Shown in pieces: positions 1-31,729 of a stretch of DNA of 31,729 bases (within the stretch, counting starts at the first letter, position 1; every line of letters starts with the position of its first letter). Under the pieces are notes generated by a model, which saw only the letters and a program-made list of their open reading frames with translations, ran no database searches and was not told where the DNA came from. Source of the DNA: a virus. The stretch is taken from the IMG/VR virus record IMGVR_UViG_3300013132_000159, positions 1 to 31,729 of that record, one strand, 5' to 3'. The translations under genes were made by a program, and so were the position numbers.

Positions 1-255
1 AATCTGGTCGGCAATGAACTGCACCTTGTCGTACCGTCGGGCGCGAGCGTCACGACCGCATCCGAGAAACTTGGCGACGACCATTGCCTCGTTCTCTTGC
101 AGCATGTACGCCGAGAACGTCGCCGGGGTCCGGTTCGACACGACGATGTGCGGAACGTTGTCGATCACTTCCACGCCGACGATGTTTCCCCAAGGTCGGG
201 TGACCCCGGGGTCGTCCGTTGCGACGGGACCGAATCGGGATTTACGTTGTGCCAT
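1..255 (-). CDS. Hypothetical protein, 3' end outside the window
   Basis: The reverse strand is open from an ATG at 255 to the window edge, giving the first 85 codons of a protein whose C-terminus lies beyond position 1. A Shine-Dalgarno sequence, GGAAGGA (263-269 on the forward strand), sits 7 nt before the ATG. The N-terminus begins MAQRKSRFGPVATDDPG and continues with mixed polar and hydrophobic sequence; no domain is recognised. It is the third gene of a leftward cluster (594, 952) that shares start-associated sequence, so it is probably co-regulated with them. The start is well supported; function is unknown. Confidence 0.75.
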   Translation of the reverse strand, partial: MAQRKSRFGPVATDDPGVTRPWGNIVGVEVIDNVPHIVVSNRTPATFSAYMLQENEAMVVAKFLGCGRDARARRYDKVQFIADQI

Positions 256-269
256 TGTAGGGTCCTTCC
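256..269 (-). promoter_or_regulatory. Start-associated sequence with ribosome-binding site
   Basis: Reverse strand GGAAGGACCCTACA directly precedes the ATG at 255. AAGGACCCTACA recurs exactly before the ATG at 594. The conserved bases extend beyond the Shine-Dalgarno core. Confidence 0.6.
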
Positions 270-285
270 ATGTTGCCAGGGTTCA

Positions 286-325
286 CTAGGCGGAGCCGCC
301 TAGCGTAGGTGCAGGGTAGCACCTA
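286..325. promoter_or_regulatory. Two adjacent inverted repeats between leftward genes
   Basis: Positions 286-303 form CTAGGCGG-AG-CCGCCTAG, a perfect 8-bp palindrome with a 2-nt centre. Positions 306-325 form TAGGTGC-AGGGTA-GCACCTA, a perfect 7-bp stem with a 6-nt loop. Both lie in the 153-nt gap between the leftward genes ending at 409 and starting at 255. No T-run follows in either direction, so they could be operators, RNA processing structures or a weak terminator. The rest of the gap (326-393) shows only short GC palindromes. Confidence 0.5.
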
Positions 326-393
326 GTGCCCGGTCCCGGGATCGCACCAGGACGTGCCCACTAGGGCCGGGCGGTAGTTCTAGATCAGGTCTT

Positions 394-412
394 GGAGGAT
401 GGTTTCGCCTAG
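394..412 (-). repeat. Stop-associated 19-bp direct repeat, copy 1
   Basis: GGAGGATGGTTTCGCCTAG (forward strand) spans the stop codon of the leftward gene 409-594. It is identical to 662-680, which spans the stop of the next leftward gene in the same register. The copies share the stop codon and about 15 nt of 3' flank. Confidence 0.75.
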
Positions 413-594
413 TTGTAGGTAATCGTCGCTGCGTAGCGGCTTCCGCCTACCGTCGTGCCGCACGCGTCGCACATTGACCAGGAGAAGTGCTCGTCGGGCT
501 CGTCGTCGGGCTCCACCGTGATGTCACCCGGCAGTCCGGGCCAACGGTAGATGCCATGCGCTGCCAAGTAGCAGTCGATGCAAACGTAATCCAT
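409..594 (-). CDS. Small zinc-ribbon protein (61 aa)
   Basis: A 61-residue protein with two CxxC knuckles (C5/C8 and C42/C45) separated by an acidic linker, the arrangement of a small zinc ribbon. It is likely a cytoplasmic nucleic-acid- or protein-binding accessory protein; no specific role can be assigned. The ATG at 594 is chosen because GAAAGGA lies 8 nt upstream. The longer in-frame start at 627 would put that ribosome-binding site inside the gene. It is the middle gene of the leftward cluster, and its stop codon is embedded in a 19-bp repeat shared with the upstream gene. Confidence 0.75.
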   Translation of the reverse strand: MDYVCIDCYLAAHGIYRWPGLPGDITVEPDDEPDEHFSWSMCDACGTTVGGSRYAATITYN

Positions 595-614
595 TTGTAG
601 GGTCCTTTCGTTGG
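595..614 (-). promoter_or_regulatory. Start-associated sequence with ribosome-binding site
   Basis: Reverse strand CCAACGAAAGGACCCTACAA precedes the ATG at 594. Its first half (CCAACGAAAGGA) is identical to the leader of the gene starting at 952. Its second half (AAGGACCCTACA) is identical to the leader of the gene starting at 255. Confidence 0.65.
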
Positions 615-653
615 TGGCCTGGCTCATCAGTACGGAGTAGCCATTCTCCGTAG

Positions 654-671
654 ACCATCCCGGAGGATGGT
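654..671 (-). terminator. Stem-loop just past the stop of gene 677-952
   Basis: ACCATCC-CGGA-GGATGGT is a perfect 7-bp stem with a tetraloop, 6 nt downstream of the leftward gene's stop codon. On the reverse strand no U-run follows, so it may terminate weakly or protect the 3' end. The right arm is part of the 19-bp stop-associated repeat; the left arm is absent at the other copy. Confidence 0.45.
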
Positions 672-680
672 TTCGCCTAG
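662..680 (-). repeat. Stop-associated 19-bp direct repeat, copy 2
   Basis: Identical to 394-412 and in the same position relative to a stop codon (677-679). The two genes concerned have unrelated protein sequences, so the repeat is not a trace of simple gene duplication. Confidence 0.75.
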
Positions 681-952
681 ACGTCCATGTTCAAGAAACG
701 CTCCAGGGTGTGCAGGTCGTTCATCGCGGCTTCGGCCCGTGCGACCGTGGGGTAACGGTGCACCAGGACGAAACCATGCTTATGCGTCACCATGATTCGA
801 CGGCCCATGCGGATGTAGTGGCCGATCGTGTCGACCGTTCCGGCCTCATCGTCCGAGTGGCCGTCCATCCAGGCGGCCTCCATGAAGACGGCCATTGGGC
901 CGTCGTGCTTGGTGGAGTGGGTCCGAGTGTTGATTCCGTTGGTCAGGATCAT
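677..952 (-). CDS. Hypothetical protein (91 aa), first gene of the leftward cluster
   Basis: A 91-residue protein from an ATG at 952 preceded by GAAAGGA (forward 961-967, 8-nt spacing). It has no recognised domain. The middle (around residues 39-70) alternates hydrophobic and charged residues in a beta-like pattern (TIGHYIRMGRRIMVTHKHGF), followed by a probable helix. The sequence contains several His residues but no CxxC motif. It is the promoter-proximal gene of the leftward unit, directly downstream of the control region with the 48-bp dyad, so it is probably the most strongly controlled of the three. Function is unknown. Confidence 0.7.
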   Translation of the reverse strand: MILTNGINTRTHSTKHDGPMAVFMEAAWMDGHSDDEAGTVDTIGHYIRMGRRIMVTHKHGFVLVHRYPTVARAEAAMNDLHTLERFLNMDV

Positions 953-971
953 TGTCCGTTCCTTTCGTTGG
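953..971 (-). promoter_or_regulatory. Start-associated sequence with ribosome-binding site
   Basis: Reverse strand CCAACGAAAGGAACGGACA precedes the ATG at 952 and shares its first 12 bases with the leader at 595-614. Confidence 0.6.
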
Positions 972-973
972 CA

Positions 974-990
974 GGTCGGTAGTTCCGACC
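974..990 (-). promoter_or_regulatory. Alternative hairpin in the leftward 5' leader
   Basis: GGTCGG-TAGTT-CCGACC is a perfect 6-bp stem close to the ribosome-binding site of the gene at 952. Its right arm (985-990) is also the outer arm of the larger dyad at 985-1032, so the two RNA structures exclude each other. Confidence 0.45.
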
Positions 991-1032
991 CTCCGAACCA
1001 CGTTCCACGTGGAACATGATTCCGAGGGTCGG
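985..1032. promoter_or_regulatory. 48-bp dyad with parS-like core
   Basis: The core at 1002-1015, GTTCCACGTGGAAC, is a perfect 14-bp palindrome. In its 16-bp context (1001-1016, CGTTCCACGTGGAACA) it matches the classical chromosomal parS consensus TGTTTCACGTGAAACA at 13 of 16 positions, including the central CACGTG. Outer arms at 985-997 and 1020-1032 are complementary at 12 of 13 positions and share exactly the same axis (1008.5). It could bind a ParB-like protein, form a cruciform, or fold as an RNA hairpin in the leftward leader. No parA or parB gene is visible in this window. Confidence 0.6.
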
Positions 1033-1069
1033 CCCGGACGCTACTCCGGGGGGACGTTGCCAGGGTCCC

Positions 1070-1088
1070 GACGGCGCCACGCGCCGTC
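1070..1088. repeat. GC-rich perfect hairpin
   Basis: GACGGCGC-CAC-GCGCCGTC is an 8-bp stem with a 3-nt loop. It is one of several perfect GC hairpins here; others are at 1204-1217 (CGTCCC-GG-GGGACG) and the C5/G5 stem within 1401-1424. Confidence 0.5.
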
Positions 1089-1400
1089 CCGTTCTCCGCA
1101 CCGTCGCCCCGATTGTCCGGGGGGCGAATCGCCGCCGGGGGGGAGCCCTCACGGGGACCACTCTCCCCGCTCCCGCCGCCGCCGTGGTCCCGCTCCCGTT
1201 GCTCGTCCCGGGGGACGTTGTGCCAGGGTCGGGGGTACCGTCGGTGCTGCCGCTATTCATGGGTCCCGGGCCCCCCCCGCCCTACACCCGGCACGTTCTC
1301 CGGGTCACGTTCCCCCTGGGCCACCCGTCCGGACCCTTACGGGTCGGGGTCGGGCCCCCGTCGGGGGGAATGTCGGTGTAGGACGGCGGTTCTTCGGTAC

Positions 1401-1424
1401 GGCTCCCCCTAGTGGGGGGAAGCC
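1401..1424. terminator. Strong GC stem-loop in the control region
   Basis: CCCCC-TAGT-GGGGG is flanked by complementary GGCT and AGCC with a small bulge. It lies in the middle of the non-coding region. No T-run follows on either strand, so intrinsic termination is uncertain; an RNA or DNA structural role is equally possible. Confidence 0.35.
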
Positions 1425-1601
1425 TCGCCGCCGTTGGGCGCCTTGCCTTGGGCTGCATCCCTCCCCGCCCGGACCGGTCCCTGTCCGCCGCTACGGGTCG
1501 GGAGGGTCGTCGGTCGGTCGGGGGGGACAGTACCCCGCCGCTGCGCCGTTTCGATTGTCAAGGGTCAGTCGTCGGCGTCGTCCTCGGTGCCAACGAGGGT
1601 C

Positions 1602-1618
1602 ATTCTGCCAGGCACAAT
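1602..1618. promoter_or_regulatory. 17-bp operator-like imperfect palindrome
   Basis: ATTCTGCCAGGCACAAT pairs with its own complement at all but one symmetric position pair around a single central base. It lies 28 bp upstream of the CRP-like site and begins the AT-balanced regulatory stretch. Confidence 0.4.
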
Positions 1619-1645
1619 GGCAATATGCAAGAACTACATAGGCAA

Positions 1646-1661
1646 TGTGACGGACGTCACA
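1646..1661. promoter_or_regulatory. CRP/GlxR-type operator (TGTGA-N6-TCACA)
   Basis: TGTGACGGACGTCACA contains the complete CRP-family consensus TGTGA-N6-TCACA and is a 7-2-7 perfect palindrome. Actinobacterial cAMP-receptor regulators (mycobacterial Crp, corynebacterial GlxR) bind this sequence. If the TATGTA at 1702-1707 is a -10 element, the site is centred about 60 bp upstream of the start, a classical activator position. Binding by a host regulator is inferred. Confidence 0.55.
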
Positions 1662-1697
1662 CAACGCCACCCGGAACCAGACCCGCCAGGCAGCCGT

Positions 1698-1739
1698 CCC
1701 TTATGTATCACCCCGAGCCGTTCATACCCTTATGTATCA
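1698..1739 (+). repeat. Direct repeats CCCTTATGTATCA with -10-like cores
   Basis: CCCTTATGTATCA occurs exactly at 1698-1710 and 1727-1739, a 29-bp repeat spacing (about 2.75 helical turns). The TATGTA cores resemble -10 hexamers without good -35 boxes, compatible with activator-dependent tandem promoters, or the 13-mers may be operators. Confidence 0.5.
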
Positions 1740-1866
1740 GGATGTCCGAATCGTGCCTGTCCATCCAACCTGCCACGATCAGGACCCCCCAACCCTTTCA
1801 AACCAAACGCCTACCCTGCCCCCAATGTCCAAAATGCACTGACCCGGCAAGTGCCCAGGCGCCCCA

Positions 1867-1955
1867 GGGGGGGTAGGGGGGTAGGTAGTGGCTGGTTGGG
1901 CGTGTGGTTTTGTGGTTGTTGGTGGGGGTGGTTGGTGGGGGGTTTTGGGTAGGGG
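1867..1955 (+). other. G/T-rich strand-asymmetric tract with G-quadruplex potential
   Basis: Runs of 7 and 6 G separated by TA (1867-1881) are followed by runs of 5, 6, 3 and 4 G with short loops (1924-1955). The four-run set could fold into an intrastrand G-quadruplex on the forward strand, or in rightward mRNA leaders. The complementary strand is the source of spurious Pro-rich reading frames. Confidence 0.45.
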
Positions 1956-2008
1956 TCGCCCCTGGGTCCCTGCCCCACCGTTGAGGTCGTGCGCCGTGGT
2001 CGCGTGTT

Positions 2009-2030
2009 CCATGCCCGGTTTTGGGCATGG
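2009..2030. promoter_or_regulatory. Perfect 8-bp stem-loop upstream of terminase
   Basis: CCATGCCC-GGTTTT-GGGCATGG lies about 120 bp before the terminase start. No poly-T follows, so it is more likely an mRNA leader structure or operator than a terminator. Confidence 0.45.
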
Positions 2031-2148
2031 AGGGAGTAGCCCCTCTGACGGGCGACGCTGACCCACGGTTCCTACACGGTGGGCTGACTCCCTGGTGTTG
2101 GGAGAACTTGCTGGTAGTGTATCAGCGGTTTGTTGTTTGGAGGGTGTT

Positions 2149-4044
2149 TTGGGTCGTCGTCATATTCCGACTGAGGTTCGTGTCAGGTTTTTTAGCCTGT
2201 TGGACGATGGGTATTCGGTGTCGGAGGCTGCGGCGACGGTTGGGGTGCGCCGCGAGACTGGTTATGAGTGGCGTCGCAACGGGTTTGAGTCGGTTGTTGC
2301 GAATGGTCAGAAGAATCGGCAGAAGCGTGTCGATTTGTCGTTGTCTGATCCGGTGCGTCCTGACCGGTTGTGCGATGAGGCTGTTCGGGCGTTGGATGAT
2401 TTCGACTATTTCCGGTTGCGGTATTTGGGTCGGCGTCCTACACCGTGGCAGGCCGACGCCGCCCTACAAGTTGTGTCATGGTTGAATAGTGAAGATACCG
2501 AGTATGCGGTTATCAACTGTCCTCCAGGGTCGGGGAAATCGACCCTGTTTACCAACGACTTGTTGTTGTGGTTGATTTGCCGCGAACGGTCGATTCGTAT
2601 TCTGATCGGTTCGTCTACGCAACGGTTGGCTGAGAACTATTCCAATCGTCTGCGCCGCATGTTGGAGCGGGTCCGTCCCCTACCGGAGAATCCGTTGCAG
2701 GGACGGCCTCTTGCTGCTGAGGCTGCGTTGGCTCAGGACTTCGGACGGTTCCGCCCTCAGGCCGCATCGGGTGAGATGTGGACACGAAGCCAGTTCACGG
2801 TCGTCCAACATGATCTTGATGCCGTGGAAGATAAGGAACCGACCGTCACCGCATATGGGATGGACGCAGAATTCTTGGGTCATCGTGCGAACCTTGTGAT
2901 TTGGGACGACCTTGTGACCCGGAAGGTGTTGCGTTCCGGCGAACTCATCGAAAATCAGCGGAATTGGTGGGTGGAAGAAGGCGAAACTCGGTTGGAGCCG
3001 AGCGGTTTGTTGTTGTTGCAAGGCCAACGGATGGGTGCCGACGACCTTTATCGTTACTGTTTGGATATGGTACTTGATGAGGATGAGCAGGCGGTGATGG
3101 ATCGCCGCCACAAGTACCGGCATGTGATGTACCCAGCACATTACGAAGATAAATGTGACGGTAAGCATGTGAAAGATATGCCTGCGTGGCCGGATAGTTG
3201 CATGTTGGACCCTGTGCGACTCCCTTGGGGTGGCAGCAAGGGCCTCGCGACGATCCAACGGAACCGTGGCGACGCCTACCGGGTCCAATATCAACAAGAA
3301 GATGTAGACCCCGCCGAGGTTCTGGTCCCAAAACTGTGGGTCGATGGGGGCACAGACCACCAGACCGGCGAAATCTACCCTGGTTGTTGGGACAAGGGCC
3401 GAGAAATCGCTGAGGTCCCCGCCGGTTTGGCCCCACCGTTGTTGTCGATTGCGACGGCTGACCCGTCACCAACAAAGTTCTGGTCGATTCAATGGTGGTT
3501 GGTGCAACCTGCGACGAATCAACGGTTTTTGCTGGATTTGATTCGCCAATCAATGGACGCCCCCGACTTTTTGGATTGGAATGCGAACGCTGGCCGGTTC
3601 TTCGGGGTGATGGAAGAATGGCAGGAACGGTCAGCGGAGATTGGTTTCCCGATTTCTCATTGGATCGTGGAAATCAATGCGGCTCAACGGTTCTTGTTGC
3701 AGTATGACCATGTGCGCCGTTGGCAACGTCAACACAATGTGCAGATTGTGGGCCATTCAACTCATCGGAACAAGACCGACCCTGACTTTGGGGTGCAGAC
3801 AGTCAAGAATCTGTACCGTTTTGGGCAGGTCCGGTTGCCTGGCGGGGTGTTGACAGGACGTATCGCAGCGTTGAAACTGGTCGATGAAGTTACTAGATAC
3901 CCTCAAACTTCTACCGATGACTGTTTGATGGCACAATGGTTCCTTGAACACCAGTTGGCAAATGGTAGTTTGATGCGTATTACAGACCATGAACCTGTAA
4001 TGTTGCGTAGACCATCTTGGATGAGAAAGCGGGTGTTTGCATAA
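2149..4044 (+). CDS. terL: Terminase large subunit with N-terminal helix-turn-helix
   Basis: DNA-packaging motor that translocates DNA into the prohead through the portal and cuts concatemers. From the TTG at 2149 it is 631 aa. Residues about 5-42 form a homeodomain-like helix-turn-helix. The ATPase domain has Walker A PPGSGKST (125-132) and Walker B LVIWDD (249-254). The RNase H-like nuclease has candidate acidic residues D438, E508 and D590/D591. TTG 2149 is preferred because GGAGG lies 5 nt upstream and the HTH follows at once. The in-frame GTG at 2095 would add 18 residues but lacks a good ribosome-binding site. No separate small terminase gene is visible, so the HTH may supply DNA recognition. 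The stop overlaps the next ATG (TAATG). Confidence 0.93.
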   Translation: MGRRHIPTEVRVRFFSLLDDGYSVSEAAATVGVRRETGYEWRRNGFESVVANGQKNRQKRVDLSLSDPVRPDRLCDEAVRALDDFDYFRLRYLGRRPTPWQADAALQVVSWLNSEDTEYAVINCPPGSGKSTLFTNDLLLWLICRERSIRILIGSSTQRLAENYSNRLRRMLERVRPLPENPLQGRPLAAEAALAQDFGRFRPQAASGEMWTRSQFTVVQHDLDAVEDKEPTVTAYGMDAEFLGHRANLVIWDDLVTRKVLRSGELIENQRNWWVEEGETRLEPSGLLLLQGQRMGADDLYRYCLDMVLDEDEQAVMDRRHKYRHVMYPAHYEDKCDGKHVKDMPAWPDSCMLDPVRLPWGGSKGLATIQRNRGDAYRVQYQQEDVDPAEVLVPKLWVDGGTDHQTGEIYPGCWDKGREIAEVPAGLAPPLLSIATADPSPTKFWSIQWWLVQPATNQRFLLDLIRQSMDAPDFLDWNANAGRFFGVMEEWQERSAEIGFPISHWIVEINAAQRFLLQYDHVRRWQRQHNVQIVGHSTHRNKTDPDFGVQTVKNLYRFGQVRLPGGVLTGRIAALKLVDEVTRYPQTSTDDCLMAQWFLEHQLANGSLMRITDHEPVMLRRPSWMRKRVFA

Positions 4045-4175
4045 TGCCGGGTAAGAAGTACGGTTCGTCTGGCAAGAACCCGAAGGCGTATGAGTCAATG
4101 AACGCTAAGGGTGCGTCGAAGTCTACGGCCAAGAAGGCCACGGCGAAGAAGGCCCCGAGGAAGAAGGGCTACTAG
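4044..4175 (+). CDS. Small Lys/Ala-rich basic protein (43 aa)
   Basis: The ORF starts at an ATG overlapping the terminase stop by one base and ends 2 nt before the portal start. It encodes 43 residues with a histone-H1-like C-terminal half rich in Lys, Ala and Pro (AKKATAKKAPRKKGY), and about a third of the residues are Lys or Arg. It is probably nucleic-acid binding, perhaps associated with packaged DNA or the portal vertex. No family is recognised. Translational coupling on both sides supports a real gene despite its size. Basic proteins of similar composition occur at 27730-28201. Confidence 0.65.
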   Translation: MPGKKYGSSGKNPKAYESMNAKGASKSTAKKATAKKAPRKKGY

Positions 4176-4177
4176 CG

Positions 4178-5995
4178 GTGAAGTCTGCCGGTGACATTCT
4201 CTCGTTGGTTCACCAACGGAAGAATGATTATGGGGAGACACAGCAGCGGATGGAAGAAATCCGTGCGCTCTACAACGGGCAGATGGAAGTTGACCTGCCC
4301 GAGTTGCAGGAGAATGAGCGTGCGGTAGCAGCGAACCTCGCCCAGTTGGGTATCGACCAGATGGCAATGCGGGTCGGTTCGGTGATTCCTTATGTGTCGT
4401 TTGCTGTGGATCGTTTGGGTTCGCAGTCTGCTCGCGATAAGGCGCGCACGAAGCGTGATGTGGTCTTGCATCATTGGTGGCCGAAGTCGCGTGTAACGTC
4501 CCATGTTATTCCCCGGCGGGCACGTTGGTTCTTTGCGTTTGCGACCGCTCCGGTGATGCTCCGACCGAACGGTGAGGGTGTCCCCTGTTGGTATGAACGT
4601 CATCCGATTGGGACGTTGGCGGCTCCGTTGACGCAGATCGGAGATATTGTTCCTCCGAACGTCGCGTTTGTGTTCAAGAAGTCTGGTGCGGAGTTGATGC
4701 GGGATTACCCGGATCAGATGTTCCGTATTGTGGGTCGGGGTACTCTGCAACCGTATTACGAAGTTGTTGAGTATGTTGATGATGAGCAGATCACTTGTTT
4801 GGTGATTGGCAGTTCGTCTGTTGACACCCCGTATCTGCCGCCGCAGGGCAGCCCTTCTGAAGTTCTGCACACGATGCCGAACCGGGCTGGTATCCCGCTG
4901 TGTGTTGTGCCTGGACGTATCACGTTGGATCGTCCTCTCGGACAGTTCGACGGGCTGATTGGCGCTTACCAGTTGCAGGCCCGTCTGATGGCGCTCTACA
5001 CGATTGCTCAGGAACGTGCGGTGTTCCCCGAGACTTGGATTCAGTCGCCGCCGGGTATGCCCCGTGCGGAAGTGTTGACGAACGCCGATCCGAAGGAAGG
5101 TGTGGTCGGTGAGATCGTTGGTGGCAACATCCAGAAGTTGGATATGTCACCGTCGCCTATCACCACGAATCTGATTGACCGGCTTGAATACATTGAACGA
5201 GCGTCGGGTGCTGTACCCGCCGAGTTCTCCGGTCAGTCGTCCAGCAACATCCGTACTGGCCGTCGTGGCGATGCGGTCATGTCTGCTGCGGTTGATTACC
5301 GTTTGCAGGAAGCACAGATCATCTTTGAGCAATCGTTGATGGAAGAAAACAAGATTGCGATTGCGATTGCGAAGTCGTACGGGTCTGGCCGTCAGTTCTC
5401 TATGTATGCGCCTGATCGTGGCAAACTCAATTACAAAGTTGATATCTTTGATGGAGATGATACGCATGAGGTCCGGTACGCTTACGCTGGGGCTGATGCG
5501 AATAGTTTGACGATTGCCGTCGGTCAGAAGTTGGGTCTGGAAGTTCTGTCGCGTGAAACTGCGATGGCTCTTGATCCGCTGGTCACAGATGTTGAGGCTG
5601 AGAAGGATCGTATTACTTCTGAGGCTGTGCAACGAGCGTTTCTTTCTTCGATTCAGGCGCAGGCCGCGAATCCTGATGCTGCTTGGCAGCCGATGGATTT
5701 CGCCCGGTTCGGTGAATTGATTGAGACTGATCGTATGAATGTGTATCAGGCTGCGATGCAAGTGAATCGTGAGGTTCAGGAACGTCAGCAGGCTCAAGCG
5801 CAGGGGATGATGCGGGGTCCTGAGAGTCAGCCTGGGTTGGCGATGCCAGGTGCGCCGGGTTCTCCGGTGCCTCCTGCGATTCAGGGTGCGAACCCGTCGT
5901 TGGGGAATCTGACTTCGATGCTTGCTGGTTTGCGTATGCCGCAGATGCAGACGGCTGCTGAACGGGCACCGTTGGGCGCTCCGGGGATGGTCTGA
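4178..5995 (+). CDS. Portal protein
   Basis: A 605-aa protein directly after the terminase, the usual portal position and size. The N-terminal half is alpha/beta with early charged helices, the centre (about residues 240-330) resembles the wing/stem of Gp6/SPP1-like portals, and residues about 490-605 are a Gln/Met/Pro/Gly-rich flexible tail. It forms the dodecameric ring through which DNA enters and to which the tail attaches. The GTG at 4178 follows GAGGAAGAAGGG at a workable distance. The stop overlaps the next gene (TGATG). The portal call rests mainly on position, length and overall sequence character. Confidence 0.82.
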   Translation: MKSAGDILSLVHQRKNDYGETQQRMEEIRALYNGQMEVDLPELQENERAVAANLAQLGIDQMAMRVGSVIPYVSFAVDRLGSQSARDKARTKRDVVLHHWWPKSRVTSHVIPRRARWFFAFATAPVMLRPNGEGVPCWYERHPIGTLAAPLTQIGDIVPPNVAFVFKKSGAELMRDYPDQMFRIVGRGTLQPYYEVVEYVDDEQITCLVIGSSSVDTPYLPPQGSPSEVLHTMPNRAGIPLCVVPGRITLDRPLGQFDGLIGAYQLQARLMALYTIAQERAVFPETWIQSPPGMPRAEVLTNADPKEGVVGEIVGGNIQKLDMSPSPITTNLIDRLEYIERASGAVPAEFSGQSSSNIRTGRRGDAVMSAAVDYRLQEAQIIFEQSLMEENKIAIAIAKSYGSGRQFSMYAPDRGKLNYKVDIFDGDDTHEVRYAYAGADANSLTIAVGQKLGLEVLSRETAMALDPLVTDVEAEKDRITSEAVQRAFLSSIQAQAANPDAAWQPMDFARFGELIETDRMNVYQAAMQVNREVQERQQAQAQGMMRGPESQPGLAMPGAPGSPVPPAIQGANPSLGNLTSMLAGLRMPQMQTAAERAPLGAPGMV

Positions 5996-6471
5996 TGCCG
6001 AGGGCGAAGCGTGGCGGTGCCCGTCAAGGAGAGATGGGTAAGGCGTATCCGAATCGTACTGATCTGAACCAGAACCGTCAGCCTGTTCAGGTGGCATCTG
6101 GTTTGCCGTATGGGCAGCGTCAGGCTTTGGAGGCGGCGCAAGCGTCGATGCCTTTGCCTGATGCGCCTTCTGTTCCCTCGGCATCGGCTCCTGTTCCCCC
6201 TCGCCCGCAGGGGCCGATGCCGGGGACTTTGGGTCGGTTTGATCGGGGGACGGAACGTCCCGATGAGCCGTTGACTGCGGGTATGGATATGGGTGCTGGG
6301 CCAGGCCGGGAGGCTTTGGCTCGGGGTGTGATGTTGACGCAGGACGATCAGTTGGTGTCGCAGTTGCGTGCGTTGTATTCCGTTTTTCCGAGTAGTGATG
6401 TGTTGCGGTTGCTGCAAGTTGCGGAGTCGCGTCAGCGTTCGCAGGGTATGCCCGGGATGCAGGGGATGTAG
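5995..6471 (+). CDS. Pro/Gln/Met-rich virion-module protein (158 aa)
   Basis: A 158-aa protein between portal and the giant protein, overlapping both by one base (TGATG and TAGTG). The N-terminus is basic (PRAKRGGARQG). The middle (about residues 48-105) is low-complexity and rich in Pro, Ala and Gly. A C-terminal helix (about 112-150, LVSQLRALYSVFPSSDVLRLLQ) is followed by a Met/Gly tail. The composition resembles the portal's C-terminal tail. It is probably a disordered adaptor or minor head protein; no family is recognised. Confidence 0.7.
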   Translation: MPRAKRGGARQGEMGKAYPNRTDLNQNRQPVQVASGLPYGQRQALEAAQASMPLPDAPSVPSASAPVPPRPQGPMPGTLGRFDRGTERPDEPLTAGMDMGAGPGREALARGVMLTQDDQLVSQLRALYSVFPSSDVLRLLQVAESRQRSQGMPGMQGM

Positions 6472-9400
6472 TGGGTTCATACGACGACGAAATCGAAGCG
6501 ATCCGACAGAATTCAATTCAGAATGATCTGACTCGCCAGTATGTGACCCAGGTTCAGGGTACTGGTGCGAATACTGCTCGTAATATTGAAACTTTGCTAT
6601 CTGATTTCCCGTGGCTGGCGATGAGTCCGGGTATCACTTATGCGCTTGGTGTGCAGGGCATTTCTGGTGAGGCTGCTAATGGTGTTGCTCAGGCCGAATT
6701 GCAACGGCAGGTGCAAGCCAACCCGAATGCTTACGAGCATAAGGTCACTTCTCGGAGGAAGAAGAAGGATAAGGGCGGTGGCCTTCTAGATTTCATCACC
6801 GAACCTATTGGTGATTTGTTGACGATGGAATCACCGATCCCTGGTGTTACTCCTATTGCTAGGGGTTTCTTTACTGGTTTGCAAGGTGGTCAGGATTTGG
6901 TGGGTGCGCGTTTGCGGGGAGTCGCGTCTGGTTATGCAGAAGCCCCGTGGTACACCCAATTTTTGTATACCAATCCGCTGACAGCGCCCCTTGCTGCTGA
7001 TGTTGGCGCAACAGTCAAGGGCGTTAGCCAAGGCGTAGAGGGTAAAGAAACCCTGGGAGAGCAGGTTGGCGGTGCTATCACCGGAGCCGCGCAAACTGCG
7101 TTGATGCCAACCATTGAACAGAACACCGCTGGTCAGGTTGCTCTTGCTCTTGCTCGGGGCCAGGAGGTTGATCTTGGGTCAGGTCTTTTCCCTGATCCAG
7201 AATCAAAGATTGGGAAGGCTCAGGCTGAAGCGGCACGCGAGTATTCGCCTTATCTAATTGGTGGTCATGCTTGGACTCCCGGTCGCGCTGTCGCTGGCGA
7301 ATTGTTTGATCCAAATACAGCACCGTTCACCATCATGTCTGGAACTTTGGACGCTGCGGTTGCTATCGCTGCTGACCCGGCAGCGGCGGCATTCAACAAA
7401 CTGGGGCAAGCGAACCGTGCCCGCAAGTTGATTGCACCAACTACCGAGATCCGTGGTGCAACAGCCCCCGGCTTTAAGTGGTTGCGTCCCCAAAGCGCAG
7501 AAGAACTAGTTGCGTTGCGTGAAGGTATCCGCATCACCGCAGAAGGTCGCCGTCGGGTTTACACGCAAGGCGGGACCACCATCTCCCAAGACTTGTTTGA
7601 ACAGATGGGCGGTGTGGTTGGTCGCCGCCCGCTGTTCAGCCCTAATAGTGCTGTCAGTTGGTTGTACGGCGAGACTGGCGAAGCGTTGGTGCAGCGGATC
7701 GCTAGCACAAACAACATTACGAACGGGTCGGTTGCACAGATTCGTTGGGCTTTCAACAACAAGATTCCGGTTACGTTGGCGCAAGAACTTGCTGGCACTA
7801 CTGATCCCAGCACAATCCGAGTGATTCTGGCCCGTGCGCTTGGTACCGAAATCAACAAGGTTCCTGTTTGGCGTAACGGCACTCAGTTGAACCGTTGGTT
7901 GATTGATAATCCCGAGCGGATTATCGACGCCGACAATTTGGATGCTTCGCTCCGCAATATTGAAGGTGTGCTTGTTACCGCAAAGGTGGGCGTTGATGAC
8001 ACCGTTGACGCTGACGGTAATGTTGTGCAGGGCATCCGTTCGATTCTTGATAACTACATTGCTGCCGATAACGCTGGTTATAGATACGCTGCTGTTAACG
8101 CAGTTTTTGACACGCTTGCAGCACAGTTGCGGTCTGCTGGGGTGGACACCGCAACAGTCAAAAAGATGACGCAAGTTATCGGTCAGCGTCGTGCTGAGGC
8201 GGCACGTTATTGGATTGATGCTTTGACGGGCGACAACGTGCGAATCCCCGTCCAAGTCGGTAATGAAATTATCGAAATTGATAGCCCGTTGATGATGATG
8301 GACCGGCTTCGCAACAATATTGTTCTTCCCGACGCCCGCGATCTACGCGCTCTTATCAATAGCGCCAATTGGATTTCGACCGTCAAGGGCAGCGGTTTGG
8401 TTCGGACTGGTGGAGCAATCGGAGATTTCTTCATCAGCGGCGTTTGGAAGCCTTTTGTGCTTCTTCGCCCAGCGTGGACTGTGCGTGTCGTTGGTGAAGA
8501 AATGTTCCGCATTGCTGTTGGTGGTAGCGGAGGTTTCTTCCGTCATCCGATTTCGTATATCTCTGCCATCGTTGGCGATTCTGAGGTTTCTAATTACACA
8601 CGATTTGTGATGCGGTTGACGGATCGCAACGCTCCCATGCGCGATGCGATGCTTGACTATTACCGGGGTTTGAGAAATCCTTCAGCAGAAGAAACAACAT
8701 TCTTGCGGTTCTTGGAGCGTGAAGCAGAAACACCTGGGATCACCAATTGGACAGAGTGGAAGCGTCGGCTTGGTGCAGCCGGTGACGATGTGTTGGGCGA
8801 AACCTTCGACCGCGATGATGAAGAAGGTTTGGGTGCCGCAACTAACAATTTGTTCAGGGGTTTGCAAACCGAAACACGCCGACCTGTTGGTTCAGGTGGA
8901 TACGTTGCTATCGACGCTGCAAACAATCCAGAGGCACCCAGGGCGCTTCTGGAAGAAATCCGACGATTCAACGCTGATCCCGAAGTGCGTCGCGCTTTGA
9001 GTTCGACAATGGAAGAATTCCGTGCGTGGGGTCGCACCGCCGAAGGTTTGGAGCGGCGTCGGGCTTTGGCTGCTGGCCGTCGCTCTGAAGATCCTCTTAG
9101 CGCATTGGCTGATGACGATGCGGTATTCGATTCTTGGGTTGAGAGGGTCGTTTATAGCCGTCTTGAAGATTTCACGCAAGGCAATTCTGAAATCTTGTTT
9201 GCTATCCGCAATGGGCGTAGAACATCAGATGGCATCCGTCTGTTTGACCGCAACGGGGAATCCACTCGGGCGGCACGCAATTGGGCTAACGATCTTTTGC
9301 AAGACCCGAACCAGCCGACTCCTGCTTTCATCAAGGCTCATCAAAGCATTGTGAAGGTTGGTGACCGCAATCAGATGACTTGGTTGAACAATGCTGTTCG

Positions 9401-11210
9401 TACCATGTTCGATACTTTGGGAGCAAAGCCAACAAACTTCTTGAATCGTTCTCCTGAATATCGGATCAAGTATTGGTCTGAGATTGAAAACATGGCTGGG
9501 AGTCTGTCCCCCCAGGCTAAGACAAGGTTGCTTCGCAATCTTGATAGTGGGGAGATTGGGCGGTTGATGCCCGGTCAGCGCAATCGTCTGCGTTCTGTTC
9601 TCTCTGGAGAAGGTCAGGGTTCGTTGTCTTTGGCCGACGCTGATCGTCTTGCGAAGCAGCGTTCCCTTGACCATGTTGAGGGTTTGCTTTACACCATGTC
9701 GAAGAAGAACCAGACTGCGGATGCTATGCGGTTGGCGTTCCCGTTTGCTGAGGCGTGGAAGGAAGTGATTACGACTTGGGGGCGTCTGATTTCGGAGTAT
9801 CCGCAGACGTTGCCTCGGTTCCAGCAGGTTTACACGGGGATGCGCGAATCGGAGTTCGATCCGATTACTGGTCTGCCAGTTGGTTCTGGTGAAGGATTCA
9901 TCCACTTCGATGATCGAACGAACCAAGAAGTGTTTACTTATCCTGGGTCGGCATTAGCAAGCAAGTTCCTGACGGGCGTTCCGATGCCGTTGACTGGTTC
10001 TGTTCAGGGTTTGAACATGATTGGTACGGGTATCCCGGCTTTGGGTCCTGCGGTTTCTTTGCCGACTTCTTGGATTCTGCCTGATAAGCCGAAGTATGAC
10101 CAGTTGCGGAATGTGTTGTTCCCGTATGGGGTGCCTGAGAAGGCATCTGATTTCTTTACTCCGGCTTGGGCGAGGACAATGCTGCGAGCCGTCACCGCAT
10201 CAACTAACGACCGTGTGTATATGAACACGATCTTTGATGTGGCTCGTTATCTGCAATCCACCGGCGAATACGACATTCAGGGCGATAACGCTAACGAAGA
10301 AATGGTGCGTCTGCTTGATGACGCGAAGTCGAAAGGCCGGTGGCTTTGGGCTATCCGTGCTATGGGCCAATCGACGTTGCCTTCTTCTCCTGCTTTTGAT
10401 CCTCTGGTCAAGGACCCTGAGGGCAACCTTGTGATGTTGCAGAAGGTGATTGAGGATTACCAGAAGATTCAGAAGCGGACCCGTAAGGAAGGTGGGTCTG
10501 GCGGGGATGCGTTCGATAAGTTCCTAGAGAAGTGGGGTGTTGACAATCTTCTGGTAACGCAATCGAAGTCCAGCCGTGAGATTCCTGGGTTGACTTCCAA
10601 CAAGGAGCAGCGGGATTGGGCTAGGGCGAATCCTGATCTTGTGGACCGTTACCCGAGGATTTGGGCGCTTTATGCCCCGGAGGGTTCGCAGCATGACCAG
10701 ACGGCGTACGACGCACAGTTGGAGGAAGGGCTGCGTGATCCGCTGTTGGGTCAGGGCGGATTGGAGCGTATCCGTCGGGCGAACGACAAGTTGGCTACGC
10801 ATCTGTATCGGCGTGCCCGTGAAGCGTTGCTGAATGAGAACATGCGTGCGAGTGAGCGTGCGGATCGGTTGCGTCAGTTGAAGGTTGAGTTGCTGCGCGA
10901 CTATCCGGGTTATTCAGAAACGCCGTTTGCTCGGGATAACGAGGCGTTGATTGTCCAGTTGGAGCAGTCGTTGGCTGATCCGCAGTTGATGAAAACGCAG
11001 GCTGGTCGGGGTTTGGCTGAGTATTTTGTGTTGCGGGCGCAGGCTCAGGCTGGGTTGGCTCGGGCTGGTATTGCTTGGCCCCCTGCTTCTAAGGCGGCGA
11101 GTGCTGTGCGGGATGCGTTGTTGCGGGCGGGCGAGTCTTTGCGTAACAAGTATCCTGCTTTTGGGCGTATGTGGGATGAAGTGTTGCAGTACGAGATTGA
11201 TGTGGAGTGA
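6471..11210 (+). CDS. Giant 1579-aa virion protein, probably internal or ejected
   Basis: The largest gene of the window, between portal and capsid genes. Starts at GTG 6471 overlapping the previous stop. Visible segments are: a helical N-terminus (1-90); a basic patch SRRKKKDKGGG (94-104); Gly/Ala-rich amphipathic stretches (about 105-320) that could insert into or cross membranes; a hydrophobic, aromatic segment around 650-690 (VWKPFVLLRPAWTVRVVG); an FPFAEAWKEV segment near 1085; a hydrophobic Gly/Pro-rich stretch around 1170-1200; and a long charged helical C-terminus. No catalytic motif is recognised. Position and size resemble internal virion or ejection proteins of short-tailed phages. 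A tape-measure-like role is less likely because no tube genes are nearby. The 6980-9370 part appears to use more C-ending and A-rich codons than the 9500-11200 part. Confidence 0.72.
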   Translation: MGSYDDEIEAIRQNSIQNDLTRQYVTQVQGTGANTARNIETLLSDFPWLAMSPGITYALGVQGISGEAANGVAQAELQRQVQANPNAYEHKVTSRRKKKDKGGGLLDFITEPIGDLLTMESPIPGVTPIARGFFTGLQGGQDLVGARLRGVASGYAEAPWYTQFLYTNPLTAPLAADVGATVKGVSQGVEGKETLGEQVGGAITGAAQTALMPTIEQNTAGQVALALARGQEVDLGSGLFPDPESKIGKAQAEAAREYSPYLIGGHAWTPGRAVAGELFDPNTAPFTIMSGTLDAAVAIAADPAAAAFNKLGQANRARKLIAPTTEIRGATAPGFKWLRPQSAEELVALREGIRITAEGRRRVYTQGGTTISQDLFEQMGGVVGRRPLFSPNSAVSWLYGETGEALVQRIASTNNITNGSVAQIRWAFNNKIPVTLAQELAGTTDPSTIRVILARALGTEINKVPVWRNGTQLNRWLIDNPERIIDADNLDASLRNIEGVLVTAKVGVDDTVDADGNVVQGIRSILDNYIAADNAGYRYAAVNAVFDTLAAQLRSAGVDTATVKKMTQVIGQRRAEAARYWIDALTGDNVRIPVQVGNEIIEIDSPLMMMDRLRNNIVLPDARDLRALINSANWISTVKGSGLVRTGGAIGDFFISGVWKPFVLLRPAWTVRVVGEEMFRIAVGGSGGFFRHPISYISAIVGDSEVSNYTRFVMRLTDRNAPMRDAMLDYYRGLRNPSAEETTFLRFLEREAETPGITNWTEWKRRLGAAGDDVLGETFDRDDEEGLGAATNNLFRGLQTETRRPVGSGGYVAIDAANNPEAPRALLEEIRRFNADPEVRRALSSTMEEFRAWGRTAEGLERRRALAAGRRSEDPLSALADDDAVFDSWVERVVYSRLEDFTQGNSEILFAIRNGRRTSDGIRLFDRNGESTRAARNWANDLLQDPNQPTPAFIKAHQSIVKVGDRNQMTWLNNAVRTMFDTLGAKPTNFLNRSPEYRIKYWSEIENMAGSLSPQAKTRLLRNLDSGEIGRLMPGQRNRLRSVLSGEGQGSLSLADADRLAKQRSLDHVEGLLYTMSKKNQTADAMRLAFPFAEAWKEVITTWGRLISEYPQTLPRFQQVYTGMRESEFDPITGLPVGSGEGFIHFDDRTNQEVFTYPGSALASKFLTGVPMPLTGSVQGLNMIGTGIPALGPAVSLPTSWILPDKPKYDQLRNVLFPYGVPEKASDFFTPAWARTMLRAVTASTNDRVYMNTIFDVARYLQSTGEYDIQGDNANEEMVRLLDDAKSKGRWLWAIRAMGQSTLPSSPAFDPLVKDPEGNLVMLQKVIEDYQKIQKRTRKEGGSGGDAFDKFLEKWGVDNLLVTQSKSSREIPGLTSNKEQRDWARANPDLVDRYPRIWALYAPEGSQHDQTAYDAQLEEGLRDPLLGQGGLERIRRANDKLATHLYRRAREALLNENMRASERADRLRQLKVELLRDYPGYSETPFARDNEALIVQLEQSLADPQLMKTQAGRGLAEYFVLRAQAQAGLARAGIAWPPASKAASAVRDALLRAGESLRNKYPAFGRMWDEVLQYEIDVE

Positions 11211-11218
11211 GGTAGATA

Positions 11219-11950
11219 ATGACTACTCCGGCAGAACAAATGGCTACTGCTATCGCTCAGGCACAGCAAGAGGCAGCAAACGTTGCTAACCCTTGGGGTG
11301 CTTACATTGGGTTTGATGGCGTCCCTAACCTTCCTAAGCGTCGGGTGCCTGTTCTCTCAAATCCTTATTTTGATGTTGAAGGCATTTCGCGTGAATCTAC
11401 GCCAACGTATGCCAATGAGGAAATTATCCCGATTTACAAACAAGGGTTTGAGTGGTCGTTTGCTTCCTTGCCACAAGATGATATTAGTGATTTGCAGCAG
11501 CGTCTAGTTGCGTCTGGACTTTTGCGGCAATATTCCCCTGGCTTTTGGGATGCTTCTTCTGCATCAGCAATGGAATATGTGATGACCATTGCTAACTTTT
11601 CTGGCAAGAAGTATGACGAAGTCTTGAATCAGTTGGTTGCTGCTGGCGGGATTCAGAAAGCCCCTTCTGCTGGCGGCGGCGGTGGTTTGGCTGCCCCGAC
11701 GATGACCGATGAGGACATTCGGATGGTGGCAAACAAGACTGCTCAGGGTGTGTTGGGTAGGAATCTGCGTGAGGATGAAATCAGCGGGTTCGTCCCGGCG
11801 TTTCGCAGCATGTTTGCTGGGGGTACGTCGGCGGCTACTGCTGGTGAGACTGTGGTCCGTGAGCAGGTCGCACCAGATGAGGCTGCTGCCTATGGTCTTG
11901 GTAATGTTATGCAGTCGATTGGTTCGTTGCTTGGTGGCGGTGGACGCTGA
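11219..11950 (+). CDS. Virion-associated protein (243 aa)
   Basis: Starts at ATG 11219 after GAGTGAGGT, 8 nt past the giant gene. Residues 1-150 are mixed alpha/beta. A Gly-rich linker (about 151-157) leads to a compact helical domain (about 160-215, TMTDEDIRMVANKTAQGVLG) that resembles recurrent helical modules of phage head-internal proteins. The C-terminus is Gly-rich. First of three consecutive, translationally coupled genes likely encoding partners of the giant protein. Function is inferred from position only. Confidence 0.65.
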   Translation: MTTPAEQMATAIAQAQQEAANVANPWGAYIGFDGVPNLPKRRVPVLSNPYFDVEGISRESTPTYANEEIIPIYKQGFEWSFASLPQDDISDLQQRLVASGLLRQYSPGFWDASSASAMEYVMTIANFSGKKYDEVLNQLVAAGGIQKAPSAGGGGGLAAPTMTDEDIRMVANKTAQGVLGRNLREDEISGFVPAFRSMFAGGTSAATAGETVVREQVAPDEAAAYGLGNVMQSIGSLLGGGGR

Positions 11951-12813
11951 TGGCTACTCCTGAGCAGATGCAGCAGGCTAGGGAACTGTTCCCTGGTTAT
12001 GCGTGGATGTTGGACATTCCTGAGTTGGCCGACATTATTGGTCGGGCGGCTGAGGAACGGTGGGCTGCGGATCGTATCCAGGGGGCGTTGCAGGGTACTG
12101 GTTGGTGGCGTGAGCGGAACGCGATTGCTCGTCAATGGCAGGAGTTGACGCAGACCGATCCGGCTGAGGCGACTCGTCAGCAGAACATGCTGGCGTTGCA
12201 GATGCGTCAATGGGCTGCGAGTGTCGGTTTGCAGATTACTGCTGACGATGCTGCGTATGTTGCTGGGTTGTCGTTGGCGAGGGGTGCGAGTGAGAGCGAG
12301 TGGAAGGGGGGTATCTATCAGGAGTTTGCTGGGGTTCGGGGGCAGCGTCCTTCGACGGTGCGGGATCAGATGGGTGCGATGGCGGCGCAGTATGCGGTGC
12401 CGCTATCGGATCAGACTGTGGATAAATGGTCGCAAGATTTGGCTACCGGCATGGTCGATATGAATATGTACGAGTCTTATCTGCGTGAGCAGGCTAAGAG
12501 TTTGTTCCCCGGATTGTCGAATGCGATTGATCGGGGCATTACCGTTCAGCAGTATGTGCAGCCGTACGCTCAGATTGCGGTGCAGGAGTTGGGGTTGAAT
12601 CCTGGGGAGATTGATTGGCGTGATCCGAAGTGGAACACGGCGATTCACCGGGTTGATCCTAAGACGGGTGTGCCGACTTCGATGAGTCTTGCTGATTGGA
12701 CGAAGGAACTGCGGACGAACGCTGTGTATGGTTTCGATCAGACGCAGCGGGCGCAGGAGCAGGCGGCTGCGTTGTCGCAGGGGTTGTTGCAGCGGTTTGG
12801 GAGGGCTGCCTGA
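11950..12813 (+). CDS. Virion-associated helical protein (287 aa)
   Basis: The ATG overlaps the previous stop (TGATG). The start MATPEQMQQARELFPGYAWM and the segment ADRIQGALQGTGWWRERNAI (about residues 40-60) recall a recurrent module in phage tape-measure or internal virion proteins, where a short helical repeat carries a conserved Trp-Trp. The rest is largely alpha-helical, with an aromatic, Asp-rich stretch near residues 220-245. It probably assembles in the head or is co-ejected with its neighbours. No enzymatic motif is recognised. Confidence 0.65.
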   Translation: MATPEQMQQARELFPGYAWMLDIPELADIIGRAAEERWAADRIQGALQGTGWWRERNAIARQWQELTQTDPAEATRQQNMLALQMRQWAASVGLQITADDAAYVAGLSLARGASESEWKGGIYQEFAGVRGQRPSTVRDQMGAMAAQYAVPLSDQTVDKWSQDLATGMVDMNMYESYLREQAKSLFPGLSNAIDRGITVQQYVQPYAQIAVQELGLNPGEIDWRDPKWNTAIHRVDPKTGVPTSMSLADWTKELRTNAVYGFDQTQRAQEQAAALSQGLLQRFGRAA

Positions 12814-13619
12814 TGGCTGGTGCGTTTGAGCAAATTCAGTCTGCGTTGGATCAGTATGGTTTGGGTTCGTTGGCGACTTGGGCGTGGGGTCGTTTTCAGG
12901 AGGGCGCTTCTCTTGATGTGATTATGATGGAGGTATATCAGCGCCCCGAGTTCCGTGCTACATATCCTGAGTATGAGGTGTTGGCGCAGCGTGGCCGTGC
13001 CTACTCGGTCGCTGAACTTCAGGCGTACCGCCGTGCCGTTGTTGGCATCTTCCGTCAGTACGGCATCCCCGAGACTTTCTACGACACGACCGAGGAACTT
13101 TCTCGCTTCGCTATGAACGAGGTGTCGGTCGCTGAGATTAGCCAGCGGGTGGCGCAGGCTTCTCGGGCGGTGTATCAGAGCCCCCCCGAAGTCCGCATGG
13201 AACTAGAGCGTATGTATAATGTGCGTCCGGGGGATTTGGTGGCGTTCTGGCTGGACCCCGAGAAGGCCACTCCCATGCTGGAGCAGCAGTTCCTTTCCGC
13301 TGAGATTGGCGCACAGGCTCTCACTACTGGCTTCGGCATGTTGACGACTGATGAAGCGCAGCAGTTGGCCCAGCGGGGCACCACATCTGAGCAGGCGCAG
13401 CGTGGTTTCGCTGCCCTGGCGCAAAGCCAAGAGTTGTTCAATCCGCTTGCTGGCGAGCAGCAGATCGAACGGGAGACTCAGTTCGGTGCTGCGTTCGCTG
13501 GGGATGTGACTGCCCAGCGGCAGATCGAACGGCGTCGCCAGGAGCGGCAGGCACAGTTCGGTGGGGGCGGCGGCTATGCGATGGGCCGTGAGGGAGTCAC
13601 GGGGCTTACCGCAGAATAG
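12813..13619 (+). CDS. Virion-associated helical protein (268 aa)
   Basis: ATG 12813 overlaps the stop of the upstream gene; the longer in-frame start at 12696 is rejected because it lies inside that gene. The protein is alpha-helical (ALDQYGLGSLATWAWGRFQE at 11-30, then helices to about 210) with a Gln/Arg-rich coiled C-terminus (about 220-255) and a Gly-rich tail. The order of short helical modules with conserved Phe/Tyr and Pro (REFRATYPEYEVL-type) resembles companion proteins in other short-tailed actinophages. It closes the giant-protein cluster; a 173-nt gap with a promoter candidate follows. The function is virion-structural by context. Confidence 0.65.
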   Translation: MAGAFEQIQSALDQYGLGSLATWAWGRFQEGASLDVIMMEVYQRPEFRATYPEYEVLAQRGRAYSVAELQAYRRAVVGIFRQYGIPETFYDTTEELSRFAMNEVSVAEISQRVAQASRAVYQSPPEVRMELERMYNVRPGDLVAFWLDPEKATPMLEQQFLSAEIGAQALTTGFGMLTTDEAQQLAQRGTTSEQAQRGFAALAQSQELFNPLAGEQQIERETQFGAAFAGDVTAQRQIERRRQERQAQFGGGGGYAMGREGVTGLTAE

Positions 13620-13631
13620 TCTGCTGAATGT

Positions 13632-13660
13632 TTGCAGATATGCGTTGAACCTGCTAATAA
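13632..13660 (+). promoter_or_regulatory. Candidate promoter before scaffold and capsid
   Basis: TTGCAG, 17 nt, TAATAA(T) lies in the 173-nt gap preceding the scaffold gene. The match is modest, but this is the longest gap within the structural module and precedes the genes needed in highest amount. Confidence 0.4.
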
Positions 13661-13746
13661 TGTCTTTGAGCGTGTGCTAACCATGTGTGCTTCGACGGAG
13701 GCCGTGGTGGGCCGTTCGACAACGATAGGTCAGTTTGACCCCGCCG

Positions 13747-13766
13747 GTCCCATACCTCCGTGGGAC
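13747..13766 (+). promoter_or_regulatory. Leader stem-loop upstream of the scaffold gene
   Basis: GTCCCA-N8-TGGGAC is a perfect 6-bp stem ending 11 nt before the AAGGAG ribosome-binding site. No T-run follows. It is probably an mRNA leader structure influencing stability or initiation. Confidence 0.4.
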
Positions 13767-13792
13767 TGAGTACGGACAAGGAGCGAAACCGA

Positions 13793-14242
13793 ATGTCAGA
13801 TTTCCATACCGATTCGGACGGAATCGAAGTCGAACCTGAGGCCCGCGGGCTGCGGAAGCAGTTGGAGCAGGAACTTCAGGCCAAGCGTGAGGCTGAGTCT
13901 CGGGCTGCGAAGGCAGAGCGGGAGTTGGCGTTCGCTAAGGCTGGGATCGACCTTGCTGATTCTCGCCTTTCGTATTTCGTGAAGGGATACGACGGGGAGA
14001 TTGACGCAGAGAAGATTCGGATGGCTGCGATGGAGGCAGGTTTCCTGTCTGCGCCGACGCCGGATGTGCCTACTGAGGAACTTGTCCAGCATGAGAAGGC
14101 TGCGACTCTTTCTGCTGGCACTCAGACCGTCGATTTCGATACTGATGCGGAGTACCTGAATGCTCTCGCTCAGGCCCGTACGAAGGACGACGTAATTGCC
14201 CTTATGGACAAGTACGGTAGTCCTCGTACTTCTTTCGTCTAG
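13793..14242 (+). CDS. Capsid scaffolding protein
   Basis: A 149-aa acidic protein directly before the capsid gene. ATG 13793 follows AAGGAG with 9-nt spacing; the upstream in-frame start at 13760 overlaps the leader hairpin and is not preferred. Residues about 18-52 form a charged coiled coil (LRKQLEQELQAKREAESRAA), followed by a less regular middle and a short C-terminal helix (about 128-140). Order, length and coiled-coil character fit scaffolding proteins that guide prohead assembly and then leave. Assignment is by context and composition. Confidence 0.75.
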   Translation: MSDFHTDSDGIEVEPEARGLRKQLEQELQAKREAESRAAKAERELAFAKAGIDLADSRLSYFVKGYDGEIDAEKIRMAAMEAGFLSAPTPDVPTEELVQHEKAATLSAGTQTVDFDTDAEYLNALAQARTKDDVIALMDKYGSPRTSFV

Positions 14243-14277
14243 TCGGTATCAGTTTTTGCTTCTAGGAGGAAGCCAAA

Positions 14278-15246
14278 ATGCCTGATGCCCTTACCAAGAC
14301 CGGCTCGGTTGCGTGGGACCAGACCGCGTACAACCGGCTTGCTTACTTCGATCTTCGTCCTGAACTTTACATGGACGGATTCGCTGATGTTCAGCCGACT
14401 GCCCAGGCGATGCCTGGTGCTTCGGTTGTGTTCAACATCACTTCGGACATGGCGGTCGCTTCGACGGCGATCAACGAGTCCACCGACGTTGATGCGGTTG
14501 CTCTGTCGGACAGCGAGGTTACGCTGACGCTGGCCGAGTACGGCAACGTGGTCAAGTCCACCAAGAAGTTGCGGTCCGTTTCGTACCTTCCGGTGGATGA
14601 GGTTCTTATCAACGTCATCTCGTACAACGCTGGCGTGTCGATTGACACGATTTGCCGTGACGTTCTGAAGGCGGGCAGCAATGTCTCCTACGTCGGCGGC
14701 AAGACGGCTCGTAACACGATCACCCCGGACGACCACTTCGGTACGGCGACTGCCCGTACTGGTGCTCAGGCCGTTCGTCGGGCGGTCGCTCAGTTGCGGT
14801 CGGCCAACGTCCCCACGGTGGGTGGTGCGTACGCCGGGGTGATTCACCCGGACGTTTCGTACGACTTCCGTGGCGCTACTGGCGGTGCGAACTGGCGGGA
14901 TCCGCACACCTACTCGGCTCCCGATGCCATCTTCAATGGTGAGATCGGGCAGTTTGAGGGTGTCCGGTTCGTTGAGTCGCCCCGTGCCCCGATCTTCAGC
15001 GATGCGGGTTCGTCCACCACTCTGACGGACGTTTACGCTACGCTGATCCTCGGTCAGCAAGCGCTGGCGAAGGCGTGGAGCATTCAGGACGGCGGGTCGC
15101 CCATGCCGTCGGTGTTCCCGACTCCCATCGTGGACAACCTTCGTCGGTTCCTCGGCGCTGCGTGGTACTGGCTGGGTGCGTACGGCATCTTCCGCGAGGT
15201 TGCTCTGCGGCGGATTGAGTCGTCGTCCAGCATCGGCTCCAACTGA
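14278..15246 (+). CDS. Major capsid protein, N4-gp56-like
   Basis: A 322-aa protein with a near-perfect ribosome-binding site (AGGAGGA at 14264-14270, 7-nt spacing), as expected for the most abundant virion protein. The sequence follows the HK97-fold N4-gp56 family pattern: an N-terminal arm with a Tyr-rich start (TAYNRLAYFDLRPELYMDGF), a beta segment GASVVFNITSDM, the E-loop region with alternating Ser/Thr, a long spine helix (about 160-177), and an Arg-containing C-terminus. It forms the icosahedral shell. It lies between the scaffold gene and a strong terminator-like stem-loop. Confidence 0.87.
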   Translation: MPDALTKTGSVAWDQTAYNRLAYFDLRPELYMDGFADVQPTAQAMPGASVVFNITSDMAVASTAINESTDVDAVALSDSEVTLTLAEYGNVVKSTKKLRSVSYLPVDEVLINVISYNAGVSIDTICRDVLKAGSNVSYVGGKTARNTITPDDHFGTATARTGAQAVRRAVAQLRSANVPTVGGAYAGVIHPDVSYDFRGATGGANWRDPHTYSAPDAIFNGEIGQFEGVRFVESPRAPIFSDAGSSTTLTDVYATLILGQQALAKAWSIQDGGSPMPSVFPTPIVDNLRRFLGAAWYWLGAYGIFREVALRRIESSSSIGSN

Positions 15247-15256
15247 TAGATGGCTG

Positions 15257-15298
15257 AGGCGGGGGAGGCATCGGTGATCCCGGTGTTCTCCCCCGCCT
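15257..15298 (+). terminator. Terminator-like stem-loop after the capsid gene
   Basis: Arms AGGCGGGGGAG (15257-15267) and CTCCCCCGCCT (15288-15298) are perfectly complementary over 11 bp with a 20-nt loop, starting 11 nt past the capsid stop. Only two T follow, so it may act as a partial terminator or protect the 3' end of capsid mRNA. Confidence 0.7.
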
Positions 15299-15319
15299 TG
15301 TGCCGTTGAGAGGATTGTT

Positions 15320-15613
15320 GTGCCGACGTTCATGCCTCCGACTGAACCGTATTCGCAGACGGATCGGCGTGGTTCTCGGCTGGCGAATCGTCTGATGCGT
15401 TATTACGGTACGTTGGATCGTGGCCGTAATGTGTTCTATCTATCTAATGGGGTTGTGACGGAAACCGACCCCGATTCGGTAAGTGTCTTTTGGGACAAGA
15501 CCGCTGGTTCTCCCTATGTGGTTGAGGTCTGGTGGGGGTCTGCTGCTACCCCGTATACTGTGACAGCAGAGCAGGCTTCTGCTTTGACTGCGGCTGGGTA
15601 TACGGTGGTGTGA
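15320..15613 (+). CDS. Small connector-type virion protein (97 aa)
   Basis: GTG 15320 follows GAGAGGA with 5-nt spacing. The protein has a basic N-terminal part (about residues 15-35), then beta-rich sequence with tryptophans (VSVFWDKTAGSPYVVEVWWG) and a C-terminal helix. No family is recognised. The place just after the capsid gene is typical of head-completion or decoration proteins, but the specific role is unknown. Confidence 0.6.
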   Translation: MPTFMPPTEPYSQTDRRGSRLANRLMRYYGTLDRGRNVFYLSNGVVTETDPDSVSVFWDKTAGSPYVVEVWWGSAATPYTVTAEQASALTAAGYTVV

Positions 15614-15614
15614 T

Positions 15615-15830
15615 ATGGAACTTGTGCAGTCGTTGAATCGACTGGCTGGCACGACAGATTTGACTGAGGTGCAGGCTGCGAATGTGTGGGCGGGTACGTC
15701 TGGTTTGACGTTGACTCAAGCCCTGCGCGCAAAGGCCGAGAATGTTAGTCTTACGGATGTGCAGGCGTTGAATGTTTTGGCTAGCCGGGTTGGTTTCCCG
15801 GCTCCCCTGGCTGCAAGGTTGATTCCGTAA
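15615..15830 (+). CDS. Small repeat-containing protein (71 aa)
   Basis: ATG 15615 begins 1 nt after the previous stop, and its stop overlaps the following ATG (TAATG). The 71 residues contain two imperfect copies of a helical unit (DLTEVQAANVWAG and SLTDVQALNVLAS), with a third weaker copy between. Function is unknown; it is likely virion-associated by position. Confidence 0.6.
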   Translation: MELVQSLNRLAGTTDLTEVQAANVWAGTSGLTLTQALRAKAENVSLTDVQALNVLASRVGFPAPLAARLIP

Positions 15831-16294
15831 TGACTTTGGGTTCTGCGATTCCGCCGCCGCCTTCGACGCAGTTGGCTTCTGTTGCTGAGAATGCGTTGGA
15901 GTCTTGGCTGCGTGAGCGGTCGGATACGTTGTTTGTGATTCAGGAGATTCTGCGTGCCCAGGAACAGACGCAGATGGCTTTGGCGAATATCGTCCAGTCG
16001 TTTCAGTCTACGCAGGCTACGGTCGCTGAGACTTTGGTGGAGGCGGCTCGGAGTTTGTCGTCTGCTGCATCTGGTTTGGCTGCACGGGTGGAGCAGCCTG
16101 CCCCGGTGGTGAACGTGACGATTCCTGAGATTGAGCCGGTAGTGAATGTGCAAGTTGAGGCGGCTCCGGTGCATGTGCAGATGATGGAGGCTGAGGAATC
16201 GGAGAAGCCTGAGAAGAAGTCACGCGAGATTACGACTGTTGAGCGTGACGCAGAAGGTAGAATTGTTAGGACAATCACAGAGGAAGTGGAATGA
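15830..16294 (+). CDS. Virion-module protein with helical stalk and acidic tail (154 aa)
   Basis: The N-terminus is Pro-rich, followed by a long Ala/Gln-rich helix (about residues 18-88). A beta-prone Val/Pro segment (PVVNVTIPEIEPVVNVQVEA) comes next, and a charged C-terminus ends in TVERDAEGRIVRTITEEVE, a tail type often seen in small phage head-tail proteins. It may be a trimeric or oligomeric spike or connector component. Overlaps both neighbours by one to four bases. Confidence 0.6.
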   Translation: MTLGSAIPPPPSTQLASVAENALESWLRERSDTLFVIQEILRAQEQTQMALANIVQSFQSTQATVAETLVEAARSLSSAASGLAARVEQPAPVVNVTIPEIEPVVNVQVEAAPVHVQMMEAEESEKPEKKSREITTVERDAEGRIVRTITEEVE

Positions 16295-16668
16295 GTCTTT
16301 CTAACCATGCCGAGAATGCTTTTGCAAACGCTCTGCGGGGCGGTGGCAACGGGTCGAATGTGACGGCTCCCGCTGCGCTGTATGCGAAGTTGCACACGGG
16401 CGCAGCGGGTGAGGATGGTACGAGCAATGCTGCTGCGACCACGACTCGCGTTGAGGTTCAGTTCGGTGCTGCGTCGAACGGTGTGATTTCGTTGTCGAAC
16501 AGCCCGTCGTGGACGAACCTTGCGAATGCCGAAACGATTTCCCACATTTCGATTTGGGATAACAGTACGGCTGGTAACTGTTGGGGCGATGGGGCGCTTA
16601 CGTCGTCGGTGACTGTGGGTGTCGGTGACACTCTGACGATTAGTGCCTTTACGCTCACCATGACGTAA
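16291..16668 (+). CDS. Beta-sandwich virion or tail-associated protein (125 aa)
   Basis: The sequence has the order seen in a widespread small phage tail-protein family. ALYAKLHTGAAGEDG comes near residues 28-42, a variable beta region follows, then SWTNLANAETISHISIWDN (about 71-89), GDGALTSSVTVGVGDTLTI and a final strand. Such proteins are found beside fibres and adhesins and probably form a beta-sandwich attachment unit. ATGA overlap with the upstream gene and TAATG overlap with the adhesin gene support co-translation. Confidence 0.65.
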   Translation: MSLSNHAENAFANALRGGGNGSNVTAPAALYAKLHTGAAGEDGTSNAAATTTRVEVQFGAASNGVISLSNSPSWTNLANAETISHISIWDNSTAGNCWGDGALTSSVTVGVGDTLTISAFTLTMT

Positions 16669-18200
16669 TGGCAGTTTCCGTTGCGTCAGCCCTGAATGTT
16701 GCAGGGTCGGATACTGACGCAAGGGATTATACGACTGCATCATGGACCCCTACCGCGGGGAAGGTGTACCTGGTTGCGTTTGCGGTCCATGACTTGGGCG
16801 GGTCGCCGCTGGTCCCTTCGATCAGCGGCAACAACATCACTTGGTCTCGGGTCGGCAACGACGTCGGCGGTAATGTTACCCAACCGGCGATGGCCGTATG
16901 GGCCGGGTATGCGGATTCGTCCGCGTCGGCTGGGTCGATTACTTTCTCTGGTTGCGTGCCGTCCGGGCAGACTGCCGACGGCGCGATTTGGGGTATTGCA
17001 GAACTTACTGGTGTTGGGCGTGGTACTGATCTTGGTTTCGTCCAATCTGCTGTTGGTTCTACCACCGCCGACACGCTGACTGTCACGCTGAATGCGTTTG
17101 CTTCTGCGGGTAATGCTGCTGCCGCATGGTTCATCTCGTATGACAACGCTGGTGGCGCAATCACTAATACTGCTGGCACCGGTTTTGCGATCACGACAGG
17201 ACTGGACGCGCAGCAGGCCACCGGCGGCGACAGGATGCGTTTGTCGTTCCAGTTTCGGAGCGATAACGATACGTCGGTTGATGTAACTGCTTCTTCTGCG
17301 AATGATCGGCTGTCGATGCACGCCGTTGAGATTCGCGCAGCAGTTACGTATACGCGCGATGCGACCATTGCCGGTGATGGTTCTCTTTCCGCAACTGCTT
17401 TCCGCACCCGGTTCTTTTCTGCGTCGGTTGCGGGTGATGGTGCTTGGTCCGCTACTGCTGTCGTCACTCGTTTCCGTTCTGCGGCTATCGCCGGGAACGG
17501 CGACTGGTCTGCCACGGGGGTACGCACACAGTTCTTCTCTGCGGCTATCGCTGGTAACGGTGACTGGTCTGCTAGCGCCGCGATCACAAAGTCGGCTTCT
17601 GCGGCTATTGCCGGGAACGGTGATTGGTCAGCCACCATCGTCAGAAGTGGTGTGCGCGATGCTGCTATCGCCGGGGCTGGTGAATGGTCTGCTACCGCCG
17701 TAGCCACTCGGTTTGTTGAGGCTGCTGTCGTCGGGAATGGCGACTGGTCGGCTAGCGCAACAGTCACTAACTTTGCGATAGTTGATATTGCTGGCAGCGG
17801 AGATTGGTCGGCTTCGGTTACCGTCACCCGGTTTGTTGTCGCGGCTGTTGCTGGCAATGGGGATTGGTCGGCGTCTACGTCCGTAACCCGGTTTGTGTCG
17901 GGGGAGATTGTCGGGTTTGGTTTCTGGTCAGCCACTAACTTCGGTACGAAGTTTGCGATTGCTTCGATTAGTGGGTCTGGTGAGTGGCAGACGACGTTTG
18001 TTCGTACTGCTGTCGTTGTTGCGGCCATTGCTGGTAACGGTGCTTGGTCTGCGACATTGGGACGAGTTGGGGGTGTATCCGAACCTACGTTTGGTGGTAC
18101 CCCCTATTCGCAACGCGAGTTGGATAAACAAGTTTACGATGAACGGCTGGCAAGGATCATCGCTGACGATGACGAGGTGCTGTTGTGTCTGTTGACGTAG
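16668..18200 (+). CDS. Repeat-containing tail adhesin/fibre (510 aa)
   Basis: Residues 1-225 form a beta-rich, lectin-like domain. Residues about 230-470 consist of twelve tandem 20-residue repeats with core AAIAGNGDWSAT followed by a variable TRF-type half. The Gly-[ND]-Gly-x-Trp-Ser-Ala core is nearly invariant while the other half varies. The C-terminus (about 471-510) contains PYSQRELDKQVYDERLARII. Repeats of this type make stiff beta-solenoid or trimeric shafts in phage fibres, so receptor contact is likely. The 60-nt period in DNA may allow repeat-number change by recombination. The stop region overlaps the next gene by 16 nt. Confidence 0.72.
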   Translation: MAVSVASALNVAGSDTDARDYTTASWTPTAGKVYLVAFAVHDLGGSPLVPSISGNNITWSRVGNDVGGNVTQPAMAVWAGYADSSASAGSITFSGCVPSGQTADGAIWGIAELTGVGRGTDLGFVQSAVGSTTADTLTVTLNAFASAGNAAAAWFISYDNAGGAITNTAGTGFAITTGLDAQQATGGDRMRLSFQFRSDNDTSVDVTASSANDRLSMHAVEIRAAVTYTRDATIAGDGSLSATAFRTRFFSASVAGDGAWSATAVVTRFRSAAIAGNGDWSATGVRTQFFSAAIAGNGDWSASAAITKSASAAIAGNGDWSATIVRSGVRDAAIAGAGEWSATAVATRFVEAAVVGNGDWSASATVTNFAIVDIAGSGDWSASVTVTRFVVAAVAGNGDWSASTSVTRFVSGEIVGFGFWSATNFGTKFAIASISGSGEWQTTFVRTAVVVAAIAGNGAWSATLGRVGGVSEPTFGGTPYSQRELDKQVYDERLARIIADDDEVLLCLLT

Positions 18201-18610
18201 AACAGTTGGTCGCTGAAATCACTCGGCGGGTTGTCCACGAAGTGTTGGAGGCCCTTGCGGTCCCGACGACCGTTGAGGATGATTACCCGGATTGGGACGA
18301 ATACGTCGATAAGAGCGGCGTGTTGGCAGAACCGGCTTACGAGGCTGGGTTGTCGGGCCAGTTGGGTCGTGTGTCTCCGTTGCGTGCCCGCCTTCAGGGC
18401 GAGTTGGAACCTGCGATTGAGGAACTGCCTGAAGATGAGGACATTGAGGCGTTGGCGGCGGGTACTTCGGCGGGGGATGTGGTGCCGTTGAGCGTCGATT
18501 CTTTTGGTGAGAGGCGTGGCGGGTTCGACCCTCGGGCGAACCCTTCTTGGTTCAATGCTCAGTATCAGCGGGACGTTGTGCTTCCCTCGCGGGTCGCACC
18601 GAAGGGGTGA
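18185..18610 (+). CDS. Acidic hypothetical protein (141 aa)
   Basis: GTG 18185 lies within the last 16 nt of the adhesin gene in another frame. The protein is strongly acidic with an N-terminal amphipathic helix (VEQLVAEITRRVVHEVLEAL), an Asp/Tyr/Trp-rich patch (about residues 32-42) and a Glu-rich stretch (about 75-90). The aromatic C-terminal tail is NPSWFNAQYQRDVVLPS. No family is recognised. Position suggests a tail accessory or chaperone for the adhesin. Confidence 0.6.
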   Translation: MSVDVEQLVAEITRRVVHEVLEALAVPTTVEDDYPDWDEYVDKSGVLAEPAYEAGLSGQLGRVSPLRARLQGELEPAIEELPEDEDIEALAAGTSAGDVVPLSVDSFGERRGGFDPRANPSWFNAQYQRDVVLPSRVAPKG

Positions 18611-18615
18611 TTGAT

Positions 18616-19068
18616 ATGCCGACTTATCTGTATGAATGCAAGACCGGTCATCGGGAGGAAGTGTGGCGTTCGATCCACACGAAGAACCTGAAGGTCGATG
18701 ATTGTGTGCGTTGCGGCGAGAAGGCACATCTTGTGTTTACTTCTCCTGCGATTGCGGCTGATGCGTTGCCGAACAAGTTGCATGGTGTGCGGTCTGTGGA
18801 TGCGCGTGAGCGTGGCTGGGATAAGGACATGCCTGCGTATAAGCGGCTGCGCGAGCAGGGTTACCAGCCTCGGGGTGTGGATGGTGCGGCGATGGCTGAG
18901 GCTGCTGCGAATCATCCGTTGGAGATTGAGATGGGTCGCCCGTTGGGTAAAGAGAAGGAGGTCCGGCGGGCGCAGGAGATTGCTAGCGAGTTGATGAATC
19001 GTGATGTGACCAAGACTGGTAGTGAGATTGGTAAGGCAAAGCGGACCGGCGAGGGAGTGAAGGTGTGA
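18616..19068 (+). CDS. FmdB-like zinc-ribbon protein (150 aa)
   Basis: The N-terminal 45 residues match the FmdB/CxxC-type zinc ribbon: MPTYLYECKTGH, then CVRCG, with probable zinc ligands C8, H12, C30 and C33, followed by FTSPAI. The rest (about 60-150) is charged and helical with Lys-rich ends. ATG 18616 follows GAAGGGG; the upstream in-frame start at 18547 lies in the previous gene. In phages such proteins are found near tail and capsid genes; the role is unknown, possibly protein-protein docking. Overlaps the glycosyltransferase start by 4 nt. Confidence 0.75.
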   Translation: MPTYLYECKTGHREEVWRSIHTKNLKVDDCVRCGEKAHLVFTSPAIAADALPNKLHGVRSVDARERGWDKDMPAYKRLREQGYQPRGVDGAAMAEAAANHPLEIEMGRPLGKEKEVRRAQEIASELMNRDVTKTGSEIGKAKRTGEGVKV

Positions 19069-20444
19069 ACGAATTGACGTTGTTGTATACCCATTCCATG
19101 TCGATTGGGTATGGGCGTATGGGCATTAAGTTGGCTGATGCTCTGGCTGATTTGGGTGTCGATCTTTACGATTCGTTGGGTGCCCCGGCGGAGGGGGAGA
19201 GCGGCGAGGATCGGGAGGGTCGTGTCCGTAGGGTGAGGGAGGGCGGGCCGACGAATGTTACGTCGTGGATTTCGGTTCCGACTCATGCCCGCTGGTGGTA
19301 CGAGAAGCAGTTTGCTTCGTGTTTCACGATGTGGGAAGCGAGTGTGTTGCCCCCGTCGTTTCGGGACACGCTGCATGAGTTCGATGTGTTGATGGTTCCA
19401 TCACAGCAGAACATTGATTTGTTCAGCCAGTATCACCACAACGTCCGGTATGTGCCGTTGGGTGTCGATTTGGAGAAGTGGCATTATGTTCCGCGTGTAA
19501 TGCCAGATAAGCATTTCTCGTTTCTGTGTGGAGGGTCGGGGCAGCGTAAGGGTGTTGATCTGGCGTTCAAGGCGTTCCGTACGGTGTTCCTGGGATGGAA
19601 CAAGAAGTGGGGTCCTGAACCTCAGTTGGTGTTGAAGAACCCGAAGGGTGAGGCAAAGTTCCGGGGTTATGACCGGGTGTTGATGGTGTCTGGTCGTATC
19701 TCTAACCAGGCTGAGATTGATTTGTACGGGTCGGCGCATTGTTATGTGCAGCCGTCGCGTGGTGAGGGTTTCGGTTTGCAGCCGTTGCAGGCGTTGGCGC
19801 AGGGTATGCCGACGATTCTGACTGATGCTCACGGCCATTCTTCGTTTGCGAAGTTGGGTATCCCGTTGGGGTGGGATTGGTCGAAGGCCGAATACTTCAT
19901 TTATGGGGATGCTGGGGATTGGTGGGAACCGAAGTTCGATGAACTTTGCGAACTAATGTGGGATGTGTATACGAACTATCAGAAGCATGTGGATCGTGCG
20001 GCGGTTATCGCACAGTCGATCATCCCGCAAGAGTTCAGTTGGGAGCGGTGCGCCGAACGGTTTATTGAGGCGCACGGCAACGAACTGTCCCGCCCCTACC
20101 AGGGCAACGGTTCGTACTATTTCCCTGAGCATCAGAACTATCTGGTGCGTGTCTCCCGCAAGTGGGAGGCTGAGATTGCTGGGCTGCATTTCATGTGGCT
20201 GCCAGGCAAGGACTATTACGAGCCTGCGGATGTGAAGCGCATCTTGTTTGAGCGGGGTGTTCTGGAACCGTCTTGTTTGGATGGGCCGGATCATGGGCTG
20301 GTGGAGAATCAGGTGGCCCGGATCGGGGCGTATTCGGCCCATAAGGAATGGTGCCCGACTTGCCATCAGCAGTTGAATAGCCGCCCGAATCAGGCTGATG
20401 CGCTAGAACAAGAGATGGAGAACCAGGCTTCTGTCTGGCAGTAG
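19065..20444 (+). CDS. GT4-family (GT-B fold) glycosyltransferase
   Basis: A 459-aa enzyme with GT-B glycosyltransferase organisation. The N-terminal acceptor domain includes HSMSIGYGRMGIKLADAL and TMWEASVLPPSFRDTL; VPLGVDLEKWHYVP lies at about 141-154. The C-terminal nucleotide-sugar domain has GGSGQRKGVDLAFKAF near 163 and the signature EGFGLQPLQA at 234-243. The second residue of the usual EX7E pair is Gln (E234, Q242). A C-terminal extension carries CPTC. It probably transfers sugar from a nucleotide donor to a virion protein, host surface glycan or DNA base; the substrate is unknown. Its location between tail genes favours virion or receptor modification. GTG 19065 overlaps the upstream stop. 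Confidence 0.85.
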   Translation: MNELTLLYTHSMSIGYGRMGIKLADALADLGVDLYDSLGAPAEGESGEDREGRVRRVREGGPTNVTSWISVPTHARWWYEKQFASCFTMWEASVLPPSFRDTLHEFDVLMVPSQQNIDLFSQYHHNVRYVPLGVDLEKWHYVPRVMPDKHFSFLCGGSGQRKGVDLAFKAFRTVFLGWNKKWGPEPQLVLKNPKGEAKFRGYDRVLMVSGRISNQAEIDLYGSAHCYVQPSRGEGFGLQPLQALAQGMPTILTDAHGHSSFAKLGIPLGWDWSKAEYFIYGDAGDWWEPKFDELCELMWDVYTNYQKHVDRAAVIAQSIIPQEFSWERCAERFIEAHGNELSRPYQGNGSYYFPEHQNYLVRVSRKWEAEIAGLHFMWLPGKDYYEPADVKRILFERGVLEPSCLDGPDHGLVENQVARIGAYSAHKEWCPTCHQQLNSRPNQADALEQEMENQASVWQ

Positions 20445-20473
20445 GGTGTATCATGCTATTGGGCGGGTACACC
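20445..20473 (+). promoter_or_regulatory. Stem-loop between glycosyltransferase and adaptor genes
   Basis: GGTGTA (20445-20450) pairs with TACACC (20468-20473) around a 17-nt loop, directly after the glycosyltransferase stop. No T-run follows. It may protect mRNA or insulate the downstream genes. Confidence 0.35.
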
Positions 20474-20498
20474 ATCGTATGAAAGTTGTGAGGTAGTG

Positions 20499-20516
20499 AT
20501 GGGTGCGGTCCGGTGA
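20499..20516 (+). CDS. Possible five-codon leader minigene
   Basis: ATG GGT GCG GTC CGG TGA has its own GAGGT Shine-Dalgarno 4 nt upstream, and its stop overlaps the GTG start at 20513 (GTGA). The downstream GTG has no good ribosome-binding site of its own, so re-initiation after this minigene could drive its translation. It may be coincidental. Confidence 0.3.
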   Translation: MGAVR

Positions 20517-21400
20517 CCACCGCCAACGATCTGATTGACGCCACTCTTGATTGGGTGTTGGGTGGCGAAGATGAGAACGTGAATGTTTTGGCTGGGAATG
20601 TGGATGCGGCTGATACGTCGCTGACCATGCTTTACGATCTGAATGAGATTGTTCCTGGCACGATGATTGCTGTTGGCCTAGAGGTCATGCGGGTGGTGGA
20701 TGCTTCCCCGACTTCTAAGGTTGTGACGGTGATCCGAGGGCAGCGTGGTTCTACTGCTGCGTCCCATTCGCAGAATGCGTTGGTGCAGGTCGCCCCCCGG
20801 TTTTCTCGCTGGTCGGTGTTCCGTGCCCTGAACGATGATCTTGCTTCGCTGTCTGGTTTTGGTCTGTTCCAAATCAAGACTGCCGATATCACTTATAACT
20901 CGTCGGTGATGACATATGATCTGACGGGTGTAACTGATATCGACCAGGTGTATTCGTTGCGTTATGAGGTTCCTGGCGCTACGAAAGAATGGCCGTTGCT
21001 CCGCAATCAGGATTACCGGCTGGAACGCCATGCTGATACGGGCGATTTCCCGTCGGGGTTGTCGCTGACGATTTACCGTGAGTGCTATTCGGGGCGGGCG
21101 GTGCGTGTCGCCTACAAGGCTCCGTTCACTCGGATGACCGCAGCGTCGGATGATGTGCAGAGCGTGGCTGGTTTGCCTGCAACAGCAAATGATCTTCCCC
21201 CGTTGGGTGCTGCGATCCGTCTTATGTCGGGCCATGAGTCTGGCCGGGTGGCATACGACCGGCAGCCTGATACTCGTCGGGCGCAGGAAGTTCCTCCGGG
21301 TGCGTCGTTGCAGGCTGCGGCTGGTTGGACTCGTCTGCGCCAGCAGCGCATTGATGACGAGTTGCGGCGGCTGTCTCGCCGGTATCCGGTGAGGCGGTAA
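20513..21400 (+). CDS. Tail adaptor / head-tail connector-type protein (295 aa)
   Basis: The N-terminus MTTANDLIDATLDWVLG is followed by a beta-rich domain (about residues 20-100) with VLAGNVDAADTSLTM and a VIRGQRGSTAASH turn, a pattern shared with the start of the 23242 fibre. A second beta domain with Tyr/Asp-rich strands (about 125-220) and a helical Arg-rich C-terminus (about 265-295) follow. Its place before the beta-propeller-like protein matches the adaptor of podovirus tail tubes. Function is inferred from context. Confidence 0.6.
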   Translation: MTTANDLIDATLDWVLGGEDENVNVLAGNVDAADTSLTMLYDLNEIVPGTMIAVGLEVMRVVDASPTSKVVTVIRGQRGSTAASHSQNALVQVAPRFSRWSVFRALNDDLASLSGFGLFQIKTADITYNSSVMTYDLTGVTDIDQVYSLRYEVPGATKEWPLLRNQDYRLERHADTGDFPSGLSLTIYRECYSGRAVRVAYKAPFTRMTAASDDVQSVAGLPATANDLPPLGAAIRLMSGHESGRVAYDRQPDTRRAQEVPPGASLQAAAGWTRLRQQRIDDELRRLSRRYPVRR

Positions 21401-23235
21401 TGGCGTTCAACCAGGGGTTCAATGTTTCGTTCTTTACGGGGTCGTCGTCTACGAGCCTAGCCCCGTGGAAGTTCGATGTTGCTATCGCCGGTCGTGGCTA
21501 CATGATCGACCGGGAGTATCTGGCGCAGACTCCGCTTATCAGTTCGATTCGTGCGACTCGTACGCAGGGCGACGGGTCGAATGAGGTGGGTGAGCAGTCG
21601 TTAAACCCTGAGGATTTGTGGCGGCGTTCGCAGCAGTCATGGCATTTCGGTGCGGGCCAGACGTATCTGGATCGGGAGGATTCCAACCGGCGGCAGTTCC
21701 GTGCAAGTAAGGGAATCAACCCGTGGGTTGAGGGCCAATTGTCGTTGTTGAATACGACTGCCCGCCCGTTGTCTACTAGCAGCACAAATCTTCATATGGC
21801 TGTTGCCGGTGACCGTTTGTATGCGGCCGACGGTACAGCATTGAAGTATACGACTGATCTTTCTACTTGGAATACGGTCACGGGTACAAGCGGCGTTGCG
21901 ATTTCTGGTCTTGCTTCTGACGGTAAAACTGTGTGGATCGCTGACGGTACTGACATTTACAAGACGACTTCGACTACCAGTTCGGCGTCGAAGTTTGCTG
22001 CGAACTGTGGTGCGGACACGATTGGTTTCGTGAAGGGCCGGTTGTTGTATAGCAAGAACGACGAGTTGCATCAAATCACAAACTTTTCTAGTGGTGTGAC
22101 TGCTTCGATTCTTGACCATGCAAACGATGACATTGTGTGGGTTGGTTTCGCTGAGGCTCCGGGGTTCATCATGTGTGGGGCTAGCCTCCCCACGAAGGGT
22201 TACGTCTACAAGGTGACGTTGACGGCTGAAGGCACGAACCTGGGTGCGCCGACCGTTGCTGGGGAACTGCCCGATGGCGAATCGTTGTATTCGATTGGTT
22301 CGTATCTCGGGTTTGTGGTGCTTGGCACTTCGGCTGGGGCACGGTTCTGCACGGTTGGCAGCGACGGCAATCTGATTATCGGTGCGATCATTCCGACTCC
22401 GTACCCGGTGCGGTGTTTTGAGGGCCAGGATGAGTTCATCTGGTACGGGTTGACGAACTATGAGGCGACGAGCGGGTTGGGTCGCATGTCGTTGCGGACC
22501 TTCTCGGACACTCAGGCGTTGAAGCCTGCGTACGCATCTGACCTGATGATCGACTTGTCTGTCACTACGAACGATGTTGTGAGTGTCACGACTTTCTTGA
22601 ATCGCCGGGTGTTTGGTGTGTCGGGTAGCGGCATTTGGGCTGAGAACCCGAACAGTTTGGTGGCGTCAGGAACGATTGATTGTGGCCGGTTCAACTTTGG
22701 TATTACCGAACCGAAGATTCCGGTGTTTTTGGATGCAACGTTTGCTTCTGGTTTCGCCGGGTCGGTGGCTTCTTATATTGCGAAGGATGGCAGCACTTCG
22801 TTCTCAACGGTTGGGAACCAAACGACTTCGGGCAATCAGATTTCTGCGACTTATGAACTGAATGTTGGTGCGGTCGATCAAGCCGAGGTCCGGTTTGTGT
22901 TGAGCCGGGGGACGACAGTCACTCAGGGTCCGACGGTTTTGCGGTACACGGTTCGGGCGCAGCCTGTCCCCGGGTTGCGGCGTCGGCTGGTGTTGCCGTT
23001 GCTGCTGGTGGATAAGGTGCAGACTCGGGCACGGTCGTTTGTTGTTTACGATCCGTCTGAGGAACTTGGTGTGATTGAGGGTTGGCGTTCCACGAAGCAG
23101 ATTGTGGTCGTTCAGATTGGGCATGAAGCGTATGCTTCTACGCTGGAAGATTTTGATTTTGTGGCTACTCACCCGATGAGTAATGGTAGCGAATTCTGGA
23201 ACGGCACCTGTATTGTGCAGTTCAAGACTATCTAG
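21400..23235 (+). CDS. Beta-propeller-like tail nozzle/hub protein (611 aa)
   Basis: The protein consists of repeated beta-blade-like segments between about residues 125 and 430 (NLHMAVAGDRLYAADGTAL, GVAISGLASDGKTVWIADGT, FLNRRVFGVSGSGIWAENPN), consistent with a beta-propeller. A beta-rich C-terminal region (about 440-611) includes TYELNVGAVDQAEVRFVLSR. Tail nozzle proteins of short-tailed phages are of this kind and size, so it is likely the distal tail component that closes the channel. No enzymatic motif is seen. ATG overlaps the previous stop (TAATG). Confidence 0.65.
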   Translation: MAFNQGFNVSFFTGSSSTSLAPWKFDVAIAGRGYMIDREYLAQTPLISSIRATRTQGDGSNEVGEQSLNPEDLWRRSQQSWHFGAGQTYLDREDSNRRQFRASKGINPWVEGQLSLLNTTARPLSTSSTNLHMAVAGDRLYAADGTALKYTTDLSTWNTVTGTSGVAISGLASDGKTVWIADGTDIYKTTSTTSSASKFAANCGADTIGFVKGRLLYSKNDELHQITNFSSGVTASILDHANDDIVWVGFAEAPGFIMCGASLPTKGYVYKVTLTAEGTNLGAPTVAGELPDGESLYSIGSYLGFVVLGTSAGARFCTVGSDGNLIIGAIIPTPYPVRCFEGQDEFIWYGLTNYEATSGLGRMSLRTFSDTQALKPAYASDLMIDLSVTTNDVVSVTTFLNRRVFGVSGSGIWAENPNSLVASGTIDCGRFNFGITEPKIPVFLDATFASGFAGSVASYIAKDGSTSFSTVGNQTTSGNQISATYELNVGAVDQAEVRFVLSRGTTVTQGPTVLRYTVRAQPVPGLRRRLVLPLLLVDKVQTRARSFVVYDPSEELGVIEGWRSTKQIVVVQIGHEAYASTLEDFDFVATHPMSNGSEFWNGTCIVQFKTI

Positions 23236-23241
23236 GAGTAG

Positions 23242-24588
23242 ATGATGCCTTACACTCGTAAGGAGTACGCTGGTGCGGCTGCGGATACGACCCTAAGCAC
23301 CGGGATCAATAATGCGGATACGACAATCACCGTTGCTGCGGCTGCGGGTTGGCCGACTGGTGCGGCTGGGCCGTTTGCCATTGTGATTGATGCCGGTACG
23401 GCATCCGAGGAAAAGGTGCTGATTGCATCTCGGACGACAACGACTCTGACTGTCGCATCATCGGGCCGTGGATACGATAGCACTACTGCTACCAGCCATT
23501 CTTCTGGTGCGACTGTTAAGCATTGCCTCACCGCCGTCGATTTCGATGAGGCGAACTATTGGGTGACGGAACTTGCTGCTGCCGCAACTGCCGCCAACGA
23601 TTTGATTATCGCTGATGCGAACGATTCGTTGAGCCGTATCGCTAAGGGTGCGAACAGCCGAGTGTTGGCTGTGGATTCTGGTGGCGTGTTGGGTTACACG
23701 ACTGTCAGTTCTGCGATGATTACCGATGGGACTATCGCAACTGGCGACATTGCCGACAGCGCGATCACTTCCGCGAAGATCGCTGATGGGACCATCGTCG
23801 CTGGGGATATTGCTGATGGGGCGGTGACCAGCGCCAAGATTCTGGATGGTACTATCGCCACCGGAGACATTGCTGATAGTGCGATTACTTCTGCGAAGAT
23901 CGCTGATGGCACGATTGCAACCGCAGACATTGCTGATAGTGCGATTACTTCTGCGAAGATCGCTGATGGCACGATTGCAACCGCAGACATTGCTGATAGT
24001 GCGATTACTTCTGCGAAGATCGCTGCGAATGCGGTGACCCAAGCGAAGGTCGCGTCGGGTTATCGGTTCACGTTTACTGGTACGTCGGCCCCGTCGTCGC
24101 CTTCCGAGGGTGATCTGTGGTACGACACCACCAACGATGACCTGCTTGCTTATCACGGCACGCAATGGCGCAAGCCGTGGACGATGCCGTGGGGCGTGCA
24201 GGGGTACGCAGAGCGGACTAGCACGCAGTCGCTCTTGGCTGGGATGAACGACCTAACCTCTCTGTCGGTCACCTACACGGCAATCGCGAACCGCCGCATC
24301 CGCATCACGGCGCACGCGCACGTTAACCCTGCCACCAACGACCAGACCGGCTACCTGGCAATCCGCGAGAGTTCGACAACGCTCAACTTGAACCAGCAAT
24401 GGCTCAACTCGTCTTTGATTGCCGAAACGATGATCGTGCAAGTTGTCATCACGCCGACGGCAGGCTCCAAGACCTACAAGGCTTCCTTCAACTTCAACGG
24501 TGCCGCCACCGGCACGCTGCAAGCGGCAAGCACGACGCCCGCGTTCATCCTCGTTGAGGACATCGGGCCGAACGGCAATCCGGCCTAA
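23242..24588 (+). CDS. Tail fibre with tandem repeat shaft and variable tip (448 aa)
   Basis: Double ATG at 23242 after AGGAG. Residues 1-100 form a beta-rich attachment domain (TTLTVASSGRGYDSTTATSH). Residues about 164-275 contain tandem copies of a unit reading GTIATADIADSAITSAKIAD, a trimeric fibre repeat. A linker GDLWYDTTNDDLLAYHGTQW (about 290-310) is common in bacteriophage fibres. The tip (about 320-448) is a compact beta domain likely to bind the receptor. The tip's DNA is richer in C-ending codons than the shaft, suggesting exchange. Confidence 0.8.
   Translation: MMPYTRKEYAGAAADTTLSTGINNADTTITVAAAAGWPTGAAGPFAIVIDAGTASEEKVLIASRTTTTLTVASSGRGYDSTTATSHSSGATVKHCLTAVDFDEANYWVTELAAAATAANDLIIADANDSLSRIAKGANSRVLAVDSGGVLGYTTVSSAMITDGTIATGDIADSAITSAKIADGTIVAGDIADGAVTSAKILDGTIATGDIADSAITSAKIADGTIATADIADSAITSAKIADGTIATADIADSAITSAKIAANAVTQAKVASGYRFTFTGTSAPSSPSEGDLWYDTTNDDLLAYHGTQWRKPWTMPWGVQGYAERTSTQSLLAGMNDLTSLSVTYTAIANRRIRITAHAHVNPATNDQTGYLAIRESSTTLNLNQQWLNSSLIAETMIVQVVITPTAGSKTYKASFNFNGAATGTLQAASTTPAFILVEDIGPNGNPA
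23865..24024 (+). repeat. Perfect 60-bp tandem repeats inside the fibre gene
   Basis: The sequence at 23881-23940 is repeated exactly at 23941-24000, and the perfect 60-bp period runs over about 160 nt from 23865 to 24024, with degenerate copies upstream from about 23731. The unit encodes 20 residues in frame. Exact DNA identity, beyond protein conservation, implies recent duplication. Confidence 0.9.
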
Positions 24589-24634
24589 ACGTCATCAGCG
24601 GAACCTACGAGTCAACTGCGTAAGGAGACACAAG

Positions 24635-24871
24635 ATGTTGTGGCGGCGTGAGCCTGCTCTGTTCTACGGTTTGGTCAACTCGGTTATTGCGCTCGTTGTG
24701 TCGTTTGGTCTGCAACTGAGCGCCGATCAGATCGGTGCGATCATGGCTGTGACTTCTGCGGTGCTGGCGTTGGCTACCCGCCGTCAGTTCACCCCGCCGG
24801 TCAAGCCAAGCCCGGAGGAAATCGGCCCGGGTGGTGTCGGCCCGGAGGCTGTGACCCCGCCGGAGTCGTAA
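24635..24871 (+). CDS. Two-TM holin candidate (78 aa)
   Basis: A 78-aa membrane protein. The short WRRE N-terminus is followed by TM1 (about 9-27, FYGLVNSVIALVVSFGLQL) and a short loop, then TM2 (about 32-48, QIGAIMAVTSAVLALAT). RR and a Pro/Gly-rich tail follow. AAGGAG lies 7 nt before ATG 24635. The topology, size and position directly before the amidase fit a class II holin that permeabilises the membrane to start lysis. The stop overlaps the endolysin ATG (TAATG). A longer in-frame start exists upstream at 24443 but overlaps the fibre gene. Confidence 0.75.
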   Translation: MLWRREPALFYGLVNSVIALVVSFGLQLSADQIGAIMAVTSAVLALATRRQFTPPVKPSPEEIGPGGVGPEAVTPPES

Positions 24872-25563
24872 TGCTCGGCACGGTTTTTCATTATGCGGTG
24901 GTTGAGCCGCGTGGCGATCATGCTGAGTGCGTGGCGCAGAAGGACGGCATCATTGCGATGCACGAACGGATGGGTTACCGCCGGGGCGGTGCCTACAACG
25001 GTCACTTCTGCATTCATGGCGAATATTGGATTTCATATTTGGGGCCGAATCAGGCTACGGGCCATGATTGGGCTAACCAGAACCTTCATGCTTGGTGCTA
25101 TCTGGCAACGGTAGACACACCAGTCACACCAGAAGCAGCGCAAGCCGCCTATGATCTGACTTTGGTAGAACCTTCGGGCAGGGATCAGATTTATCCTCAT
25201 AGTGCGTTCTTCCCAACTGCTTGTTGTGGAGACCCACTACGAGAGTGGATTGCAAATGGTGCCCTGGCACCTGACGTTCCGAAGAAGGAAGAAGAAGTGG
25301 CGAATTTGTATGTGACGAAGCGGACCGATCCGACGCTCGGGATTTGGGTGACGGATGGTGTGTGGAAACGTCATGTCGGCCCTGACGAATGGAACTTCAT
25401 TCGTTTCGTCGCCCCGGAGAAGGCCAACACCGTAGAGATTTCGGATGCTTGGTGGGATTCGATGCCGATTGCTGGTAGTGGGGGTGCGACGGGCGGGGCG
25501 TCGGTCGTTGATGTTCGTCGGGTGGTGCGCGACGAACTGGACAAGACGAGGCTGGCCCACTAA
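24871..25563 (+). CDS. Endolysin, T7-lysozyme-type N-acetylmuramoyl-L-alanine amidase
   Basis: A 230-aa enzyme with the Amidase_2/PGRP fold (residues about 1-130). Candidate zinc ligands are H7, H110 and C118, with the H-x7-C spacing of T7 lysozyme in PHSAFFPTACCGD. It also shows GGAYNGHFCIHG and LHAWCYLATV core strands. It cleaves the amide bond between muramic acid and L-alanine in host peptidoglycan. The C-terminal part (about 145-230, NLYVTKRTDPTLGIWVTDG) resembles a small beta domain, possibly a cell-wall anchor, with a Gly/Ser-rich linker and a charged end. Directly follows the holin. Confidence 0.85.
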   Translation: MLGTVFHYAVVEPRGDHAECVAQKDGIIAMHERMGYRRGGAYNGHFCIHGEYWISYLGPNQATGHDWANQNLHAWCYLATVDTPVTPEAAQAAYDLTLVEPSGRDQIYPHSAFFPTACCGDPLREWIANGALAPDVPKKEEEVANLYVTKRTDPTLGIWVTDGVWKRHVGPDEWNFIRFVAPEKANTVEISDAWWDSMPIAGSGGATGGASVVDVRRVVRDELDKTRLAH

Positions 25564-25682
25564 TGGACGGGTGGCCTCGTTCTTGGAAGTCGTTGGCTTG
25601 GTTTGCGCTGGCGTTGGAGGCAGTCCGGTGGGCTGCCCGCAAGGTCGTCTACCAGTTTGATCCTCGGCGGCGGTATCCATGA
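25563..25682 (+). CDS. Small cationic, Trp-rich protein (39 aa)
   Basis: ATG 25563 overlaps the endolysin stop (TAATG). The 39 residues have a short hydrophobic segment (SLAWFALALEAVRWAARKVV) flanked by Arg/Lys and ending DPRRRYP. The stop overlaps the next ATG by 4 nt (ATGA). It is probably membrane-associated and part of the lysis cassette. No family is recognised; the size is small but coupling on both sides supports it. Confidence 0.6.
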   Translation: MDGWPRSWKSLAWFALALEAVRWAARKVVYQFDPRRRYP

Positions 25683-25858
25683 GCGGCGCGTTGATTGCCG
25701 TGATGACGACGATGGTCGGGGTGTCGTTCTCTGCGGTGATTGGTTTGATGGCGTGGATGGTGCAGACGTTGCATCGGACGAACGCTGTGTTGGCTGTGAT
25801 GGAGGAACGGTCGGAGGATCACGAACGGCGCATCACGATTCTGGAGCAGTCAATCTAA
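25679..25858 (+). CDS. Single-TM lysis-cassette protein (59 aa)
   Basis: ATG 25679 overlaps the upstream stop. A 20-25 residue hydrophobic helix near the N-terminus (ALIAVMTTMVGVSFSAVIGL) is followed by a charged amphipathic helix with heptad-like spacing (LAVMEERSEDHERRITILEQ). The organisation resembles small accessory holins, antiholins or spanin-like proteins; an XhlA-type orientation is also possible. It is the last gene of the lysis cassette. Confidence 0.6.
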   Translation: MSGALIAVMTTMVGVSFSAVIGLMAWMVQTLHRTNAVLAVMEERSEDHERRITILEQSI

Positions 25859-25879
25859 ACTGTTTAGGGGAGGATGACT

Positions 25880-26107
25880 ATGAGTACGTTCGGTGATCTG
25901 TTGGTTGACCCTGCGGATACCACCCCTTGCTTGGTGGGTGCTGCCATCGGTGCGTTGAGCGACGCTGACCGTAAGGCTTACGAGGCTGCGGTCGCAGCGG
26001 GGGTGACCCGTGAGCGTATCGCTATCGCATTCACCAAGTATGGTTTCCCGATGGCTGTCAGCAGCGTGAGTCGCCATCTCCGTGGGACTTGTCGATGCCC
26101 GAAGTGA
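25880..26107 (+). CDS. Small helix-turn-helix protein (75 aa)
   Basis: ATG 25880 is preceded by GGGGAGGA; the ATG at 25874 lies within 2 nt of that ribosome-binding site and is not preferred. A Cys near residue 17 (DTTPCLVGAAIGAL) and a SDADRKAYEAAVAAGVTRERIA-type helical stretch lead to SVSRHLRGTCRCPK at the end. This pattern is common in small DNA-binding proteins of actinophages: about 70 aa, helix pair, then RH-x-RG-x-C. Probably a transcriptional regulator. Its stop lies inside the start region of the phosphoesterase gene. Confidence 0.65.
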   Translation: MSTFGDLLVDPADTTPCLVGAAIGALSDADRKAYEAAVAAGVTRERIAIAFTKYGFPMAVSSVSRHLRGTCRCPK

Positions 26108-27186
26108 GCATTGAGTTCTCGTCGCTGCTTGCTCATTGTGAGCAATGCGGCAGACCATTCGCGCCGAAGTCTGCGTCGCATCGGTATTGCGAAACACAAT
26201 GCCGGTCTGATGCTGCGTCGCAGCGGGAACGGTCGGAGACTTTGCGTCGCAGGGAAACAGGGTTTGCGTGGCCTCCGGTTGTTCATGCAAAGCCGGTGGA
26301 AATCAAGGTGCCGGTCCGGTCGAAGAAGAAGCGGACGAGCCGGTGGCGTACTGCGGTGGTGTTGCCCGACCCGCAGATTGGTTTCTGGCGTGATCTTTAC
26401 GATGGGTCGTTGACTCCGTTCCACGATGAGCGGGCTTTGTCGATTGCGTTGCAGATTGTGGTCGATGAGGAACCTGATGTTGTTGTGTGGTTGGGTGACG
26501 TTTGTGATTTCGCATCGTTCGGCAGGTACCGGCAGGAGGCAGGGTTTGCGTTGACGGTCCAGCCGACCATTGATACGGCCCATGCGTGGATTGCGATGAC
26601 TGTCGCTGCGGCTGGCGAAGTCCGATTCTTGGAAGGCAACCACGATGCGCGTCTGCACACCGCAATGGTGGACAATGTGCAGGCTGCGGCGGGAGTGCGG
26701 CGGGCGAAATCAGGTCCCCATGAGTGGCCTGCTATGTCGTTGCCGTCGTTGTTGCGGCTAGATGAGATGAATGTCAAATACGTTGATGCGTACCCTGCTG
26801 GGGCTACTTATCTGAACGATGGGATTGCGTGCGTACATGGACGATTTCACGGGGCTAGGGCCATGCAGCAGAACCTTGATCGCGAGCAGGTGTCAATCAT
26901 CCAGGGTCATACGCATCATAAGCAAAGGGCTGCACGGACGCGAAACCTGCGCGGTAAGCCCGCGTTCGCGTTTGCATACTCGCCTGGCTGTCTCGCTCGG
27001 GTGGATGGTGCCGTGCCGTCGCGTAACTCGGCGGTAGATGCGTTCGGTAGGCCGGTGAAGTCGTGGGAAGATTGGCAGCAAGGACTGGCTGTCGTGCGTT
27101 TCGATGACCAAGATCGTTTCGCCTATGAGGACATTGACATTCTGGAAGGTTGGGCGATGCACCGAGGTCAGGAGTATTCGGCATGA
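26095..27186 (+). CDS. Calcineurin-like metallophosphoesterase with N-terminal zinc finger
   Basis: A 363-aa protein. The N-terminal treble-clef-like zinc finger (C15, C18, C32, C36) is followed by a basic linker with KKKR. The metallophosphoesterase core has the usual five blocks: PDPQIG (91-96), GDVCD (134-138), GNHD (181-184), VHG (247-249) and GHTHH (271-275). Block 1 has Q in place of the usual H of DxH. Such enzymes hydrolyse phosphoesters in nucleotides, nucleic acids or proteins with two metal ions; the zinc finger suggests nucleic-acid targeting. Start ATG 26095 gives 13 nt overlap with the upstream gene; GTG 26104 (GTGA overlap) is an alternative and neither has a strong ribosome-binding site. 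Confidence 0.85.
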   Translation: MPEVSIEFSSLLAHCEQCGRPFAPKSASHRYCETQCRSDAASQRERSETLRRRETGFAWPPVVHAKPVEIKVPVRSKKKRTSRWRTAVVLPDPQIGFWRDLYDGSLTPFHDERALSIALQIVVDEEPDVVVWLGDVCDFASFGRYRQEAGFALTVQPTIDTAHAWIAMTVAAAGEVRFLEGNHDARLHTAMVDNVQAAAGVRRAKSGPHEWPAMSLPSLLRLDEMNVKYVDAYPAGATYLNDGIACVHGRFHGARAMQQNLDREQVSIIQGHTHHKQRAARTRNLRGKPAFAFAYSPGCLARVDGAVPSRNSAVDAFGRPVKSWEDWQQGLAVVRFDDQDRFAYEDIDILEGWAMHRGQEYSA

Positions 27187-27368
27187 ATCCAACGAATCAT
27201 ATTGAGGAAGCGGCGGCTACATTGGCGCAGTCTGCATATCTGGTCGGCGTGTTCTATCAGGCTTTGAGGGATCAGCGGTTGCCGGATGTTCTCATTGATG
27301 GCATTGTGCGCGATTGGCATTATGCGATGTTGGAACTGGAAGATTGGTCTGAAGAAGTTGAGGACTGA
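27183..27368 (+). CDS. Small acidic helical protein (61 aa)
   Basis: ATG 27183 overlaps the phosphoesterase stop by 4 nt (ATGA). The 61-aa protein is helical and ends with an acidic tail (LELEDWSEEVED). No motif is recognised. It is the second gene of a run of small coupled genes between the phosphoesterase and the WhiB genes. Confidence 0.65.
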   Translation: MNPTNHIEEAAATLAQSAYLVGVFYQALRDQRLPDVLIDGIVRDWHYAMLELEDWSEEVED

Positions 27369-27369
27369 T

Positions 27370-27489
27370 TTGATTCCGCAATGCCCGGTGTGTTTCACGA
27401 TCCGGTATCCGGTGTTGGCTGATGAGAATGGGGAATGTCCGAAGTGTCATTGCAATCTGACCATTCGGTTCCGACTGGCGCAAGACTGA
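27370..27489 (+). CDS. Small zinc-ribbon protein (39 aa)
   Basis: TTG 27370 follows GAGGA of the upstream gene end at a good distance. The 39 residues contain CPVC and CPKC separated by 14 residues, then HC and basic/hydrophobic strands: a minimal zinc ribbon. Its last 55 nt overlap the next gene in another frame. The longer open frame back to 27286 lies wholly inside the previous gene and is not preferred. Confidence 0.55.
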   Translation: MIPQCPVCFTIRYPVLADENGECPKCHCNLTIRFRLAQD

Positions 27490-27722
27490 CGGCGATTCGG
27501 GGTGAGCGGTACGGTCATCCGTCTACAAACTTTGCTCGTATCGGTAGTATGTGGGAACCTATTTTGGGTGTTGATGTTTCACCGCAGCAAGTAGGGTTGT
27601 GTTTGATTGCGTTGAAGTTGGCTAGATTGATTGAAACTCCTGACGATCAGGACAGCATCCATGATCTTGCCGGGTATGCGGCGACGTTGGAGATGTTGGC
27701 TGGTCGTGAGCCGAGCGTGTGA
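27435..27722 (+). CDS. DUF6378-like protein (95 aa)
   Basis: The central part matches the phage and bacterial DUF6378 pattern: GERYGHPSTNFARIGSMWEPILG, VSPQQVGLCLIALKLARL, then DDQDSIHDLAGYAA. The family is small, helical and common in phages; its biochemical role is not established, though it is often discussed with nucleotide-metabolism genes. ATG 27435 is chosen because no later start precedes the conserved part except GTG 27444 and TTG 27450, all inside the zinc-ribbon gene. Confidence 0.75.
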   Translation: MSEVSLQSDHSVPTGARLTAIRGERYGHPSTNFARIGSMWEPILGVDVSPQQVGLCLIALKLARLIETPDDQDSIHDLAGYAATLEMLAGREPSV

Positions 27723-27729
27723 GGTTGTG

Positions 27730-27900
27730 ATGGCAGCGAAGAAGAAGCCGTGGCAGAAGCCTTCTCCGAAGAAGGCACCGGGGAAGAAGTTGTCGGATGC
27801 GGAGCGGGCGAAAGCCGAGCGGTATGCGAAGAAGGCTGGCCGTCCGTACCCAAATCTTGTAGATAACATGCGTGTAATCAAGGAGCGGAAGAATGGCTAA
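27730..27900 (+). CDS. Lys-rich basic protein (56 aa)
   Basis: ATG 27730 follows GAGG near the previous stop; the longer open frame to 27631 lies within the DUF6378-like gene. The 56 residues are highly basic in the first half (AAKKKPWQKPSPKKAPGKKL), with a helical RYAKKAGRPYPNLVDNMRV second half. It is probably a DNA- or RNA-binding virion or nucleoid protein. Its end overlaps the next start by 8 nt. Confidence 0.65.
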   Translation: MAAKKKPWQKPSPKKAPGKKLSDAERAKAERYAKKAGRPYPNLVDNMRVIKERKNG

Positions 27901-28201
27901 GACTCCTGCGTGGCAGCGTAAGGAAGGTCAGGACCCGAAGGGTGGCCTGAACGACAAGGGCCGTGCGTCCTACAAGAAGGAGACTGGCGGAACGTTGAAG
28001 TCGCCGGTCAAGTCGGGTGACAATCCTCGGCGTGCTGCGTTCCTGGCCCGAATGGGCAACATGCCTGGCCCGGAGCGTGACAAGAACGGCAAGCCGACTC
28101 GTCTGCTTCTGTCGTTGCAGGCTTGGGGTGCGAGCAGCAAAGCCGATGCGAAGAAGAAGGCTGCGGCCATCTCGGCTCGGAACAAGAACAAGAAGAAGTA
28201 G
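27893..28201 (+). CDS. Basic DUF6321-like protein (102 aa)
   Basis: Starts PAWQRKEGQDPKGGLNDKGR after MAKT and contains NPRRAAFLARMGNMPGP and the Lys-rich C-terminus KKKAAAISARNKNKKK. These match the DUF6321 arrangement common in phages and environmental sequences. The protein is strongly basic and probably binds nucleic acid; no activity is known. AAGGAGCGG precedes ATG 27893. A promoter candidate follows its stop. Confidence 0.72.
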   Translation: MAKTPAWQRKEGQDPKGGLNDKGRASYKKETGGTLKSPVKSGDNPRRAAFLARMGNMPGPERDKNGKPTRLLLSLQAWGASSKADAKKKAAAISARNKNKKK

Positions 28202-28230
28202 TTGCACCTGATGCAAGATGCTGCTACGCT
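28202..28230 (+). promoter_or_regulatory. Good sigma-70-type promoter before gene 28254
   Basis: TTGCAC (28202-28207), a 17-nt spacer and TACGCT (28225-28230), which fits the actinobacterial TAnnnT -10 pattern. A start near 28237 would leave a leader of about 17 nt before the GTG at 28254. It follows directly the stop of the DUF6321-like gene and would separately drive the SSB-WhiB-HNH gene set. Confidence 0.6.
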
Positions 28231-28253
28231 ACTTTGCAAAAGGGGAGGTAGTC

Positions 28254-28469
28254 GTGCTTGCATCGCTGCATCGGTTTCGTCCGAACCCTGTTCGGCCGGT
28301 AGAGTGCAGTCTGTGCGGGAGGCGTAAGGACACGCACGTTCCGAAGATTCGTTGCCCACATTGTAGGGCCTCGGTTTCCAGGGTCGCCGGGGTATGTAAC
28401 AATTGTGGGCAACTGGTGGGGGTAGAAGCCGCTAACCTCCCAGCGGCTCCCCCCACCGTTTCGCAGTAA
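28254..28469 (+). CDS. Three-knuckle zinc-ribbon protein (71 aa)
   Basis: GTG 28254 follows GGGGAGG with 5-nt spacing. Three CxxC knuckles (C18/C21, C34/C37, C48/C51) with intervening His make up one or two zinc ribbons, like small nucleic-acid-binding proteins. The C-terminus is Ala/Pro-rich and flexible. The frame extends upstream to 28218, but that start lies in the promoter region and is not preferred. First gene of a probable separate transcription unit. Confidence 0.7.
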   Translation: MLASLHRFRPNPVRPVECSLCGRRKDTHVPKIRCPHCRASVSRVAGVCNNCGQLVGVEAANLPAAPPTVSQ

Positions 28470-28488
28470 CACAATCATGGGAGGAAGC

Positions 28489-28959
28489 ATGGATAACCCG
28501 GGACCGTTGGAATCGTTGGCTGTCGAAGCCCGCCGGTATCTGTTGCGATGCGAACCGACTGCGGTTCCGTTCGACATGGAAGATGCGGTGTCTGCCTACC
28601 TGATCTTGGTGGAGGTAGCGCAGACAGCAGCGACGTTGCGTGATGATCTTGCCGACATGATCGCTCATGGGATGCAAGGCAAGCGTGAGACTGTCGCTGG
28701 TGTGACGTTGGAGCGGAATCACAAGACGCCGCGTCGCAACGATTGGGACCACGAAGGTTTGCTGCGGCTGGTCGTGGACAGCCGTGTCGTTGATAAGCAG
28801 ACCGGCGAGATTGCGTCGGCACTAGACGTTCTGAAAAAGGTGTACCCGCTAAAGGGATACAATGCTAGGGTTACCGCTCTGCGGGACCTGGGCATCGACG
28901 TAGACGAGTTCTGCGTCACGGAAAGCACGGACCGCATGACCTTGCGTGTCCACAACTAA
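28489..28959 (+). CDS. Hypothetical helical protein (156 aa)
   Basis: ATG 28489 has GGAGG 4 nt upstream; the alternative ATG 28477 would place that ribosome-binding site inside the gene. The N-terminal half has long helices (AVSAYLILVEVAQTAATLRDDLADMIAHGM). The C-terminal half is mixed, with VTLERNHKTPRRNDWDHEG and DVLKKVYPLKGYNARVTALR. It lies just upstream of the SSB-like gene, where phages often encode recombination or replication proteins. No family is recognised with confidence. Confidence 0.65.
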   Translation: MDNPGPLESLAVEARRYLLRCEPTAVPFDMEDAVSAYLILVEVAQTAATLRDDLADMIAHGMQGKRETVAGVTLERNHKTPRRNDWDHEGLLRLVVDSRVVDKQTGEIASALDVLKKVYPLKGYNARVTALRDLGIDVDEFCVTESTDRMTLRVHN

Positions 28960-28976
28960 CAGGAAGGGCGAGAGAC

Positions 28977-29423
28977 ATGGCAGAGTTCATGGACCCCGGC
29001 GACCCGGGCGAATTGAAGGGTCAGATCAGGGCGAAGGACCTGATCAACAAGCCGTTGCTGATCCAGCCGGTGCGTGAGGACCGTGTGGAAGGGCAGGACG
29101 GGAAGCCGTGGCACTTCGTGGAGTGCAACGTCGCCGTGATCGGCATGGGCGGCGTTGAGGATCATGCTGCTGGTGTGCGTATCTCTTGGGTGCGTGTCCT
29201 CCCGCAGTTGACGCAGCGGATGAACGAGAGCCCGGGGACTTGGGTGGGTGGCATCCCGAAGGTGCAGCCCGACAACAGCGTGATCTTGACGCCGTTCGCA
29301 GAGCGGGGTCGTGCTGCGGCTACCGAATTGATGCCGAAGGTGAAGGCGTTGTTCGCCCCGGCTCCGGTCGCCCCGTCGGATGAGATGCCCCCGGCTTACG
29401 AGCCTGGTGAGGAGCCGTTCTAA
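28977..29423 (+). CDS. SSB-like protein with acidic tip (148 aa)
   Basis: ATG 28977 follows AGGAAGG. The middle (about residues 12-110) is beta-rich with alternating hydrophobics (PLLIQPVREDRVEGQDGKPW and HFVECNVAVIGMGGVEDH), consistent with an OB fold. The C-terminus is Pro/Ala-rich and ends in the acidic tip AYEPGEEPF, the kind of acidic, Phe-terminal tail by which single-stranded-DNA-binding proteins such as E. coli SSB recruit partners. It probably protects ssDNA in replication. The fold assignment is inferred, not motif-proven. Confidence 0.6.
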   Translation: MAEFMDPGDPGELKGQIRAKDLINKPLLIQPVREDRVEGQDGKPWHFVECNVAVIGMGGVEDHAAGVRISWVRVLPQLTQRMNESPGTWVGGIPKVQPDNSVILTPFAERGRAAATELMPKVKALFAPAPVAPSDEMPPAYEPGEEPF

Positions 29424-29764
29424 TGTCGTTCTTCGATCCGTCGTCGCCGTTTGAGGGTCCGTTGCAAGAGATTGCGGATGCCTTGGAGGCAGCGACGGAC
29501 GAGTTCGTGCGTGCTGCGAACGAGAACGCTTCCGCTGAGAATGCGTATCTGCGGGCGTTTCGCCGGGCGTGGCTGGAGTCCGATGGGATTCCAGCCACGA
29601 TCCGGTCGAAGCATTGCGACCAGTCGTATGAAGTGAACGAGGCGAAGTGTTCATGGAATCTGACTGACGCGCATCAGCGGGGCTGTAAACAGAAGTGTGA
29701 CGAGTTAACGAATCGGTTGATGGCAGCAATGTCATGGAATCGGATCACAGGTAAGCAGACCTGA
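29423..29764 (+). CDS. Hypothetical coiled-coil protein (113 aa)
   Basis: ATG overlaps the SSB-like gene stop (TAATG). An N-terminal FFDPSSPF is followed by a long Ala/Glu-rich helix (about 12-52, ADALEAATDEFVRAANENAS). A Cys/Trp-containing second part with KCSWNLTDAHQRGCKQKC and LMAAMSWNRI follows. The arrangement resembles small helical proteins that accompany phage recombination genes. It has four Cys, but not in a standard zinc pattern. Function is unknown. Confidence 0.6.
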   Translation: MSFFDPSSPFEGPLQEIADALEAATDEFVRAANENASAENAYLRAFRRAWLESDGIPATIRSKHCDQSYEVNEAKCSWNLTDAHQRGCKQKCDELTNRLMAAMSWNRITGKQT

Positions 29765-29777
29765 TGGGAGGAACATC

Positions 29778-30239
29778 GTGGGTCGTGTCTATGAGGGTGG
29801 GGAATACAGGGAGTTTCAGTTTCCCCTTCTGATCGAACCGATGGGTGACTGGACCCAACGGTCGTTGTGTGCAGAGAAGGTGCGTGCCGGGAAGGCACAT
29901 CCCGACGATTGGTTTCCCCGCCGGGGTTCAGATATCAACGTGATTCGTCGTGCGTTGGCTATTTGTGACGAATGCCCGGTGATTGAGCCGTGTCGTGAGT
30001 GGGCAGTAAAGCACAACGAGTACGGCATTTGGGGTGGTTGGACGAGCAAGCGGCTGCGTCAGGTGCATTACGAAACGTCGCGGCAATGCAAGCAATGCAT
30101 GTCGTACTTTGCTGTGGCGAACGAGTTGGTGGGTCAGCGTGCCCGCCCAAGTTTCTGTTCTGAGACATGCCGGTTGGAGCGGAAGCGGGCGATCAACCTT
30201 CGGTCGCGTGAACGTCGCCGCATCGAAGGGCGCGAGTGA
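29778..30239 (+). CDS. WhiB-like protein fused to a C-terminal zinc finger (153 aa)
   Basis: GTG 29778 follows GGGAGGA with 5-nt spacing. The WhiB domain has the four [4Fe-4S] cysteines C31, C63, C66 and C72 (CDECPVIEPC) and the signature GIWGG (83-87) with basic residues after it. A second part has C104, C107, C127 and C131, a CxxC...CxxxC zinc finger, ending in an Arg-rich tail. WhiB proteins bind sigma factors or DNA and regulate transcription in actinobacteria; phage copies redirect host genes. The added zinc finger may give DNA contact. Overlaps the next gene start (TGATG). Confidence 0.87.
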   Translation: MGRVYEGGEYREFQFPLLIEPMGDWTQRSLCAEKVRAGKAHPDDWFPRRGSDINVIRRALAICDECPVIEPCREWAVKHNEYGIWGGWTSKRLRQVHYETSRQCKQCMSYFAVANELVGQRARPSFCSETCRLERKRAINLRSRERRRIEGRE

Positions 30240-30571
30240 TGGACGAATCGACTGCGTTTCTGCACGACTGGTTTGATTCGTTGCCTCGGCGCGAGTGGTA
30301 CAACGATGCTGCGTGTGCGGGCCAGAAGTGGCAAGACTTTTTCGCACGTTCTACCCGAAAAGTGTTTTGTGACTTCTGCCGTTGCTGCCCGGTAGCCGAC
30401 GACTGTTTGGTCTATGCACTCCGGGTGGAGATTGACTTGTTGAATGGGCGGGGCGGTATGTACGGAGGTACTACCGCAGAGGAACGCCACCACTTCGCCC
30501 GAACGTTGAAAGACGTTGGCATTAGGGTAGGTGATTCGTACCGTTCCGATCTTCGGAAGGAGGATCGCTAA
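30239..30571 (+). CDS. Divergent WhiB-like protein (110 aa)
   Basis: ATG 30239 overlaps the stop of the first WhiB gene. Cluster cysteines are C26, C47, C50 and C56 (CRCCPVADDC); extra cysteines C44 and C49 flank them. WYNDAACAG at 20-28 is typical of WhiB. The signature GVWGG is replaced by GMYGG (73-77), so the key Trp that contacts the sigma factor in characterised WhiB proteins is Tyr here. Likely a paralogue or counterpart of the first WhiB, possibly with a changed partner. Confidence 0.82.
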   Translation: MDESTAFLHDWFDSLPRREWYNDAACAGQKWQDFFARSTRKVFCDFCRCCPVADDCLVYALRVEIDLLNGRGGMYGGTTAEERHHFARTLKDVGIRVGDSYRSDLRKEDR

Positions 30572-30939
30572 TGGCAGTCGCTTATGGTAAGGGTCCGAAG
30601 GGTAAGGCCACTCGGTTGCATTCTCTGGTCGTGCGGAAGCGTGGCCGGTGTCAGCGTTGCGGTTCGACTGCGAATCTGCAATGCGCTCACATCATCGGCA
30701 GGAAGTTCTCTGCGACTCGCACCGATGAGAACAACGCATGGTGTTTGTGTGCGTCGTGCCATGCCCGGTTCACGGATCATCCCGACGAGCATATGGCGTT
30801 CGTCGCTGAGACTATCGGCATGGATGCGTTCGATGTGTTGAAGCGGAAGGCGTTGGACAATTCTCGTCCGTGGCGCGAGTCGATGTGGCAAGAGGAAGTT
30901 GATCGTCTGCAAGCAATCATTGACAGTTGGGAGGGCTGA
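30571..30939 (+). CDS. HNH endonuclease (122 aa)
   Basis: ATG overlaps the WhiB stop (TAATG). The protein has a compact HNH core: C27/C30, CAHII at about 38-42, a central Asn in DENNAWC, and CLCASCH (58-64). The C-terminal helices include PDEHMAFVAETIG and the tail PWRESMWQEEVDRLQAI. The sequence type is that of NinG-like or general phage HNH nucleases that cut or nick DNA, here perhaps for recombination or packaging. The Zn-binding cysteines are intact, so it is probably active. Confidence 0.85.
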   Translation: MAVAYGKGPKGKATRLHSLVVRKRGRCQRCGSTANLQCAHIIGRKFSATRTDENNAWCLCASCHARFTDHPDEHMAFVAETIGMDAFDVLKRKALDNSRPWRESMWQEEVDRLQAIIDSWEG

Positions 30940-31142
30940 TGCATGTGTTCTGCGATCTGTGTCGCAAAGTGTTGGATGTGAAGTTGCCGCATTACCATCA
31001 GGAGATTGGGTGGACTCGGCCTCGGCATGGTGGCGGCACGAACGCTTTGGCGATGCGTGAAAAGACAGGCAAGTTGGCACACAAGGAGTGTGTGGAACTA
31101 GGCAAGGCGCGTATTCATCTAGCACAGGGGACAATGATTTGA
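30939..31142 (+). CDS. Small Cys/His protein (67 aa)
   Basis: ATG 30939 overlaps the HNH stop (TGATG). It has CDLC at about 5-8 and candidate third and fourth ligands (His in KLPHYH, and HKEC), a loose zinc-finger arrangement, in a basic 67-aa protein. The stop overlaps the next start (TTGA). Function is unknown. Confidence 0.6.
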   Translation: MHVFCDLCRKVLDVKLPHYHQEIGWTRPRHGGGTNALAMREKTGKLAHKECVELGKARIHLAQGTMI

Positions 31143-31633
31143 GGTTCTTCGTAGCGTTCGTCTTTGTTTGTGTGGCTGTCGTCGGATGGTGCATGTACCT
31201 GTGCGACGAGCAGGTTGATTCGATTGGTGGCGCGAAAGCGTGGACTATGGAGGTAGCGGGCGGTGATTGGCCGGACCTTATGGCGCAGGTTCTTTACGAA
31301 GTGGGTGAACAAGAGCAAGCAGAGCGAGTCAGACGCTATTACGAATCATTGGCGTATGTGGCACCAGTTGTCTCTCGTCCAGCAGAACGAGTGGTTACGA
31401 CAGGAGATTGCGAAGGAATACCGTCGTGGTTCCCCGCCGAGATTGCATGGCGAGAGTCACGATGCACCCGGGGAATCGACACCGGAAACGGGTATCTAGG
31501 CTACGCTCAGATCGCCCGGTTCCATTGGGATAACCTGTGTGTTGGGCTAGACTGGACGGACGAATCGCAGTACGACGAGTGTGTCGCTCTGCTGTGGAAC
31601 GGCGGTGCTGGTGCCCGCCATTGGGGAGGATGA
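31139..31633 (+). CDS. Membrane-anchored transglycosylase-like protein (164 aa)
   Basis: TTG 31139 follows AGGGGA with 7-nt spacing; the longer frame to 31088 would overlap the upstream gene by about 55 nt. Residues 2-22 are strongly hydrophobic (a signal anchor). Residues about 100-164 carry the Rpf/SLT-like pattern AEIAWRESR, GNGYLGYAQIARFHWDNLC and CVALLWNGG, with E106 as candidate catalytic Glu. It probably cuts peptidoglycan glycan strands from the membrane outer face, by analogy to resuscitation-promoting factors or lysozyme-like proteins. It lies outside the lysis cassette, so an early or entry-related role is possible. Confidence 0.7.
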   Translation: MRFFVAFVFVCVAVVGWCMYLCDEQVDSIGGAKAWTMEVAGGDWPDLMAQVLYEVGEQEQAERVRRYYESLAYVAPVVSRPAERVVTTGDCEGIPSWFPAEIAWRESRCTRGIDTGNGYLGYAQIARFHWDNLCVGLDWTDESQYDECVALLWNGGAGARHWGG

Positions 31634-31634
31634 C

Positions 31635-31670
31635 ATGAACATCAAATTGGCAACGGCGCGCGTGCGATGA
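31635..31670 (+). CDS. Eleven-codon leader ORF before the methyltransferase
   Basis: ATG 31635 has an excellent GGGGAGGA 4-5 nt upstream and encodes MNIKLATARVR. Its stop overlaps the methyltransferase ATG at 31667 (ATGA). The methyltransferase start has no good ribosome-binding site of its own, so translational coupling through this leader is likely. Confidence 0.4.
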   Translation: MNIKLATARVR

Positions 31671-31729
31671 CCCTCGCGCCCTACTACGCCGACGATCTCG
31701 TGACGCTCTACTGCGCGGAGGCTGAGGAG
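31667..31729 (+). CDS. DNA methyltransferase, N-terminal fragment
   Basis: The final 63 nt encode MTLAPYYADDLVTLYCAEAE and one further Glu. This is the typical start of phage and bacterial site-specific DNA methyltransferases, where PYY-DD-VTLYHGD leads to the catalytic motif. The gene continues beyond the window. C-ending codons (CTC, TAC, GCC, GAC) are much more frequent than in neighbouring genes, suggesting a recent acquisition. Likely modifies phage DNA to evade host restriction. Confidence 0.72.
   Translation, partial: MTLAPYYADDLVTLYCAEAEE

Follow-up and report, generated by a model that had tools for sequence, protein, structure and literature searches.

Does a phage of actinobacteria place its packaging and structural genes under a host regulator that responds to cAMP? 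The question is raised by the 31.7-kb virus record IMGVR_UViG_3300013132_000159, called here the window, meaning the whole stretch of 31,729 nucleotides that was analysed. Upstream of its terminase gene stands the palindrome TGTGACGGACGTCACA. We put at about 0.6 the probability that this palindrome is an operator for a host Crp/GlxR regulator, probably acting as a class I activator on the terminase-led operon. The estimate goes no higher because the candidate -10 box is poor, the site is single and a packaging-like motif lies between operator and terminase. A regulatory function of the site is likely, and a class I activator role probable. The same host-operator reading deserves greater confidence for similar sites in Beephvirinae phages of Streptomyces; such relatives lend the regulatory reading more support than the window does by itself.

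The palindrome lies in a noncoding region of about 1.1 kb, C- and G-rich, between small leftward genes and a rightward series of genes, many of them structural, that begins with the terminase. The features are as follows.

677-952, minus strand: nearest leftward gene (91 aa), its start facing the operator across about 700 bp
961-2094, no strand: divergent noncoding region with operator, both copies of the repeat and packaging-like motif
1646-1661, no strand: candidate CRP/GlxR-type operator TGTGACGGACGTCACA, 0 mismatches to TGTGA-N6-TCACA
1698-1710, plus strand: 13-bp direct repeat CCCTTATGTATCA, copy 1, with TATGTA at 1702-1707, a poor -10
1727-1739, plus strand: 13-bp direct repeat CCCTTATGTATCA, copy 2, identical, 29 bp downstream of copy 1
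1841-1855, plus strand: conserved noncoding motif (T)GACCCGGCAAGTGCC, then a G-rich run, present upstream of the terminase in many relatives
2095-4044, plus strand: large subunit of terminase (phrog_38), which opens the rightward structural operon; its true start may lie further in, at about 2149
29778-30239: WhiB-family gene 1, adjacent to gene 2
30236-30571: WhiB-family gene 2, adjacent to gene 1

WhiB proteins are a hallmark of actinobacterial hosts, and with two such genes the host of this phage is almost certainly an actinobacterium. The window has no close relative in the collections searched: its terminase reaches 44-50% identity with those of many freshwater and other metagenomic phages, about 50% being the best value. 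Towards Beephvirinae Streptomyces phages, the terminase shows 33% identity over part of its length and a 611-aa protein, aligned from end to end, 25%. A search of genome contigs returned no prophage relatives.

An earlier note on this DNA had described the palindrome as a perfect TGTGA-N6-TCACA, and so it is: the match at 1646-1661 has no mismatch and is the sole perfect copy in the window. It is built of two 7-bp arms flanking a 2-bp centre, GA. Given the dinucleotide composition, chance would yield 0.038 perfect matches over the full window and 0.0003-0.0014 within the noncoding region at 961-2094; matches with at most two mismatches number 15 in the window, which is the chance level. Bare palindromes with arms of at least 7 and a short spacer abound, the window having 28 of them, so that the significance of TGTGACGGACGTCACA comes from its specific bases and its location, not from its symmetry.

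Other identities of the palindrome were considered and rejected. The fold of 1620-1760 is no better than that of shuffled sequences (z 0.04), and no T run follows the palindrome on its 3' side, which speaks against an RNA hairpin or terminator. BldD-type operators have a spacing of 5 between AC and GT; here it is 4. PMC10033298 quotes the published consensus of Streptomyces coelicolor Crp, GTG(N)6GNCAC, and that of GlxR, GTG(N)8CAC. TGTGACGGACGTCACA fits both the Streptomyces and the Corynebacterium consensus. The sites of the Streptomyces Crp and Corynebacterium GlxR regulons are chromosomal targets, whereas this one belongs to phage DNA.

A class I CRP-dependent promoter, of the E. coli lac type, has its operator at about -61.5, or at helical-turn steps upstream of that, and a weak or absent -35. 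In the window, the start implied by TATGTA at 1702-1707 (itself deduced from the sequence) would lie 60.5 bp after the operator centre, in agreement with the roughly 60 bp put forward earlier. There is no -35: the best partner at 17 bp, AGACCC, matches at one position in six, as expected of a class I promoter. The repeats, also claimed in the earlier note, are indeed identical, CCCTTATGTATCA recurring exactly at 1698-1710 and 1727-1739; their description as -10-like did not hold up, since TATGTA matches TATAAT at only three of six positions and TANNNT, expected of a usable -10, is absent from both copies. We found no source for the 13-bp repeats. A scan for the pair CTTATGTATCA returned one match, which belongs to an array of AT-rich repeats on a contig of no relation to the window.

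The closest counterparts come from isolated phages. The sample comprised 12 Streptomyces phage records from three Beephvirinae genera (Immanueltrevirus, Manuelvirus and Flowerpowervirus; GenBank OL455897, NC_048684, NC_048706 and others) together with Abafar. All 12 carry two TGTGA-N6-TCACA-type sites, matching at 9-10 of 10 positions, upstream of the terminase. A clear, strong -10 box (TATAAT, TATACT or TATAGT) implies a transcription start, and relative to it the centre of the proximal site falls at -60.5 to -62.5 (about -61.5). The distal one is centred mostly at -116.5 or -117.5, and at -107.5 in FlowerPower and Fabian. Nothing resembling TTGACA occupies the -35 position, which reads AAGTAC, AGACGC or TTTCAG; by likeness to class I promoters, such a missing -35 makes CRP dependence the expectation. 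Among eight distinct sequences, the two half-sites are 98% and 93% identical, the N6 centre 55-66% and the flanks 46-52%. At the level of sequence, this combination of conserved half-sites and free centre is the pattern of a dimeric protein footprint. No feature in the GenBank records is annotated under the site matches.

Treat and FlowerPower, whose genomes are complete, have no sites of at least 9/10 other than this pair. Two sites are not above chance for a genome of that size; it is their clustering at one promoter, rather than their total, that is non-chance. When IMG/VR was scanned with Beephvirinae terminases, the pair was present at all 11 loci with 81-100% terminase identity, two of which are already known genomes. 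Six further loci have 58-65% identity: three keep a single 9/10 site in the same place, and three have none that good.

We also scanned viral contigs for two sites 24-50 bp apart. Most matches, with a constant 40-bp gap, are codons of a major tail protein gene and were discarded as an artefact of coding; the real counterparts are confined to L164, L173, L194 and L218. For L173 and L194 we read the -10 as TAACTA within TATATAACTA, a less certain assignment. The tail protein gene of L147, L148, L150 and similar loci thus spells two TGTGA-N6-TCACA-like words, and counts of the motif that ignore coding context would mislead, given such tail-gene pairs in many metagenomic phages. A scan for the single palindrome gave 45 scattered matches. 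Another viral contig, L169, contains a tandem array of GTGACCAACATCACA-like palindromes around 13667.

The terminase upstream regions of Beephvirinae thus resemble that of the window in their divergent layout, in the TGTGA-N6-TCACA site centred about 61 bp before an implied start and in the lack of a -35. They differ in having two sites, a strong TATAAT-type -10 and sites placed after the end of a terminal repeat; in the window, a single site precedes the packaging-like motif and the -10 is weak.

We propose that the palindrome would be bound by a cAMP-responsive regulator of the CRP family provided by the host: Crp in Streptomyces, GlxR in Corynebacterium and an orthologue in the actinobacterial host of the window phage. 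The Beephvirinae region would be built like a class I CRP-dependent promoter, with one dimer at -61.5, no -35 and a strong -10, and with another dimer at -116.5, five helical turns further upstream. With cAMP bound, the regulator would recruit RNA polymerase and turn on the rightward operon, terminase first and structural genes after. In the window phage, a single dimer site would act from the same distance on a weak -10 that forms part of the first of the TTATGTATCA repeats. Which protein binds, that it activates and does not repress, that it depends on cAMP and where transcription starts are all inferred. The earlier suggestion of a class I host Crp/GlxR operator for late genes is supported in part: the relatives' sites at -60.5 to -62.5, the lack of a phage CRP and the almost certainly actinobacterial host favour it, but the claim that the repeats are good -10 boxes finds no support.

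Would the regulator rather be the phage's own, for example an HTH protein or a partner of WhiB that reads TGTGA-N6-TCACA? Such phages do encode WhiB and HTH proteins, and FlowerPower an annotated sigma-K-like protein (gp66, with a sub-threshold match to sigma region 4); moreover, the restriction of sites of at least 9/10 to the terminase promoter in Treat and FlowerPower would suit a dedicated regulator. However, there is no deviation of the bases from the published consensus of host Crp/GlxR, -61.5 is where CRP classically binds, and the word turns up again in phage lineages whose proteins are very divergent. Nor do the phages tested encode a CRP-family protein: the cNMP-binding domain (PF00027) and the Crp HTH (PF13545) were found in none of 11 records (the window, which is a fragment, and ten related ones), with positive controls. 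We regard a phage-encoded regulator as unlikely, if the least unlikely of the alternatives. The -10 boxes of the Beephvirinae terminase promoters are TATATATA-rich.

Packaging offers another explanation. In Treat, the leftward genes form the right genome end and the terminase the left end, with a 264-bp direct terminal repeat at both. In the window they adjoin, which makes it the joined-ends form of this layout; with their ends joined, Beephvirinae genomes show the same divergent arrangement as 961-2094. A motif TGACCSGG...TGCC occurs upstream of the terminase across very divergent phages (L002, L004, L006, L012, L024, L051 and L068). Because Treat has the similar CGACCCGGGGGTTG close to the right edge of its terminal repeat, we infer that this motif may be a packaging initiation signal. 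In the window it separates the operator from the terminase; the Beephvirinae operators come after it, so the operator positions are not strictly equivalent; by analogy, the window operator might lie inside that phage's own terminal repeat.

The palindrome could then be a packaging element at the left edge of a direct terminal repeat, recognised by the terminase, with an incidental likeness to a CRP site. Projected from Treat (264-bp repeat, GACCCGG at 225), the window's repeat would span about 1616-1881, with the palindrome near its left edge. GTCACATGCC opens the Treat repeat, GTCACACAACGCC stands at 1655-1667 of the window, and some Immanueltrevirus repeats contain the palindrome TGTGCATATGCACA at 51. 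Yet this repeat of the window is a projection by analogy, none being observed there. Left-edge palindromes are not common to Beephvirinae either, each phage having a different one or none, and the CRP-type sites of that subfamily stand outside the terminal repeat (in Treat, site 1 is at 293 and the repeat at 1-264). A packaging role for the palindrome is accordingly judged a little less probable still than a phage-encoded regulator.

How far does the site extend beyond Beephvirinae? The motif had been fixed before relatives were examined, which makes them an independent test. A 10/10 site lies upstream of the terminase in three of 12 terminase clusters, namely the window, one group of lake phages and Beephvirinae; simulated sequence gave a mean of 0.03 clusters with such a site over all 12. 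As the window is the discovery case, the fair count is two of the 11 other clusters. A control stretch inside the terminase held no site of at least 9/10 in the members listed.

Some dozen freshwater loci of the lake clade have retained TGTGAATGTTTTCACA unaltered or, in L029, with a single terminal base replaced; L051 and L055 differ in the sequence downstream of it. Loci of the L055 type have it about symmetrically between a rightward TTGACA-N17-TATAGT and a leftward TATAGT or TATCCT. Relative to a promoter whose -35 is good, its centre is at about -53.5, out of class I phase; the lake clade thus supports a CRP-type site in this region, not the same geometry.

The site is absent from the relatives L002, L006, L007-L013 and L020 and from the more distant Beephvirinae-like L277, L278 and L280. 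Alignment of the window's upstream region with those of L002 and L004 revealed no operator there, and its two sister lineages have different operators or none. A possible third element, AGTGACATCCGTCACA, lies at -777 from the terminase in L024 (9/10) and may be due to chance.

The least probable alternative is that the window palindrome arose by chance in noncoding DNA rich in C and G and has no relation to the operators of Beephvirinae. In its favour, 0.038 copies are expected over the whole window, many other motifs could have been picked, the -10 is poor, the sister lineages lack the site and coding sequence alone can yield paired sites, as most pair-scan matches did. Against it, the palindrome falls in just that noncoding region in which relatives too have the motif; about 0.001 or fewer copies are expected there, and its distance from an AT-rich element is that seen in the relatives.

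The putative host operator has precedents in part. E. coli lac-type class I promoters share the operator sequence and the -61.5 centre; here, phage genes would come under a putative actinobacterial host regulator. The pir promoter of phage T1 is repressed by the cAMP-CRP of its E. coli host, so that host CRP couples phage gene expression to the metabolic state of the cell (PMC6737242). In T1, a proteobacterial phage, an induction regulator is repressed, whereas the architecture found here suggests activation of a late operon in actinobacterial phages. Our literature search, necessarily partial, found no paper on CRP/GlxR sites in actinobacteriophage promoters, which is weak evidence of novelty, and the paper on Abafar does not mention Crp, cAMP or promoters (PMC11536984). 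Control by host CRP is thus known from E. coli; we found no earlier report of paired CRP-type operators conserved at the late promoter of a Streptomyces phage subfamily.

In Streptomyces, cAMP is linked to germination and antibiotic production. If real, the operators would provide a defined host-dependent late promoter and a direct, cheap test of how actinophage replication ties to cAMP. A broader proposition is that, through class I operators, transcription of the packaging and structural operon depends on cAMP-bound host Crp/GlxR in a whole assemblage of actinobacterial phages, which would range from isolates on Streptomyces to phages of freshwater and other metagenomes. We advance it tentatively, at somewhat less than even odds; if true, virion production would be gated by the carbon or developmental state of the host.

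The leftward side of the window, where small genes occupy 1-952, has features of its own. The 91-aa gene at 677-952 is without a family match. Just upstream of its start, an inverted repeat at 985-1032 has 24-bp arms, 88% complementary, with no spacer. Between two leftward genes, a type II hammerhead ribozyme was detected at 613-678 on the minus strand with 54.7 bits (gathering score 37), and the related loci L011 (2744-2805) and L023 (3688-3749) contain hammerhead matches above the gathering score, likewise on the minus strand. A perfect 19-bp direct repeat, GGAGGATGGTTTCGCCTAG, occurs at 394-412 and 662-680, its second copy overlapping the end of the hammerhead.

Follow-up and report, generated by a model that had tools for sequence, protein, structure and literature searches.

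An overlapping pair of diverged WhiB-like genes in a virus of a likely actinobacterial host

In bacterial WhiB-like (Wbl) proteins, the Trp residue of the turn motif is called invariant (PMC10245118; PMC6282962), and substitution of F31, F32, or W76 with Ala in WhiB3 abolishes binding to region 4 of sigma-A (PMC10245118). Among actinophages, WhiB genes have been reported in more than 23% of 2,951 genomes, with two homologs found in 182 (Sharma et al., 2021; PMC8612146), and the genome announcements of KingMidas and StarStruck each describe two WhiB genes. Published overexpression screens include two phages with paired WhiBs. In the case of Girr, gp57 was observed to be highly toxic to Mycobacterium smegmatis and the finger-bearing WhiB gp55 was absent from the toxic genes, in a screen given without protein levels (PMC11075535); of the LeBron pair, gp78 proved highly toxic, in contrast to gp77 (PMC13148394). 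The genome paper of Tweety notes gp57 as the only WhiB, and a heterotypic prophage defense is reported to act on the Tweety WhiB, with escape mutants carrying stop codons in that gene (earlier work cited in PMC8612146). Since gp57, with its single finger, is the only WhiB noted, these mutants suggest that Tweety can grow lytically without its finger WhiB.

The DNA analyzed here is the IMG/VR record IMGVR_UViG_3300013132_000159, a single viral entry of 31,729 bases, referred to below as the window over its whole length. Its phage genes, read left to right, include those for terminase, capsid, tail, and holin proteins and a glycosyltransferase, and two WhiB-like genes, A and B, lie near the right end (Table 1). 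The major capsid protein is ~41% identical to those of Streptomyces phages (e.g., Immanuel3) and the terminase is distant kin of Streptomyces phage terminases, a relationship that makes an actinobacterium the likely host. A DNA-level search of named phages returned no close relatives of the window; protein-level scans of bacterial genomes returned no confirmed relatives, so that no host or prophage was pinned down. A further contig, IMGVR_UViG_3300014720_004142, overlaps window positions 30,180–31,729, encodes a gene B product identical in amino acid sequence, and runs ~2.8 kb beyond the window end, where a DNA-methylase-like ORF is located; it probably represents a second assembly of this virus. 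At the other end of the window, the minus strand at 613–678 matches the Rfam family of type II hammerhead ribozymes, RF02276, with 54.7 bits against a gathering score of 37 (E 8e-9); the core letters CTGATGA and GAAA are present.

Table 1. Coordinates of the WhiB-like genes, their distinguishing elements, and the adjoining genes in the window.
Feature	Positions	Strand	Match or remark
Upstream neighbor, 113 aa, no assigned function	29423..29764	+	phrog_1389; 85% identical in the close relative (locus L004)
Gene A, WhiB-like, 153 aa, GTG start	29778..30239	+	PF02467, phrog_1333
Gene A finger, C104-x2-C107-x19-C127-x3-C131, basic helix after	30087..30170	+	C-terminal CKQC-x19-CSETC
Gene B, WhiB-like, 111 aa from GTG or 110 aa from ATG 30239	30236..30571	+	PF02467
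Gene B altered turn motif, GMYGG	30455..30469	+	sequence; GVYGG in L004
Downstream neighbor, HNH/NinG-like nuclease	30571..30939	+	start overlaps gene B stop

Genes A and B sit within a run of translationally coupled small genes. The GTG start codon of A is preceded by a good ribosome site (GGAGG), and B begins at either of two codons 3 bases apart, GTG 30,236 or ATG 30,239, across the stop codon of A (TGATG). The first-pass annotation had described two overlapping WhiB genes, and this description holds: both plus-strand ORFs score above the curated Pfam cut-off of 23.6 bits for PF02467 (49.7 bits for A and 39.3 bits for B), and each matches several PHROG WhiB families. The downstream neighbor matches HNH_2 (21.4 bits, cut-off 21) and phrog_5034 (E 1.6e-11). 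Scans of positions 27,000–31,729 yielded no promoter-like sites and 4 terminator-like sites against 3.7 expected, with no excess of either. Just upstream in the same gene run, an 83-aa ORF (28,218–28,469) with the pattern CSLCGRR...CPHC...CNNCGQ, 62% identical in the relative described below, is a possible zinc ribbon.

The cluster ligands of A are predicted to be C31, C63, C66, and C72, in the pattern C-xn-C-x2-C-x5-C and kept in relatives, and its turn motif, GIWGG, fits the G[V/I]W[G/A]G consensus. An extra zinc finger had been proposed at the C-terminus of A, and a CxxC-x19-CxxxC arrangement was indeed found there, with all four cysteines invariant in the alignment with the close relative and cluster F gp51. 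The finger resembles zf-FCS weakly (E 0.019, under the curated cut-off), this being Pfam's only match in the tail. The tail is predicted to form two strands followed by a helix (pLDDT about 55–92), with the cysteine pairs positioned in what we take to be the manner of a treble-clef finger. The model of A as a whole, built from a two-row alignment, is of low confidence and poor over the WhiB part, and its comparison with the PDB gave no useful match. The match to phrog_1333 covers residues 24–144 (E 1.3e-17), and the 306 named phage matches are all to mycobacteriophages, extending to residue 140 among the matches listed. By whole-protein sequence match, A can be assigned to the architecture of phrog_1333 and cluster F gp51—that is, a WhiB domain with a C-terminal finger.

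Gene B shares the ligand pattern (C27, C48, C51, and C57, all kept in the relative), with a pre-turn loop of 16 residues versus 10 in A. As first observed, the signature Trp is missing, with GMYGG replacing GVWGG. The strict bacterial motif is thus absent from B, as it is from the GVYGG-bearing relative, and it likewise fails to describe the annotated phage WhiBs Pacc40 gp53, Alderaan, DirkDirk gp75, and prophiGD22-1. Judged by sequence, B is a member of the WhiB profile lying outside the strict textbook Wbl definition. Its structural model is of fair confidence (pLDDT 73.7, pTM 0.66), and PDB matches 1–7 are all WhiB proteins in sigma-factor/RNA polymerase complexes, with E values from 0.029 to 2.9, none below 0.001; the best match (E 0.029) has a probability of 1.00. 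These matches support a WhiB fold for B without proving it. The cysteines said to have been gained near the cluster, Cys45 and Cys50, are present in B, but they are absent from its only close relative, and a second metal site formed by the two was rejected because they are not conserved there.

That relative is another IMG/VR virus, IMGVR_UViG_3300046007_005026, a 26,444-base contig (loci L004, L102, and L103) with the same gene order. Its counterpart of A is 51% identical and retains GIWGG and all four finger cysteines; its counterpart of B is 54% identical. The Tyr shared by the two B proteins indicates that the Trp-to-Tyr replacement is an old, retained feature, and the sequences place Cys45 and Cys50 as private to the window. 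Nucleotide comparison of A and B with the relative gave dN values of 0.40–0.48 and dS values of about 1.8–2.1, with silent change exceeding replacement change. The preservation of gene order and overlap in a relative only 51–54% identical, together with this excess of silent change, argues that the pairing is beyond chance.

When window positions 29,778–30,571 were compared with positions 3,570–4,318 of the relative's locus L004, A and B proved to be the least conserved of the shared genes (57% and 54% of aligned residues, respectively, versus 60–95%), whereas the genes flanking them on either side are far better conserved, at 85% and 82%. The other shared genes past position 26,000 average 82%, and the lower value for A and B is significant when residues are treated as independent (Fisher p 3e-17). 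Silent change is slightly higher in A and B as well, affecting 48% versus 38% of the codons for identical residues (p 0.03). The pattern looks like rapid protein change under constraint, and exchange of the A–B block possibly contributed to the divergence.

Comparison with the same relative also brought out features away from the pair. Window positions 17,365–17,713 and 23,767–24,048 match several offset places in the relative at the DNA level (e.g., 17,428–17,713 and 17,365–17,572), and these multiple matches suggest internal repeats in a large ORF (16,668–18,200) and a tail-fiber-like ORF (23,242–24,588). The relative's contigs contain no RF02276 hammerhead match. Near base 22,600 of the relative, at 2,590–2,672 on the minus strand of one of its loci (L103), there is a short tmRNA match of 83 bases and 65 bits, which might be the end of a host tmRNA gene serving as an attachment site; such a site would hint at a temperate virus.

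The described pair most like A–B is that of cluster F (Cheoctovirus), represented by Pacc40 gp51/gp53 and Girr gp55/gp57, in which a finger-bearing WhiB with Trp is followed by a smaller WhiB with a different aromatic residue in its place, on the same strand, in the same gene run, and with an HNH gene downstream. Unlike A and B, the two genes are separated by a gene of 161 aa noted as HTH; moreover, gp51 of Pacc40 has two fingers versus one in A, and gp53 and Girr gp57 have Phe where B has Tyr, with a shorter loop than that of B. Identity to the cluster F proteins is about 37% for A and 26% for B. Tweety gp57, also of cluster F, is closer to A in having a GIWGG WhiB domain and a single C-terminal finger; no second WhiB was seen in the 2.1 kb following it. 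In cluster L, LeBron gp77–gp78 and DirkDirk gp75–gp76 are directly adjacent, as are A and B, and one member is Trp-less with a long pre-turn loop, but the order is reversed (the GIRAG member comes first), the replacing residue is Arg rather than Tyr, and there is no finger. The WhiB genes gp48–gp49 of the Mycobacterium abscessus prophage prophiGD22-1 overlap and have Tyr for Trp (GIYGG and GIYGE), as in B, but Trp is missing in both members and neither has a finger. The bacterial proteins WhiB1, WhiB3, and WhiB7 share with A and B a four-Cys cluster site and a helical domain, both predicted in the phage proteins, and the cluster-side aromatics, which in the bacterial proteins bind sigma-A region 4; they differ in keeping strictly to the G[V/I]W[G/A]G motif, in lacking a zinc finger (WhiB7 has an AT-hook), and in low sequence identity.

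Two WhiB genes had been considered rare for one phage, a view contradicted by the 182 two-homolog actinophages already published, with which the present searches agree. Pacc40 gp53 alone matches 1,050 named phage records (1,376 places altogether). Of 80 loci fetched with the A-type alignment, 76 are of the cluster F mycobacteriophage type, and in every one of these 76 a GVWGG WhiB with a finger precedes, by ~1 kb and on the same strand, a GVFGG or GIFGG WhiB. The phages concerned are close kin, so that the 76 loci represent a single lineage rather than independent cases. The adjacent cluster L pair is found in 26 records at least 99% identical to DirkDirk gp75–gp76, LeBron gp77–gp78 included, and the prophiGD22-1 pair adds a further adjacent arrangement. 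A metagenomic virus unrelated to the one studied here (IMGVR 3300042807_000483) has two WhiB genes, at 4,911–5,246 and 5,246–5,560 of locus L006, that overlap by one base; both have GVWGG and both are without a finger. The A–B pair belongs, in diverged form, to an arrangement already known from phages. That a finger WhiB and a Trp-less WhiB occur together is not put forward as statistical evidence for a module, since Trp-less proteins are frequent among phage WhiBs (see below) and the exact combination was found in two lineages only.

Replacement of the motif Trp takes several forms in phages: it is Phe in cluster F gp53, in the Gordonia phages Getalong and Kuwabara, and in the Microbacterium phage TinyTimothy; Tyr in both prophiGD22-1 WhiBs; and Arg in the Streptomyces phage Alderaan and in DirkDirk gp75. 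By our count, the Trp is missing in about a third of the phage lineages of WhiB compared here. TinyTimothy, Alderaan, and DirkDirk gp75 also have the long pre-turn loop of B, and a tree joining B with these three equals the free tree in fit, within an alignment of 71 columns that holds few data. With so little signal, none of the groupings compared was rejected: p-AU values were 0.37 for A with gp51, 0.11 for B with gp53, and 0.53 for B with the long-loop Trp-less WhiBs. Loss of the Trp need not mean loss of activity, to judge by analogy with the highly toxic Girr gp57, which is of the Phe type (GVFGG) and 98.9% identical to Pacc40 gp53, and the toxicity of which may come through a non-sigma route.

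The reading we favor, and hold to be somewhat more probable than its competitors together, is that each of A and B binds a [4Fe-4S] cluster through its four ligand cysteines and attaches to the principal sigma factor of the host at region 4. Docking would take place through the cluster and the surrounding aromatics, beside the -35 element. The finger and basic tail of A would contact DNA or a partner and thereby direct the holoenzyme to chosen promoters, and B, with Tyr for Trp and a longer loop, would have an altered affinity or another sigma factor or partner, shifting host transcription. The positions of WhiB3 F31/F32 and W76 correspond to W45–F46 and W85 in A and to F35–F36 and Tyr76 in B, and a Trp precedes the first Cys in both (W25 in A, W21 in B). 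A role for A and B on the host sigma factor is reasonable because they keep most of the aromatic residues that form the interface with region 4 of sigma-A in the complexes of WhiB1, WhiB3, and WhiB7; the simplest reading of the sequences would have both proteins dock on the principal sigma factor, the binding of B differing in strength or partner. DNA targeting by the finger and tail of A is plausible by analogy, since the tail lies C-terminal to the WhiB domain, where WhiB7 has its AT-hook. The Tyr of B might weaken or end sigma binding, which the Trp-to-Ala change abolishes in WhiB3. The two proteins probably do different jobs instead of serving as spare copies. On the first-pass suggestion that the pair competes for the sigma factor or that its members regulate each other, the only related data are the published overexpression screens of Girr and LeBron.

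A different proposal, which we regard as unlikely, is that A, B, or both mainly repress a host whiB gene of the whiB2 type in the manner of WhiB TM4, blocking septation and superinfection in a dominant-negative takeover without productive use of the sigma factor. WhiB TM4 competes at the whiB2 promoter, producing a whiB2-mutant phenotype and superinfection resistance, as reported in two sources (PMC6282962; PMC8612146), and several phage WhiBs inhibit growth on overexpression; however, the sequences of A and B are remote from the WhiB TM4 type, and the proposal does not account for a separate partner with a finger. It is also rather unlikely that B has lost sigma binding and acts instead via an alternative sigma factor, a WhiA-like cofactor, or A itself, so modulating A. 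The Tyr at the motif position in both B and its relative, the effect of the WhiB3 substitution (PMC10245118), and the Streptomyces WhiB that works with WhiA (PMC7363131) would all suit such a role, but the remaining aromatic interface residues are kept, the replacing residue is itself aromatic, and the finger WhiB of Tweety occurs without an adjoining second WhiB. That A is a nuclease with an HNH-type C-terminal domain, as an old note on Pacc40 gp51 ('WhiB/HNH endonuclease') and a weak phrog_15471 HNH match (E 0.016) might imply, is very improbable given a tail made up of only the finger and basic helix, with no H-N-H catalytic residues seen in it and zf-FCS as its sole Pfam match.

Beyond docking of both proteins on the principal sigma factor, a wider proposal can be made, although we think it doubtful: a finger-bearing WhiB with Trp and a Trp-less WhiB could form a two-protein module under selection, recurring among actinophages that are not related to one another, with roles split at one sigma surface. 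If so, one protein of the module would steer the holoenzyme to phage promoters and the other would disable or redirect host transcription, with Tyr or Phe tuning the docking. In phage WhiBs, Phe, Tyr, or Arg often stands in place of the signature Trp, which descriptions of bacterial proteins treat as invariant. The A–B pair, together with the screens that found one WhiB of a neighboring pair toxic and the other not, raises the questions of whether sigma binding depends on this Trp and whether paired WhiBs divide the work between them.
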